Assembly (NCBI GenBank): GCA_009379825.1
Contig: WHTA01000032.1
Coordinates: 1 to 56,972 of the forward strand
DNA length: 56,972 nucleotides
Direction: 5' to 3'
Source: Streptosporangiales bacterium
GTDB taxonomy: Bacteria; Actinomycetota; Actinomycetes; Streptosporangiales; WHST01
The translations under genes were made by a program, and so were the position numbers. Below, piece by piece: positions 1 to 56,972 of the stretch. Position 1 is the first letter of the stretch, and the number at the start of each line of letters is the position of its first letter. Below the pieces are notes generated by a model. It searched no databases. It saw only the letters and a program-made list of their open reading frames with translations, and was not told where the DNA came from.

Positions 1-48
1 CAGGACCGAATCCCACAACGTCGGCTGATCATTTACAGTACGAAACAC

Positions 49-89
49 GATGGCCTCGACCCCTTCACACCCAAGGGTTCGAGGCCATC
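49..89. terminator. Hairpin, probable bidirectional terminator
   Basis: The arms are GATGGCCTCGA and TCGAGGCCATC, extended inward by CCCTT/AAGGG after one mismatch, around a 7-nt CACACCC loop. It lies about 60 bases past the stop of the minus-strand AfsR-like gene, so it is well placed to end that transcript. There is no clear U-run, which is common for actinobacterial hairpin terminators. The remaining bases 1-48 and 90-151 hold no gene I can support. Confidence 0.6.
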
Positions 90-151
90 CTCTCGACGAA
101 CAAACCCCCACTCAGAGACCGCCACGCCCCGACTTTTTCAGATCGAAGTAG

Positions 152-3060
152 CTACCGGCGTTCGGCAAGTGCCTTGCTCGCCGTCTCGCGCCACGCGGCC
201 GCGCTCATCTCGTCGAAGACCGCCACTGCGGCCGTCAACAGCTCCACCGACTCGGCCGTGTCGAGGCGACCGAGTGCGAGCAGCACCCGCCCCTCGATCA
301 GCCGCTCGCCCACCCGACGGGCGATCACCAGCGCCTCGCGGAGCAGCCGCTCCGCCTCGGCGCCCTCGCCCAGGTCGGCCTTCACCTCGCCGAGCGCGTG
401 GAGCACGTACGCCTCGCCGACCGGGTCGCGCGCCTCCCGGACGATCCCCAGCGCGCTCTCGCCCACCTGCGCCGCTTCCGCGGCGCGCCCCTGCAGGCGG
501 TACACCTCCGCGAGCCGCTTCAACAGCTGCGCCCGCGGGCGGCCGGTCGCCTGCGGCTTCGTGAGAGCACGGTCGAGCAGACTCTCCGCGACATCCAAGC
601 GCTGCTCCAGGGTGTGCACGTACGCGATGTGGCCGAGCGCGTTGGCCTCGGCCAGCCCGTCGCCGAGCTCCGCGAAGAGCGCACAGGCGGTCTCCAGCCC
701 CTGCAGCCCGCGCTCGTGTTCACCACGGAACATCTGCACAGTGGCCAGGTGCCGCATCGTCGCCGCACGGTCGCGCTTGCCGCCGATCCGCTCGAACGTA
801 CGCAATGCGTCGGTCAGCGGCGCGATGGCCTCGTCCAGGCGGCGACGGTTGAGCTCGAGCACGCCGAGCGAGTACAGCATGCTCGCCTCGCCGCGTGCGC
901 TGCCCGCCTCCCGGCAGGCGCGCAGCGCGTACTCGGTGACCGTCTGCCAGTCGTCGTAGTACGCGCGGGCCTCGAACATGAACAGCCAGCGCACCACCAG
1001 GTCCCAGCTGACCTCGTGCCAACCGCGCTCGGCGCACTGCCGGATCGCCGCCACCAGGTTGGAGCGTTCGCTCTCGAACCAGCGCAGCGGATCGGCACCC
1101 TCGGGGTCCTGCGGCAGCCACGACGCCGTCGCACCGCGCAGGCCGCCGCCCGTCGGGTCGCCGTACTCGACCCGCCGCGCCTCGTCGGCCATGGCGAGCA
1201 GGCCGCCGAACACCCTGGCCACCGCGGCGTCCACCGCGTCCCTCGCCTCCTCGGTCCCGGCGCGTTCGCGGGCGAACAACCGCACCAGGTCGTGGAAGCG
1301 GTACCGCGTCTTGCCGGCGAGGTCGGTGCCGAGCGGCTGCACGAGTTGCGCGTCGACGAGCTCCTCGCAGAGGTCCTCGGCCGCCGCGAGGGTGCAGTCG
1401 CCGAGCGCCGCGAGCAACCAGGGCGCGAACCCGCCAGGCGTGTCGACGAGGCCGAGCCGACGGAACGCGACCTTCGCCCCAGGCGACAGGTCGCGGTACG
1501 ACAGCTCGAAGCTGCCGCGCACCTGCAGCTCCTGTTGGCTGAGCTGGTCCAGCCGGTCGCGTTCACTGGCCAGCCGGTCGACCACCTGCTGTGCCGTGCC
1601 GTTCGGCGCCGAGGTGAGCCGCGCCGCGACGACCCGCAGTGCGAGCGGCAGCCCACCGCACAGCGCGGCAAGCGCGGAGACGTCGACAGGTTCGGCGTCC
1701 AGCCGGTCCACACCCACGACGTCCCGCACGAGGGCGGCCGACTCGGCGTCGGACAGCATCTCGACCGGCACCGCGAGCGCACCCTCGCCTACGACCAGGC
1801 CTTCCAGCCGCCGACGTGCCGTGACGAGCACACAGCAGCTGCTCGAGCCAGGCAGCAGCGGGCGCACCTGGTTCGCGGACGCCGCATTGTCCAGCAGGAC
1901 CAGCAGCCGGCGACCGTGCACGGTGCTGCGGAACAGCGCGGCACGCTCCGCCACCGTCGCCGGCAACGCCTCGCCGGACACCCCGAGCGCACGCAGGAAC
2001 TGCTCGAGCACGGCACCGGGCTCGACCGGTTCGACCTCGGGGTCGTAGCCACGCAGGTCGGCGAAGAGCTGCCCGTCGGGGAACCGCTCCGCCACCCGGT
2101 GTGCCCACTGCAGCGCCAACGTCGTCTTCCCGGTCCCCGCGGCACCGCTGATCACGGCCAGGTGCCTGGTCGAGTGGTCGAGTGGTCGAGCAACGAGTCG
2201 AGCACGGCGAGGTCGGTCTGCCGGCCGGTGAAGTGCGGCACCGCGGGCGGCAGCTCGACCAGCCGGTACGAGTCCACGGCGGCCGCCGCGCCGGCCAGCT
2301 GGGTGGGCAGCGCGTCGTCGTCGATCGCGTTGCGCAGGTCGGTCAGCACCGCCCCGGGCTCCAGTCCCTGTTCCTCGACGAGCAGCTGGTGGCCCTGCTC
2401 GTACACCTCGAGGGCGTCGGCCTTCCTGCCCAACCGGGCGAGGGCGAGCATCAGCTGGGCCCGCGCGCGTTCCCGCAACGGCTGCTCGGCGAGCACGGCG
2501 GGCAGCGCGTCGGCGACGGCGTCGAGGTGCCCGAGCAGCAACGCCAGCTCGGCCCACTCCTCGGCGGCCGCCAACCGGAGCTCGGCCAGCCGCTGCGCAC
2601 CGGCGCGGATCGGTGGGCTGCACAGCCCGTCGAGCACCGGTCCGTGCCACAGGTCGAGCGCGGCGCGGAACGTCTCTTCGGCGTCGCCGTGCCGCCCCGC
2701 CCCGGCGGCGGACCGTGCCGTCTCGATGCGTTGTGCAGCCAGGTGCGCATCCAGCGCCACGGTGTCGGACCTGACCCGGTAGCCGCTGCCGACCGTCTCG
2801 ATCACCTCGTCCGCGCAGCCGGCGGCGACGAACGCCTTGCGCAGCGCCGACACGTGCACCGAGAGCAATGCGCGCGCCGACGCCGGCGGCCGGTCGCCCC
2901 AGATGGCCGCGATCAGCGACTCCGGGTCCACCACCCGGTCGACGTCGAGGAGCAGGCCGGCGAGCAGCGACCGCGGCCGCGGCCCGCCGAGGTCCACCTC
3001 CGCACCTGCCACCTCGGCGGCCAGCGGGCCGAGGATGCGGCAACGCACCGTCCTGCTCAT
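152..3060 (-). pseudogene. AfsR/SARP-family regulator, frameshifted by an 8-bp repeat
   Basis: Reading from ATG at 3060, the first frame gives a winged-helix DNA-binding domain (about residues 5-95, with RILGPLAAEV, IWGDRPP and SVHVSALRKAF) and a BTAD domain (to about residue 245). It stops at 2152 after 302 aa. The rest continues in another frame: a STAND/NB-ARC P-loop (GAAGTGKTT), Walker B (LLVLLDNAA), GLPLAL, then TPR repeats to 152. Deleting one 8-bp unit at 2167-2190 joins the frames exactly as LLDHSTRHLAVISG. The start overlaps the stop of the upstream paralogue by 4 bp, which suggests translational coupling. As written, the cell would make a short protein resembling small SARPs; the intact form would be an AfsR-like ATPase regulator of about 965 aa. 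It may be a pseudogene, a repeat-length switch or an assembly error. Confidence 0.85.
2167..2190. repeat. Three tandem copies of TGGTCGAG inside a coding sequence
   Basis: Three perfect 8-bp copies lie at 2167-2174, 2175-2182 and 2183-2190. They sit at the junction between the BTAD and NB-ARC parts of the AfsR-like gene. With two copies the two reading frames are continuous; with three they are not. Short tandem repeats of this kind change copy number by slipped-strand mispairing. Confidence 0.95.
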
Positions 3061-5885
3061 AGCTGGCTCGCGATGACGTCAGGCGTCGCGGGGATCGGCT
3101 CGCGGCCGATCACGACACGTTCCTCCGCGCCGATCAGCCCGAGGTCGGCGAGGATGTCGGCGGCGGCGAGCCAGCACTCCCGGCCACCGATGCCCAGGTC
3201 GTGCAGCGCCATGCCGAGCCCCCACAGGTGCTCGGCCTCCCAGTAGGTGCCCGCGTAGTCAGCCGACCGTCCCCGTTCGAGCACCTCCCTGAAGGTACGC
3301 ACGGCCGTACGTAGCTCGCCGGCGAGCCGGAACGCCTCGGCCATGTTGCCGAGCGCGATCAGCTCGGTCCGCCAGCTGCTCGCCTCGCGCGCCATCGCCA
3401 CGCTCTTCTCGTGTGCCGCGATGGCGTCGTCGTACTGCCCGAGGCGCTGGTACGTCAGGCCGATCGCGCTCTGGCACATCGCCTGGCGGCCGCGGTCGCC
3501 GAGCTGCTCCGCCAGCGTCTCTGCGCGCTGCAGGCTCGCCAGCGCGTCGTCGTGGCGGCCGAGCGCCCGGCAGGCCACGCCGTGGCCGTGCAGGGTGAGG
3601 GCCTCACCGGTGAGGTGCCCCACCGCACGCCACATCTCCAGCGCATGCTCGAAGGGCGGGATGGCGTCGGCGACCCGGTCGAGCGCCGACAGCGCCCACC
3701 CGACGTCGTTGTGTGCGAGGCCGAGGTGGTGCGGGTCCTGCGTGCGCTCAGCCGCGCGCCGGACGATCTCAGACACCACCAGCTGCTCCCGCCACCTGCC
3801 GCGGTTCTCCAGCGGCATGTCAAGCGCGACCGCCAGGCTCACCGCGACGGCCGGCTCGTCGCCGACCGCCGCCTGCTCGGCCGCGAGCAGCAGGTTCTCC
3901 CGCTCCGCCTCGATCCACGCGTTGACCTCTGGCACCGACGACAGGGCGACGCCGGGATGCACCAGCTCGACCGGCACGAGCTCGAGGCGCCAGCGGTAGC
4001 ACGGCGCGACGACCATCGCCGCGGTGTGCGCAGTGGCGACGTAGCAGTGCATCGCCCGGCGCAGGGCGGCGGCGCACCCGCGCCGACCGTCCTCGACCTC
4101 GGCGAGCTCCCTGGCGAACAGCCGGAGCAGGTCGTGCAGCCCGTAGCGCTCCCCGGTGCGGGTGGCCAGCTGCGCGGCGACCAGCTCGCCCAGCAGGTCC
4201 TCGGCCAGGGCGACGGGGACGTCCGCGAGCGCCGCGGCCACCTCGACGCTGACCGTCGAGCCGTCGAGCACGCCGAGCAGCCGGAACATCCGTGCCACCT
4301 CGGGGCGGTCGAGGTCCGCGTAGCTCACCGCGAAGCTCGCCCGTACGTCGTGGTCGTCGACGCGCAGCTCGCCCAGCCGCCGGCGTTCCACCGCCAGCCG
4401 TTCGACGAGCGCCTGCACCGACAGCGAGGGCCGCGCGGCGAGCCGCGCGCCCGCGATGGCGACGGCGAGCGGCAGCCGCCCGCACAGCCGCACCAGGTCG
4501 GCGGCGGCGCCGGCCTCCGCGTCCAACCGGTGCGGCCCGGCGATCCGCGCGAGCAGCTCCTCGGCCTCGGCCGCGGCCAGCACGTCCAGCTGGTGGTGCT
4601 CCGCGGTGTCGAGGGCGTCGAGCCTGCGCCTGCTCGTCACAAGCGCGGTGCTCGAATTGCCTGCGGGCAGCAACCTGCGCACCTGCGTGGCGTCCGCGGC
4701 GTCGTCGAGCACAACGAGCAGTCGCCGGTCGGCGGTCAGCTCCCTGAACCTGGCCACCGCCGTCTCCGCGTCGACGGGCACATCCGCGGCCGGCACCCCG
4801 AGCGACCGGAGGAACTGGGCGAGCACGTCATGGCCGCTGGGCGGCGTGGTGTGCGGCGTGGTGCCGTGCAGGTTGGCGTAGAGCTGGCCCTCGGGGAACT
4901 GGTCGGCGACGCGCTGCGCGACGGCGATCGCGAGCGCGGACTTGCCGACCCCGCCCGGCCCGCTGACGACGATCGGCCGACCGTCCGCGGCGGGCAACGA
5001 CGCGCTCAGCGCGGCCACCTCCGCCGTCCGCCCGGTGAAGGTGACGAGCGCGTTCGGCAACTCGGTGGGCACCGGCCGGCTGGGCGGGTCCTGGCCGGCG
5101 GGAGCGCCGGCCAGGACATGCGAGTCGCGCTCCCCGACGTCCATGTCCTCGTCGCCGAGCAGGATCCGCTGTTCCAGCTGCCGCAGCTCGGGCCCCGGCT
5201 CCACGCCGAGCTCGTCGACCAGCACCCGGCGCCCCTCGCGGTAGACCTCGAGCGCGTCCGCGGCGCGTCCCGACCTCGCCAGCGCCACCATCAGCTGACC
5301 GCGCAACCGCTCGCGGTACGGATGGGCACCGACCGCGGCGGTCAGCTCCCCGATCAACGGCACGTGCCCGCCGCGGTCCAGCTCGAGCCGTGCGCGCTCC
5401 TCCACGATGGTCAGCCACAGCTCCTCGAACCGCGTCGCGGCAGCCGCGACCAACGAACTGTCCAGCCCGGCAAGCACCGGGCCGCGCCACCGCCGCTGTG
5501 CGGCGGCGAGCAGGTCGACGGCCTCGCCGGTACGTCCTGCGGCAGCCGCCGCACGTGCCTGCTCCACGAGGCTCTCCGCCTCGTACGCGTCGACCCGCAC
5601 CGCGTCCCTGCGCAGCCGGTAGCCGCCCGGCACGGTGTCGATGACGGCGGTACCGAACGCCTTGCGCAACGTCGAGACGTGGATGGACAGTTGTGCGCGC
5701 AGCGACGTCGGCAGCTCTGCGCCCCACACCGCCTCCGCCAACCGCTCGGTCGACACCGGGTGGCCCCCGTCGAGCACGAGCGTGGCGAGGAGCACCTGCG
5801 GTCGCTGCCCACCGAGCCGAATCGGGCAGCCCTCGACGAGCACCTCGAGTGGCCCGAGAATCCGGCAGTCCGGCCGGTCCGTCAA
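3057..5885 (-). CDS. AfsR/SARP-family transcriptional regulator with NB-ARC and TPR domains
   Basis: This is a 942-aa regulator. Residues 1-95 form an OmpR-type winged helix (LSIHVSTLRKAF, GGYRL). Residues 98-243 form the bacterial transcriptional activator domain. A P-loop GPGGVGKS lies at 309-316, Walker B LLVVLDDAAD follows, and TPR repeats fill roughly the last 300 residues. Large SARPs of this type bind direct repeats near promoter -35 boxes and are gated by nucleotide binding. The TTG start at 5885 is supported by GGAGG 8 nt upstream. It is a paralogue of the next gene downstream, with a 4-bp overlap. It is transcribed away from the NHL gene at 6081, and those genes are the obvious candidate targets (inference). 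Confidence 0.9.
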   Translation of the reverse strand: MTDRPDCRILGPLEVLVEGCPIRLGGQRPQVLLATLVLDGGHPVSTERLAEAVWGAELPTSLRAQLSIHVSTLRKAFGTAVIDTVPGGYRLRRDAVRVDAYEAESLVEQARAAAAAGRTGEAVDLLAAAQRRWRGPVLAGLDSSLVAAAATRFEELWLTIVEERARLELDRGGHVPLIGELTAAVGAHPYRERLRGQLMVALARSGRAADALEVYREGRRVLVDELGVEPGPELRQLEQRILLGDEDMDVGERDSHVLAGAPAGQDPPSRPVPTELPNALVTFTGRTAEVAALSASLPAADGRPIVVSGPGGVGKSALAIAVAQRVADQFPEGQLYANLHGTTPHTTPPSGHDVLAQFLRSLGVPAADVPVDAETAVARFRELTADRRLLVVLDDAADATQVRRLLPAGNSSTALVTSRRRLDALDTAEHHQLDVLAAAEAEELLARIAGPHRLDAEAGAAADLVRLCGRLPLAVAIAGARLAARPSLSVQALVERLAVERRRLGELRVDDHDVRASFAVSYADLDRPEVARMFRLLGVLDGSTVSVEVAAALADVPVALAEDLLGELVAAQLATRTGERYGLHDLLRLFARELAEVEDGRRGCAAALRRAMHCYVATAHTAAMVVAPCYRWRLELVPVELVHPGVALSSVPEVNAWIEAERENLLLAAEQAAVGDEPAVAVSLAVALDMPLENRGRWREQLVVSEIVRRAAERTQDPHHLGLAHNDVGWALSALDRVADAIPPFEHALEMWRAVGHLTGEALTLHGHGVACRALGRHDDALASLQRAETLAEQLGDRGRQAMCQSAIGLTYQRLGQYDDAIAAHEKSVAMAREASSWRTELIALGNMAEAFRLAGELRTAVRTFREVLERGRSADYAGTYWEAEHLWGLGMALHDLGIGGRECWLAAADILADLGLIGAEERVVIGREPIPATPDVIASQL

Positions 5886-6080
5886 GTGGCTTTCCTCCGC
5901 CCCGCGCCGGCCAACTATGGCCGACCTATAACCGCCGCCGCCTATCCTCCTACAGGTTCACCTGCGCCTGCATCCCTCGGCACGGCCAGTGAGCTCTCCA
6001 CCTGGAACCGGCAGACGCCGGATGGCATCACTGACGCCGACGCCGTCCGGCGCGGTTCCACCAACCGAGGAGGTCTCTGC
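5886..6080. promoter_or_regulatory. Divergent intergenic region between AfsR-like and NHL operons
   Basis: This 195-bp gap separates the start of the regulator pair (minus) from the NHL pair (plus), so it must carry both promoters unless each is read through from elsewhere. The ribosome binding sites are visible: GGAGG before the TTG at 5885 and GAGGAGG at 6067-6073 before the GTG at 6081. I could not pick convincing -35/-10 pairs or SARP heptamer repeats by eye. Confidence 0.4.
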
Positions 6081-8468
6081 GTGACGGGTTTGCCCCCCGA
6101 GATCGGACGACTGGCCGTACCTGGCTTCCTCGCGTTCGCCGTCGTCAGCGCGACCCTTCTCGGCCCGGTCAGCGAGGCGTCGCACGCCGCAGAACGCGCC
6201 CCGGTGAGCGCGGGCGACCTGGTCATCGACACCGTCGTAGGCACCGGCGACGTGGGCAACACCGGCGACGGCGGCCGGGCGCGTTCCGCCGGGTTGAGGG
6301 AACCGATGGACGTCACCACCGGGTCGGACGGCACCCTGTACGTCCTCGCCGGGCAACAGGTCAGGGCCGTCGACCCGAAGACGAAGGACATCACCACCAT
6401 CGCCGGCACCGGCAAGTCCGGCTTCAGCGGCGACGGCGGCCCCGCGAAGAAGGCCACGTTCTCCGGGTACGAGAACTCGTACCCCGCCAACGGGCTCGCG
6501 GTCGGTAGCGACGGCACCGTCTACGTCGCCGACACCGGCAACCACCGCATCAGGGCGATCGACCCGGACGACGGCACCATCCGCACCGTCGCCGGCAGCG
6601 GCCGGGGCGAGGAAGGCGGCTTCAGCGGCGACGGCGGCAAGGCCACCAGGGCCCGGCTCCAGAACCCGAAGGACGTGGCGGTCGACGCCGACGGCAACCT
6701 CTACATCGCGGACTCGGAGAACTCTCGCGTGCGGTTGGTCGACGCCGACACCGGGAAGATCAGCACGATCGGTCGGTCCGACACGTACGTCTCGACGGAC
6801 GGGATCGCCGTACACCCGTCCGGCCGGGTGTACGTTTCCGACCAGACCGGCAACCAGGTGCTGGTGGTCGACCGGCAGAAGAAGACCATGGAGCCGGTCG
6901 CAGGCAGGGGCACATCGGCGGCGGAAGTACAAGGCCCGACCGGGCTCGCGTTCAGCCGCGACGGCAAGGCGCTCTACGTCGCCGGCACCGACCCGTTCGC
7001 CGAATACCCTGGCAAGGCCCGTATCTTCCGGCTCGAGCTGGCCACGAACAAGGTTCGTACATACGCCGGTGGCGGTGCCGCGGAAGCGCTCGGCGATGGC
7101 GGCCGACCGACCGACGCGTACCTCGGCGAGCAGCTCTCGTCCAGCACGCGCGGTGTCGCGATGGGCCCCGCGGGTGAGCTGTACCTCACCGACTCGCGGA
7201 ACCTCCGCGTCCGCAGCGTCCGCAAGGCGCGGCACCCGGTCCGCGACGACGACCGGCTGGCCGGCCAACGCATCGACTCCCTGGTCGGCAGCGGGAAGCG
7301 CACCTCGGCCGAGGACTTCGGCGACAACGAGGACGGGCCGTTCGAACGCGGCGCACACGCGCTCGACGACGTCGACCTGCAGAGTCCCAGCGACGTGGTG
7401 GTAGCCGACGACGGCACGATGTACCTCGCCGATACGGGCAACGACATGATCCGGATGGTCGACCCGGACGACGGTGTCGTCCGCACCCTGGCCGGCAGAC
7501 CGGACTACCGTCCGTACGACGAGGACGGCGACGGCGACGGCGGGAAGGCGACCAAGGCGTACCTGGAGGATCCGCGCGCGCTCGCCCTCGGCCCGGACGA
7601 CCGGCTGTACTTCGCCAACGAAACCAGCGACGAGACCATGATCAGGTACGTCGACCTCGACGACGGCACGATCGACACCCTGCGCGGCAGCCGGTACGAG
7701 TTCACCGCACCCACCGGCCTCGCGTTCGATGGGAAGGGCGACCTGTACGTCCTGGACGCCGACGCCCAGCGCCTCTGCCGGCTGGAGCTGGACGCGGACG
7801 AGTGCGTGACGGTCGTCGCCGACGATCCCGGCAGCGGTCCGGGCGCGGAGACCGAACGGTTCGTCAGCCCCACCGCCCTCGCCATCGGCCCAGGCGGCGC
7901 CCTGCTCGTCGCGAACGGCAACCAGATCCTGCGCGTCGACAAGCGAACAGGGCAGGTCAGCACGTTCGCCGGTTACGTGTTCGGTCGTAGCGTCGAAGGA
8001 GGCGGCGGGTCGGCGTACTCCGCCTCGTTCGGCTACATCGCCGACATGTCCGTCGCAGACGGCACGCTGTACCTCACCGACAAGGCCAACCACCGGGTGC
8101 GTGCGATCGACCTGAAGCAGCACGTCGTCAGGCGGGTCGCGGGAACCGGCAAGCTCCGCGAAGGCGGCGGCAGCGACGGCGCCATCAACGGCGGCGGTGA
8201 CTTCACCGGCGACGGCAAGCCAGCCGGCAAGGCCGAGCTCAACGAGCCCAGCGCGGTGGCCGTCGGCCCGGACGGCGAGCTGTACATCGTCGACAGCAGC
8301 AACCGGCGGGTACGGGTGATCGGCGAAACCGAGATCACCCCCGGCATCGTCGTCCACCCCCTCGTCACCATCGCTGTCATCACGGTCCTGCTGATCGCCG
8401 CCGCCATCGTGCTGCGCGTCTGGTGGCGGCGCAGGAAGCACCAGCCGACCGGCGCCGGGGCAGCATGA
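6081..8468 (+). CDS. Secreted, membrane-anchored NHL-repeat beta-propeller protein
   Basis: This is a 795-aa protein starting at GTG 6081, with GAGGAGG 8 nt upstream. Residues 1 to about 38 form a signal peptide (VPGFLAFAVVSATLLG) ending near an AxA-like SHAAE site. The body carries about ten NHL-type blades of the form (D/N)GxLYVADTGNHRIR, separated by glycine/aspartate loops such as FSGDGGPA. It could make two propellers. A single membrane helix (VTIAVITVLLIAAAIVLRVW) and a basic tail (RRRKH) close the protein, so the propellers should face outward with a short cytoplasmic tail. NHL propellers bind proteins, carbohydrates or ligands; the ligand is unknown. Its stop overlaps the start of a paralogue by 4 bp. 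Confidence 0.88.
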   Translation: MTGLPPEIGRLAVPGFLAFAVVSATLLGPVSEASHAAERAPVSAGDLVIDTVVGTGDVGNTGDGGRARSAGLREPMDVTTGSDGTLYVLAGQQVRAVDPKTKDITTIAGTGKSGFSGDGGPAKKATFSGYENSYPANGLAVGSDGTVYVADTGNHRIRAIDPDDGTIRTVAGSGRGEEGGFSGDGGKATRARLQNPKDVAVDADGNLYIADSENSRVRLVDADTGKISTIGRSDTYVSTDGIAVHPSGRVYVSDQTGNQVLVVDRQKKTMEPVAGRGTSAAEVQGPTGLAFSRDGKALYVAGTDPFAEYPGKARIFRLELATNKVRTYAGGGAAEALGDGGRPTDAYLGEQLSSSTRGVAMGPAGELYLTDSRNLRVRSVRKARHPVRDDDRLAGQRIDSLVGSGKRTSAEDFGDNEDGPFERGAHALDDVDLQSPSDVVVADDGTMYLADTGNDMIRMVDPDDGVVRTLAGRPDYRPYDEDGDGDGGKATKAYLEDPRALALGPDDRLYFANETSDETMIRYVDLDDGTIDTLRGSRYEFTAPTGLAFDGKGDLYVLDADAQRLCRLELDADECVTVVADDPGSGPGAETERFVSPTALAIGPGGALLVANGNQILRVDKRTGQVSTFAGYVFGRSVEGGGGSAYSASFGYIADMSVADGTLYLTDKANHRVRAIDLKQHVVRRVAGTGKLREGGGSDGAINGGGDFTGDGKPAGKAELNEPSAVAVGPDGELYIVDSSNRRVRVIGETEITPGIVVHPLVTIAVITVLLIAAAIVLRVWWRRRKHQPTGAGAA

Positions 8469-10860
8469 GCCGGTCCGCCGCTACCTTCGCGGCGCTCACC
8501 GTGCTCGGGGCGGCTCTCCTCGGCCAGCTCGGCGGCGAGCCGTCGCGTGCGGCCGAGCGACCGCCGGTGGCGGCAGGCGATCTCGTCATCGACACGGTCG
8601 TCGGCACCGGCGACCCTGGCAACACTGGCGACGGCGGTCCGGCCCGCACGGCCGGGTTGGCGGAACCGGTGGACGTCGCCACCGGACCTGACGGCACCCT
8701 GTACGTACTCGCCGGGCACCGGATCCGCGCCGTCGACCCGAGGACGAAGACCATCACCACCATCGCCGGCACCGGCAAGTCCGGCTTCAGCGGCGACGGC
8801 GGCCCCGCGAAGAAGGCCACCTTCTCCAGCCGCGAGTCCAGTGGCTACATCTACGGCGCACGCGGACTCACGGTCGGCAACGACGGCACGCTCTACGTCG
8901 CCGACACCGGCAACCACAGGATCAGGGCGATCGACCCGGACGACGGCACCATCCGAACCGTCGCCGGCAGCGGCGGGACAGGCGTCAAGGACAGGCACTT
9001 CGGCGGCGACGGCGGCAAGGCGACCAAGGCGCTGCTCTACTACCCGAAAGACGTCGCGGTAGACGCCGACGGCAACCTCTACATCACCGATTCGCTGAAC
9101 TACCGCGTGCGCATGGTCGACGCCGACACCGGCAAGATCGGCACCATCGCCGGGTACGCGCTACCCGAGGAGGTCGGTGCCTTCCCCGAACCTGCCGTCG
9201 GGACGAAGCGCGCCACCAAGACGTTCGTCCGCCCCGACACGGTCGCCGTCCACCCGTCCGGCAAGGTCTACTTCGCCGAGGCGGCCACCGACCTGGTGCG
9301 GGTGGCCGACCCGGCGAAGGACACCATCGAGACCGTGGCCGGAGCGGTCACCCGCGCACCCGAGGTGCACGACCCGTCCGACCTGGCGTTCGACCCCGAG
9401 GGCAAGGCCCTCTACATCGCCGGCTACGACCGCGTCTACCGGCTCGACCTGGCCACCAAGGACGTAAGCGCCTACGCCGGCGGCGAGAAGGACGCCCCGG
9501 TCGGCGACGGCCGCAAACCGACGGACTCGGTCATCGCCGGCGCGCCGATGGGTATCGGTATCGCGGTAGGGCCGGCGGGGCAGCTCTACCTCACCGACGC
9601 CCAGATCTACCGGATCCGCATGGTCGCCGAGGCGGAGCACGCCACCCGTCCCGACCACCGGCTGGCAAGCGAACCGATCGACACCCTGGTCGGCAGCGGA
9701 CGGCGCATACCCGCCGACGACACCGGCGACGAAGAAGAAGACGGCCCGTTCTACCGCGACGTGCACGAGTTCGACGAGGTCGACCTCAGGAATCCCGGCG
9801 ACGTCGTCGTGGACGACGACGGCACGCTCTACCTGGCCGACACGGACAACGACAGGATCCGCACGGTCGGCCTCGGTGCGGGCGTCGTCCGCACCCTGGC
9901 CGGCCGGCCGGACATCCGCCCGTACGACGAGGAGGACAACGGCGACGGCGGCAAGGCCACCGAGGCGTACCTCAGCACACCGCGTTCACTCGCGCTTGGT
10001 CCTGACGGCAGGTTGTACTTCGCCGACGACACCGGCGACGAGACCGCCATCAGGTACGTCGACCTCGACGACGGCACGATCGACACCATGCCAGGCAGCC
10101 GGTACGAGTTCGTGAACCCGACCGGGCTGGCCTTCGACGCGGGTGGCGACCTGTACGTCGTCGACGGGGCAGCCGACCGGATCTGCCGGCTGGAACCGGA
10201 CGCCGACGAGTGCGAGACGGTCGTCGCCGACGACCCGGACGAGTACGGCGAGGAGACCGACCGGCTGAACGGCCCGGTCGGCCTGGCCATCGGCCCCGGC
10301 GGCGGGCTGTACGTCTCCATCGGCCCGCAGGTGCTGCGTGTGGACAAGCGCACCGGGAAGATCACCACGTTCGCCGGCTACCAGGCCGGCGGCGTCGGCG
10401 TGGCCGGCGACGGGGCCACGGCGTACTCCGCACAGTTCGGCGCGATCAGCGACCTGACCGTGGCCGACGGCACGCTGTACCTCACCGACAAGGCCAACCA
10501 CCGGGTCCGTGCGATCGACCTGGAACGCACGTCGTCAGGCGGGTCGCGGGAACCGGTGAGTTCCGCGAAGGCGGCGGCGAGGACGGCACCACCTACGGCG
10601 GCGGCGGCTTCGCCGGCGACGGCAAGCCCGCGGGCAGAGCCCAGCTGAACGAACCCACCGCGGTCGCGGCCGGCCCGGACGGCGAGCTGTACGTCGTCGA
10701 CGGCAGCAACCAACGGGTGCGGGTGATCGGCGAGACGAGTATCACCCCGGGCGTCGTCGTCCACCCACTCGTCCTCGTCGCAGTCCTCGCGGCGGCGCTG
10801 GTAACCGGCGCGGTCGTGCTGCGTATCCGACGGCGGAAGAGCCACCCCGTCGCCCCCTAG
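8465..10860 (+). pseudogene. Second NHL-repeat surface protein, frameshifted near its 3' end
   Basis: A paralogue of the preceding gene, its ATG at 8465 overlaps that gene's TGA. It has the same layout: signal peptide (AALTVLGAALLGQLGG), NHL blades (YVADTGNHRIRAID, FADDTGDE), and a C-terminal helix (LVLVAVLAAALVTGAVVLRI) with tail RRRKSHPVAP. The helix and last blade are in a different frame. Comparison with the first copy around GACCTGAAGCAGCACGTC shows one base missing near 10521-10530. As written the protein ends at 10648 (727 aa) without its membrane anchor, so it would be released rather than anchored. It could be a real mutation or a sequencing error. Confidence 0.85.
8752..8820 (+). 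repeat. 69-bp exact direct repeat shared by the two NHL genes (partner at 6389-6457)
   Basis: The two segments are identical base for base. They encode a blade end and its loop (ITTIAGTGKSGFSGDGG and onward). Similar long identities recur near the 3' ends, for example around GACAAGGCCAACCACCGGGT at about 8080 and 10489. Identity over this length in wobble positions points to recent duplication or gene conversion. Confidence 0.85.
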
Positions 10861-10893
10861 GCAGTTTTCGCCGGCGGGAAATAGCATCGCCTC

Positions 10894-12636
10894 GTGACCC
10901 AGCTACGAGTGGCACTCGCCCAGACGAACCCGACGGTAGGTGACCTGCGCGCCAACGCCGACCAGGTCCTGGCCAAGGCGCGCGACGCCGCCGCGACGGG
11001 CGCGCACCTGGTGGTCTTCCCCGAGATGCACCTCTCCGGCTACCCGGTGGAGGACCTCGCGTTGCGCAAGTCGTTCTGCAACGCCTCTCGCCGCCAGCTC
11101 GACCAGCTCGCCGCCGAGCTCGCCGAGCGCGGCCTGGGCGACATTACCGTCGTCGTCGGGTATCTCGACGTGATCGGTGGCCGCTCGCAGCGGGCCGGGC
11201 AGCCGCCCATCGCACCACTCAACGCCGGCGCGTTCGTGCACGGCGGCAAGGTCATCGTGCGCTACGCCAAGCACCACCTGCCGAACTACGGCGTGTTCGA
11301 CGAGTTCCGCTACTTCGTCCCCGGCGAGGATCTGGCGGTGGCACGCGTGCACGGCGTCGACATCGCGTTGATGATCTGTGAAGACCTGTGGCAGGAGAAG
11401 GGCCCGTCGATCTACGCGCGTACCGCCGACGTCGGCCTCGTCCTCGCCATCAACGGCTCGCCGTACGAGCGGCTGAAGGACGACTCCAGGCTGGAGCTGT
11501 GCGCCCGACGCGCACAGTACGTCGGCTGCCCGCTGGTGTACGTCAACATGGTCGGCGGCCAGGACGAGCTGATCTTCGACGGCGACTCGCTCGTCGTCGA
11601 CGCGAAGGGTGAGCTCGTCGCGCGTGCCCCGCAGTTCACCGAGCACCTGCTGACCGTCGACCTGGAGCTCAAGGCGGCGGCCCAGGACGCCACGGCACTC
11701 ACGCCGAGCGTGGACCGCGTGGTCATCTCCACCGAGCCGCCGGAGAGGTACACGCCGCTCACCCCCAGCGTCGCCGACCCGCTCGACGACCTGGCGGAGG
11801 TCTACCAGGCGCTGGTGCTCGGCACCCGCGACTACGCACGCAAGAACGGCTTCGAGTCCGCCGTCCTGAACCTCTCCGGCGGCATCGACTCCGCGCTCGT
11901 CGCCACGATCGCGGTGGACGCGCTCGGCGCGGACCGCGTGCACACGCTCGCGCTGCCGTCGCAGTACTCCACCGAGCACTCGCTGACCGACGCCGAGGAC
12001 CTGGCCAAGCGGCAGGGCGTCGACTACCGCGTCCACCCCATCAGGGGCATGTACGAGGCGTTCTCGAGCGAGGTGAGCCTGCACGGGATCGCCGCCGAGA
12101 ACCTGCAGGCGCGCATCCGCGGCACGATCCTGATGTCGGTCTCCAACGAGGAGGGCCACCTCGCGCTCGCGACCGGCAACAAGAGCGAGCTCGGCACCGG
12201 CTACTCCACCCTGTACGGCGACTCCGCGGGCGGTTACGCGCCGCTCAAAGACGTACCGAAGACCACGGTGTGGGCGCTGGCGCGCTGGCGGAACGCGGAG
12301 GCCGAACGCCAGGGGCACGCGCAGCCGATCCCGGAGAACGTCATCAGCAAGCCGCCGTCGGCCGAGCTCGCGCCCGACCAGCAGGACAGCGACTCGCTCC
12401 CGCCGTACGAGCAGCTCGACGCGCTGCTCGACGACTACGTCGAGGACGACTTCGGCCGGGCCGAGCTGATCGAGCGGGGACACGACCCGGAGCTGATCGA
12501 CCGGGTGACGGCGATGGTCGACCGGGCCGAGTACAAGCGGCGGCAGTTCCCGCCAGGACCGAAGATCTCCGAGCGCAACTTCGGCCGCGACCGGCGCCAG
12601 CCGATCACGAACGCGTGGAGCGAAGGGCGGAAGTGA
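10894..12636 (+). CDS. nadE: Glutamine-dependent NAD(+) synthetase
   Basis: This 580-aa enzyme converts nicotinate-adenine dinucleotide, ATP and glutamine to NAD+ in the cytoplasm. Residues 1 to about 270 are a nitrilase-type glutaminase domain with the triad Glu44 (FPEMHLSGYP), Lys126 (YAKHHLPNYG) and Cys162 (MICEDLW). Residues from about 295 form the synthetase domain with the pyrophosphate loop LSGGIDSA (327-334) and GNKSELGTGY. The GTG start at 10894 follows the NHL pair by only 33 bp, so it may be read from an upstream promoter or a tight leaderless one. Length and motifs match the two-domain form. Confidence 0.96.
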   Translation: MTQLRVALAQTNPTVGDLRANADQVLAKARDAAATGAHLVVFPEMHLSGYPVEDLALRKSFCNASRRQLDQLAAELAERGLGDITVVVGYLDVIGGRSQRAGQPPIAPLNAGAFVHGGKVIVRYAKHHLPNYGVFDEFRYFVPGEDLAVARVHGVDIALMICEDLWQEKGPSIYARTADVGLVLAINGSPYERLKDDSRLELCARRAQYVGCPLVYVNMVGGQDELIFDGDSLVVDAKGELVARAPQFTEHLLTVDLELKAAAQDATALTPSVDRVVISTEPPERYTPLTPSVADPLDDLAEVYQALVLGTRDYARKNGFESAVLNLSGGIDSALVATIAVDALGADRVHTLALPSQYSTEHSLTDAEDLAKRQGVDYRVHPIRGMYEAFSSEVSLHGIAAENLQARIRGTILMSVSNEEGHLALATGNKSELGTGYSTLYGDSAGGYAPLKDVPKTTVWALARWRNAEAERQGHAQPIPENVISKPPSAELAPDQQDSDSLPPYEQLDALLDDYVEDDFGRAELIERGHDPELIDRVTAMVDRAEYKRRQFPPGPKISERNFGRDRRQPITNAWSEGRK

Positions 12637-12639
12637 CGC

Positions 12640-12873
12640 CTACTGCGGTGGGTACTGGCCGAGCTGCTGGTTCCCACCGGGCACCTGCTGCTGCGCGCCG
12701 CCGCGCAGCTGGGTGATGAGCCGGTGCGTGCCGACCGTGGCCCGTGGGTCGTCCAGCGCTTCGAGCACGCCGTTCTTCACCGCCGCTTTCACGATGAAGT
12801 ACATGACGACGAGGCCGATCGCCATCATGACCAGGCCGAGGAGAAGACCGATTATGCCGCCTGCAGCTGCCAT
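12640..12873 (-). CDS. Small single-pass membrane protein of unknown function
   Basis: From ATG 12873 this gives 77 aa. The N-terminal hydrophobic helix is MAAAGGIIGLLLGLVMMAIG, continuing to VVMYFIVKAAVK. A soluble tail follows (GVLEALDDPRATVGTHRL) and ends in a Gln/Gly/Pro-rich stretch. A GTG at 12951 would add 26 residues, but the later ATG puts the membrane helix at the N-terminus. No recognised domain. It is convergent with nadE, with 3 bp between stops. Confidence 0.6.
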   Translation of the reverse strand: MAAAGGIIGLLLGLVMMAIGLVVMYFIVKAAVKNGVLEALDDPRATVGTHRLITQLRGGAQQQVPGGNQQLGQYPPQ

Positions 12874-13043
12874 GCCGGGATGGTAGCACCGTGCGTATTC
12901 GCAGCTGGCCGCCGAATGCCCGCGGTTGCACTGCTGTCCTATGGTGGACACGTTGCCGCACGATCACCTGGTAGGCATCGGCCGTTCAACGCCGTGGGGT
13001 ACTCCTTGAGCTGCTGATGCTCCAGCCGCGGAAGGTGGCCGTC

Positions 13044-14612
13044 ATGTCGAGTGCACCGCTGTCCCGTAGGTCGGTGCTCGTCGGCGGCCTGGTCACCGGC
13101 GGCGCGCTGCTCGTCCCGTCGTCCTTACCTGCGAACGCTGTGCCGCGCCGGGCACCCGCCCTGGTCCGCGGCGGCCGGCCCGCACTGACGCACGGCGTGC
13201 AATCCGGCGACGTCGGCGCGACCTCGGCGACGGTCTGGGCACGCAGCGACCGCCCCGCCCGCATGCTCGTCGAGGTCAGCCTCGACCCCGAGTTCACCCG
13301 GTCGCGCACGCTGCCGGGCGCGCACCTCGGCGAAGACTCCGACTACACCGGGAAGACGCGGCTCACGGCGCTGCCACCCGGCAGGGACGTCCACTACCGC
13401 ATCACCCCCGTCGACCCGTCCGACGACCGCCGCAGCGGGGAGCCGGCCACCGGCCACCTCCGTACGCCTCCGGCACGTGCGAGCGACGTGTCGTTCCTGT
13501 GGTCCGGCGACCTCGCCGGCCAGGGCTGGGGCATCGACCGCGATCGCGGCGGCTACCGGATCTTCGCCGCGATGCGCGACCTCGATCCGGACTTCTACCT
13601 GTGCAACGGTGACAACATCTACGCGGACAACCCGCTGGAGGAGACGGTCGCGCTCCCCGACGGCACGACGTGGCACAACGTCGTCACCGAGGAGAAGTCG
13701 AACGTCGCGCAGACGCTGGCCGAGTTCCGCGGCAACTACAAGTACAACCTGCTCGACGACAACCTGCGCGCGTTCTACGCCGATGTTGCGCAGATCCAGC
13801 AGTGGGACGACCACGAAACGCTGAACAACTGGTGGCCGGGCGAGATCCACGACGACGACAGGTACACGGAGCGGCGCGTCGACGTGCTCGCCGCCCGGTC
13901 GAACCAGGCGTGGCACGAGTACACGCCGATCGCGGCGCGACACGACGAGGAGGGCCGCATCTACCGGGTGATCCACCACGGCCCGCTACTCGACGTGTTC
14001 GTGCTGGACATGCGCTGGTACAAGGACCCGAACTCGGCCAACAAGCAGACCTTCAACAACGGCGGCGTGCTTGGCCACCGGCAGGCCGAGTGGCTACGCG
14101 ACGAGCTCAGCAGGTCGCGGGCGACATGGAAGGTCATCGCGAACGACCTCCCGCTCGGCATGGTGGTGCCAGACGGCGACGACTTCGAAGCCGTGTCACA
14201 GGGCGACCAGGGCGAGCCGCTCGGCCGGGAGATCCAGATCGCCGAGCTGCTCAGCTTCCTGAAGCGCGAAGAGATCCGCAACGTGGTCTGGCTGACCACC
14301 GACGTGCACTTCACCGCCGCACACTACTTCGACCCCGCACGAGCGACGTTCACGGACTTCTACCCGTTCTGGCAGTTCGTCTCCGGTCCACTGCACGCCG
14401 GTGGCTTCCCGCAGCTCGAGCTGGACTCGACGTTCGGCTGCGAGCAGGTCTTCGTCAAGGCACCGACGGAGGCGAACGTCTCCCCCGCCACCGACTACCA
14501 GTTCTTCGGCCAGGTACACATCGACGCACAGAGCAAGCACCTCACGGTCAAGCTCCGCGACGTGCACGCACGGGTGCTGTGGGAGCGCGAGCTGCGCCCG
14601 TACGAGCGCTAG
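13044..14612 (+). CDS. phoD: PhoD-family alkaline phosphatase, Tat-exported
   Basis: This is a 522-aa secreted phosphodiesterase/phosphomonoesterase of the PhoD metallophosphatase family. The N-terminus has a twin-arginine signal (LSRRSVLVGGLVTGGALL) with cleavage near ANAVP. An N-terminal Fn3-like PhoD_N domain (THGVQSGDVGATSATVWAR) precedes the catalytic domain, which shows GDNIYAD, QQWDDHETLNNW and TTDVHFTAAHYF as metal-binding motifs. I chose ATG 13044 over 13017 because it gives a normal Tat n-region and has GAAGGTGG 6-7 nt upstream. PhoD enzymes use Fe3+/Ca2+ and usually serve phosphate scavenging. No Pho box was identified by eye. Confidence 0.92.
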   Translation: MSSAPLSRRSVLVGGLVTGGALLVPSSLPANAVPRRAPALVRGGRPALTHGVQSGDVGATSATVWARSDRPARMLVEVSLDPEFTRSRTLPGAHLGEDSDYTGKTRLTALPPGRDVHYRITPVDPSDDRRSGEPATGHLRTPPARASDVSFLWSGDLAGQGWGIDRDRGGYRIFAAMRDLDPDFYLCNGDNIYADNPLEETVALPDGTTWHNVVTEEKSNVAQTLAEFRGNYKYNLLDDNLRAFYADVAQIQQWDDHETLNNWWPGEIHDDDRYTERRVDVLAARSNQAWHEYTPIAARHDEEGRIYRVIHHGPLLDVFVLDMRWYKDPNSANKQTFNNGGVLGHRQAEWLRDELSRSRATWKVIANDLPLGMVVPDGDDFEAVSQGDQGEPLGREIQIAELLSFLKREEIRNVVWLTTDVHFTAAHYFDPARATFTDFYPFWQFVSGPLHAGGFPQLELDSTFGCEQVFVKAPTEANVSPATDYQFFGQVHIDAQSKHLTVKLRDVHARVLWERELRPYER

Positions 14613-14619
14613 CACGCCC

Positions 14620-15387
14620 CTAGACGCCGCCGAGCTGTTCGGTCAGCACGTGGCGTGCCTCGACCAGCGAAGGGCCGTACCAGGTCAGGTGGCGGCCGCT
14701 GACGAGCGCCACCGAGTGGCTCTCGAAGTTCTCCGGACCGTCGGTCGCGGAGAACGCGTAGGGCTCGTCCGGCAGCACCACGAGTCCCGCCGCAGCGCGC
14801 AGCTCGGCGAGCGGCACGCGCGGGTAGCGTTCTTCGTGCCCGGCGTACGCGTTGTCCACGCCGAGCATGCGCAACAGGTCACCGGCGAACGTGTCACTGC
14901 CGAGCACCATCCATGGCCGCCGCCAGATCGGCACGACCGCCGTACGCCGCGCTCCTACGTACGGCAGGCTCCACACCTGTTCCGCCGTCGCCAACCAGGC
15001 CGGGCGGTCGAGACCGAGCGCGCGGAACATCCGCGTCAGGCTCGCCAACGCCTCGACGACCGTGGTGCACTTCGTCACCCACACGGCGAGACCCGCTGCG
15101 CGCAAGGCATGGAGATCGACGTCGCGGTTCTCCTCGAAGTTGGCCAGCACCAGGTCGGGAGCGAGCTCCACGACGGCCGCGACGTCGGGGTTCTTCGTGC
15201 CGCCCACCCGCACCGGTTCCGTGTCCGCAGTGTGCGTGCACCACGCGGTCGCGGCAACGAGTAGCTGCGGCGCGGTGACCGCGACGCTCTCGGTAAGCGA
15301 CGGCACCAACGACACGACACGCCGGACAGGCGAAGGCACCGCCACCTCGACACCGGTGTCGTCACGGACGCGCTCGCGGGGAGCCAT
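14620..15387 (-). CDS. BtuF/TroA-like helical-backbone metal/cobalamin binding protein
   Basis: This 255-aa protein is a periplasmic-binding-protein fold of the helical-backbone metal receptor type (RRVVSLVPSLTESV, LAPDLVLANFEENR, VEALASLTRMFRALGL). The family binds vitamin B12 or siderophore-iron for ABC import. Unlike a true receptor it has no signal peptide or lipobox, and no permease or ATPase lies nearby, so a cytoplasmic or orphan role is possible. It is convergent with phoD (7 bp apart). The ATG at 15387 is close to a -10-like TATGCC, which suggests a leaderless transcript. Confidence 0.75.
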   Translation of the reverse strand: MAPRERVRDDTGVEVAVPSPVRRVVSLVPSLTESVAVTAPQLLVAATAWCTHTADTEPVRVGGTKNPDVAAVVELAPDLVLANFEENRDVDLHALRAAGLAVWVTKCTTVVEALASLTRMFRALGLDRPAWLATAEQVWSLPYVGARRTAVVPIWRRPWMVLGSDTFAGDLLRMLGVDNAYAGHEERYPRVPLAELRAAAGLVVLPDEPYAFSATDGPENFESHSVALVSGRHLTWYGPSLVEARHVLTEQLGGV

Positions 15388-15454
15388 GCAGGCATACTCG
15401 CACTCTCAGTCGATGCGTTGGACGCGCACCGTGCACACGGGGCACCATGAAGGT

Positions 15455-16090
15455 GTGGATGCGACGACCGCGGCGATGCTCAGACTGCTGTTGCAGCCGA
15501 CCGAATGGCCCGATCGAGTCAGCGACTTCGCCGCGGGCATGCGTCGTGTGAGCCGCAACCCGTCCGGGCTACTACTCGTCGGTACGCCGGACGACGAACC
15601 ATGGCACCTCGCCGCACACCTCGACGAGACCGCGCGTTGGGAAGGGATCCCGGAGATCTCGCCGGTGCTCGTACGGTGGACTCCACCGCGTGAGGGACCA
15701 CAACACCTCACCATGGGCATGCGCCGTCTTGACTACGTACGCCGCGGCGATCTCGTTCTCGTCGTCGCTCCCACGGCCACACCACCGCGTCTGCTCGAAC
15801 GCGTCGACGACGCCAAGAAGAGTGGCGGCGCAGTGTTCAGCATCGACGGTGGTGACGACGACCTCAACTCGATCGCACACGAGTCGTTGAGTGTCACGGC
15901 ACCGATCACCGTGCCACCGCATCAGTCGAACGTCCCAGTACCCGATCTGGGCGACACGACGGTCGCGTTCGAGACGGTGCAACACCTCGTCAACCTTGCG
16001 GCTGGTGAGACCACGAATCGCCGTGGACGTATCAGAGCGCGTCTAGCACGTGCACTAGAAGCGATCAGCGGCCCAAGCACTGTCGATTGA
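15455..16090 (+). CDS. Conserved hypothetical protein with an SIS-like core
   Basis: About 211 aa from GTG 15455; ATG 15476 is the other plausible start. The central part (RRGDLVLVVAPTATPPRLLE, DAKKSGGAVFSIDGG, then ESLSVTAP) has the strand-helix rhythm of sugar-isomerase (SIS) domains, which is an inference. No catalytic residues can be assigned. It diverges from the BtuF-like gene and sits just before the H1-like gene, separated from it by a hairpin and an AT-richer leader. Confidence 0.65.
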   Translation: MDATTAAMLRLLLQPTEWPDRVSDFAAGMRRVSRNPSGLLLVGTPDDEPWHLAAHLDETARWEGIPEISPVLVRWTPPREGPQHLTMGMRRLDYVRRGDLVLVVAPTATPPRLLERVDDAKKSGGAVFSIDGGDDDLNSIAHESLSVTAPITVPPHQSNVPVPDLGDTTVAFETVQHLVNLAAGETTNRRGRIRARLARALEAISGPSTVD

Positions 16091-16093
16091 GCG

Positions 16094-16118
16094 AAAACCC
16101 TTTCACACCAATGGTTTT
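16094..16118. terminator. Hairpin after the SIS-like gene
   Basis: AAAACC and GGTTTT pair, with a mismatch and two further A-T pairs, around the 7-nt loop TCACACC. The element starts 3 bases after the stop at 16090 and the 3' arm ends in TTTT, like a simple intrinsic terminator. The following 165 bp to the H1-like gene are unusually AT-rich for this genome and probably contain that gene's promoter. Confidence 0.5.
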
Positions 16119-16282
16119 AGCCAATGTAGCAGACATACGTGCAGGTAGCTCCGGAACAGCCAACTCAACCCCCTTGCAAAGAAACGCGCGTGGCTACTGG
16201 TAAAACTGCACACTTCGATGCATGGTTTTGTTCAGCGAGTTCATTGACCAGTACTCGTAGACACTTACGGAGGCGACACCGA

Positions 16283-16822
16283 ATGGCACCCGCTAAGAAG
16301 GGCGCTGCCAAGAAGAGCGCCGCGCGCAAGGGCGCAGCGACCCGCACTGCAAAGAAATCGACCGCCAAGAAGACAGCGGCCGCTAGGAAGAGCACCGCGC
16401 GCAAGACGGCAGCGAAGAAGACGGCCGCTAAGAAGGCGACCGCTCGCAAGGCACCGGCGAGGAAGACCGCCGCTAAGAAGACCGCCAAGCGGGCACCAGC
16501 CAAGAGGGCCGCCAAGAAGGCCACCGCCCGCAAGACGGCAGCAAAGAAGACCGCCAAGCGGGCACCGGCGAAGAAGACGGCCGCAAAGAAGGCGACCGCT
16601 CGCAAGGCAGCGGCCAAGAAGAGCGCCGCAAAGAAGACCGCCAAGCGGGCACCAGCCAAGAGGGCCGCCAAGAAGACGGCCGCAAAGAAGGCCACCGCCC
16701 GCAAGACGGCAGCAAAGAAGACCGCCAAGCGGGCACCGGCGAAGAAGACCGCCGCAAAGAAGACCGCGGCCCGCAGGGCCCCGGCCCGCAAGACCGCGGC
16801 GAAGCGCGCCGTCAGGCGATAA
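16283..16822 (+). CDS. Histone H1-like lysine/alanine-rich DNA-binding protein
   Basis: This 179-aa protein is almost entirely Lys, Ala, Arg, Thr and Pro, arranged in AAKKTA, KATARKTA and AKRAPAK units. KKTAKRAPAK occurs four times. It resembles the C-terminal tails of eukaryotic H1 and of actinobacterial HupS-type proteins, but there is no HU domain in front. Such proteins coat and compact DNA and are often repeat-length variable. ATG 16283 follows GGAGG by 9 nt. The DNA itself is repetitive (ACCGCCAAGCGGGCACC at 16481, 16550, 16637 and 16721). A strong terminator hairpin follows the stop. Confidence 0.85.
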   Translation: MAPAKKGAAKKSAARKGAATRTAKKSTAKKTAAARKSTARKTAAKKTAAKKATARKAPARKTAAKKTAKRAPAKRAAKKATARKTAAKKTAKRAPAKKTAAKKATARKAAAKKSAAKKTAKRAPAKRAAKKTAAKKATARKTAAKKTAKRAPAKKTAAKKTAARRAPARKTAAKRAVRR

Positions 16823-16835
16823 CCGTCAGCGTGAC

Positions 16836-16870
16836 CGATGGGGGCTGGGCATCTCGCCCGGCCCCCATCG
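16836..16870. terminator. Strong GC hairpin terminator
   Basis: CGATGGGGGC and GCCCCCATCG pair perfectly and extend inward with GGG/CCC around a short loop. It lies between the H1-like gene (plus) and the 60-aa gene (minus), so it can end both transcripts. Confidence 0.8.
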
Positions 16871-16880
16871 TGCTGTCGGG

Positions 16881-17063
16881 TCAGTCATCGTCGCTCCACC
16901 GCGGGTCGTGCTCCCACGCTTCGTTGCGTTGCTCGGCCAGCCGGAGTGCGTTCTCCGCCTCCGCACGAGTGGCGAACGGTCCGAGCCGGTCCGCGTTGCG
17001 GCAGCCCTCGGCCGGTTCCACGGCCTTGTGCACAAGGCAGTACCACCATTGCTGCTCGTCCAT
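16881..17063 (-). CDS. Small conserved actinobacterial protein (SPOR-like)
   Basis: 60 aa, starting MDEQQWWYCLVHKAVEPAEG and ending in an acidic tail (PRWSDDD). The pattern W-Y-C-L, then C, then GPFATRAEAENAL resembles SPOR-like small proteins found beside map in actinobacteria. GGAGG lies directly before the ATG. The function is unknown. It diverges from map with 64 bp between the starts. Confidence 0.7.
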   Translation of the reverse strand: MDEQQWWYCLVHKAVEPAEGCRNADRLGPFATRAEAENALRLAEQRNEAWEHDPRWSDDD

Positions 17064-17127
17064 CCCTCCAGCCTAGGCGTGACCGCCAGGCGATGCGGCG
17101 AGCGACCAGGCAGTTAGACTCGAGCAC

Positions 17128-17970
17128 GTGCCTGTAACCAAAGGTCGGCTCTCACCGACGCGCGACGTGCCCGCACACATCCCCCGGCCGGAGTACGTCG
17201 GGAAGCCGGCGCCGACGCTGGGCGAGTCCGACGTCAAGGACGCGGAGACCGTCGAGCGGATGCGCGTCGCCGGCCGGATCGCCGCACAGGCGCTCCAGGA
17301 GATGGGCAAGCACGTCCAGCCCGGCACCACGACCGACGAGCTCGACCGGGTCGGCCACGAGTTCCTCTGCGACCACGACGCCTACCCCTCGACGCTCGGC
17401 TACCGCGCCTACCCGAAGTCGATCTGCACGTCGTTGAACGAGGTCATCTGCCACGGCATCCCCGACTCCACGGTGATCGCCGACGGCGACATCGTGAACA
17501 TCGACGTCACCGCGTACATCGGCGGCGTGCACGGCGACACCAACGCGACGTTCCTCGCCGGTGACGTGGACGAGGAGTCCCGTCTGCTCGTCGAGCGGGC
17601 GCACGAGGCCCTCAGGCGCGGCATCCGCGCCGTCGCTCCCGGCCGTGCGCTGAACGTCGTCGGCCGGGTGATCGAGTCGTACGCACGCAGGTTCGGCTAC
17701 GGCGTCGTGCGCGACTTCACCGGGCACGGCATCGGCACCACGTTCCACTCCGGCCTGATCGTGCCGCACTACGACAACCCTCAGCTCGACGTGGTCATCG
17801 AGACCGGAATGACGTTCACCATCGAGCCGATGATCACGTTGGGCACCCACGAGTGGCACATGTGGGACGACGACTGGACCGTCGTCACCCGCGACGGCAG
17901 GCGCACCGCGCAGTTCGAGCACACGATCCTGGTCACGGACGAGGGCACGGAGATCCTCACCCTGCCGTGA
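17128..17970 (+). CDS. map: Type I methionine aminopeptidase
   Basis: This 280-aa enzyme removes the initiator methionine from nascent proteins. The metal ligands are Asp126, Asp137, His200, Glu233 and Glu264 (in NIDVTAY, GDTNATF, GHGIG, TIEPM and QFEHT), and His109 (VICHGIP) is the catalytic histidine. An N-terminal extension of about 35 residues ([10 protein letters not shown]) is typical of the longer actinobacterial form. It starts at GTG 17128. The RNase P RNA gene follows on the opposite strand within 6 bp of the stop. Confidence 0.96.
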
Positions 17971-17975
17971 GGCGG

Positions 17976-18373
17976 GCGGACGAGCCAGCCTGTAAGCCGG
18001 ATTCTGTCGCGCGGACCTGGGTCCGCGCGGGCGGCCATCCATCTAGGGCTGCCGTTGCCGACAGCCTCCTGCAGCCTACCCGCAGGCTCGGGCGGGGCCG
18101 CCCTCGAACGCCTGCGCAGGCCCAGGCTTCGCCTGAGCCCTCTTGGCCTTGCTCCGGGTGGGGTTTACCGAGCCGTCCGGGTCACCCCGGACGCTGGTGG
18201 TCTCTTACACCACCGTTTCACCCTTACCGCTGCGGCGTACCGCACCGGCGGTCTGCTTTCTGTGGCACTTTCCCGCGGGTCACCCCGGGTGGGTGTTACC
18301 CACCACCCTGCCCTGCGGAGTCCGGACTTTCCTCGTGGACGGATCCACGCGACCGCCCGGCTGGCTCGTCCGC
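17976..18373 (-). ncRNA. rnpB: RNase P RNA, bacterial type A
   Basis: The minus strand shows the conserved hallmarks: the 5' P1 strand GCGGACGAGCCAG pairing with the 3' strand CTGGCTCGTCCGC, the 5' core GAGGAAAGTCCGGACTCC, GAAACGGTGGTGTAAGAGACC, and the 3' GAATCCGGCTTACAGGC. About 398 nt, normal for type A. It is the catalytic RNA for tRNA 5'-end maturation, acting with RnpA encoded elsewhere. The ends are set from the P1 helix and may be off by a few bases. Confidence 0.95.
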
Positions 18374-18400
18374 AAGCACCAGCCTAGCCCTACGCCTCGG

Positions 18401-19042
18401 CTAGTTGTTCCCCGTCCCGTTCGCTTCGGCCGCACAGTCCGGCCGGAACGCGAACCCGGTGATCCAGCGCGTGGCGAGCTCCGCCGCCTCACCGACGCTC
18501 AGCCCGAGCTGCGGCACGAACGACACCCAGCTCTGGTAGCTCGTCGCCGTGTACGCCACCGCGACCGCGTCGTCCAGCGGCACCCGCAGCTGCCCGCACT
18601 CCTCCGCTTTCGCCAGCACCACGCGCAGGTAGCGCAGCCGCAGCTCCCTGCCCTCGTTGAGCGCCTCGTCGAGCGTAGCGGAGCCGCGGACGCTCATCAC
18701 CGCGTCCAGCGTGTGCTCGATCCTGGCGAGCTCCGCGTACCACCGCGCGATGAACGTTCGCAGCAGCTCCAGCGGCGGCATCTCGTCGAGCTCCGTACGG
18801 TCCGGACGCAACGCGGCGAACCGCTTCGACACGGCGGTCATCGTCGCGACGATCAACTTCTCCGCCGAAGGGAAGTGGTTGTACACGGTACGCACGGCGA
18901 CGTCCGCGCGCCGCGCCACAGCCGTCATGGTCAGCCCGGCACTGCCGCGTTCGCGCAGCAACTCGGTAGCGGTCGAGATCAGCAGTTGTCGCGTACTCTC
19001 GCGCACCTGCGCTCGCTTGGCTTTCGCGTCGGTACGCGACAT
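18401..19042 (-). CDS. TetR-family transcriptional regulator
   Basis: 213 aa. Residues 15-62 are the TetR helix-turn-helix (TATELLRERGSAGLTMTAVA, ADVAVRTVYNHFPSAEKL); the C-terminal part is a ligand-binding helical domain. ATG 19042 follows GGAAGG by 5 nt. It lies 66 bp downstream of an MFS exporter on the same strand, the usual pairing for ligand-controlled efflux. It has its own palindrome and a -10-like TAAACT just upstream. Confidence 0.9.
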   Translation of the reverse strand: MSRTDAKAKRAQVRESTRQLLISTATELLRERGSAGLTMTAVARRADVAVRTVYNHFPSAEKLIVATMTAVSKRFAALRPDRTELDEMPPLELLRTFIARWYAELARIEHTLDAVMSVRGSATLDEALNEGRELRLRYLRVVLAKAEECGQLRVPLDDAVAVAYTATSYQSWVSFVPQLGLSVGEAAELATRWITGFAFRPDCAAEANGTGNN

Positions 19043-19061
19043 CGTTGCCTTCCGCGGTTCA

Positions 19062-19079
19062 TTAGGACTGCATGCCTAA
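19062..19079. promoter_or_regulatory. Palindrome upstream of the TetR gene, candidate operator
   Basis: TTAGG and CCTAA are inverted arms separated by 8 bases, 20-37 bp before the tetR start. They sit next to a minus-strand -10-like TAAACT at about 19082-19087. The size and place fit a TetR self-operator. This is inference from position only. Confidence 0.45.
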
Positions 19080-19108
19080 GTTTAGAAGACGAACGCTCCC
19101 CGACACCT

Positions 19109-20293
19109 TCAATGCGCGGAGCGTACAACTGCGGGTGACGTCAACCGCACGATCACCAGACCCGCCCCGACGAGGCCGCCGACGACCGCCACCGCGATCG
19201 CCACGCGATAGCCACCGCCGTCCAGAGCGACGCCGGCGAGCGCCGAACCGAGCGCGAAGCCGGCGCCGAACGCGGTAACCACCCAGGCGAACGCCTCCGT
19301 CACGGTGCCGGCCGGAGCGAGTGAGTCGACGAGCACCATAGCGGTCGCGAGCACCGACGGCAGTGCGATTCCACTCACGAACGCGAGCGGCAACGTCCCG
19401 GCCACGCCGGGCGCCAGGATGAGCGGAAGGTAACCGAGAGCGAGCGCCAGCAGCAGCCAGAGCAGCCGACGCGACGGGTCCCTGCTCGGTCGGACCGCCG
19501 TGTTCGCCACCCCACCGATGAGCGCGCCGAACGCGTTGGCAGCGATGAACCAGGCCGCCGATGAGCGTGTGCTCACCGCCTCGGCGTGCCCGGTGATCGC
19601 GACCGTGAACGTGCCGATGGTCAGCCCGACGAACGCCACCGCACACAACAGCCTGATCAGGGCGGCGGATCGCAACGGCCCGGCCCAGTGCCGTACCACA
19701 GCTTCGCCGCGCCACCGCCTGCTCGGCGCGGCGGACGCGAACACGACGGTGCCGGCGAGACACAGCACCGCGGCACCGAAGAGGCCACCGGCCGGTCCGA
19801 AGACGGCGACGCAGCCGAGCACGACCAGCGGACCGAAGGTGAAGATCAGCTCCTGCATGGCCGTGTCGAGCGAGTACGCAGCCTGCACGTCGGCACCGCG
19901 GAGCAGGTCCGACCACAGCACGCGCAGACACGGCTCCAGAGGCGGCGTGGCGAACCCGGCGAGCGCGACGGCCGCGGCGGCCGGCACCACCTGGCTGCCC
20001 ACGTCGAGGACGCCGACACAGAAGAACCCGACGGCCGAAGCGGCGGCGCTGCCGAGCAGCACCGGCGACTGGCGCCACCGGTCGACCGCACGGGCGAGGA
20101 CGGGCGCACCGACCGCCTGGCTCGCCGCGTACACCCCGGCGAGCACACCGGCGACCGCGTAGCCGGCACCGTGCGCCCGCGTGACGAGGACGATCGCCAA
20201 CGCCGCCATACCGGTCGGCAACCGACCGACGACCATCGAGAGGAGCAGCCGCGGCACCTGCTTCGTCGACAGGACGTTCGACAACGAACGCAT
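19109..20293 (-). CDS. MFS transporter, probable drug exporter
   Basis: 394 aa with about 12 hydrophobic helices. It begins with LLLSMVVGRLPTGMAALAIV and includes a loop-2/3 basic motif (ARAVDRWRQ). The likely role is proton-driven efflux across the cytoplasmic membrane; the substrate is unknown. ATG 20293 has GGAAGG about 9 nt upstream, but that site forms the 3' arm of a 15-bp hairpin, preceded by a 26-codon ORF. This suggests translational attenuation. A TetR gene follows on the same strand. Confidence 0.85.
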   Translation of the reverse strand: MRSLSNVLSTKQVPRLLLSMVVGRLPTGMAALAIVLVTRAHGAGYAVAGVLAGVYAASQAVGAPVLARAVDRWRQSPVLLGSAAASAVGFFCVGVLDVGSQVVPAAAAVALAGFATPPLEPCLRVLWSDLLRGADVQAAYSLDTAMQELIFTFGPLVVLGCVAVFGPAGGLFGAAVLCLAGTVVFASAAPSRRWRGEAVVRHWAGPLRSAALIRLLCAVAFVGLTIGTFTVAITGHAEAVSTRSSAAWFIAANAFGALIGGVANTAVRPSRDPSRRLLWLLLALALGYLPLILAPGVAGTLPLAFVSGIALPSVLATAMVLVDSLAPAGTVTEAFAWVVTAFGAGFALGSALAGVALDGGGYRVAIAVAVVGGLVGAGLVIVRLTSPAVVRSAH

Positions 20294-20298
20294 CGGAG

Positions 20299-20347
20299 AA
20301 CACCTTCCATCGCGTGGGACGAAGAACCTCGGGCGATGGAAGGTGTT
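20299..20347 (-). promoter_or_regulatory. 15-bp hairpin sequestering the MFS ribosome binding site
   Basis: On the mRNA (minus) strand AACACCTTCCATCGC pairs perfectly with GCGATGGAAGGTGTT across a 19-nt loop. The second arm contains the GGAAGG Shine-Dalgarno of the MFS gene and ends 5 nt before its ATG. In this fold ribosomes cannot load. The stop codon of the leader ORF overlaps the first bases of the first arm. This is the layout of translation attenuators controlling antibiotic-resistance genes such as erm and cat. Confidence 0.75.
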
Positions 20348-20426
20348 ATGGACGCAGGTCGCCGCGCTCGTGGTCCAGGCCGTAAAGCGGCAACGGCGGG
20401 GTGCACCACGCGGCGACGGACAGCAT
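20346..20426 (-). CDS. Putative leader peptide upstream of the MFS exporter
   Basis: 26 codons: MLSVAAWCTPPLPLYGLDHE and then RGDLRP, followed by TAA. The stop lies at the base of the attenuator hairpin. A -10-like TAGTCT is 7 nt upstream of the ATG and no clear Shine-Dalgarno is present, so the message may be leaderless. The run CTPPLPLYG is proline-rich, which would slow ribosomes. A ribosome stalled near the end would disrupt the hairpin. Too short for homology arguments; supported only by its placement. Confidence 0.45.
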   Translation of the reverse strand: MLSVAAWCTPPLPLYGLDHERGDLRP

Positions 20427-20440
20427 GCGCCGAGACTAGC

Positions 20441-21550
20441 TCAGGCGAGGTGCCTGATGTCGTTGAACGCCCGCAGTCGCGCGAACCCCTCCGCGTACCA
20501 GTCCACCGCGGACAGCCCGGTGGTCTCGATCCGCAGCCGGAAGATCACCTCGACAGGGACGTCGAGCGCGATCGACACGAGCACCGAGTGCAGCAGGCCG
20601 TGCGCGACGACGAGCACCGTCTTGCCCTGGTACCTGGCGAGCAGCTTGGTACGCGCCCGGTTCGCGCGCGTGCGCGCGTCGACCAGGCTCTCCCCGCCGG
20701 GCGGCGCGGCGGCGACCTCGGACGCCCAGCGTTCGAACTCGGCGGCGTACTTGGCGGTGATGTCGGCGAGCGAGAGGCCTTCCCACGAGCCGAAGTCGAC
20801 CTCGCGCAGGTCGTCGTCCTCGCGGACGGTCTGCCCGAGCGCACTCGCCACGATGTCCGCCGTCTCGCGGGCCCGCCGCAGCGGCGACGACACGATGGCG
20901 TCGATCGGTTCACCCGCCGCCAGCGCCTGCGCGACCGCGCGCGCCTCCTCGCGGCCGCCCTCGGTGAGTGGCTCGTCGGCGACGCCGTTGAACCACCCGT
21001 CCGTCGACGCGGCCGTCGCACCGTGCCGCAGCAGCAACGTGCGGGTGGGCGTGCCGAGAGCGGGTGGGATGAACGCCCGGGCCTGCTCCTCGTCGGCGGC
21101 CGGCTCCGCGGCCTTCGGCGCCGCCCGCCGCGCAGCGCCTGGCTGTGCGGCGTCCATGGCTTCGTTGGCGAGCCGGTCCGCGTGCGCGTTGCGCTCGCGC
21201 GGCACCCACACGTAGCTCACCCGCCGGAACGTACGCGCCAGCCCGTTCGCCTCGATCGCCAGCGGCTTCAGGTCCGGATGCTTCACCTTCCAGTTGCCGC
21301 GCATCTGCTCGACGACCAGCTTGGAGTCCATCCGCACCTCGAGCTCGGCGGCGGGATCGATCTCCGCCGCCGCACGCAACCCGGCGACGAGCCCACCGTA
21401 CTCGGCCACGTTGTTCGTCGCCTTGCCGATCGCCTCGGCGACCTCGGCAAGCACCTCGCCGCTACCGGCGTCCTTGACCACGGCGCCGTACCCGGCCGGC
21501 CCAGGGTTCCCGCGGGAGCCGCCGTCGGCCTCGACCAGCAGTGTGGTCAC
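20441..21550 (-). CDS. Bifunctional RNase H / histidine phosphatase
   Basis: 369 aa, homologous in layout to mycobacterial Rv2228c. Residues 1-135 form a type I RNase H domain with the acidic residues in LVEADGGSRGNPGPAGYG, NNVAEYGGL, MDSKLVVEQ and RNAHADRLAN. Residues from about 165 form a phosphoglycerate-mutase-like acid phosphatase (LLRHGAT, SSPLRRARETAD, VAHGLLHSVL), in mycobacteria linked to alpha-ribazole phosphatase activity. The GTG start at 21550 has GGAGG 7 nt upstream. It follows the zinc-ribbon gene on the same strand. Confidence 0.93.
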   Translation of the reverse strand: MTTLLVEADGGSRGNPGPAGYGAVVKDAGSGEVLAEVAEAIGKATNNVAEYGGLVAGLRAAAEIDPAAELEVRMDSKLVVEQMRGNWKVKHPDLKPLAIEANGLARTFRRVSYVWVPRERNAHADRLANEAMDAAQPGAARRAAPKAAEPAADEEQARAFIPPALGTPTRTLLLRHGATAASTDGWFNGVADEPLTEGGREEARAVAQALAAGEPIDAIVSSPLRRARETADIVASALGQTVREDDDLREVDFGSWEGLSLADITAKYAAEFERWASEVAAAPPGGESLVDARTRANRARTKLLARYQGKTVLVVAHGLLHSVLVSIALDVPVEVIFRLRIETTGLSAVDWYAEGFARLRAFNDIRHLA

Positions 21551-21656
21551 GAGGAGACCTCCCGCGTGAGCATCGTAGCGAGAATAAGACGGGTGGGCGG
21601 TACACCAGCCGCACGTGAGCGAGGAGCGGAGCGCGGGAGGTCGACGGGATGCTCGG

Positions 21657-22397
21657 TCATCTGGCCTCGCCCGCGCGCACGAGGATGCGGCGGCACTCCT
21701 CGCACCGCACGACCTCGTCCTCGGGTGCGCTCCTGACCCGCGAGAGCTCGGCGGGGTTGAGGGTGAGATGGCAGCCGCCGCACCGGCTGCCCTCGAGCCG
21801 GCCGGCACCGACACCGTCGTGCTGCTGACGCAGCTTCTCGTACAGCTTCAGCAGCTCGTCGGGTATCTGCTGTGCGAGCTGTGCCCGTTCGGCCGCCCGC
21901 TCGCCATGCTCGGCGTCGATCTCGCCGAACGCCGCGTCGCGGGTCGCCGTGACCTCGTCGAGCTCCTGCTGCACCGAGTCGCGTTCTGACGTCAGCTCCG
22001 CGATCTTCGTGGTGGTCGTCTCCAGCCGCTCCATCACCTCGAGCTCGGCGTCCTCGAGGACGCTCTGCCGCTGCCCCAGGCTCGCGATCTCCCCCTGCAG
22101 GCTCTCCAGCTCCTTCGGTGAGCTCACCGCGCCCGAGTCCAGCCGCTGCTGGTCCCTGGCCGCCCGCGAGCGCACCTGCTCCACGTCGGCCTCCGCCTTG
22201 CGCTGCTCGCGTTCCAGGTCGGACCTCGCGGCGTCCGCGGAGATCAACTCGTCACCGAGCTTCGTGACCTGATCGGTCAGCTCCATCGCCCGCGCGACCT
22301 CGGGCAGTGTCCGCCTGCGATGCGCGAGCTGGTCGAGTGTGCTGTCGAGCGCCTGCAGGTCTAGCAGACGCCGCTGGGCGTCAGGGGCGGCTTTCAC
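21657..22397 (-). CDS. Coiled-coil protein with C-terminal C4 zinc ribbon
   Basis: 246 aa from GTG 22397. Residues about 10-190 form a long coiled coil (RRRTLPEVARAMELTDQV, LEREQRKAEADVEQVRSRAA). The C-terminus carries a four-cysteine zinc ribbon (CGGCHLTL and CEECRRIL). It matches the family of mycobacterial Rv2229c, encoded upstream of the RNase H/phosphatase as here, 106 bp away. Its precise role is unknown; a nucleic-acid or protein-bridging role is usually proposed. Confidence 0.88.
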   Translation of the reverse strand: MKAAPDAQRRLLDLQALDSTLDQLAHRRRTLPEVARAMELTDQVTKLGDELISADAARSDLEREQRKAEADVEQVRSRAARDQQRLDSGAVSSPKELESLQGEIASLGQRQSVLEDAELEVMERLETTTTKIAELTSERDSVQQELDEVTATRDAAFGEIDAEHGERAAERAQLAQQIPDELLKLYEKLRQQHDGVGAGRLEGSRCGGCHLTLNPAELSRVRSAPEDEVVRCEECRRILVRAGEAR

Positions 22398-22493
22398 TGG
22401 ATGACAACTCCGGCCTCGTCGGTGCTCCTCGTGAGTCTGCACCGTACCCCGTGCGTGCGGCGCGCCGGCGTCGGGAACCCTATGCTCGAGCCG

Positions 22494-23672
22494 ATGGAGG
22501 AGCACAGGCGCGATTTCCGGTTGCTACTCGTCAGTGCCCTCGCGACAGCCAGCGGCTACGGCCTGCTGCTCCCCGTGGTTCCGCTGTGGGCGCAGGCCGG
22601 TGGCGCGGCGCCGGCGGGGATCGGCGCGACCAACGCGGCGTTCCTACTGGCGACGGTCGTCGCTCAGTTCGGCACCCCGGCGGTGCTCCGCCTGCTCGGC
22701 CACCGCGAGACGCTGGCGCTCGGCTCGCTGCTGTTCGGTCTGCCGGTGTTCGCGTACGCGCCCACCAGCTGGCTGCCGGCGCTCATCACCGTCGGCGTGG
22801 TACGCGGTATCGGGTTCGCCTTGGTGGTGGTCACCGGGAGCGCGCTCGTCGCACACCTGCTCCCCGCCCATCGCCGCGGGCGCGGCCTGGGCCAGTTCGG
22901 GCTCGCGATCGGACTGCCGAACGTGATCTGGCTGCCGGCCGGGCCATGGCTCACCGAGCAGGTGAGCTTCCCCGTGGTCTTCGCCGTCGGTGGCGCGCTG
23001 CCGCTCGTCGGTGCGGCGATCACGCTCGCGATGCGCATCCGCACCCGCACACCGCGCGCACGCCGGGCACCCCGTACGTCGAACGCGGTCGCCTCGGTGC
23101 GACCGGCCGAGCTGGCGGCGCCGTTCCTCGTAGTGCTCGCCGGGGCGCTGGCCAGCAGCGCGTACGTGACCTTCCTGCCGGCCGCAGTGGACCGGACCGT
23201 GGCGGTGACCGTCGGGCTGCTCGGCTACGGCGTCGGCATCGTGGTGGGCCGCTGGCTCGCCGGTGTGTTCACCGACAGCCACCGCAGACCGGTGCTGCTC
23301 GGCCCCGGCGTGGCGGTCAGCGGTCTCGGTATGTTGACGCTCGCCGCCGTCACCGTCACCGACTCGGCCGCCCTCGCCGTCGTGGCGGTGGCGGTCGGCG
23401 GGTTGGCGTTCGGCGGGGGGTACGGCGCGGTGCAGAACACCACGCTCAGCGCCATGTTCGCCCGCGTCGAGCCGGCCGGCTTCGACAAGGCCAGCACGGT
23501 GTGGAACATGGCGGTCGACGCCGGCACCGGCGCGGGCTCCATGCTGCTCGGCCTGCTCGCCGGCGCCGCCGGCTACCCGTGGACGTTCGCCGCCACCGCG
23601 GCCATGCTCGCCGTCACCTGGCCGCTGGCCTTCGCCATCAACCGCAGGGAACGCAACCGCGGCGCGGCCTAG
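22494..23672 (+). CDS. MFS transporter
   Basis: About 392 aa with roughly 12 membrane helices (LLLVSALATASGYGLLLPVV, then GRWLAGVFTDSHRRPVLLG as the motif A-like loop). ATG 22482 is an alternative start. The TATGCT that contains it is a good -10 box 7 nt before ATG 22494, so a leaderless transcript is likely. It diverges from the zinc-ribbon gene and is convergent with the hydrolase, the two stop codons overlapping at a CTAG. Substrate unknown. Confidence 0.85.
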   Translation: MEEHRRDFRLLLVSALATASGYGLLLPVVPLWAQAGGAAPAGIGATNAAFLLATVVAQFGTPAVLRLLGHRETLALGSLLFGLPVFAYAPTSWLPALITVGVVRGIGFALVVVTGSALVAHLLPAHRRGRGLGQFGLAIGLPNVIWLPAGPWLTEQVSFPVVFAVGGALPLVGAAITLAMRIRTRTPRARRAPRTSNAVASVRPAELAAPFLVVLAGALASSAYVTFLPAAVDRTVAVTVGLLGYGVGIVVGRWLAGVFTDSHRRPVLLGPGVAVSGLGMLTLAAVTVTDSAALAVVAVAVGGLAFGGGYGAVQNTTLSAMFARVEPAGFDKASTVWNMAVDAGTGAGSMLLGLLAGAAGYPWTFAATAAMLAVTWPLAFAINRRERNRGAA

Positions 23673-24298
23673 GCTGCGACCAGTTCCTTCGCCCAGTCCC
23701 TGGCCGCCGCCAGTGCGTCCACGGTGATCTGGTGACCGCCCGGGTGCCGGTACGTGCCGACGTCCGCGCCCCGCTGCTGCAGCTCGCTCACCAGCTGGTC
23801 GGTCGACGCGATCGGCGCCATCGGGTCGGCGGTGCCGTTGGCCAGGAACACCTTCGTCGCGCTCAGGTCGTGCGCGGGCGGCTGCGGCACCGGCAGCATG
23901 CTGGAGAACAGCACTGCGGTCTGCAGCACCTCGGGCCGCAGCAACAGCGTCGCGGCGGCGATGTTCGCCCCGTTGGAGAAGCCGATGGCGATCAACGGCC
24001 GCCCGACCAGCCCGTGCCGCTCGGTCGCCGCAGCGACGAAGTCGGCGAGCTGGTGGGCGCGCTCGACGACGTCGTCGGTGTCGAAGACGCCCTCGGCCAG
24101 CCGGCGGAACCAGCGCGCCGCGCCGAACTCCGACACCGGGCCGGCGGGCGCCAGCATCGGTGCGTCACCGAACAGCTGGCGCCCCAGACCGACCAGGTCG
24201 TCGGGCGTACCTCCGGTGCCATGCAGCAACAGCAGGACCGGGCCGGTGTCGCTGCCGGCGTGGACCCGGTAGTCCAGGCTCAACCCGTTGTCCGTCAC
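23669..24298 (-). CDS. mhqD: Alpha/beta hydrolase, MhqD-like carboxylesterase
   Basis: 209 aa of the phospholipase/carboxylesterase family, with LLLLHGTGG as oxyanion region, GFSNGA as nucleophile elbow (Ser), an Asp in NGTADPMAP and a His in PGGHQI. In Bacillus, MhqD acts with the MhqO dioxygenase in resistance to quinones and related electrophiles. Here its start overlaps the stop of the MhqO-like gene by 4 bp. The symbol is by homology and context. Confidence 0.85.
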   Translation of the reverse strand: MTDNGLSLDYRVHAGSDTGPVLLLLHGTGGTPDDLVGLGRQLFGDAPMLAPAGPVSEFGAARWFRRLAEGVFDTDDVVERAHQLADFVAAATERHGLVGRPLIAIGFSNGANIAAATLLLRPEVLQTAVLFSSMLPVPQPPAHDLSATKVFLANGTADPMAPIASTDQLVSELQQRGADVGTYRHPGGHQITVDALAAARDWAKELVAA

Positions 24299-25272
24299 AG
24301 TGCCTCCGCGGGCTTCGCCTGCGCCTCGTCGGCGCTCGGCAGCTTCAGCTCGGGCAGCACGTGCTCGATCTGGTCACGGTTGGGCTCCAGCCACGGCGGC
24401 AGCTTCAGCGCCTGGCCGAGCTCGAGCAGCGGCTCGTCGATCCCGAAGCCCGGGTCGTCCGTCGCGATCTCCAGCAACGTGCCGCCTGGCTCCCTGAAGT
24501 AGATCGAGGTGAAGTACTGCCGGTCCTTGATCTCCGTGACGTGGACGCCCTCGCCGAGCAGCTCCTTGCGCCACTGCGCCTGGGTCACCTGGTCCGGCGC
24601 CCGCCACGCGACGTGGTGCACGGTGCCACCCGCGACCAGCCCACGCGGTGCCCGCGGGTTGACGAGCACGTCCACCAACGTGCCCGCGCCACCGTCGCCG
24701 GCCGCGTACCTGATCCTGTTGCCCTCCTGCGCGGATGGCTTGAGACCCATCTCGGTCAGCATGCCCAGCGTCGCGTCCTCACTGGCCACCGCGAGGGTGA
24801 CGGAGTGCAGGCCCTTGACCGCGTGCTCCGCGGGCACGAACGGGCTCTCCCACGGGTCGCGCGGGTCGCCGCCCGGGTGCGCGACGAGGGACAGGGCAAG
24901 CCCGTCCGGGTCGCGGAAGGTGAGCGTGTCCTCGCCGTCGCGGCTCTGGACCCGGCTCACCGAGACGCCGAGCTTCTCGAGGTGGTCGCGCCACCAGCCG
25001 ATGGACTGCTCGGGCACGGAGAACGAGGTGGTCGTCGCCTGGCCGTTCCCCCGGCGTCCGGCGGGCACGTCCCGCCACGGGAAGAACGTCAACAGGCTGC
25101 CGGGCCGGCCCGCCTGGTCGCCGTAGTAGAGGTGGTAGGTCCCCGGGTCGTCGAAGTTCACGGTGGTCTTCACCAGCCGCAGCCCCAGGGTGCGGAGGTA
25201 GAAGTCCGCGTTGCGCTGTGGGTCGCCGGCGATGGCGGTGACGTGGTGCAGACCACTGGTTGCCAGCGTCAT
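24295..25272 (-). CDS. mhqO: Ring-cleaving dioxygenase, MhqO-like (glyoxalase fold)
   Basis: 325 aa with two glyoxalase/extradiol-dioxygenase modules. The first opens GLHHVTAIAGDPQRNADFYL and the second GLHSVTLAVASED. Metal ligands are suggested by the His of GLHHVT, the His of VHHVAWRA and the Glu of GTLLEIATDDPGF. MhqO enzymes open hydroquinone/catechol-type rings with iron. It forms an operon with the hydrolase and diverges from a MarR gene, the same content as the MhqR regulon. Confidence 0.9.
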   Translation of the reverse strand: MTLATSGLHHVTAIAGDPQRNADFYLRTLGLRLVKTTVNFDDPGTYHLYYGDQAGRPGSLLTFFPWRDVPAGRRGNGQATTTSFSVPEQSIGWWRDHLEKLGVSVSRVQSRDGEDTLTFRDPDGLALSLVAHPGGDPRDPWESPFVPAEHAVKGLHSVTLAVASEDATLGMLTEMGLKPSAQEGNRIRYAAGDGGAGTLVDVLVNPRAPRGLVAGGTVHHVAWRAPDQVTQAQWRKELLGEGVHVTEIKDRQYFTSIYFREPGGTLLEIATDDPGFGIDEPLLELGQALKLPPWLEPNRDQIEHVLPELKLPSADEAQAKPAEAL

Positions 25273-25323
25273 GAGGATCCTCCCGCTGTGCCGTTGAGCA
25301 TGTGTTCGACGCTATTCTCAATT

Positions 25324-25341
25324 TATCTTTCGTGCAAGATA
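25324..25341. promoter_or_regulatory. Candidate MhqR-type operator
   Basis: TATCTT and AAGATA are perfect inverted arms around TCGTGC, between the divergent dioxygenase and MarR genes. The core ATCT-N8-AGAT has the same spacing as the MhqR operator known from Bacillus subtilis. A short AT-rich island (25310-25365) around it differs from the GC-rich flanks and probably holds the divergent promoters. Confidence 0.65.
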
Positions 25342-25404
25342 TTCCCGTGGAAATAATCGGTTACACTGTGAGCGGACAGGACACGCATCCGATCGGAGGT
25401 CGCG

Positions 25405-25911
25405 GTGACCAACCAGCCAGGTGTCCAAGAAGTCGACAGCGCAGCCAGCACCGACGAGGTGGTCAGCTGGTGGGGCCTGGTCATCGAGGGTTACGCCAAC
25501 ACCCACCGCGGCCTGATGGGCGAGATCGAGGAACGGTTCGGGCTGCCGCCCGCCCAGTTCGACATCCTCATCAGGCTGTTGCGACACCCCGAGTACAGGA
25601 TGCCGATGACCAAGCTCGCCCGCGAGGCTGCGCTGTCCAGCGGCGGCTTCACCAAGGTGGCCGACCGCCTCGCCCGCGTAGGCCTCATCGAACGCGTCCG
25701 CTGCGACGACGACCGGCGGGTCATCTACGCCGAGCTCACCGACCGCGGCCGCACCCTGGCCGAGGAGGCGCGCGAGGTCTGCGCGCAGATCCTCCGCCGC
25801 CGCCTGCTCGAGCCCCTCGGCCCCACCGCAACCGTCGCCCTGGCCGAGTCCATGCGCATCCTCCGCGAAGCCAACGGCGACACCCACCCAAGCACCGACC
25901 CGACCCGCTAG
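25405..25911 (+). CDS. mhqR: MarR-family regulator, MhqR-like
   Basis: 168 aa with a central winged helix (MTKLAREAALSSGGFTKVAD, then RCDDDRRVIYAELTDRG as the wing) and terminal helices for dimerisation. The GTG at 25405 follows GGAGGT by 4 nt. MhqR proteins repress mhq genes until quinones or a related signal act. No cysteine sits in the usual N-terminal sensing place; only one Cys is seen before the DNA-binding helix end (RCDDD). That fits a ligand-responsive rather than a thiol-switch mechanism (inference). Confidence 0.85.
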   Translation: MTNQPGVQEVDSAASTDEVVSWWGLVIEGYANTHRGLMGEIEERFGLPPAQFDILIRLLRHPEYRMPMTKLAREAALSSGGFTKVADRLARVGLIERVRCDDDRRVIYAELTDRGRTLAEEAREVCAQILRRRLLEPLGPTATVALAESMRILREANGDTHPSTDPTR

Positions 25912-25914
25912 CCC

Positions 25915-26225
25915 TCGCCCCGGCCCGGCACACCCGAACCCGGCCCGGTAGGCGCCACGAGCCGGCGCCAAGCCGGTAGACCTACCCAGAACCGGCACGC
26001 CCGAAGCCGGTCGGTAGGCGCCACGAGCCGGCGCCAGCGCCGAGCCGACAGGCACACCCCAACCCGCTCCGGTAGCCCGGACCCTTACTGGCACGCCCGA
26101 CCCCGGTAGCCCACCACGAGCCGGCACACCCGACCCGGAGCCAGAACCGAGCGGTAGACCCACCCCAGCCGGCGCACCCGAACCCGGTCAGTGGCCTGTA
26201 GCACCCGGCCCGAGCCCGGCGTGGG
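25915..26225. repeat. Degenerate GC-rich minisatellite in a gene-free gap
   Basis: The 392-bp gap between the MarR gene and the next start is filled with imperfect copies of motifs such as CGAGCCGGCGCCA, GGCACACCCGA and CGGTAG. The 25-bp segment CGGTAGGCGCCACGAGCCGG plus CGCCA occurs at 25946-25970 and again at 26012-26036, 66 bp apart. Decayed copies lie at about 26100-26220. An open frame on the minus strand runs through it, but it encodes only Gly-Val-Pro-Ala-Arg repeats and I do not call it. Confidence 0.7.
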
Positions 26226-26303
26226 CCGGTGGTTGTGGCAGATGGTCATCTCGGTCGGGTGGCTCGGTCTCGAACGGGTCACGACGGCTGTTGGCGGGTC
26301 CGG

Positions 26304-27320
26304 ATGAGGTTACTGTCGGTCGGTCGGGCCGGGTGGGCCCCGGCGCGACCTGCCGCCAGCTCGCAGCTCGGGAGTGCCCATGTCACCCGGTCCGTCGTCG
26401 CCACGCTCACCGCCGTACTCGGGCTGCTCGCCCCTGTTGCCGTCGCGGCGCCCGCGCACGCCGTACGGTCGCCGCTGCCCGACGAGATCCAGCTGCCGGA
26501 CGGGTTCCGTCCCGAAGGCATCGCCATCGGGCCCGGCCCGGTCGCGTACTTCGGCTCGCTCGCCGACGGCTCCATCTACCGGGCGAACCTGCTCACCGGC
26601 CGCGGCACGGTGGTCAGCGAGGGCCCCGGCACCCCGTCGGTCGGCATGAAGACCGACGGCCACGGCCGGCTGTTCATCGCGGGCGGCGCCGCCGGCGACG
26701 CACGCATCGTCGTCACCAGGTCCGGTGACGTCCTGGCGAGCTAGCAGCTGGCGGAGAGCACCGACACGTTCGTCAACGACGTGACGCCCGCGGGCGGCGG
26801 CGCCTGGTTCACCGGCTCCAGGCAGCAGGTCCTCTACAAGCTGCCGTTACGGGACGGGATCCCCGGCCAGGACGCCGTAAAGCGGATCGACCTGACCGGC
26901 GACCTCAGCTACCAGGAGGGGTTCAACCTGAACGGCATCGAGTCGCCCCCGGACCGCCGCGGCCTGCTCGCCGTCCAGTCGAACACCGGCAAGCTGTTCC
27001 GTATCGACCCGGCGTCCGGCGTGACCACGGAGGTCGACCTCGGCGGCGAGCTGGTGCCCGCCGGCGACGGCCTGCTGCTCGACGGCCGGAAGCCCTACGT
27101 CGTGCAGAGCGGCATGACGAATGCCGCGTCGCTGCTCGAGGTGAACGCGTCCGGCACCCGCGGCACGGTCGTCGAGCGGATCGCCGACCCGCGGATGGAG
27201 ATGCAGTCCCCCACGACGGCCGGCCTCTTCGCCGACCAGGTGTACATCCCGCTGGCCAGGTTCGCCGTGCCGCCGGAGCCGACGACCGAGTACCGGGCCA
27301 TCGCCGTCGACCGGAGGTGA
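26304..27320 (+). pseudogene. Secreted SMP-30/NHL-like beta-propeller protein with in-frame amber stop
   Basis: From ATG 26304 the protein starts with a signal peptide (VVATLTAVLGLLAPVAVAAP, AHA cleavage). Propeller blades follow: LPDGFRPEGIAIGPGPVAYF, DGSIYRANLLTGRG, then FNLNGIESPPDRRGLLAVQ, TGKLFRIDPASG. A TAG at 26742-26744 splits it after 146 codons, and the same frame resumes at once (QLAESTDTFVNDV) to the real stop at 27320. Without the amber it would be 338 aa, the usual size for this secreted family. No suppressor tRNA is seen in this window. A point mutation or sequencing error is most likely. Confidence 0.8.
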
Positions 27321-27332
27321 CGATCGGCCATT

Positions 27333-27350
27333 CTCTGACTAAAGTCAGAG
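27333..27350. promoter_or_regulatory. Palindromic operator beside the MarR-GNAT start codon
   Basis: CTCTGAC and GTCAGAG are perfect inverted arms around TAAA, ending 1 base before the ATG at 27352. A -10-like TAAAGT (27340-27345) is buried in the palindrome 7 bp before the ATG. A dimer bound here would block RNA polymerase, and the message is probably leaderless. This is a self-repression layout. Confidence 0.65.
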
Positions 27351-27351
27351 G

Positions 27352-28239
27352 ATGGACTCGGCTCTCGTCGCGCAGGTGCGCCGCTTCAACCGCACGGTGA
27401 CCCAGCGGGTCGGTGCCCTCGAGGACGCGTACCTCGCCGGCGGCCGACCGCTCGGGCAGGCACGGGTGCTCTGGGAGATCGGCCCGGACGGCACCGAGGT
27501 CCGCGCCCTGCGATCCCGCCTGGACCTGGACTCCGGCTACCTCAGCCGGCTGCTGCGCGCCCTGACGGCCGAGGGGCTCGTCACGGTGCGAACCGACGGC
27601 GGCGACGCACGCGTGCGTACGGCACACCTCACCGCGGCCGGCCGTGCCGAGCGCGCCGAGCTGGACCGGCGCTCCGACGACCTGGCGACGTCGATCCTCG
27701 CCCCGCTCAACGACCGCCAGCGCGCCCGCCTGGTCGGCGCGCTGACGGAGGCCGAGCAGCTGCTGGTCGCGTCCATGGTCCACGTGGACGTCGTCGACCC
27801 CCGCCGCCGCGACGCCCGCCACTGCCTGCAGGCGTACTTCGCCGAGCTGGCGGAACGCTTCGAGGGCGGCTTCGAGCCGGCGCAGACCATGCCCGCCGAC
27901 GCCGCCGACCTGACGGCTCCCGCGGGCCTGTTCCTGGTCGCGACGCTGCACGCCGAGCCGGTGGGCTGCGGCGGCCTCAAGCTCCACCCGGCCGGTTACG
28001 CCGACGTGAAGCGGATGTGGGTCGCCGCTGGCAGCCGTGGTCTCGGCCTCGGCCGCCGGCTGCTCGCCGAGCTGGAGGCGCGCGCCACCGACCACGGCGT
28101 CCACACCCTCCGCCTGGAGACGAACCGCGCCCTCACCGAGGCGATCGGCCTCTACCGGGCCGCCGGCTTCCGCGAGGTCCCAGCCTTCAACCCCGAGCCC
28201 TACGCCCACCACTGGTTCGAAAAACCCCTACCCCGCTAG
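27352..28239 (+). CDS. MarR regulator fused to a GNAT acetyltransferase
   Basis: 295 aa. Residues 1-140 are a MarR winged helix (LRSRLDLDSGYLSRLLRALT, DGGDARVRTAHLTAAG). Residues 150-292 are a GNAT domain with the acetyl-CoA loop AAGSRGLGLGRRLL and the C-terminal signature TEAIGLYRAAGFREV. Such fusions are widespread in actinobacteria and may couple acetylation of a small molecule to repression. The palindrome abutting the start codon implies self-control. The target metabolite is unknown. Confidence 0.92.
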   Translation: MDSALVAQVRRFNRTVTQRVGALEDAYLAGGRPLGQARVLWEIGPDGTEVRALRSRLDLDSGYLSRLLRALTAEGLVTVRTDGGDARVRTAHLTAAGRAERAELDRRSDDLATSILAPLNDRQRARLVGALTEAEQLLVASMVHVDVVDPRRRDARHCLQAYFAELAERFEGGFEPAQTMPADAADLTAPAGLFLVATLHAEPVGCGGLKLHPAGYADVKRMWVAAGSRGLGLGRRLLAELEARATDHGVHTLRLETNRALTEAIGLYRAAGFREVPAFNPEPYAHHWFEKPLPR

Positions 28240-28344
28240 CCGAACGAGCCAAGCGAGCCATGCAGGCACCCACCAACGCAAGCCGAAGCGAAGCGAGGCC
28301 CCCAACCACCAGCGCTTCCACAATGACCAGGGAACGTGGGGGGT

Positions 28345-28362
28345 ACGGGGGCTCGGCCCCGT
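28345..28362. terminator. Short GC hairpin after the MarR-GNAT gene
   Basis: ACGGGG and CCCCGT pair around a short GCTCGG loop, 105 bp after the stop and followed by AAAGAA. Two smaller palindromes follow (TCGCGG/CCGCGA at about 28370 and GGTGG/CCACC at about 28385), before the tRNA 3' end. Confidence 0.45.
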
Positions 28363-28420
28363 AAAGAAGTCGCGGCCCCGCGAAGGTGGTCAAAGCCACC
28401 GAGCAGGGGAGGCCGGCCCG

Positions 28421-28492
28421 TGGGCGCAACTGGGTTCGAACCAGTGACTCCCGCCTTGTAAGGGCGGTGCTCTACCGCTGAGCTATGCGCCC
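28421..28492 (-). tRNA. tRNA-Val(UAC)
   Basis: 72 nt on the minus strand. The acceptor GGGCGCA pairs with TGCGCCC plus discriminator A; the D-arm is AGCTCAGCGGTAGAGC. The anticodon stem CCGCC/GGCGG encloses CTTACAA, giving anticodon TAC (valine GTA and related codons). The T-arm is CTGGTTCGAACCCAG. The 3' CCA is not encoded. Confidence 0.95.
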
Positions 28493-28506
28493 GCCAGTGC
28501 TGCAGC

Positions 28507-29004
28507 TTACAAGGCGCCGAGCGCCTCGACGTACGCCTCGCTGCTCCGGGCGTTGGGGATGGCGTTCAGCACCTGCCACCGGACGACGCCGTCGGTGTCG
28601 ATGACGAAGGTGCCGCGGCGGGCGGCGCCGAGCTCGTCGTCGAACACGCCGTACTGCTGCGCGGTGGCGCCGTGCGGCCAGTGGTCGGAGAGCACCGGGA
28701 AGCTGAGGCGCTCCCGCTCGGAGAAGACACGCTGCACGAACGCGGAGTCGCACGAGACACCGAGGACCTGCACGGAGTCGTTCTGGAAGTCCTCGATCCG
28801 CTTCTGCAGCGCCTTCATCTCGCTCGTGCAGACGCCGGTGAAGGAGAACGGGTAGAAGACCAGGAGGACGGCCTTGTCGCCGCGGAAGTCCGCCAGCCGT
28901 GTGGTGGCGCCGAACTGGTCGGTGAGCTCGAATTCGGGCGCCTGGGCGCCGACGGGGAGCGCCCCGCTGAGCGCCGCTTCGGTGTCCGCGCTGCCGTCGG
29001 TCAT
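28507..29004 (-). CDS. ahpE: One-cysteine peroxiredoxin AhpE
   Basis: 165 aa, cytoplasmic peroxide/peroxynitrite reductase. The peroxidatic Cys59 lies in the motif PFSFTGVCTSE with its threonine partner. No resolving cysteine is placed as in two-Cys forms, though a second Cys occurs in GVSCDSAF. The start overlaps the stop of the DUF3052 gene by 4 bp, so the two are coupled. The same pair lies next to aceE in mycobacteria (Rv2238c-Rv2241 region). Confidence 0.93.
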   Translation of the reverse strand: MTDGSADTEAALSGALPVGAQAPEFELTDQFGATTRLADFRGDKAVLLVFYPFSFTGVCTSEMKALQKRIEDFQNDSVQVLGVSCDSAFVQRVFSERERLSFPVLSDHWPHGATAQQYGVFDDELGAARRGTFVIDTDGVVRWQVLNAIPNARSSEAYVEALGAL

Positions 29005-29438
29005 CGCTTACCTTTCGCCCGTGGGGGTACCAGCCGGGTGCCGACCCAGTCCGCTGCTGCACTCACGCTACTGGTTGCCTGCAGGCCGGCGCTCACCGCA
29101 CTCTCGCTGATCTCGCTCGGCTCGATGTGCTCCTCGCGGCCGGCCTTGGGCGTGAGGAGCCAGACCGTGCCGCCGTCGACGAGGGAGGACAGCGCGTCGA
29201 GCAGGCCGTCGGCCGGGTCGCCGTCGCTCTCGCGCCACCACAGCAGCACGACGTCCGCTACATCGTCGTAATCCTCGTCGACGAGTTCACTGCCGATGCG
29301 CTCTTCGACGGCCGCGCGGAGCGCGTCGTCGCAGTCGTCGTCGTATCCCAACTCCTGGACGATCTGGCCTGGCTTGAGCCCCAGCCGGTCGACGGCTGAG
29401 TTGTCCTGCCCGTCCGCGTGCTCCGCGGTCGCGCTCAC
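29001..29438 (-). CDS. DUF3052 family protein
   Basis: 145 aa, acidic, with the DUF3052 signature (DRLGLKPGQIVQELGYDDD, ADVVLLWWRESDGD, VWLLTPKAGR). Its function is unknown, but it is encoded with ahpE across actinobacteria. A 9-bp inverted repeat (TGTGGCGAC / GTCGCCACA at 29482-29490 and 29520-29528) lies in the 110-bp upstream gap. It could be an operator, or the terminator of yjbQ. Confidence 0.88.
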   Translation of the reverse strand: MSATAEHADGQDNSAVDRLGLKPGQIVQELGYDDDCDDALRAAVEERIGSELVDEDYDDVADVVLLWWRESDGDPADGLLDALSSLVDGGTVWLLTPKAGREEHIEPSEISESAVSAGLQATSSVSAAADWVGTRLVPPRAKGKR

Positions 29439-29548
29439 TGCTCGGTCCTCCTCATTTCGGTTCTCCGCCGTTCTTCACGATTGTGGCGACAGTCCACACA
29501 AGTGACACACGGTGCGCAAGTCGCCACAGCCACAATGTGATGATTCAA

Positions 29549-29959
29549 CTAACCGGGAAGGTAGCTGAACCGTACTCGTCGCGAGCGGTTATCGACGTTC
29601 ACGTCCACCAGGGTGACGCTCTGCCACGTCCCCAGTGCAAGCTCCCCGCCGAGCACGGGGACCGTGACGTAGGGGGCGATGAACGCGGGTAGCACGTGTG
29701 ACCTCCCGTGCCCCCGCGAGCCGTGCGCGTGCTGCCACCGGTCGTCGGCCGGCAGCAGGTCCTTCAGGGCGGCCAGCAGGTCCGCGTCGCTGCCCGCCCC
29801 CAGCTCCACCAGGGCCAGCCCGGCGGTCGCGTGCGGCACGAAGGCGTGCAGCAGGCCGTCACCAGCACCGATGTCCCTGAGGAACGCGTCGCACTCGCCG
29901 CTGAGGTCGATCACCGCCTCTCGGTTACCCGTCGCGACCTCGATCACACGCGTCTGCAT
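29549..29959 (-). CDS. yjbQ: YjbQ family (UPF0047) protein
   Basis: 136 aa, the normal family length. It ends in the conserved pattern [20 protein letters not shown], with [10 protein letters not shown] and HGRSH as likely metal/ligand sites. YjbQ proteins show weak thiamine-phosphate synthase activity, but their main role is unsettled. It is transcribed away from aceE, with a 148-bp divergent region. Confidence 0.9.
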
Positions 29960-30107
29960 GCCTCCATTCGACCAGTTCCCTCCTCCCGGGCAGACAGCTG
30001 GGCCACCCGACTACCCAGTTGGCGGTCAGAAGGCAGATGATGGGATAGCGAGGGTCACAAGCCTCTGCAGGCTGGCCAAAAGCCGAGACGAAGGTGAAGA
30101 GACTACG

Positions 30108-32855
30108 TTGTCTGCCGAACGCAAGCGGTTTCACGTAATCAGCGACGGGCTTCCCAGCCAGCTCCCGGACATCGACCCGACGGAGACCGAGGAGTGGTTG
30201 GAGTCCCTCGACAGCGTCATCGACGCGCACGGGCGCACCCGGGCGCGCTACGTGATGCTGCGCCTGCTCGAGCGGGCGAGGGAGCGCCAGGTCGGCGTGC
30301 CGGCCCTGCGCAGCACCGACTACATCAACACGATCCCGCCGGAGCGCGAGCCCTGGTTCCCCGGCGACGAGTACATCGAGCGGCGGATCCGGGCGTACAT
30401 CCGGTGGAACGCGGCGGTGATGGTCAGCCGTGCGAACCGGCCGGGTCTCGGCGTCGGCGGGCACATCGCGAGCTACGCGTCCGCGGCGAGCCTCTACGAG
30501 GTGGGCTTCAACCACTTCTTCCGCGGTAAGAAGAGCGGGTCGGGCGACCACGTCTACATCCAGGGCCACGCCTCTCCCGGCATGTACGCCCGCGCGTACC
30601 TGGAGGGGCGGCTCAGCGAGCAGCAGCTGGACGGCTTCCGCCAGGAGCGGTCGACGGCCGGCGGCGGGCTGCCGTCGTACCCGCACCCCCGGCTGATGCC
30701 GGACTTCTGGGAGTTCCCGACGGTGTCCATGGGCCTCGGCCCGCTGAACGCGATCTACCAGGCACGGTTCAACCGCTACCTGCAGAACCGCGACATCAAG
30801 GACACCTCGGACTCGCACGTATGGGCGTTCGTCGGTGACGGCGAGATGGACGAGCCGGAGTCGGTCGGCGCCCTCTCGCTGGCCGCCCGCGAGGAGCTGG
30901 ACAATCTCACCTTCGTCGTCAACTGCAACCTGCAGCGGCTGGACGGCCCGGTCCGCGGGAACGGCAAGATCATCCAGGAGCTGGAGTCGCTGTACCGCGG
31001 CGCCGGCTGGAACGTGATCAAGGTCATCTGGGGTCGTGACTGGGACCCGCTGCTCGCCCAGGACGTGGACGGCGTCCTGGTAAACAAGATGAACACGACG
31101 CCGGACGGTCAGTTCCAGACGTACGTGATCAGCGAGGGCGAGTACATCAGGGACACCTTCTTCGGTGACGACCCGCGGCTGCGCAAGATGGTCGCCGACC
31201 TCTCCGACGAGGACCTGCAGCGCCTCTCCCGCGGCGGGCACGACTACCGGAAGGTCTACGCGGCGTTCGAGGCGGCACGGGAGCACGTCGGGCAGCCCAC
31301 GGTGATCCTCGCGCAGACGATCAAGGGCTGGACGCTGGAGAGCTTCGAGGGCCGGATGGCCACGCACCAGATGAAGAAGCTCACCAAGGACGACCTGAAG
31401 GAGTTCCGCGACCGGCTGTACCTGCCGATCTCGGACGAGGCCCTCGAGGCCGACCTGCCGCCCTACTACCATCCGGGCGAGAAGGACGACGAGATCCAGT
31501 ACATGATGGAGCGGCGCCGTCAGCTCGGTGGCTTCCTGCCCGAGCGGATCGTTCGCGCCAAGCCGGTGAAGCTGCCGGGCGACGACGTGTACAAGGAGCT
31601 CAAACAGGGCTCGGGCAAGCAGAAGATCGCCACCACCATGGCGTTCGTCCGGCTGCTCAAGGACCTGATCAAGTCCGACGACCTGGGCAAGCGGTTCGTG
31701 CCGATCGCGCCGGACGAGTTCCGCACCTTCGGCATGGACTCGCTGTTCCCCTCGCAGAAGATCTACGCGCCGCACGGCCAGCAGTACGAGCCGGCGGACC
31801 GCAGCATGCTGCTCTCGTACCGCGAGTCCGAGCAGGGCCAGCTGCTGCACGAGGGCATCACCGAGTCCGGCGCGATGGGTTCGTTCATCGCCGCCGGCAC
31901 GTCGTACGCCGTGCACGGCACGCCGATGGTGCCGGTCTACATCTTCTACTCGATGTTCGGCTTCCAACGTACGGGCGACCAGATGTGGGCCGCCGCGGAC
32001 TCGATGGCCCGCGGTTTCCTGCTCGGCGCCACGGCGGGCCGCACTACGCTCACCGGCGAGGGCCTGCAGCACGCGGACGGCCACTCGCCGCTGCTCGCGT
32101 CCACCAACCCGGCGTGCGTGCACTACGACGCGGCCTGGGCGTACGAGCTCGCGTACATCGTGCAGGACGGCCTGCGGCGGATGTACTCGTCGTCGGAGGA
32201 GCACCCGAACGGCGAGAACGTCTTCTACTACCTGACGATCTACAACGAGCCGCTCGAGCAGCCGGCGGAGCCCGCGGACCTGGACGTGACGGGCCTGCTG
32301 AAGGGCATGTACCGCTACCGCACCGGGGCGGACGGCGCCGAACAGCCGCGCGCGCAGATCCTCGCGTCCGGCGTCGGCATGCCGTGGGCGGTGCAGGCGC
32401 AGCAGCTGCTGGCCGAGCAGTGGGGCGTCGCCGCCGACGTGTGGTCGGTCACGTCCTGGAACGAGCTGCGCCGGGACGCGGTCGAGTGCGACGAGTGGAA
32501 CTACCTGCACCCGGACGACGAGCACCGTACGCCGTACGTGACGCAGGCGCTCGAGCAGTCGACCGGGCCGATCGTCGCGGTGAGCGACTTCATGCGTGCC
32601 GTACCTGACCAGATCTCCCGCTGGGTGCCTGGCGACTGGCTGGCCCTGGGCACGGACGGGTTCGGATTCTCCGACACCCGCGGCGCGGCGCGCAGGTACT
32701 TCCACATCGACGCCGAGTCGATCGTGCTCGGGGTGCTCACCCAGCTCGCCAAGCAGGGCCACGTGAAGCAGGAGGTCCTGCAGCAGGCGATCGACACCTA
32801 CCACCTGCACGACGTCCAGGCGGCGGACCCCGGCGAGTCCGGCGGCGACGCCTGA
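30108..32855 (+). CDS. aceE: Pyruvate dehydrogenase E1 component (homodimeric type)
   Basis: About 915 aa. It decarboxylates pyruvate with thiamine diphosphate and passes the acetyl group to E2, feeding acetyl-CoA to the fatty-acid genes downstream. The N-terminus reads [20 protein letters not shown]. The ThDP motif runs from [10 protein letters not shown] to [12 protein letters not shown] 30108 (then SAERKRFHV) is chosen because it gives the conserved N-terminus and follows GAAGAG by 6 nt; upstream in-frame sequence is not homologous. E2 and E3 are not in the window. A hairpin terminator follows. Confidence 0.93.
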
Positions 32856-32864
32856 CCGCCACGG

Positions 32865-32892
32865 CCCGTAGTTGCGAGACTGGCGCTACGGG
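32865..32892. terminator. Hairpin after aceE
   Basis: CCCGTAG and CTACGGG are perfect 7-bp arms around a 14-nt loop, starting 10 bases after the aceE stop. Confidence 0.6.
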
Positions 32893-32955
32893 ACGTCCCG
32901 AGCTATGGTCGGCGACACTCGACGGAATGTGTGTCGCTGTCTGCGGAGGTTGGCC

Positions 32956-33408
32956 ATGTCGTGGAGACCTTCTTTTCTCGCAGGCCGCCGACGCCCGGTG
33001 ACGGAGCTGGTCAAGCATCCCAACCTGGACGAGATCACCGGCATCGTCGGGCAGATCCCGTTGCTCGGTGTCGACGACTTGTACCTGCTCGGCGAGGTGT
33101 GGACGAACACCGCCGAGGTCGCGAGCGCGCGAGACCGTGCGCTCGATCCCGAGTGCCCGCTGGTGGTCGACGTGCTGCGCACGTTCGAGTCGATCACCAC
33201 GACCTTCCGCGACACCCTCGCCGACGCGGAGCACCCGGACGCCGCCAACGATGGCCTCAAGGCCCTGCGTGACGCGGTCGCGGGCGCCTTCGCGCGACCG
33301 ACGCTGTCCCGCCGCGAGTACAAGGTGCTGCTGCGGCCGTGGCGCACCGCGTTCCCCGTCCCCCGCCTCGACGTCGGCGACCTCGGCATCATCACCCCGT
33401 ACTTCTAG
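32956..33408 (+). CDS. Conserved hypothetical protein
   Basis: 150 aa from ATG 32956, which follows GGAGGT by 5 nt. It is mostly helical and acidic: VKHPNLDEITGIVGQIPLLG, DDLYLLGEVW, FESITTTFRDTLADAE. There are no catalytic or membrane features. A later GTG at 32998 is possible but has no ribosome binding site. I do not recognise the family. Confidence 0.7.
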   Translation: MSWRPSFLAGRRRPVTELVKHPNLDEITGIVGQIPLLGVDDLYLLGEVWTNTAEVASARDRALDPECPLVVDVLRTFESITTTFRDTLADAEHPDAANDGLKALRDAVAGAFARPTLSRREYKVLLRPWRTAFPVPRLDVGDLGIITPYF

Positions 33409-33442
33409 GCCGTACTTCCGTCCCGGTTGTGGACGACGGCTT

Positions 33443-33471
33443 TTGACGACCCGCTGTGCGATGGCTAATTT
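33443..33471 (+). promoter_or_regulatory. Vegetative-type promoter for the hemerythrin gene
   Basis: TTGACG (33443-33448) and TAATTT (33466-33471) are separated by exactly 17 bp, followed by an AT-rich 5' leader with a GGAG before ATG 33510. This is the clearest -35/-10 pair I found in the window. Confidence 0.75.
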
Positions 33472-33509
33472 AGTTCGTAATACCAACAGTTGATCGCGAA
33501 ACCGGAGCC

Positions 33510-34111
33510 ATGCCGCCACTTCAGGTACGTCCCACGCCCGACGACGGGACGAGGCAGAGCGAGACCGCGGTGTGGGACGAGTCCACGCGGCCCTCTGTCC
33601 CGGCACCGGATACCGACCGCCAGTACACACCGCACGAGCAGGCGTCCGGACGCCACTCGTCGACGTGCACGACCCCCTGCGGGACGAGCTCGCGCAGCTG
33701 CGCAGCCTCGCGGACCAGGTCGCGGCGGGCGAGCTGTCGGCCGGTCAGGCCCGCTCCCACCTGCACACGATGAGCATGCGGCAGAACAACTGGGCGCTCG
33801 GCGCGTACTGCGCGAACTACTGCCGCTTCGTCACCATGCACCACACGCTGGAAGACGTGCAGGTCTTCCCGCACCTGCGCCGCTCCGACCCCCGGCTGGT
33901 GCCGGTGCTGGACCGGCTCGAGGAGGAGCACCACACCATCCACGAGGTCCTCGAGAGCGTCGACCGTGCGCTGGTCGCGCTGGTCGCCGGCACCGGCGAC
34001 ATCGCCGACCTCAAGGAGACGGTGGACGTGCTCAGCGACGCCCTGCTGTCGCACCTCAGCTACGAGGAGCGCAAGCTGGTCGAGCCGCTGGCCAGGCTCG
34101 GCTTCCAGTAG
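33510..34111 (+). pseudogene. Hemerythrin-domain protein, frameshifted
   Basis: ATG 33510 has a GGAG ribosome binding site. The first frame encodes MPPLQVRPTPDDGTRQSETA and onward to QASGRH. The hemerythrin-like bundle follows in another frame: LVDVHDPLRDELAQLRSLAD, MRQNNWALGAYCANYC, FVTMHHTLEDVQVFPHL, EEEHHTIHEVLE and LSHLSYEERKLVEPL. One base inserted near 33656 (CAC-CTC-GTC) joins them to a protein of about 200 aa. Several His/Glu residues for a di-iron site are present. GTG or ATG starts in the second frame could yield a shortened product, but the ribosome binding site and promoter belong to the first frame. Confidence 0.8.
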
Positions 34112-34124
34112 GCGGCACCCGGGC

Positions 34125-35147
34125 TCAGCCGGGCAGCTCCCGGTCGCGGGTCCAGGCCAACAGCTGGTCCGGGCTCCAGGTGTTCACGATCCGTTCCTGC
34201 GGGACGCCGCACAGCACGGCGCGCTCGCAGCCGCTCGGTTGCCAGTCGAGCTGGCCGGGGGCGTGGGCGTCGGTGTCGATGGTGAAGATGCAGCCCGCCT
34301 CCACCGCCAGCCGCAGCAGGCGCTTCGGCGGGTCCTGCCGGTCGGCGCGGCAGTTGATCTCCACCGCCACCCCGAACCGCCGGCACGCCTCGAAGACGAT
34401 CTCCGCGTCGAAGGTCGACTCGTTGCGCCGCTTCCCCTTGATCTTCCGCCCCGTGCAGTGCCCCAGTACGTCCACGCGCGGGTTCGCGACGGCGAGCACC
34501 ATCCGCTTGGTCATCTCGCGCTCCGGCAGGTCCAGCTTGGAGTGCGAGCTGGCCACCACCACGTCGAGCTGGTCGAGCAGGTCCTCGTCCTGGTCCAGGC
34601 TGCCGTCCGCGAGGATGTCCACCTCGATGCCGCTGAGCAGCCGGAACGGCGCCAGCTGCTCGTTCAGCTCGCGCACCACGCCGAGCTGCTTGCGCAGCCG
34701 CTCGGCGGACAGGCCGTTCGCGACCCGCAGCCGCGGCGAGTGCTCGGTCACCGCCTGGTACGCGTGCCCGAGGTCGCGCGCCGTCGCGGCCATCACCTCG
34801 ATCGGGCTGCCGCCGTCGGACCAGTCCGAGTGCGAGTGCAGGTCGCCGCGCAGCGCGGCCCGCAGCTCGGCGGCCGCCGCGCTCAGGTCGGTGCCCTCGG
34901 TCGCCTCCAGCCGCCTGAGGTAGACCGGCACCTCCCCCGCGTACGCCTCCGCGATCGCCGTCGCGGTGACCTTGCCGATGCCGGGCAGCTCCTGCAGGGT
35001 GCCGGCCGCGACCCGCCGCTCCAGCTCCCCTGGCGCGAGCTCGCGCAGCACGTCGGCCGCACCGCGGAAGGCACGCACCCGGTAGGTCGGCTCGTCGGCG
35101 CGCTCGAGGAGGAAGGCGATCCGCTCCATCGCCTGGACGGGTTCCAC
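34125..35147 (-). CDS. PHP-domain phosphoesterase with N-terminal helix-hairpin-helix
   Basis: 340 aa from GTG 35147. Residues 1-80 resemble the helix-hairpin-helix part of family X DNA polymerases (LQELPGIGKVTATAIAEA). Residues 100-330 form a PHP metal-dependent phosphoesterase with DLHSHSDWSDG, TEHSP, GIEVDIL, VASSHSK, LGHCTGR and DTDAHAP, all metal-site motifs. The nucleotidyltransferase domain of PolX is absent, so this is the short actinobacterial form. The substrate is unknown; DNA repair 3'-end processing is possible. Confidence 0.88.
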   Translation of the reverse strand: MEPVQAMERIAFLLERADEPTYRVRAFRGAADVLRELAPGELERRVAAGTLQELPGIGKVTATAIAEAYAGEVPVYLRRLEATEGTDLSAAAAELRAALRGDLHSHSDWSDGGSPIEVMAATARDLGHAYQAVTEHSPRLRVANGLSAERLRKQLGVVRELNEQLAPFRLLSGIEVDILADGSLDQDEDLLDQLDVVVASSHSKLDLPEREMTKRMVLAVANPRVDVLGHCTGRKIKGKRRNESTFDAEIVFEACRRFGVAVEINCRADRQDPPKRLLRLAVEAGCIFTIDTDAHAPGQLDWQPSGCERAVLCGVPQERIVNTWSPDQLLAWTRDRELPG

Positions 35148-35252
35148 GGCACGACCGTACCCCCTGGCTACGTCGCTTCGGGGTGAACGGGTGTGTACAC
35201 AGGCCGCACGCGACTACGCGTCCCTCCCGGTGACAGCGATACGCTGCTGAAC

Positions 35253-36404
35253 GTGGAACGGCAGCGTGCCGCCACGATCCGCCGACTCGAGCGCGCCAGC
35301 GGTGAGCTCGCGACGAAGGCGGTCGGGCGAATGGAGCAACAGCTGCCCTGGTTTGCCGCCATGTCGGCCGAGGATCGCTCCTGGGTCGGGCTGGTCGCCC
35401 AGGCAGGTATCGCGTCGTTCACCGAGTGGCTGCGGCACCCGACCAGGCAGCCCAAGGTCTTCGGCGAGGTCTTCGGCACCGCGCCGCGGGAGCTGGCCAG
35501 GAAGGTGAGCCTGCAGCAGACCGTGGAGCTGGTACGAGCCACCCACGAGCTGGTCGAGTCGTACGTGGCAGAGCTCGCCGCCCCCGGCGACGAGTCCGGG
35601 CTGCGCGAGGCACTGCTCGTCTACTCCCGCGAGATCGCGTTCGCGTCCGCCCAGGTGTACGCGCAGGCGGCGGAGGCCCGCGGCGCCTGGGACGCCCGGC
35701 TCGAGGCCCTGGTGGTGGACGCCGTGCTGCGCGGCGAGGCGGACGAGTCGATCGCCTCGCGCGCGTCCGCGCTCGGCTGGCCGGCCCCGGATCGGATCGT
35801 CGTGGTCGTCGGCAGCCGGCCGGACACCGACCCGGAGACCGCGGTGAGCAACGTGCACCGGCGGGCCAGGCACGCCCACCTGGAGGTGCTCGCCGGGGTG
35901 CAGAGCGACCACCTGGCGATCCTGCTCGGCAGCGTCAGCGACCCGCTGGCGGTCGCCGCCGAGTTCGCGGACGAGTTCGGCAAGGGCCCGGTGGTGGTCG
36001 GCCCGGTCGTCGCCGACCTGCGGGCGGCGGTGCGGTCGGCGCAGGAGGCGTTCGCCGCCGAGCGTGCGGTCATCGCCTGGCCGGACGCGCCGCGGCTGAT
36101 CGCCTCCGCGGACGTGCTGCCGGAACGCGCGCTCGACGGGGACGCGGCGGCCCGCCAGCACCTGGTGCGGGAGGTGTACGAGCCGCTGACCGCGAACCCG
36201 GTGCTGCTCGAGACCGTCGGCGCGTACCTGGACCAGGGCCACTCGCTCGAGGCATGCGCCCGGACGCTGTACGTACACCCCAACACCGTCCGGTACCGGT
36301 TACGCCGGGTCACGGAGGTCACCGGGTACCCGCCGACCACGTCGCGCGGCGCCTTCACGCTCCGGCTCGCCCTCGCCTTCGGCCGGCTAGGCGACCCCGC
36401 GTAA
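35253..36404 (+). CDS. fasR: PucR-type regulator of fatty-acid synthesis (FasR/MabR-like)
   Basis: About 383 aa from GTG 35253; GTG 35193 is an alternative. The N-terminal part contains the conserved SWVGLVAQAGIASFTEWLRH. The C-terminus has the PucR helix-turn-helix (LEACARTLYVHPNTVRYRLR). It sits directly upstream of fabD, as SCO2386 (FasR, an activator of fabDHPF) does in Streptomyces and Rv2242 (MabR) in mycobacteria. It therefore probably controls the downstream operon in response to acyl intermediates. The symbol rests on position and domain, not on a test. Confidence 0.88.
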   Translation: MERQRAATIRRLERASGELATKAVGRMEQQLPWFAAMSAEDRSWVGLVAQAGIASFTEWLRHPTRQPKVFGEVFGTAPRELARKVSLQQTVELVRATHELVESYVAELAAPGDESGLREALLVYSREIAFASAQVYAQAAEARGAWDARLEALVVDAVLRGEADESIASRASALGWPAPDRIVVVVGSRPDTDPETAVSNVHRRARHAHLEVLAGVQSDHLAILLGSVSDPLAVAAEFADEFGKGPVVVGPVVADLRAAVRSAQEAFAAERAVIAWPDAPRLIASADVLPERALDGDAAARQHLVREVYEPLTANPVLLETVGAYLDQGHSLEACARTLYVHPNTVRYRLRRVTEVTGYPPTTSRGAFTLRLALAFGRLGDPA

Positions 36405-36435
36405 CACCTGCTCGCGCAATTCCTGGTCGCCGCCG

Positions 36436-36462
36436 TTGTAGGTCTCCTACAATTGTTTGACA
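36436..36462 (+). promoter_or_regulatory. Inverted repeat and -35 box upstream of fabD, candidate FasR operator
   Basis: TTGTAGG and CCTACAA are perfect arms around TCT (36436-36452). A consensus -35 TTGACA follows at 36457-36462, about 60 bp before the fabD ATG. An activator bound here would lie directly upstream of RNA polymerase. No matching -10 is obvious by eye. Confidence 0.6.
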
Positions 36463-36520
36463 TCCAACTTCGTACCGGACACCAGCCACAGCGGGGTGCC
36501 CGGGCCGGCAGGGTGGAGTA

Positions 36521-37702
36521 ATGCTCGTTCTCGTCGCGCCCGGCCAGGGCGCTCAGACCCCTGGCTTCCTCACCCCGTGGCTGGAGCTCCCCGGATTCCG
36601 GAACCGACTGCACTGGCTCGGCACCTGCGCCGGGCTCGACCTGGTGCGGTTCGGCACCGAGGCGGACGCGGACGAGATCCGCGACACGGCGGTCACCCAA
36701 CCGCTGCTGGTCGCGGCGAGCCTGGTCTCCGCGCTCGCGCTGTTCCCACACCCGGTGGACGCGTTCCGCAAGGTCGGCGCCGTCGCGGGGCACAGCGTCG
36801 GCGAGATCGCCGCGGCCGCCGGTGCCGGCGTCATCTCCGCGGAACAGGCGATGGTCTTCGTCCGGGAGCGCGGCGAGGCGATGGCCGCCGCCGCTGACCG
36901 CACCCCCACCGGCATGACGGCGGTGCTCGGCGGCGAGCAGGACGCCGTACTGGCCAAGCTGGAGGAGTACGGCCTCACCCCCGCGAACATCAACGGCGCC
37001 GGGCAGGTCGTCGCGGCCGGCGCGTTCCCCGACCTGGAGAAGCTGAAGGGCGACCCGCCGGAGGGCGCCAGGCTGCGCCCGCTGCAGGTGGCCGGCGCCT
37101 TCCACACCTCGTACATGGGCAGCGCCGTGGACGGGCTTCGCGCGTACGCGTCCGCCATGACCACCAGGGACCCGCGGACGAGGGTGCTGTCCAACTACGA
37201 CGGCAGCGTCGTACACAGCGGCACGGAGGTGCTGGACCGGGTGGTGGAGCAGGTCGCGGCGCCGGTGCGCTGGGACCAGGTGATGGGCACGATGAGCGAC
37301 CTCGGGGTCACCGCGGTCATCGAGATGCCGCCCGCCGGCACTCTCACCGGGCTGATCAAGCGCGCGCTGCCTGGCGTGGAGACGCTGGCGCTGAAGACCC
37401 CCGACGGCCTGCCGAGGGCCAAGCAGCTCGTCGAGGAACACGGTGAGCCGAGCCCGCTGGAGAACCAGCCGACCTGGCGGCTCGTGGTCGCGCCCGCCGC
37501 CGGCACGTTCCGCCGCGGCGACGCAGAACCCGGCAGCACCGTACCGACAGGCGGCGAGATCGGCAGCCTCGTCGCCCGCCGCAACGAGCAACCGATCACC
37601 GCACGACACGGCGGCACGGTGGTGGAGTGGCTCGTGGAGGACGGCGACCCCGTCTCGCCCGGCCAGCCCCTCGTCCGTCTGCACCCGGAGGTGTCCTCGT
37701 GA
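36521..37702 (+). CDS. fabD: Malonyl-CoA:ACP transacylase with C-terminal biotinyl/lipoyl-like domain
   Basis: 393 aa. Residues 1-305 are a FabD transacylase with Ser92 (GHSVGE) and His195 (GAFHTS), and GQGAQ at the N-terminus. It moves malonate from CoA to ACP. Residues about 318-390 form an extra barrel-sandwich domain (WRLVVAPAAGTFRR, then GGTVVEWLVEDGDPVSPGQP), like biotin carboxyl carrier protein. The Lys of the AMKM biotinylation motif aligns with Arg354, so it is probably not modified. Most FabD proteins end near residue 310. The stop overlaps the fabH GTG by 4 bp. It opens the fabD-fabH-acpP-fabF-accD operon. Confidence 0.93.
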   Translation: MLVLVAPGQGAQTPGFLTPWLELPGFRNRLHWLGTCAGLDLVRFGTEADADEIRDTAVTQPLLVAASLVSALALFPHPVDAFRKVGAVAGHSVGEIAAAAGAGVISAEQAMVFVRERGEAMAAAADRTPTGMTAVLGGEQDAVLAKLEEYGLTPANINGAGQVVAAGAFPDLEKLKGDPPEGARLRPLQVAGAFHTSYMGSAVDGLRAYASAMTTRDPRTRVLSNYDGSVVHSGTEVLDRVVEQVAAPVRWDQVMGTMSDLGVTAVIEMPPAGTLTGLIKRALPGVETLALKTPDGLPRAKQLVEEHGEPSPLENQPTWRLVVAPAAGTFRRGDAEPGSTVPTGGEIGSLVARRNEQPITARHGGTVVEWLVEDGDPVSPGQPLVRLHPEVSS

Positions 37703-38700
37703 AGGTCGCACCCGCCGTTCCCGGCGCCCGCATGCTCTCTCTCGGTACCTACCGCCCGAGCCGCGTCGTCACCAACGACGAGGTGGCGCCGCAGATCGAC
37801 TCGAGCGACGAGTGGATCCGCAGCCACACCGGCATCATCACCCGCAGGTGGGCGGACACCGAGACGGTCGCCGACATGGCCACCGCCGCCGGCGAGAAGG
37901 CGCTGGCGAACGCCGGCGTCGACCCCGCGGACATCGACCTGGTGATCGTGGCGAACTGCACGCACCACATGCAGACGCCGGCCGCGAGCAGCGAGGTGGA
38001 GGACCGGCTCGGCCTGACCAAGGCCGGCGCCATGGACCTCAACGCCGCCTGTGCCGGGTTCGCGTACGCGCTCGCCACCGCGAACGACATGGTGCGCGCA
38101 GGTACGGCGCGGTACGTCCTCACCATCGGCTCTGAACGGTTCAGGGAGATCATCGACCCGTACGACCGCACCATGGCCATGCTGTGGGGCGACGGCGCCG
38201 GGGCCGTGGTGGTCGGCCCGTCCGACGAGCCGGGCATCGGTCCTGTGGCGTGGGGCAGCGACGGCGCCCGCATCGAGACGGTGCAGCAGGAGCCCAACTA
38301 CATCGAGGTGTTCCAAGCCGCCCAGGAGGGCAAGGCGCTGCCGCCGACGGCGCTGCGGATGCAGGGTCCGAAGGTCTTCCGCTGGGCCAGCTACGAGATG
38401 GTGCCGGTCGCCAAGAAGGCGCTCGAGCGCGCCGGTGTGCAGCCGGAGGAGCTGTCCGCGTTCATCCCGCACCAGGCGAACACGAGGATCATCGACGTGC
38501 TCGCCCGCGGCCTGAAGCTGCCGGACTCGGTCGTGGTCGCCAAGGACATCGAGGGGCAGGGCAACACGTCGTCGGCGTCGATCCCGCTCGCGATGGGCGC
38601 GCTGCTGGAACGCGGTGAAGTGAGCAGCGGCGGCCTGGCGTTGTTCGTGGGCTTCGGCGCGGGTCTCACCTACGCTGCCCAGGTGGCGATGATCCCCTGA
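37699..38700 (+). CDS. fabH: Beta-ketoacyl-ACP synthase III
   Basis: 333 aa. It starts fatty-acid chains by condensing an acyl-CoA (often branched in actinomycetes) with malonyl-ACP. The triad is Cys118 (NAACAGFA), His258 (PHQANTR) and Asn289 (GQGNTS). The GTG start at 37699 overlaps the fabD stop, so the two are translationally coupled. Confidence 0.96.
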   Translation: MKVAPAVPGARMLSLGTYRPSRVVTNDEVAPQIDSSDEWIRSHTGIITRRWADTETVADMATAAGEKALANAGVDPADIDLVIVANCTHHMQTPAASSEVEDRLGLTKAGAMDLNAACAGFAYALATANDMVRAGTARYVLTIGSERFREIIDPYDRTMAMLWGDGAGAVVVGPSDEPGIGPVAWGSDGARIETVQQEPNYIEVFQAAQEGKALPPTALRMQGPKVFRWASYEMVPVAKKALERAGVQPEELSAFIPHQANTRIIDVLARGLKLPDSVVVAKDIEGQGNTSSASIPLAMGALLERGEVSSGGLALFVGFGAGLTYAAQVAMIP

Positions 38701-38774
38701 CGTCGACCACGGGACAACAGAAGTACGCCCGCGTCCGCGGGTGCGCAACCAACCACGAGAAGGAGCACAGCCAG

Positions 38775-39020
38775 ATGGCAGCAAGCGAGCAGGAGATCCT
38801 CAACGGCCTGGCGGACATCGTCAACGAGATCGCCGGCGTGCCGACCGAGGACGTCCAGCTGGACAAGAGCTTCACCGACGACCTGGAGGTCGACTCCCTG
38901 GCCATGGTGGAGGTCGTCGTCGCCGCCGAGGAGAAGTTCGACGTAAAGATCCCCGACGACGACGTGAAGAACCTCAGCACGGTCGGCGACGCCGTCAACT
39001 ACATCAAGCAAGCCAGCTGA
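38775..39020 (+). CDS. acpP: Acyl carrier protein
   Basis: 81 aa, acidic, helical. Ser41 in the motif EVDSLAMVE is the 4'-phosphopantetheine attachment site. It carries the growing acyl chain between FabD, FabH and FabF. GAGAAGGAG lies upstream of the ATG. Length and place fit the housekeeping fatty-acid ACP rather than a polyketide one. Confidence 0.96.
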   Translation: MAASEQEILNGLADIVNEIAGVPTEDVQLDKSFTDDLEVDSLAMVEVVVAAEEKFDVKIPDDDVKNLSTVGDAVNYIKQAS

Positions 39021-39068
39021 CGGTGCGGCGAGCCGGTTCGAACAGCGACGAGGAGGGAGTAGCAGCAG

Positions 39069-40310
39069 ATGGGCGCTGACCGACGTGTAGTGGTCACCGG
39101 GCTTGGCGCGTTCTCTCCCCTGGGCGCCGACGCCGGCAGCACGTGGACGGAGATGCTGGCAGGTACCTCGGGGGTCGTCGCGTTGACCGACGAGCTCTTC
39201 GCCGACCTGCCGGCACGCATTGCCGGCCGGGCGGCGGTGGAACCCACCGACGTGCTCGACCGGGTCGAGGCCCGCAAGCTGGACCGGTCCGGGCAGATGG
39301 CGATGATCGTCGCCCGGGAGGCGTGGCAGTCGGCCGGCGACCCGCAGACGCCGCCGGAACGCCGCGGCGTGGTGATGGCGACCGGCATCGGTGGTCTCAC
39401 CACGTTGCTGGCGCAGTACGACAACCTGAAGGAGAAGGGGCCGCGGCGGGTCAGCCCGCTGACCGTCCCGATGCTGATGCCGAACGGGCCTGCGGGTGCC
39501 GTCGGTATCGATCTCGGCGCGCAGGCCGGCGTGCACGTGCCGGTGAGCGCGTGCGCGTCCGGCGCGGAGGCCGTGGCGAACGGGTACCAGATGATCGTGG
39601 ACAACCGTGCCGACGTCGTCATCGCCGGCGGCACGGAGGCGGTCATCCACCCGCTCCCGCTTGCGGCGTTCGCGAACATGATGGCGCTCTCCAAGCGCAA
39701 CGACGAGCCGCAGCGGGCCTCCCGCCCGTTCGACAAGGGCAGGGACGGGTTCGTCATGGGCGAGGGCGCCGCCGCGCTCGCGCTCGAGTCGCTGGAGTCG
39801 GCGCAGGCGCGGGGTGCCACCATCTACGCCGAGGTGCTCGGCTACGGGCTGAGCAACGACGCGCACCACATCGCCCAGCCGGAGCCGGAGGGCAACGGCA
39901 TCAGGCGCGCGATCAAGGCCGTGCTCGCCAACACCGGCGTCGAGCCGGCGTCGGTGGCGCTCATCAACGCGCACGCGACGTCCACACCGCTCGGTGACGT
40001 CGCAGAGGCGACCGCCATCCGGGCGATGCTCGGCAACGAGGCCGCAGACAACCTGGTCATCACCGCACCCAAGTCGCTGCACGGGCACCTGCTCGGCGCG
40101 GCCGGCGCCATCGAGTCGCTCGCGACCGTGCTGGCGCTGCACCACCGGGTGGTGCCACCGACCATCAACGTGGACGACCTCGACGACGAGATGTCGCTGG
40201 ACATCGCCACCGAGAAGCGCACACTGCCCGACGGGCGGCTGGTGGCGTTCAACAACGCGTTCGGATTCGGCGGCGCGAACGCGATCGTCGCGTTCGCCAC
40301 GCACAACTGA
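39069..40310 (+). CDS. fabF: Beta-ketoacyl-ACP synthase II
   Basis: 413 aa. It elongates acyl-ACP with malonyl-ACP. The triad is Cys162 (SACASGAEA), His302 (NAHATSTPLGD) and His338 (KSLHGHLLGA). GAGGAGGGAG precedes the ATG. There is only one KAS gene here; mycobacteria carry kasA and kasB in this place. Confidence 0.95.
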   Translation: MGADRRVVVTGLGAFSPLGADAGSTWTEMLAGTSGVVALTDELFADLPARIAGRAAVEPTDVLDRVEARKLDRSGQMAMIVAREAWQSAGDPQTPPERRGVVMATGIGGLTTLLAQYDNLKEKGPRRVSPLTVPMLMPNGPAGAVGIDLGAQAGVHVPVSACASGAEAVANGYQMIVDNRADVVIAGGTEAVIHPLPLAAFANMMALSKRNDEPQRASRPFDKGRDGFVMGEGAAALALESLESAQARGATIYAEVLGYGLSNDAHHIAQPEPEGNGIRRAIKAVLANTGVEPASVALINAHATSTPLGDVAEATAIRAMLGNEAADNLVITAPKSLHGHLLGAAGAIESLATVLALHHRVVPPTINVDDLDDEMSLDIATEKRTLPDGRLVAFNNAFGFGGANAIVAFATHN

Positions 40311-40379
40311 CAGCCGCTGCGCCGCACACCCACGGCGCACGGCACCCCAACGAAGCCTGCACACTCTGGAGGTCGTTTC

Positions 40380-41786
40380 GTGACGGTCACCGCCAACTCC
40401 ACCTCGGCGACCGAAGTCGACGTGCGCGAACCGCGCGTCCGCCTCGCCCGCCTCTTCGACGCCGACACGTTGGCGCTGATCAGTGCGGAAGACGACAGCG
40501 GCTTCCTCGTGGGCCGCGGCATGATCGACGGCGCACCCGCCATCGCGTTCGCCAGCGACGCCAGGGTGCAGGGCGGCGCGATGGGTATCGACGGCTGCAC
40601 CCGCGTCGTGCAGGCCTACCAGACGGCCGTCGCCGAAGGCGTGCCGATCATCGGCCTGTGGCACTGCGGCGGCGCGCGGCTGCGCGACGGCGTGGAGAGC
40701 CTGGACGCGGTCGGCCGGGTGTTCCACGCCATGACGCTCGCGTCCGGCAAGGTGCCGCAGATCTCCGTGGTGCTCGGCCCGGCCGCCGGGGGCGCCGCGT
40801 ACGGTCCCGCGCTCACCGACTTCGTGGTGCTCAGCGGCAGCAGCGGCCGGCTGTTCGTCACCGGCCCCGACGTGGTGCGCAGCGTCACCGGCGAGGACGT
40901 GGACATGCTGCGGCTGGGGGGACCCGAGCCGCACGGCAGGCGCAGCGGTGTGGTGCACGTGGTCAGCGAGGACGACGACGACGCGTTCGCCAAGGCACGA
41001 CAGCTCGCGGCGCTGCTCGGCGCACAGGGCCAGATGGGCGAGGTCGAGGCCCGCGACTTCGGCGTGTTGCTGCCAGACAACCCCAAACGTGCCTACGACG
41101 TACACCCGCTCATCGACGCCATCCTGGACGAGCCGGGGCTCGAGCTGCACCCCCGCTGGGCGCCGAACGTGGTCACCACTCTCGGCCGGTTCGGCGGCCG
41201 CACCGTCGGTGTCGTCGCGAACAACCCCATGCGGCTCGGCGGCTGTCTGGACGCGGCCAGCGCAGAGAAGGCGGCGCGCTTCGTCCGTACCTGTGACGCG
41301 TTCGGCGTGCCGCTGGTGGTGCTCGTAGACGTCCCTGGCTACCTGCCCGGCGTCGGACAGGAGTGGGACGGCATCGTCCGCCGCGGCGCGAAGCTGCTGC
41401 ACGCGTTCTCCGAGTGCACCGTGCCGCGGGTGACGCTCGTGACGCGGAAGGCGATCGGCGGCGCGTACATCGCCATGAACTCCCGCGCGCTCGGCGCGAC
41501 GAAGGTGTTCGCCTGGCCGCAGGCCGAGGTGGCGGTGATGGGTGCCGTCGCCGCGATCCGGGTGCTGCACAGGAGGCGGCTGGCCGAGGTACCGGAAGAC
41601 CAGCTGACGCAGGTGGAGCAGGAGCTGGCCGACGAGCACGAGCGGATCAGCGGCGGTATCGCCCGGGCCAAGGACATCGGCGTCGTCGACGAGATCATCG
41701 AGCCCGCGGACACCCGGACGGCCATCGCCGGCGCGATCGCCACCGCCCCGGACGGCACGAGCACGCACGGCAACATCCCGCTGTGA
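40380..41786 (+). CDS. accD: Acyl-CoA carboxylase carboxyltransferase (beta) subunit, AccD6-like
   Basis: 468 aa from GTG 40380, with GGAGG just upstream. It has the two crotonase-like halves of acyl-CoA carboxyltransferases: GGARLRDGVESL and LGPAAGGAAYGPALTDF in the first, VDVPGYLPGVGQEWDGI and AIGGAYIAMNSRALGA in the second. It makes malonyl-CoA from acetyl-CoA and carboxybiotin. The biotin-carrying alpha subunit (AccA) is not in the window. Its place at the end of the fab operon matches accD6 of mycobacteria. Confidence 0.93.
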   Translation: MTVTANSTSATEVDVREPRVRLARLFDADTLALISAEDDSGFLVGRGMIDGAPAIAFASDARVQGGAMGIDGCTRVVQAYQTAVAEGVPIIGLWHCGGARLRDGVESLDAVGRVFHAMTLASGKVPQISVVLGPAAGGAAYGPALTDFVVLSGSSGRLFVTGPDVVRSVTGEDVDMLRLGGPEPHGRRSGVVHVVSEDDDDAFAKARQLAALLGAQGQMGEVEARDFGVLLPDNPKRAYDVHPLIDAILDEPGLELHPRWAPNVVTTLGRFGGRTVGVVANNPMRLGGCLDAASAEKAARFVRTCDAFGVPLVVLVDVPGYLPGVGQEWDGIVRRGAKLLHAFSECTVPRVTLVTRKAIGGAYIAMNSRALGATKVFAWPQAEVAVMGAVAAIRVLHRRRLAEVPEDQLTQVEQELADEHERISGGIARAKDIGVVDEIIEPADTRTAIAGAIATAPDGTSTHGNIPL

Positions 41787-41792
41787 CCGCCG

Positions 41793-41820
41793 GCTCGGCT
41801 GGGTGCGCCGATCGCCGAGC
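41793..41820. terminator. Hairpin after accD
   Basis: GCTCGGC and GCCGAGC are perfect arms around a 14-nt loop starting 7 bases past the stop. It would end the fatty-acid operon. The remaining gap to 41960 holds -10-like TAGGCT and TAGGTT boxes near 41924-41938, which probably serve the LCP gene. Confidence 0.6.
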
Positions 41821-41960
41821 ATGTACCGGTATACGGCGAATTTTGCTGTAGTCACGCGCTGACAATGCGCAGTGCTCGACGGCGTGCTTCGCTGACCACC
41901 GCAGTCGACCCTCGAGCGTCCATAGGCTGGTAGGTTAAACCGCCGATCCGGGGGCGACGC

Positions 41961-43022
41961 ATGCCGAAAAGCACCGAACGAGCGCCCGTGCCCAGCAGGG
42001 CACGCCGACGCACCAAGCGACTCCTGGTCGCGCTGGGCGTGGTGCTGCTCCTGGTCTCCGCCGCCGCGACCGGCTACGGCTACACCATGCACCGCTACGA
42101 CCAGAACGTCGCGCGCGAGAAGGGCGTCATCGACGAGAACCGCAAGGACCGGCCGAACAAGGCGCTCGACGTAGAGGCGCAGAACTGGCTGGTCGTCGGT
42201 TCCGACACCAGGGCGAAGGACGGCACCTCGGGCGAGGACGCGAAAGGGCCGTTGTGGCAGCGGGGCGCGCAGCGCACCGACACCATGATGATCGTGCACC
42301 TCGCCGAGGACAACGAGCAGATCTCCGTCACGTCGCTGCCACGCGACACCTGGGTGGACATCCCCGGCCACGGCAAGGGCAGGCTCAACGCGGCGTTCTC
42401 GTACGGCGGGCCGCGGCTGCTCGTCCGTACCGTGGAACAGCTCACCAGCGTCCCGATCGACCATTACGCCGCCATCGACTTCGCCGGCTTCAAGACGATG
42501 ACCAACGCCGTCGGTGGCGTCGACGTCACCGTGCCCCGTACGGTCACCGACTGCTCGAACGGCACCGTGTGGCGCAAGGGCAAGCACCACCTGAACGGCC
42601 GGCGGGCACTGCTGTACGTACGGCAGCGCTGCGGCCTGCCGAACGGTGACCTGGACCGGATCCGTAGGCAGCAGGCCTTCCTGCTGGCGCTGCTCGACCG
42701 GGCGCGCAGCAAGGACGTACTCGCCAGCCCCCGCCGCCTCGACCAGCTCCTCGACGCGACGAGCAAGTCGATCACCGTCGACGACTCGGTCAGCGGCGGG
42801 ATGCTGCGCTCCTTGGCCTTCCACTACCGGAACACCCGCCAGGACGACCTCACGTTCCTCACCCTGCCGATCAGGGGCGGCGGCATGGTCGCCGGCCAAG
42901 CGGTGCTCTTCATGGACGACGCGAAGGCCGCGAAGCTCTTCAAGGCATTGCGCAACGACACCGTCGACGAGTACGCAGAAGACGAAGGCGGCGAAGGCAA
43001 CAACCTCAAGCCACCCGCCTAG
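41961..43022 (+). CDS. LytR-CpsA-Psr (LCP) family cell-wall glycopolymer ligase
   Basis: 353 aa. A basic N-tail (RARRRTKR) and one membrane helix (LLVALGVVLLLVSAAATGYG) anchor the protein, with the LCP domain outside. LCP motifs are NWLVVGSDTR, QRTDTMMIVHL, SVTSLPRDTWVDIPG and LDRIRRQQAFL, including the acidic and arginine residues that bind polyprenyl pyrophosphate. It attaches teichoic-acid-like or arabinogalactan-type polymers to peptidoglycan. A single gene with its own probable promoter. Confidence 0.92.
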   Translation: MPKSTERAPVPSRARRRTKRLLVALGVVLLLVSAAATGYGYTMHRYDQNVAREKGVIDENRKDRPNKALDVEAQNWLVVGSDTRAKDGTSGEDAKGPLWQRGAQRTDTMMIVHLAEDNEQISVTSLPRDTWVDIPGHGKGRLNAAFSYGGPRLLVRTVEQLTSVPIDHYAAIDFAGFKTMTNAVGGVDVTVPRTVTDCSNGTVWRKGKHHLNGRRALLYVRQRCGLPNGDLDRIRRQQAFLLALLDRARSKDVLASPRRLDQLLDATSKSITVDDSVSGGMLRSLAFHYRNTRQDDLTFLTLPIRGGGMVAGQAVLFMDDAKAAKLFKALRNDTVDEYAEDEGGEGNNLKPPA

Positions 43023-43389
43023 CGCCGTAGCCGAGAGCCGTCGCGGTGTGACGGCAACCGGCGAGGTGTCGCAGCTGACCGCGCGCCAGTAGCTCCCGGG
43101 CGGCGTGCAGGCACGCGCCGTGCGGGGACAGGGGCGGCCGCTCGCGGCCTGCGGAGCGCGACACTGGCCGCGTAGAGGCGGCCAGGACGACCGTGAGCCG
43201 CCCGCACATGGGGGTAGTCAGCAACAGCCGGTGAGTTCGGTGGAGCGCCGCAGTGCCGCCCGCAGAGGGCCCGTAGTCGACCGCGCGCCGTTCGCAGCCC
43301 AGCTAGCGCTGTAGTCAGCGGCGACCATTCGCAACTGCGCCGCAAGGCGGTGCCGCCCGCAGAGGCCTGTAGTCAGCGACGGCTGCGGG
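43023..43389. repeat. Gene-free gap with imperfect direct repeats
   Basis: The segment GTGCCGCCCGCAGAGG followed by CC and GTAGTC occurs at about 43252-43280 and again at about 43350-43376. Shorter TGTAGTCAGCG copies occur at about 43311 and 43369, with GGTAGTCAGC at about 43204. No frame here has a ribosome binding site or recognisable protein, so I call it non-coding repeat DNA. Confidence 0.5.
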
Positions 43390-43884
43390 TTACATGGCGG
43401 CGTGCAGCCAGCGCACGGGGGCGCCGTCGCCGGCGAAGCGGAAGGGCTCCAGCTCGTCGTCCCAGGGGCTGCCTAGCAGGCGGTCTACCTCGTGGCGCAG
43501 CGTGCTCTGGCCGTCCTGGGTGGCGACCACTGCCGCGCGGAGCCGGTGCTCGGAGACCAGGATGTCGCCCTCGACGCCGGTGACGCCGGCGAACATGCCA
43601 AGCGCAGGCGTCCACATGAACCGGGAGCCGTCGCAGTCCTCGCTGGGGTCCTCGGTCACCTCGTAGCGCACCCGGTCCCAGCCGCGCATCGCCGAGGCGA
43701 TCAGCGCTGCCGTGCCTGGCCGCCCCTGCCAGCACACCTCGGCACGCATGGTGCCAGGAGACGCCGATTGCGGGGCCCATTCGAGGGAAACGCGTACGCC
43801 AAGGACGCCCGACGCGGCCCACTCCACATGTGGGCACATCGCGGGCGGCGCAGAGTGGACGTACAAGACGCCGCGTGCCGTCAC
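43390..43884 (-). CDS. DUF3145 family protein
   Basis: 164 aa from GTG 43884, which follows GGAGG by about 5 nt and gives the family length. Conserved stretches are TARGVLYVHSAPPAMCPHVE, VLGVRVSLEWAPQ, EVTEDPSEDCDGSRFMWTP and LLGSPWDDELEPFRFAG. The family is actinobacterial and typically linked to the fatty-acid locus, as here. The function is unknown. Confidence 0.88.
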   Translation of the reverse strand: MTARGVLYVHSAPPAMCPHVEWAASGVLGVRVSLEWAPQSASPGTMRAEVCWQGRPGTAALIASAMRGWDRVRYEVTEDPSEDCDGSRFMWTPALGMFAGVTGVEGDILVSEHRLRAAVVATQDGQSTLRHEVDRLLGSPWDDELEPFRFAGDGAPVRWLHAAM

Positions 43885-43991
43885 AGTTGCCTCCTTCTCC
43901 CGGCGTGGAACGCCTTCCCCAGCGGCCCTGCCAGCAGATTCGACAACTGCGCGACTCCTATTGTGCCCCAGGTGCCCCACCTGCACCAAAC

Positions 43992-44017
43992 GACACCGCG
44001 TACGCGCACGCGGTGTC
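43992..44017. terminator. Perfect 10-bp hairpin downstream of the SDR gene
   Basis: GACACCGCGT and ACGCGGTGTC pair around ACGCGC, 63 bp past the SDR stop on the minus strand and followed by a GTTTGG stretch. It separates the SDR gene from DUF3145. Confidence 0.65.
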
Positions 44018-44079
44018 TCCCCCAACTCACGCAAGCCAATCTGGCACGACCGAGCGCTCCACGCGCCGCGACACGCCGG

Positions 44080-44832
44080 TCAGGTACGCAGGTACGAGGC
44101 GCCGTTCATGTCCAGGACGGCGCCGCTCGCCCACTCCGCCTCCGGTGAGGCGAGCCAGACCACCGCAGCGGCGATCTCCTCCGGGCGGGCGATCCGGTTG
44201 AACGGGCTCTGCGCACGCGTCTGCTCACCGCGCTCCCCCATCAGCACCGGCCGGGCCATCTCCGTCTCGACGAAACCAGGCGCGACGGTCGCCACCCCGA
44301 TGCCGTGCGGCGCGAGCGCCTTCGCGATCGACTGCCCGAACGCGTTCAGCCCCGCCTTGCTCGCACCGTACGCGGGCGCGGCCGGCTCACCGCGGAACGC
44401 GCCGCGGGACGAGACGTTGACGATGCGCGCGTCGGCCCGCTCGCGCAGGTGCTGCACCGCACACCAGGTGACGTTCGCCGCACCCAACAGGTTGGTGCCG
44501 ACGACGCTCGCCCACGCGGCACACCACTCGTCGTAGCCCGCGCTCTCGACCGGCGACTGGATCATCACCCCGGCGTTGTTCACCAGCACGTCCAGGCCGC
44601 CGAGGCCCGCTGCGGCCTCGTCCACCATGCGGCGCGCCGCCTGCGGATCGCCGACGTCTGCCTGCACCACCAGGTGCCCCTCGCCCGGCAGCTCCTGCCG
44701 CACCTGCTCGGCGAGCTCGGGGTTCCCGCGGTGATGCACCGCCACCCGGTCACCGCGCTCCGCGAACGCCGCCGCCACCGCACGACCGATGCCCCTCGAG
44801 GCACCCGTCACCAACACTGCCCGACCCGTCAT
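44080..44832 (-). CDS. Short-chain dehydrogenase/reductase, FabG-like
   Basis: 250 aa, classical SDR. The NAD(P) loop is TGASRGIG, followed by NNAGVM; the catalytic residues are Ser in NVSSRGAF and Tyr/Lys in YGASKAG. A 3-oxoacyl-ACP or related carbonyl reductase is the best guess; the substrate is not fixed. It diverges from a LysR regulator that may control it. Confidence 0.9.
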   Translation of the reverse strand: MTGRAVLVTGASRGIGRAVAAAFAERGDRVAVHHRGNPELAEQVRQELPGEGHLVVQADVGDPQAARRMVDEAAAGLGGLDVLVNNAGVMIQSPVESAGYDEWCAAWASVVGTNLLGAANVTWCAVQHLRERADARIVNVSSRGAFRGEPAAPAYGASKAGLNAFGQSIAKALAPHGIGVATVAPGFVETEMARPVLMGERGEQTRAQSPFNRIARPEEIAAAVVWLASPEAEWASGAVLDMNGASYLRT

Positions 44833-44910
44833 TGGCTGCTCCTATCCCGGCTACGCGGGCACATTACCGGCCCGCGGTAGAGTCGACGACGATTCGCGTG
44901 TGCCCGACCG

Positions 44911-45906
44911 ATGGGAGCCGAACGTCTCCTCATGACCGAGTCGCTGCTCCCCGAAGCAACCGACGAGCCCCCGCGCCTCGGCGGCCCGCTGCCGGCGAGG
45001 ACACCGGAGATCGGCGCGCTGAACCTGCTGCTCGGCGTCGCACGCTTCGGCAGCCTGGGCCGTGCGGCGAAGGAGCACGGCATCTCGCAGCCGGCCGCCG
45101 GTTCCCGCATCCGCCACCTCGAGGGGCTGCTCGGCCTGCCGCTGATCGAGCGTTCCGCGCACGGCTCGAAGCTCACCGCGGAGGGCGCGGTCGTCGCCGA
45201 CTGGGCCAAACGGGTGGTCAGTGCGGCGATCTCGCTGGACGCCGGGGTGGCGGCGCTGCGCGCGAAGCACGAGGGCCGGCTGCGGATAGCGGCCAGCATG
45301 ACCACCGCGGAGTACCTGGTGCCGCACTGGCTGGCGGAGCTGCACGGCCGGCGGCCCGACACCACCGTCGCGCTGCGCGTCGCGAACTCCACGGAGGTGG
45401 CCCGCCTGGTGCTCACCGACCGCGCCGACCTCGGCTTCGTGGAGAGCCCCGACCTCCCGGCCGGGCTGCACGAGCGGACGGTGGCCCGCGACCGGCTCGC
45501 GGTCGTCGTCGCGCCCGGGCACCCGTGGACCCGCAGGCGCCGGCCGATCCCGGCGAGCGAGCTCGCCGGCACGCCGCTGGTGCAGCGCGAACCCGGCTCG
45601 GGCACCCGCGACACCCTGGAGGCGATGCTCGCTCTGTACGCGCCGATCGTGGGGCCGCTGGTCGAGCTCTCGTCGACCACCGCCATCAAGGCCGCCGTCG
45701 AGGAGGGCCTCGGACCCGCCGTGTTGAGCTCGCTCGCGGTCGCCGAGGAGCTCGCCGACGGCCGGCTGCGCGCGATCGAGATCGACGGCGTCGAGCTGAA
45801 CCGCAAGCTCCGGGTGATCTGGCCCGCCGGCCGTCGCCTCACCGGCCTGCTCCGCGACGTCGTCGCCGTCGCCATGGGCGGCGCCAACCCGCAGCACCCG
45901 GGTTAG
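44911..45906 (+). CDS. LysR-family transcriptional regulator
   Basis: 331 aa; ATG 44932 is an alternative start that removes 7 residues. The helix-turn-helix lies at about residues 35-90 (LLLGVARFGSLGRAAKEHGI, SQPAAGSRIRHLEGLLGLPL). The effector domain follows (LRIAASMTTAEYLVPHWLAE, LVQREPGSGTRDTLEAML). This pattern resembles CysB/CynR-like and tungstate/organic-acid sensors. The divergent SDR gene is the likely target. The 3' end is 3 bp from the convergent Mrp gene. Confidence 0.9.
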   Translation: MGAERLLMTESLLPEATDEPPRLGGPLPARTPEIGALNLLLGVARFGSLGRAAKEHGISQPAAGSRIRHLEGLLGLPLIERSAHGSKLTAEGAVVADWAKRVVSAAISLDAGVAALRAKHEGRLRIAASMTTAEYLVPHWLAELHGRRPDTTVALRVANSTEVARLVLTDRADLGFVESPDLPAGLHERTVARDRLAVVVAPGHPWTRRRRPIPASELAGTPLVQREPGSGTRDTLEAMLALYAPIVGPLVELSSTTAIKAAVEEGLGPAVLSSLAVAEELADGRLRAIEIDGVELNRKLRVIWPAGRRLTGLLRDVVAVAMGGANPQHPG

Positions 45907-45909
45907 CCG

Positions 45910-47031
45910 TTACGTGACGCTCAGCGGGAGCGGGCGGCGGACCACGTTGCGGCGCATCACCGGCAGCGCCTCCGCGACCCTGCGCAGCTCCACCGCCGAC
46001 GCCGAGTCTGGGGCGTCGAGCACGGCTGGCACACCTCGGTCGCCGGCCTCGCGCAGCTCTACGGACAACGACACCTGGCCGCACAGCTCCGCGTCCAGCT
46101 GTTCGGCGAGCAGCTGGCCACCCCCTGAGCCGAACACCTCGCTGTGCGCGCCGCAGTCCTTGCACACGGCGGCGGACATGTTCTCCACCACCCCGGCGAT
46201 CGGCATGCCGGACTCCTTCGCCAGCTTGCCCACCCGGGACGCGACCGAACGCGCGGCGACCTGCGGCGTGGTGACCGCGAGCAGCGCGGCGTCCGGCAGC
46301 AGCTCGAGCACCGAGAGCGTGATGTCGCCGGTGCCGGGTGGCAGGTCGACGAGCAGCACCTCGACGTCGCCCCAGTAGACGTCGGCGATGAACTGCTCCA
46401 GCGCCTTGTGCAGCATCGGGCCGCGCCACGCGACCGGCTGGTCGTCCTCGACGAAGAACCCGATGGACATCAACGCCACGTCGTACGCGGTGACCGGGAG
46501 CATGACGCCCTCGAACGCGATCGGGGCACGCCGCACGCCGAACAGCTGCGGCATCGAGTAACCCCACACGTCCGCGTCGAGCACACCGACCCGCTTGCCC
46601 TGCCGGGCCAGCGCCGCCGCGACGTTCGCCGTGACGGTGGACTTGCCGACCCCGCCCTTGCCGCTGGCCACCGCGTACACCGCAGGGCCGCCGCCGAGCG
46701 CGGAGTGCAGCGGACGCTGCGTCGAGCGCAGCTTCTCCCCCACGGCCGCACGCTGCCTGTTGTCCATGGTGTCCAGCCGGACGTCGACGCCGGCGACCTC
46801 GTCGACCGACGCCGCCGCCTGCGTTACGGCAGCCCGGATCTCGTCGGCCAGCGGACAGTTCATCGTGGTGAGCCGCACCGCGACCGTCACCTGCCCGCGC
46901 CTGTCCACCGACACGTCGTGCACCATGTCGAGCTCGCCGAGCGACATGCCGATCTCCGGGTCGGGCACCGCAGCGACCGCGGCCCGCACCCGGTCGACGT
47001 CGACGGCTCTGCGCCGCAGCCCGAGGCTCAT
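45910..47031 (-). CDS. mrp: Mrp/ApbC-type iron-sulfur carrier ATPase
   Basis: 373 aa. Residues 10-90 are a MIP18/DUF59-like domain (AVPDPEIGMSLGELDMV, TTMNCPLADEIR). The deviant Walker A is SGKGGVGKST and Walker B is LLVDLPPGTGD. A CxxC motif (VCKDCGAHSEVFG) near the C-terminus binds a 4Fe-4S cluster across the dimer. Its start overlaps the stop of the molybdopterin oxidoreductase by 4 bp. It may therefore supply clusters to that enzyme as well as to others (inference). Confidence 0.93.
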   Translation of the reverse strand: MSLGLRRRAVDVDRVRAAVAAVPDPEIGMSLGELDMVHDVSVDRRGQVTVAVRLTTMNCPLADEIRAAVTQAAASVDEVAGVDVRLDTMDNRQRAAVGEKLRSTQRPLHSALGGGPAVYAVASGKGGVGKSTVTANVAAALARQGKRVGVLDADVWGYSMPQLFGVRRAPIAFEGVMLPVTAYDVALMSIGFFVEDDQPVAWRGPMLHKALEQFIADVYWGDVEVLLVDLPPGTGDITLSVLELLPDAALLAVTTPQVAARSVASRVGKLAKESGMPIAGVVENMSAAVCKDCGAHSEVFGSGGGQLLAEQLDAELCGQVSLSVELREAGDRGVPAVLDAPDSASAVELRRVAEALPVMRRNVVRRPLPLSVT

Positions 47032-49850
47032 TGCTCGACCCGGAACGCGCGCCGCTTCGGCTTCACCGGGCGCATCATGAACTCCGGCCGCCGCTGGCCG
47101 TCAGGACCCGTGCGCGGCTGCGCCTCGGCCATCCACTCCTGGTACGCCGCCCACGACTGCTGCGTGTCCACGTACACGTCGCCGTACTGGTCGCCTGACT
47201 TGGCGGGTTCGACCCGCACCTTCTGCAGCCAGCAGTGCATGCCCGACCACGGGTCCGGCTGCACGCCGAACGCGAGATTCTGGTGCACGCCGGGGTCGGA
47301 CCACCAGATCCGCGACGAGTCCGGGTCGTCGGACTCGAACGGTTCCACGCCGCCCTTGTACCGCAGCAGCCAGGAGTCCTCGCCGTCCGGGTGCGTGATG
47401 TCCACCAGGCCGGAGACCCACCGGCTGCCCTCGGCGTCGTGCAGCCGCCACCGCCCCATGTGGTGCGAGAGCGCGCACACGCCTGGCCTGATGCCTTCTG
47501 TGACCCATACCCGGCCGACGAGGTACCCGATCGCGGTGTTGATCCGCACCAGGTCGTCGGTCTTCAGCCCGTTGCGTTGCGCGTCGCGGGTGTTCATCCA
47601 CACCGGGTGCGAGTTGGAGATCTCGTTGAGGTACTTCGCGTTGCCGGACCTGGTGTGGATCAGCGTCGGCAGCCGGAACGTCGGCACGAGCACCAGCTCG
47701 CCGCGCTCGAGGTCGATCTTGCTCCGCGCGACGTGCGAGCTGATGTAGCCAGGCGTCGCGTGCTCCTCCCACCCGAAGTCGCGCATCATGGTGGAGTACA
47801 CCTCGAGCCTGCGCGACGGGGTCAGCCAGCCGGCGCTGACCGTGCCGTCCTCGTGCTGCACGCCGACCGCGCCCGCCTCGCCGATCAGCGGCGGCACCGA
47901 GTCTTCGGTCGTCGGCTTGCGCAGCACGCCGTCGGCGTCCGGCTCTGCGCCGTCGAGCTCGGCCTCGCTCAGCTGCCGCTCGTCCTGACGGTACAGGTCG
48001 GTGGCCACCTCGACCACGCCGTACTTGCGCATGTACTCCAGCGGCGTCCTGCCCTCGGCCTCGGCTTTGTCCGGCAGACCCGGCACCTGGTTCTCGAACA
48101 CCCACCGGTAGTACTCGTCGACGGTGACCTTCTCGCCCGGCCGGTACGGGGACTCGAAGTGCCTACGGATACCGAGCGAGCCGTCCGGGTCGATCCGCCA
48201 CGACAGCTCGATCCAGAACTCGTTCTCCTCCCAGACCTCGCCCGGGTTGACGTCTCTCGTGTCGTCGAACTCCTTGCCCAGCTTCTCCATCGCCACCCGA
48301 CGTACGGGCTGGCGGAACCCGAGCCAGCGCCCGGAGTGCGTCTCGTACGAGTGCGTGTCGTGCCGCTCGGTCGAGTGGCCGGTCGGCAGCACGTAGTCGG
48401 CGAACTCGGCGGTCTCCGACCAGTTGGGCGTGAGCGCGACGTGCACGCCGACCTTGTCCTCGTCCGACAGGGTGCGCATCCAGGTGAACCCGTCCGGGTA
48501 CGTCCAGATCGGGTTGAACACCCGGCTGAAGTAGACGTCCAGCTTGCCGCGGCCCTCCTGCAGGAAGTGCGGCAGCAGGATGGACATCTCGTTCGTAGCA
48601 GTGGGGAACTCCGGCGGCCAGGCCAGCTCGTTCCAGTGGTCGTGCGCGCCCGGCATGTCCGGGCCGTGCGGGATGAACTTGTTCCAGCCGTTGGGGCTGG
48701 TGCCGCCCTCGGTGCCGATCGAGCCGGTGAGTGCGAGCACGAACCACAGCGCGCGGGCGACCTGCCAGCCGCCGTAGTTGCCGGCACACGCCGAGCGCCA
48801 GACGTGGGACGCGAGCCGGTGGTCGGAGTCTGCGACCAGCTCGGCCAGCTCCTGGATCCGCTCGACGGGCACCTGCGCTTCCTCGGCGGCGAACTCGAAC
48901 GTGTAGTCGGCGTAGTCGGCCTCCAGCCGGTCGAGGAACGCCTCGAACGTCGGCTCTGCGTCCGGGTGCCGCTCGGTGAGGTAGGTACGCCAGTTCAGCC
49001 AGCGGCGCAGGAACGCCTCGTCGATCCTCCTCGTGCGCAACAGGTGCGAGGCCACCGCGAGCAGGATCGCCGCCTCACTGCCGGGCCACGGCGCGATCCA
49101 GACGTCGGCGTGGCTCGCGGTGTTCGACATCCGCGGGTCCATCACGACGAGCTTCGCGCCGGACTGCTTGCCCTCCATGATGCGCTGCGCGTGTGGGTTG
49201 AAGTAGTGCCCGGTCTCCAGGTGGCTGGACAGCAGCAGGATGACCTTCGCCTTGGCGTGGTCGGGCGACGGCCGGTCGTAGCCACCCCACAGCGTCATGC
49301 CGAACCGCGCACCCGAGGAGCAGACGTTGGTGTGGCTGTTGTGCCCGTCGACACCCCAGGCCCCGAGGAACCGCTCCGCGAAGCCGTCTTCGCCCGGCCG
49401 ACCGACGTGGTACATGACCTCTTCGTGCCGGTCCTCTTGGATCGCCGTCCTGATCCGCCCTGCGATGTCGTCGAGGGCGTCGTCCCAGCTGACCTGCTCC
49501 CAGCCGCCGCCACCACGCTTCCCCGTACGCCGCAACGGGTGCAGGATCCGCTCCGGGTCGTTGATCTGGTTGACCGTTGCCGGGCCCTTCGCGCAGTTGC
49601 GGCCGCGCGAGCCGGGGTGCGCGGGGTTGCCCTCGACCTTCTTGACCGAGAGGTCCTCCTTGTCGACGTACGCGAGCAGGCCGCAGGCGGACTCGCAGTT
49701 GAAGCACGTCGTGGGGATCAGCATGTACTTGCGCGGCACCTTGCGCGGATGTGCCTTCGCGTCGTACTCGACGTGGTTGTCCCAGTCTTCCGGTGGCGGG
49801 AAGTTGCGCAGGTGCTCGTGCGTGCGCGCGCCGGGCAGCAGCTCTGTCAC
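47028..49850 (-). CDS. Molybdopterin oxidoreductase catalytic subunit (DMSO reductase family)
   Basis: 940 aa from GTG 49850, with AAGGAG 5 nt upstream. Cys49, Cys52, Cys56 and Cys86 bind an N-terminal 4Fe-4S cluster. Cys177 in HTNVCSSGARFG is the likely Mo/W ligand. The C-terminal molydopterin-dinucleotide domain follows (HPVWMNTRDAQRNGL). No Tat signal is present on this or the partner subunit, so the active site probably faces the cytoplasm. The family includes polysulfide, thiosulfate and other S/As reductases and oxidases; the substrate cannot be told from sequence. It is encoded with a fused FeS-NrfD subunit and Mrp. Confidence 0.92.
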   Translation of the reverse strand: MTELLPGARTHEHLRNFPPPEDWDNHVEYDAKAHPRKVPRKYMLIPTTCFNCESACGLLAYVDKEDLSVKKVEGNPAHPGSRGRNCAKGPATVNQINDPERILHPLRRTGKRGGGGWEQVSWDDALDDIAGRIRTAIQEDRHEEVMYHVGRPGEDGFAERFLGAWGVDGHNSHTNVCSSGARFGMTLWGGYDRPSPDHAKAKVILLLSSHLETGHYFNPHAQRIMEGKQSGAKLVVMDPRMSNTASHADVWIAPWPGSEAAILLAVASHLLRTRRIDEAFLRRWLNWRTYLTERHPDAEPTFEAFLDRLEADYADYTFEFAAEEAQVPVERIQELAELVADSDHRLASHVWRSACAGNYGGWQVARALWFVLALTGSIGTEGGTSPNGWNKFIPHGPDMPGAHDHWNELAWPPEFPTATNEMSILLPHFLQEGRGKLDVYFSRVFNPIWTYPDGFTWMRTLSDEDKVGVHVALTPNWSETAEFADYVLPTGHSTERHDTHSYETHSGRWLGFRQPVRRVAMEKLGKEFDDTRDVNPGEVWEENEFWIELSWRIDPDGSLGIRRHFESPYRPGEKVTVDEYYRWVFENQVPGLPDKAEAEGRTPLEYMRKYGVVEVATDLYRQDERQLSEAELDGAEPDADGVLRKPTTEDSVPPLIGEAGAVGVQHEDGTVSAGWLTPSRRLEVYSTMMRDFGWEEHATPGYISSHVARSKIDLERGELVLVPTFRLPTLIHTRSGNAKYLNEISNSHPVWMNTRDAQRNGLKTDDLVRINTAIGYLVGRVWVTEGIRPGVCALSHHMGRWRLHDAEGSRWVSGLVDITHPDGEDSWLLRYKGGVEPFESDDPDSSRIWWSDPGVHQNLAFGVQPDPWSGMHCWLQKVRVEPAKSGDQYGDVYVDTQQSWAAYQEWMAEAQPRTGPDGQRRPEFMMRPVKPKRRAFRVEQ

Positions 49851-49860
49851 GGAAACTCCT

Positions 49861-51399
49861 TCAGGACAGTGGGACGTCTTGGCCGGCACGGACGAACACG
49901 CTCTCGTACGCGAGCAGCGCGAACTGCACCAGCAGGCCGGCGACGATGGGCAGCGCGAGCGCACCGGTCCAGCCGGCCGCGGCAAGCGCGACGGACAGCA
50001 CCGCGGCGCCTAGCCCGCTCCAGAACAGCTTCGCGTAGCGGCCGCGCAGCACCATGTGTGCGGCAGCGGCGGCGTTCTTCGTCGGATGACGGCCGTAGTA
50101 CTCGAGCAGCAGCATGGCCACGTGGCCCACGGTCGCCAGCGCGAACGTACGCACGAGGAACGTGATCGCGTCGGTCTCTAGGCCGAACGCCCCGGCGAAC
50201 ACCACCATCGCGCCGCCGCCGGTGGCGAGCGCCTGCACGATCAGGTGCCAGAACAGCAGCGGCGACTGCCAGAGGTCGCGTCCTTCCGCCTGGCCGAACA
50301 GGAAGCCCGTGTAGCCGGTCATCAGCACCGCGCCGGCGAGCGTCGGCACGGCGAGCCAGGTCCGTGCGGTGGCGGCGCCACCGGCGCCGATCGCGCCCGC
50401 CGCGGCGAGTATCGCCACGAACAGCCACAGCGCGAACAGCGCCGACCCGACGGCGAGCACGACGGCCCCCCAGAACAGCCACGACCGTAGGTTCGGCTTG
50501 GTGAAGATGTAGAAGAAGCGCTCCGGCCGCTTCAGGTCCCACACCAGGAGCCCGCCGGTGGTCGCGGCGCCGACCAGCCCGAGCACCGGCGCGACCACGT
50601 CACCGAGGCCGCCGAGCTCCAGACCGACCAGGTGCGCGATGACGGCGAGCAGCATGGCGCCCGCGCCGACGGCCTTCGTCCACAGGTACGTGGTGACCCG
50701 CCAGCCCCACGGCCGCGGGTGCGCGGTGTTCAGCGTCGTCGTGGCGTGCTCACGCGAGTCGCGCACCAGGTCGCCGGCCACCTCGGCTGTGTGCGCGTCG
50801 GGAGTCGAATAGAGGTAGCCGTTGTCCGCGGGTGCCTCGAGCGGGTCGAGCACCGCACGGTCGGCGCCCAGGTAGAAGACGTTCGGCCCGGTCTGCTGCT
50901 CCGGCGCCCGTACGGCGGTCGGGTGGCTGTCGATCAGCCGGGAGATGCCGCTGTCTTTGTCGTCCAGGTCACCGACCCAGATCGAGTGCGTCGGGCAGAC
51001 CACCACGCACGCCGGCTCGTACCCGTTGTCGACCCGGTGCGCGCAGAAGTTGCACTTCGCGGCGGTCTTCGTGTCCTCGTCGATGTAGATCGCGTCGTAC
51101 GGGCACGCCTGCAGGCAGCTCTTGCAGCCGATGCAGTTGTCACCGTCGAAGTCGACGATGCCGTCGTCGCGGGTGAACAGCGCCCCGGTGGGGCAGATCT
51201 TCACGCACGGCGCATCGGTGCAGTGGTTGCACCGCATGACCGCGAAGTCCCTGGTAGACGTCGGGAACTCGCCGCGGTCGACGTACTTCACCCACGTACG
51301 GAACTGCCCGACAGGTACCTCGTGCTCGGTCTTGCAGGCCACCGTGCAGGCATGACAGCCGATGCACGTCCTCTGGTCGATCGCGAACCCATAGCGCAC
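49861..51399 (-). CDS. Fused 4Fe-4S ferredoxin / NrfD membrane subunit
   Basis: 512 aa. Residues 1-190 carry four 4Fe-4S cysteine clusters (TCIGCHACTVACK, RCNHCTDAPCVKICP, CIGCKSCLQACP, KCNFCAHRV with CVVVCP). Residues about 240-505 form around eight membrane helices of the NrfD/PsrC type (LFWGAVVLAVGSALFALWLF and others). In most bacteria these are two separate proteins (PsrB and PsrC). Here electrons would pass between the quinone pool and the catalytic subunit through one chain. GTG 51399 has AGGAGG 7 nt upstream. Ten bp separate it from the next gene. Confidence 0.93.
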   Translation of the reverse strand: MRYGFAIDQRTCIGCHACTVACKTEHEVPVGQFRTWVKYVDRGEFPTSTRDFAVMRCNHCTDAPCVKICPTGALFTRDDGIVDFDGDNCIGCKSCLQACPYDAIYIDEDTKTAAKCNFCAHRVDNGYEPACVVVCPTHSIWVGDLDDKDSGISRLIDSHPTAVRAPEQQTGPNVFYLGADRAVLDPLEAPADNGYLYSTPDAHTAEVAGDLVRDSREHATTTLNTAHPRPWGWRVTTYLWTKAVGAGAMLLAVIAHLVGLELGGLGDVVAPVLGLVGAATTGGLLVWDLKRPERFFYIFTKPNLRSWLFWGAVVLAVGSALFALWLFVAILAAAGAIGAGGAATARTWLAVPTLAGAVLMTGYTGFLFGQAEGRDLWQSPLLFWHLIVQALATGGGAMVVFAGAFGLETDAITFLVRTFALATVGHVAMLLLEYYGRHPTKNAAAAAHMVLRGRYAKLFWSGLGAAVLSVALAAAGWTGALALPIVAGLLVQFALLAYESVFVRAGQDVPLS

Positions 51400-51457
51400 T
51401 GGGAAACCTCCTGGTCAGAGGTTAGGCCAACACGCACCGCTACGACCCCAAAGGGCG

Positions 51458-51496
51458 ACCTGCCGGGCCCAAAGCTCAGCTTTGGGCCCGGCAGGT
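51458..51496. terminator. 19-bp perfect hairpin terminator
   Basis: ACCTGCCGGGCCCAAAGCT and its exact inverse surround a single C; in practice AGCTC-AGCT opens to a small loop. It lies between the glycerophosphodiesterase 3' end and the start of the oxidoreductase operon, 59 bp before the latter's start. It ends the upstream transcript and isolates the operon's promoter. Confidence 0.8.
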
Positions 51497-51504
51497 CAAC
51501 AGCG

Positions 51505-52656
51505 TCACTCGTCGCGGGCCACCAGGCAGATGTCCGGCTGGTCGCACCAGATGCCGTCGACCCCTGCGTCCAGGTACTCCTTCTGCTCGGCGATCGCCCG
51601 GCCGAAGTCGGCGGGGGAATCGCCGGTGCGGTAGTCCGCCGGCAGGAACTCGTTCTCCGCGCGGAAGGTGTACGGCATCACCTGGATACCGGCGTCGTGC
51701 GCGTCATCCACGAGCGACGTCGGCTCGCCCAGTGTGTCGTCGTCGTTCCACGGGATGACCTGGCGCTTCTCCGGCCCCAGGATGTCCACGAACGCCGCGA
51801 GCTTGCGCAGCTCCTCCGGCTGCAGCAGGTCCTCGTACGTGCGCGGGTCGCCGGACTCGACGAAGTCGTACGGCTGCCCGGACGCCGAGGTGTTGAACAC
51901 CGCGGGGATACGCAGCCCCCAGTCCTCACGCAGCTCGCGCAGGTTGGTCACCTCGAACGACTGCACCACCGTGCGCGACTTCTCCGAGTCGAGCTTGTTG
52001 GCGCGCAGGTCCTTCACGAACGGGCTCTCCAGGTCGAGGTCGATCGACTTGAAGTAGGTCGAGTGCTTCAGCTCGGGCAGCAGGCCGATGGGGCGCCCCA
52101 GCTCGTTCTGCAGCCGCTTCCTGATGTCGATGACCTCCTGGAAGGTCAGCACCTCGTAGCGGCCGTCGTAGATGGTGTTCTCCTGCCGGATGTCGGGGAT
52201 CCGCTCGACCGCCCGCAGTGTCTTCAGCTCGGCGAGCGTGAAGTCCTCGGTGAACCAGCCGGTGATCTCCCGGCCGTCGATGGTCTTCGTCGTCTCCCGG
52301 TCCGCGAACTCGGGGCGTTCCGCGACGTCGGTGGTGCCGGAGATCTCGTTCTCGTGGCGTGCGACCAGCACGTGGTCCTTGGTGGCGACCAGGTCCGGCT
52401 CGATGTAGTCGGCGCCCATCCGCGCCGCCAGCTCGTACGACGCCACGGTGTGCTCCGGCCGGTAACCGGACGCACCGCGGTGCCCGAGCACCAACGGTTT
52501 CGCCTCCTCCTTCGCCGGCGCCGCCGACTGCTGCGACGTGGCGAGCAGGCCGCGTCCACCCACGATGCCACCTACCATCACTGCGAGTACCGCCAGCAGC
52601 ACCAGCCAGGTCCATGGTGCCGGCCGGACGCGCCCGGCGTTCGTCAGTTCGTCCAT
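51505..52656 (-). CDS. Membrane-anchored glycerophosphodiester phosphodiesterase
   Basis: 383 aa from ATG 52656, with GGGAGGG 6 nt upstream. An N-terminal helix (WTWLVLLAVLAVMVGGIVGG) makes a signal anchor, placing the TIM barrel outside. GDPD motifs are LGHRGASGYRPEHT (catalytic His/Arg), YIEPDL, HENE and LLPELKH, and CDQPD near the end. It cleaves glycerophosphodiesters to glycerol-3-phosphate and an alcohol, and acts in phosphate or teichoic-acid turnover. It diverges from the coiled-coil gene. Confidence 0.92.
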   Translation of the reverse strand: MDELTNAGRVRPAPWTWLVLLAVLAVMVGGIVGGRGLLATSQQSAAPAKEEAKPLVLGHRGASGYRPEHTVASYELAARMGADYIEPDLVATKDHVLVARHENEISGTTDVAERPEFADRETTKTIDGREITGWFTEDFTLAELKTLRAVERIPDIRQENTIYDGRYEVLTFQEVIDIRKRLQNELGRPIGLLPELKHSTYFKSIDLDLESPFVKDLRANKLDSEKSRTVVQSFEVTNLRELREDWGLRIPAVFNTSASGQPYDFVESGDPRTYEDLLQPEELRKLAAFVDILGPEKRQVIPWNDDDTLGEPTSLVDDAHDAGIQVMPYTFRAENEFLPADYRTGDSPADFGRAIAEQKEYLDAGVDGIWCDQPDICLVARDE

Positions 52657-52826
52657 CGCCAACCCTCCCACCGATCCGGCGGACGGCAGCCGCCGGAGTC
52701 AAGAAACGGCAACGGCGAGCCAAACGTACCCGGACGACGACCAGGCGAACGGGAGATGAGACATAGCGGTCCCCTCGGTAACCACGATCGCCGCGCGTAA
52801 CGGGTCACCGCCCGCATACTGGTGTC

Positions 52827-53660
52827 ATGACATCGCGTGTCGAGGACGTCGCGGACGAGCTGTACGGACTGCACCCGAGCCAGTTCACAGCGACCAGGGA
52901 CCAACGGGCGAAAGAGGCGGCCGCCGCCGGCGACAAGGTGGCCGCGAAGGCGATCCGCGCGCTGCGGCGGCCGTCCACGAGCGCCTGGCTGTGCAACATG
53001 CTGCAGCGACACCGGCAGGCGGAGATCGCCGAGCTGGCGGAGCTCGGCGAGGCCCTGCGCGGCGCGCAGGCCACCCTCGCCGGCGAGGAGCTGCGGGAGC
53101 TCGCCCAACGGCGGCGCCGGTTCGTCGACGACCTGCGCGCGCAGGCACGTACGGTGGCCGCGGAGCTCGAGCACCCGGCCAGCGAGACCGTGCTCACCGA
53201 GGTCGAGCAGACGGTGCAGACCGCGCTCATCGAGCCGGACGCGGCCGCGGCGCTGCTCGCCGGGCGGCTCACCACTGCGCTGCAACCGGACGCCAGCGCG
53301 ATGTTCGGCCTCCCGGCCGCGGCGCCGGCAGCCGCAGACACCGGCGCGCCACCGGCGGACTTCCAGCTGGCGAAGGCGCGGAAGGAGTACGACAGGGCGA
53401 CCCGGTTCGTCCACGACGCCGAGCAGCAGGCCGCCACGTGCCGCCGCGAGATCAGCGCCGCCGAGCACCGGCTCACCGAGGCGATCGCACGTCACGAGGA
53501 GCTGGTCGCGGCGCTCGAGGAGGCCGAGCGCGACCGGACGGCCGCCGAGCGGCGCGTCGCTGCCGCCGAGGAGGCGGCCACGGCCGCGGACGACGCCGTC
53601 GACCAGGCGCGCACGAAGGCGAAGCAGGCGAAGGCCCACCTCGACACCCTGACGCAGTAG
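52827..53660 (+). CDS. Conserved coiled-coil protein, function unknown
   Basis: 277 aa. The N-terminal region (VADELYGLHPSQFTATRDQR, AAKAIRALRRPSTSAWLCNM) is a conserved actinobacterial signature. The C-terminal 100 residues form a charged Ala/Glu coiled coil (RRVAAAEEAATAADDAVDQ). There is no signal peptide. A CATACT -10-like box 7 nt before the ATG suggests a leaderless transcript. I do not know the function. Confidence 0.75.
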   Translation: MTSRVEDVADELYGLHPSQFTATRDQRAKEAAAAGDKVAAKAIRALRRPSTSAWLCNMLQRHRQAEIAELAELGEALRGAQATLAGEELRELAQRRRRFVDDLRAQARTVAAELEHPASETVLTEVEQTVQTALIEPDAAAALLAGRLTTALQPDASAMFGLPAAAPAAADTGAPPADFQLAKARKEYDRATRFVHDAEQQAATCRREISAAEHRLTEAIARHEELVAALEEAERDRTAAERRVAAAEEAATAADDAVDQARTKAKQAKAHLDTLTQ

Positions 53661-53672
53661 AACCGCCGGCGA

Positions 53673-53686
53673 GGGACACAAGTCCC
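53673..53686. promoter_or_regulatory. DevR/DosR-box-like palindrome
   Basis: GGGAC and GTCCC are inverted around ACAA, 36 bp before the GTG of the DevR-like gene. Length and spacing match the core of the mycobacterial DosR box (GGGAC-N4-GTCCC). A second inverted pair (CAAGT / ACTTG) and a -35-like TTGACA at 53699 overlap the region. This suggests self-control. Confidence 0.55.
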
Positions 53687-53721
53687 TACCCAGGAACTTG
53701 ACATGTGAGTAGCGTGGGCGG

Positions 53722-54384
53722 GTGCCCGACGTGATCAAGGTTTTCCTGCTGGACGACCACGAGGTCGTGCGGCAGGGAGTGCGTGCGCTGCTCGCCGAGG
53801 AACCCGACATCGAGGTCGTCGGTGAGGCGGGGAACGCGTCGCAGGCTCTCGCCCGCGTCCCCGCGCTCGCGCCGGACGTCGCGATCCTCGACGTCCGGCT
53901 GCCGGACGGCAACGGCGTGGAGATCTGCCGGGAACTGCGCGACCGGCTCCCCTCGCTCGCCTGCATCATGCTCACCTCGTTCGCCGACGACGACGCGCTG
54001 CTGCAGGCCGTCATGGCCGGCGCCGCCGGCTACCTGTTGAAGGAGGTGCGCGGCACCCGGATCGTGGACGCCGTCCGTACGGCGGCCAAGGGCCAGTCGC
54101 TGCTCGCCCCCGCCGCCACCGCCCAGCTGCTGAACCGGATCCGCGCCGACGCCGCCAAGCAGGACCCGCTCAACGCGCTGAGCCGACAGGAGCGACAGGT
54201 GCTCGAGCTGATCGGCGAGGGGCTCACGAACCGCGAGATCGGCAGCCGGTTGTTCCTGGCGGAGAAGACCGTCAAGAACTACATCTCCAACATCTTCGTC
54301 AAGCTCGGCATCCAACGCCGCACCCAGGCCGCCATCCTCGCCACCCGGCTCCGCGTCGACCGCGGACACCTACCCGAGCGATAG
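53722..54384 (+). CDS. DevR/DosR-like response regulator (NarL family)
   Basis: 220 aa. The receiver domain has Asp11/Asp12, the phosphoacceptor Asp57 (ILDVRLPDG), Thr85 (LTSF) and Lys107 (YLLKEV). The linker is followed by a LuxR-type helix-turn-helix (LSRQERQVLELIGEGLTNRE, FLAEKTVKNYISNIFVKLGI). It is close to DevR/DosR, the hypoxia, NO and CO response regulator of actinobacteria. No histidine kinase is adjacent, so it is an orphan here. GTG 53731 is an alternative start. Its 3' end overlaps the convergent peptidase remnant by 15 bp. Confidence 0.9.
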   Translation: MPDVIKVFLLDDHEVVRQGVRALLAEEPDIEVVGEAGNASQALARVPALAPDVAILDVRLPDGNGVEICRELRDRLPSLACIMLTSFADDDALLQAVMAGAAGYLLKEVRGTRIVDAVRTAAKGQSLLAPAATAQLLNRIRADAAKQDPLNALSRQERQVLELIGEGLTNREIGSRLFLAEKTVKNYISNIFVKLGIQRRTQAAILATRLRVDRGHLPER

Positions 54385-56180
54385 CGCCTGCCGGAGGAAC
54401 GCGAGCTCCAGGTGGGGCAGGTTCGCCACCAGGTCCTCGTCGGACGGCCGATGCCCCTGGCCGGGCAGCAACAGCGTGCTGTGCGGCTTGCCAGCCGCCG
54501 TCAACGCCGCGGACAACCGCAACGTGTGCAGGCTCCACACGTTCGTGTCCAGCAAGCCGTGGACGAGCAGCAGTGGTCTGGACAGGTTCGCCGCGTACGG
54601 CAGCAACGAGCTCTCCCGGTAACCCGCCGGCTGGTCGGCGAGCTGCCCGGCGAACCGCTCCTTCCACCGCGCGTCGTACATCCGCTGGTCGGTCACCGGC
54701 GCACCGGCGACCGCCGCGTGGAACGTCTCCGGCCGGTGCAGCACCGCCGCGGCGGCGAGGTGGCCGCTGAAGCTCCAGCCACGGATGGCCACCCGGTCGA
54801 GGTCGAGATCGCCGTCCCGCTCGGCCACCGCGTGCAGCGCGTCGACCTGGTCGTCGAGTACGGGCCGGAGGATGTCACCGTGCACCGCGCGTTAGAACAG
54901 CGGTCCGCGGCCAGGCGTGCCGCGCCCGTCCGGGGTCAGCACGACGAAGCCGTGCTCGGCGAACCACTGCGACAGCAGGTAGTGCCACGAACGGCACGCC
55001 AACACCACCTGCAGCGCGGGACCGGCATACGGGTTGATCAGCACCGGCAACTGTCCCGCACCCGGCTCGTGCCAGGACGGCCGGAAGACCGCGGTCCGCT
55101 GCTCACGCGCACCCGCGCGGACCAGCTCGACCCGCAGCTCGAGCTTCGGCGCCTCCGCCTCGGCCGCCAGGGCCCGACCGTCGACCGACGTGCGTTGCCC
55201 GTCCCAGGTGCGACTCTCGAGCACGGTGGTACCGGCTCGGCGCTGCCCGTCGTGCACACCGCTGCCCGCACTGAGCCGGCGCAGCGTGCCGTCGTACGCG
55301 TAGACGTGCATCTCCGTGGGGTCGTCCTGCGCAACGAATGTGACGGTGTCGTCGGACGCGGTGACGTGCCGCACCTGCAGGCCGGGTGGCGTGACGTACG
55401 CGCCGTCGACGAGCAACCGGTACGTGTCGGTGTCGTGGTCGCGCTCGACCCAGACGACCTCCCCGGCCGCCGTGCGCGCCGGAACCCCGGCAGGCACCGT
55501 CACCCAGGCGCGGTCGGTGACTTCGCGGACCACCGAGGTGGCGCCTGTCTGCGGCGCCACCTCGAGCAGCTGCACGCGGCGTTGGTCCCGGCTCTGCACG
55601 GCGAGCAGCGGGTTGCCGTGCTGCCACTCGACCCGCACGAGGTACTCGAAGGCGTCGCGGTCCCACTGCACCTCGCGTGCCGTGCCATCCAGCCCGACCA
55701 GCTGCAGCGTCACGTCCGCACCGGCCGCCCCCACCGCGGCATACCGGCAGCGGCGTGGTTCCACGTCCGGCTGCGCCGGATCGGCCAGGTGCAGGACCGG
55801 CAGCGGGCTCTCGTCCACGCGGAGGGCGAGCAGCCGTTGGCCGTCGGGCGCCCACCAGAAGCCGCGGCCGCCTTCGACCGCCGTCCACGCCGCGAACTCC
55901 GCGAGCCCGATGCTGACGTCCGGCCCTTCCGGCTCGACGAGCACGGCGTCGTTCGTACCGTCCACGTCCACCAGCCGCAGCGCGCGCTCACGTACGTACG
56001 CCACCTTCGCGCCGCCGGGGTCGAGGCACGCACCCGTGGCGTCCGGCACCGACAGCGGCCACAGGTCGCCGCTGTCGAGGTCGGCGACCGACACCCGTTG
56101 CCCCGCCGTCACGACCGCCAGGCTCGACCGTAGGTCGGCCCGGTAGCCGTCGGCCGGCGCGACGCGACGGGTGGTTTCCG
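54370..56180 (-). pseudogene. S9 family (DPP-IV-like) peptidase, truncated and with an in-frame stop
   Basis: The DPP-IV N-terminal propeller survives from about VADLDSGDLWPLSVPDATGA through WWAPDGQRLLALRVDES. The catalytic hydrolase follows: LINPYAGPALQVV, then LTPDGRGTPGRGPLF and a TAA at 54892-54894. The same frame goes on with RAVHGDILRPVLDDQVDAL, RGWSFSGHLAAA (nucleophile Ser), HGLLDTNVW (Asp) and GQGHRPS (His). About the first 100 codons and the promoter are missing where ISL3 sequence begins near 56180. Intact family members are about 700 aa. This copy is very likely dead. Confidence 0.85.
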
Positions 56181-56182
56181 GG

Positions 56183-56801
56183 TTCTGGCACACATTTCGT
56201 GATGCTGGTGTTGCGCGTGTTGCCGATGAGACGGCCTTGGTAGGCATGATCATGGCGGCCATGTGACCGTGGAAGCCTTCGTGTCCTGCTAACGCACTTG
56301 GCTGGTGTCGTGATCGAAGAGATCACCCGGTTGGTTGACGGCTTTGTCGAGATCCGCGCGCGAGTCCGTGCCAGGGGCAGCTTCCTGTCCGGGCTGTGGT
56401 GAACGGTCGAGTCGTGTCCATAGCCGGTACGAGCGCGTTCTTTCGGACGCCGCGATCGGTAGCCAGCGGGTGCGGATCCGGTTGCGAGTACGGCGATTCC
56501 TCTGCACCGTGGCGCGTGCGCGCGCCGGACGTTCGTCGAGCAGGTCGAGGAGCTGACCGTCCGGTATGGCCGGCGCAGCATGCTGCTGCACCGGGTACTG
56601 GAGGCGATCGGCGTGGCGCTCGCGGGCCGTGCGGGCGCGCGACTCGCCGAGCGGGTCGGTGTTGCGGTGAGTCGGACGACGCTGCTACGCATGGTGCGTG
56701 CCCTGCCCGAGCACTCGTCATCGGGTGATGATAACAGCGGTGGGGGTCGACGACTTCGCGCTGCGCCGCAGATACGTCTACGGCACTGTGCTGGTCGACA
56801 T
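56183..56801 (+). mobile_element. ISL3-family transposase remnant (N-terminal part, multiply frameshifted)
   Basis: Pieces of an ISL3 transposase lie in three plus-strand frames: VIEEITRLVDGFVEIRARVR (from about 56309), then the zinc-finger part CPGCGERSSRVHSRYERVLS and LRVRRFLC (to about 56510), then FVEQVEELTVRYGRRSMLLH with GRAGARLAERVGVAVSRTTL (to about 56715), then VGVDDFALRRRYVYGTVLVD with the first catalytic Asp (to about 56800). At least three frameshifts and a 3' truncation make it inactive. Its left edge cuts the S9 peptidase gene; exact terminal repeats could not be fixed. Confidence 0.75.
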
Positions 56802-56860
56802 GGGCTCTCACTGTGAGCAATCAGGTAATTCGGTTTTGGCGCAATTTCCGTGATGGCCGG

Positions 56861-56972
56861 TTACGCGAGTAGGACGCGTTTGCGGAGGAGGTCGAATTTC
56901 GCGCGGCCGTACATCTGTCGTTTGATTATCTTGATGCGGTTCACGTGTCCTTCGGTGCGGCCGTTGTTATGG
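56861..56972 (-). mobile_element. ISL3-family transposase, C-terminal end (partial at window edge)
   Basis: The minus strand reads NNGRTEGHVNRIKIIKRQMY, then GRAKFDLLRKRVLLA and a TAA at 56861-56863. This is the conserved C-terminus of ISL3 transposases (N-x-EGxVNRIKxIKRQMYGRA). The gene continues beyond the right edge, so its state is unknown. It is in the opposite orientation to the neighbouring remnant, so a second ISL3 element seems to have landed next to or inside the first. Confidence 0.85.

Follow-up and report, generated by a model that had tools for sequence, protein, structure and literature searches.

How is the exporter gene on the minus strand of this DNA controlled, and does the short ORF that precedes it take part in the control? 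The initial annotation of the 56,972-nt stretch analysed here (the window) had proposed a translational attenuator, in which a 26-codon ORF runs into one arm of a perfect 15-bp stem and the exporter's GGAAGG lies in the other arm. All of these elements were found, and the position of GGAAGG, 9 nt before the exporter ATG, was confirmed on the minus strand. By contrast, the TAGTCT box, said to lie 7 nt before the leader ATG, is 6 nt away from it. Read along the minus strand, the order is TAGTCT, 6 nt, leader ATG, TAA, 5' arm, loop, 3' arm and MFS ATG, and the features of the locus are as follows:

20433..20438, minus strand: -10 element TAGTCT, 6 nt 5' of the leader ATG, predicting a leaderless transcript from or next to this ATG
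20346..20426, minus strand: leader ORF MLSVAAWCTPPLPLYGLDHERGDLRP-stop, 26 codons, predicted arrest or sensor peptide, C-terminal core kept at the protein level
20333..20347, minus strand: 5' arm of the stem, AACACCTTCCATCGC, starting inside the leader stop codon TAA (from sequence and folding)
20343-20338, minus strand: anti-Shine-Dalgarno CCTTCC within the 5' arm (from sequence)
20299..20313, minus strand: 3' arm of the stem, GCGATGGAAGGTGTT (from sequence and folding)
20308-20303, minus strand: Shine-Dalgarno GGAAGG of the MFS gene, within the 3' arm, 9 nt before the MFS ATG (20293)
19109..20293, minus strand: MFS exporter gene, 394 aa, the presumed regulated gene (Pfam MFS_1, E 2.3e-21), its homologues in relatives being preceded by the same leader
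18401..19042, minus strand: TetR-family regulator gene downstream of the MFS gene (TetR_N match), a genus-specific companion outside the conserved module

The inverted repeat at the leader end is perfect over its 15 bp and encloses a loop of 19 nt. It is the second-longest perfect stem of the window (loops of 3-40 nt), and the longest perfect stems in ten windows simulated with a first-order Markov model measured 10-13 bp. RNA folding of the leader-hairpin region gave -72.6 kcal/mol (z = -5.0), a value as low as which was reached by none of 200 shuffled sequences. A strong hairpin in a 5' region could also act in transcription attenuation or as an intrinsic terminator. However, the 3' arm is followed by TTCTCCGATG, which contains no T run, and the relatives conserve pairing to the Shine-Dalgarno sequence, not a GC hairpin with a U tract, so that we regard control at the level of transcription as extremely improbable; an intrinsic terminator was rejected for the absence of a U tract after the stem. 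The longest perfect stem of the window, 19 bp with a 3-nt loop at 51457-51497 (GACCTGCCGGGCCCAAAGC-tca-GCTTTGGGCCCGGCAGGTC), is terminator-like, yet also devoid of a T run. An inverted repeat near the -10 box of the window, TCAGGC-5-GCCTGA, is a weak operator candidate only.

The MFS protein has no NCBIfam equivalog, its family assignment stopping at MFS_1, and no solved structure in the PDB was matched to it by sequence. Upstream of the leader and the MFS gene lies a gene encoding a bifunctional RNase H/acid phosphatase. The MFS-TetR pair (18401-20293) sits between this gene and the RNase P RNA gene rnpB (17977-18368), which is 32 nt away from the end of the TetR gene. RNase P RNA and one tRNA are the only Rfam matches above the gathering score in the window, none being located at the attenuator. 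The downstream TetR gene had been suggested to form a second control layer, but a TetR gene adjoins the MFS gene only in the window and in one congener locus (L003/L130, 49% identity), and it would be at most a local addition to the attenuator. Around the leader-MFS loci of the relatives, no conserved gene neighbourhood was detected in 13 contexts, which suggests that the module is stand-alone.

The closest homologue of the MFS protein, 70% identical, is encoded by a genome of the same genus (G001), in which the leader VTNRAWVCPPLPLYGSDHERGDLRP is followed by CCTTCCTTCGA ... TCGAGGAAGG ahead of the MFS start. The congener keeps the stem, with flanking pairs changed on both sides and with divergent loop and flank sequences. 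In a third congener (G002), the MFS gene (67% identity over 181 aa) starts directly behind another gene, without any leader. The recurrence of the leader and of a hairpin with another stem sequence in the congener, and that of the leader in more than 60 other genomes, indicate that this arrangement is beyond chance. The congener leader ORF (L130, about 4720-4770) also carries its own strong hairpin, CACTGCCGT-TGT-ACGGCAGTG, across the LPLYG codons, possibly a second structure of this mRNA.

Searches with the peptide matched one order-level relative and two further families. A profile search then detected the leader in 61 of the 201 genomes of one large family (f39), with E values of about 1e-15 to 1e-7, whereas re-searching 395 class-level and 201 order-level genomes gave four and three matches, respectively. 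The leader is thus frequent in f39 and only scattered in other groups. Within this family, leader and MFS gene occur together in 60 genomes, the leader alone in 1, the MFS gene alone in 9 and neither in 131 (Fisher 3e-40, an optimistic p-value as related genomes are not independent). In the MFS copies without a leader that were inspected, the start codon either follows a promoter-like box at a short distance or comes immediately behind another gene. In total, 66 leader-bearing loci were examined, namely that of the window and 65 further ones: 61 of them (window included) lie upstream of a gene of the MFS family, 4 upstream of an adenosine-deaminase-family (ADA) gene (L116, L121, L132 and L193), and 1 is an orphan. 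One genome (G663) possesses two copies of the leader, one before an MFS gene and one before a deaminase gene. The orphan leader (G782, L139/L207) is well conserved, in a remnant-like locus that has lost the MFS gene; downstream of it, an apparent gene remnant precedes a gene for a HAD-family-like hydrolase. The peptide had no match in a plasmid collection, and a phage collection yielded a single partial match at chance level. Lack of conservation in relatives had been named at the outset as one of the findings that would speak against an attenuator; leader and pairing recur widely, and this conservation argues strongly for translational attenuation.

The C-terminus of the leaders follows the consensus W-x-T-P-x-LPLYG-x-D-H-E-R-x-D-F/L-A-P-stop. 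Among 64 distinct leaders, the residues L-P-(L/I)-Y-G-x-D-x-x-R-x-D are invariant and W, P, H, A and P nearly so, whereas the codons for Leu, Pro, Thr, Asp, Arg and Tyr vary synonymously. Invariant residues encoded by drifting codons indicate that the amino-acid sequence of the leader is under selection as a peptide. The N-terminal part is variable in length and sequence, and the shortest candidate, a deaminase-type leader, may have only 18 residues (MIKLPLYGSDRERGDLAP). Five leaders extend 2-25 residues past Ala-Pro, and the stop codon therefore appears not to be essential.

Of 65 homologous loci, 62 have a TANNNT box 6-7 nt ahead of the leader start, compared to 0 of 1300 control positions. 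The commonest start codon of the leaders is GTG, and they have no Shine-Dalgarno sequence of their own, for which a -10 box 6-7 nt from the start leaves no room. In mycobacteria, transcripts beginning with ATG or GTG are efficiently translated, and a -10 box in place of a Shine-Dalgarno sequence marks leaderless genes (PMC4633059). Given the position of the box, the leader is probably translated from a leaderless mRNA.

The RNA at the leader end shows a second layer of constraint. In f39, the Phe-Ala-Pro codons TTC GCT CCC provide the stretch TCGCTCCC, which can base-pair with the gene's Shine-Dalgarno region, GGGAGCGA; in most loci this gene starts 48-72 nt after the leader stop. The final Ala codon is GCT in 50 of 62 leaders (81%) compared to 2.4% in the downstream genes, and the final Pro codon is CCC in 59 of 63 against a background of 21.9%. 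GGAGC is found in the RBS of 45 of the 51 loci with GCT but in only 1 of the 14 without it (Fisher 2e-8, a value made optimistic by the relatedness of the loci). In the deaminase loci the pairing is kept with changed letters, e.g. TCGCTTCG with CGGAGCGA in L193, and in the window's genus the anti-Shine-Dalgarno is shifted to just behind the leader stop codon. In 62% of the loci, the best helix joining leader end and RBS measures at least 8 bp, compared to 12% of shuffled sequences and 9% of gene-internal controls. These patterns argue that the RNA is under selection besides the peptide and that the RBS is sequestered, as modelled, by pairing with the end region of the leader. Several loci with gaps over 80 nt lack a simple short-range stem. 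In six loci (L160, L183, L186, L187, L188 and L189), 96-518 nt separate the leader from the MFS start; in this subgroup the final Ala codon is mostly GCG or GCC and the RBS does not contain GGAGC.

Strong conservation at the protein level would equally be expected if the leader were a small protein with a function of its own, perhaps as a partner of the exporter, and the RNA pairing were incidental. That the rare codons GCT-CCC are matched to the Shine-Dalgarno sequence, that the same pairing logic precedes an unrelated enzyme and that a leader of only 18 residues is enough at one ADA locus all speak against this possibility, to which we give scarcely any probability. Plain translational coupling is a further possibility, which we consider unlikely: each ribosome on the leader would briefly open the stem, setting a basal level or reporting general translation, with neither inducer nor arrest. 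Indeed, the last leader codons are the anti-Shine-Dalgarno in most relatives, so that passing ribosomes must melt the stem. Coupling would, however, constrain the RNA of the 3' end and not an invariant LPLYGxDxxRxD that lies upstream of the pairing and drifts freely at synonymous positions; moreover, most loci have 48-72 nt between the leader stop and the gene start, a great distance for reinitiation.

Where the ribosome would have to be held for translational attenuation was addressed by positioning a ribosome on every leader codon in turn and folding the RNA that lies 3' of it, in the 52 loci with short gaps (gaps >80 nt, present at 12 MFS loci and 1 ADA locus, lie outside the model). The Shine-Dalgarno sequence is predicted to be paired in the free RNA of these loci, with a mean unpaired probability of 0.04. 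The values with a ribosome in place depend on the edge of its footprint, assumed to lie 14 nt from the first P-site base: in f39, the RBS becomes partly accessible once the P site has reached the last six codons or so; in the window, 0.32 is reached with the P site on the last codon and a weak 0.07 on the last but one; in the congener, the RBS opens (about 0.55) within the last two or three codons. Opening is only partial in this model, about 0.24 unpaired on average, alternative pairings remaining. If the stall point is homologous, modelling thus places it on the last two residues of the leaders, the P site being occupied by Ala (Arg in the window's genus) or Pro. The initial annotation had placed the stall at the Pro-rich CTPPLPLYG, which does not agree with a hairpin that, in the model, stays shut until the ribosome has reached the last codons. 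A stall at PPLPLYG was rejected by the accessibility modelling, which leaves the RBS paired.

The same result bears on slow decoding at this Pro-rich segment of the leader and on its relative, attenuation through amino-acid supply or tRNA charging. In favour of these readings stand the Pro-rich segment itself and the frequent occurrence of small leaderless ORFs in mycobacteria (PMC4633059). With the ribosome at PLYG, the RBS stays closed in the window, in the congener and in most relatives. The leader, furthermore, contains no run of a single codon and its conserved residues are diverse, and we hold both variants to be very improbable.

Taken together, these results make it likely that leader and hairpin form a translational attenuator whose RBS is freed by a ribosome held at the leader end, probably upon induction by a drug. 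Transcription would start at the leader start codon and yield a leaderless mRNA as the template for leader translation. After termination and release of the ribosome, the RNA of the leader end would pair with the Shine-Dalgarno sequence of the MFS gene and switch it off. A ribosome held with its P site on Arg25 or Pro26 (Ala-Pro in relatives) would instead cover the anti-Shine-Dalgarno, so that the stem could not fully form and the exporter would be translated. Most probably the hold would be exerted by a small molecule acting with the nascent chain LPLYGxDHERxD(F/L). A ribosome-targeting antibiotic appears the likeliest inducer, since the controlled genes encode an exporter and, in those genomes where an adenosine-deaminase-family enzyme would replace the MFS protein under the same leader, a possibly detoxifying enzyme; resistance would then be the output. 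Chloramphenicol and linezolid favour Ala as the penultimate residue (PMC8987054), a preference that fits the A-P of the relatives but not the R-P of the window's genus.

The leader-linked deaminase displays, in its translation, the HxH, HAGE, GHG and STDDP motifs of the family; it scores above the general aden_deam cut-off and below that of its nearest subfamily model. Its link to the leader hints at a nucleoside inducer, and one leader before both exporter and deaminase points to a shared inducer. It is a tentative and rather doubtful extension of this idea that LPLYGxDHERxD(F/L)AP acts as a drug-dependent arrest peptide not described so far, which senses a ribosome inhibitor of the adenosine-like nucleoside type and controls defences by export or deamination. 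The leader also offers a handle for tests, as a reporter could reveal the compound sensed and hence what the MFS protein and the deaminase protect against.

Leader control of the antibiotic type is exerted on resistance genes by the erm and cat attenuators (the ermC, catA86 and cmlA leader peptides), and the classic erm and cat leaders have their own Shine-Dalgarno sequence. The present family resembles them in its short conserved leader ORF, in a stem that hides the RBS of a resistance-type gene and in a geometry that would free this RBS upon a stall at a defined leader codon. It differs in that its leader is predicted to be leaderless, without a Shine-Dalgarno sequence, that the leader codons are often themselves the anti-Shine-Dalgarno and that the predicted stall point is at the very C-terminus. 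Mycobacteria possess polycysteine leaderless attenuators, whereas the present family has neither poly-Cys nor another repeated codon and is distinguished by a strongly conserved peptide and an RBS hidden by pairing with the leader end. It resembles the mycobacterial leaderless small ORFs (PMC4633059) in that, in high-GC actinobacteria, a small leaderless ORF with an RTG start precedes a gene. The arrest peptides TnaC and SecM share with it conserved C-terminal residues, a Pro at or next to the stop codon and a spaced Trp. Nevertheless, Trp and Pro are 12 residues apart in TnaC and 19 here, Trp is absent from 3 of 4 ADA-type leaders, and the downstream genes are neither tna-like nor sec-like. 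To our knowledge, the LPLYG peptide has no recognised similarity to known leaders. In the open-access literature searched, no paper contained PPLPLYG, none with LPLYG was relevant and the peptide family was not found. It is a widespread new leader-peptide family, of which these papers held no description, for a known kind of regulation; it adds a conserved member with a precise predicted stall site to a small known set, and it resides in actinobacteria, the main antibiotic producers.

MFS homologues of Actinomadura, Streptomyces, Saccharopolyspora and other named genera are without the leader, and several of them have operator repeats of the TACGTATGAC type in its place. One or two such operator-like repeats lie before the MFS start of the Actinomadura-type loci L005, L006, L034, L035, L040, L068 and L084. 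The divergent neighbour gene at Actinomadura-type loci resembles, by eye, that of a LacI-type regulator, and the same exporter family may be controlled in another way at these loci.
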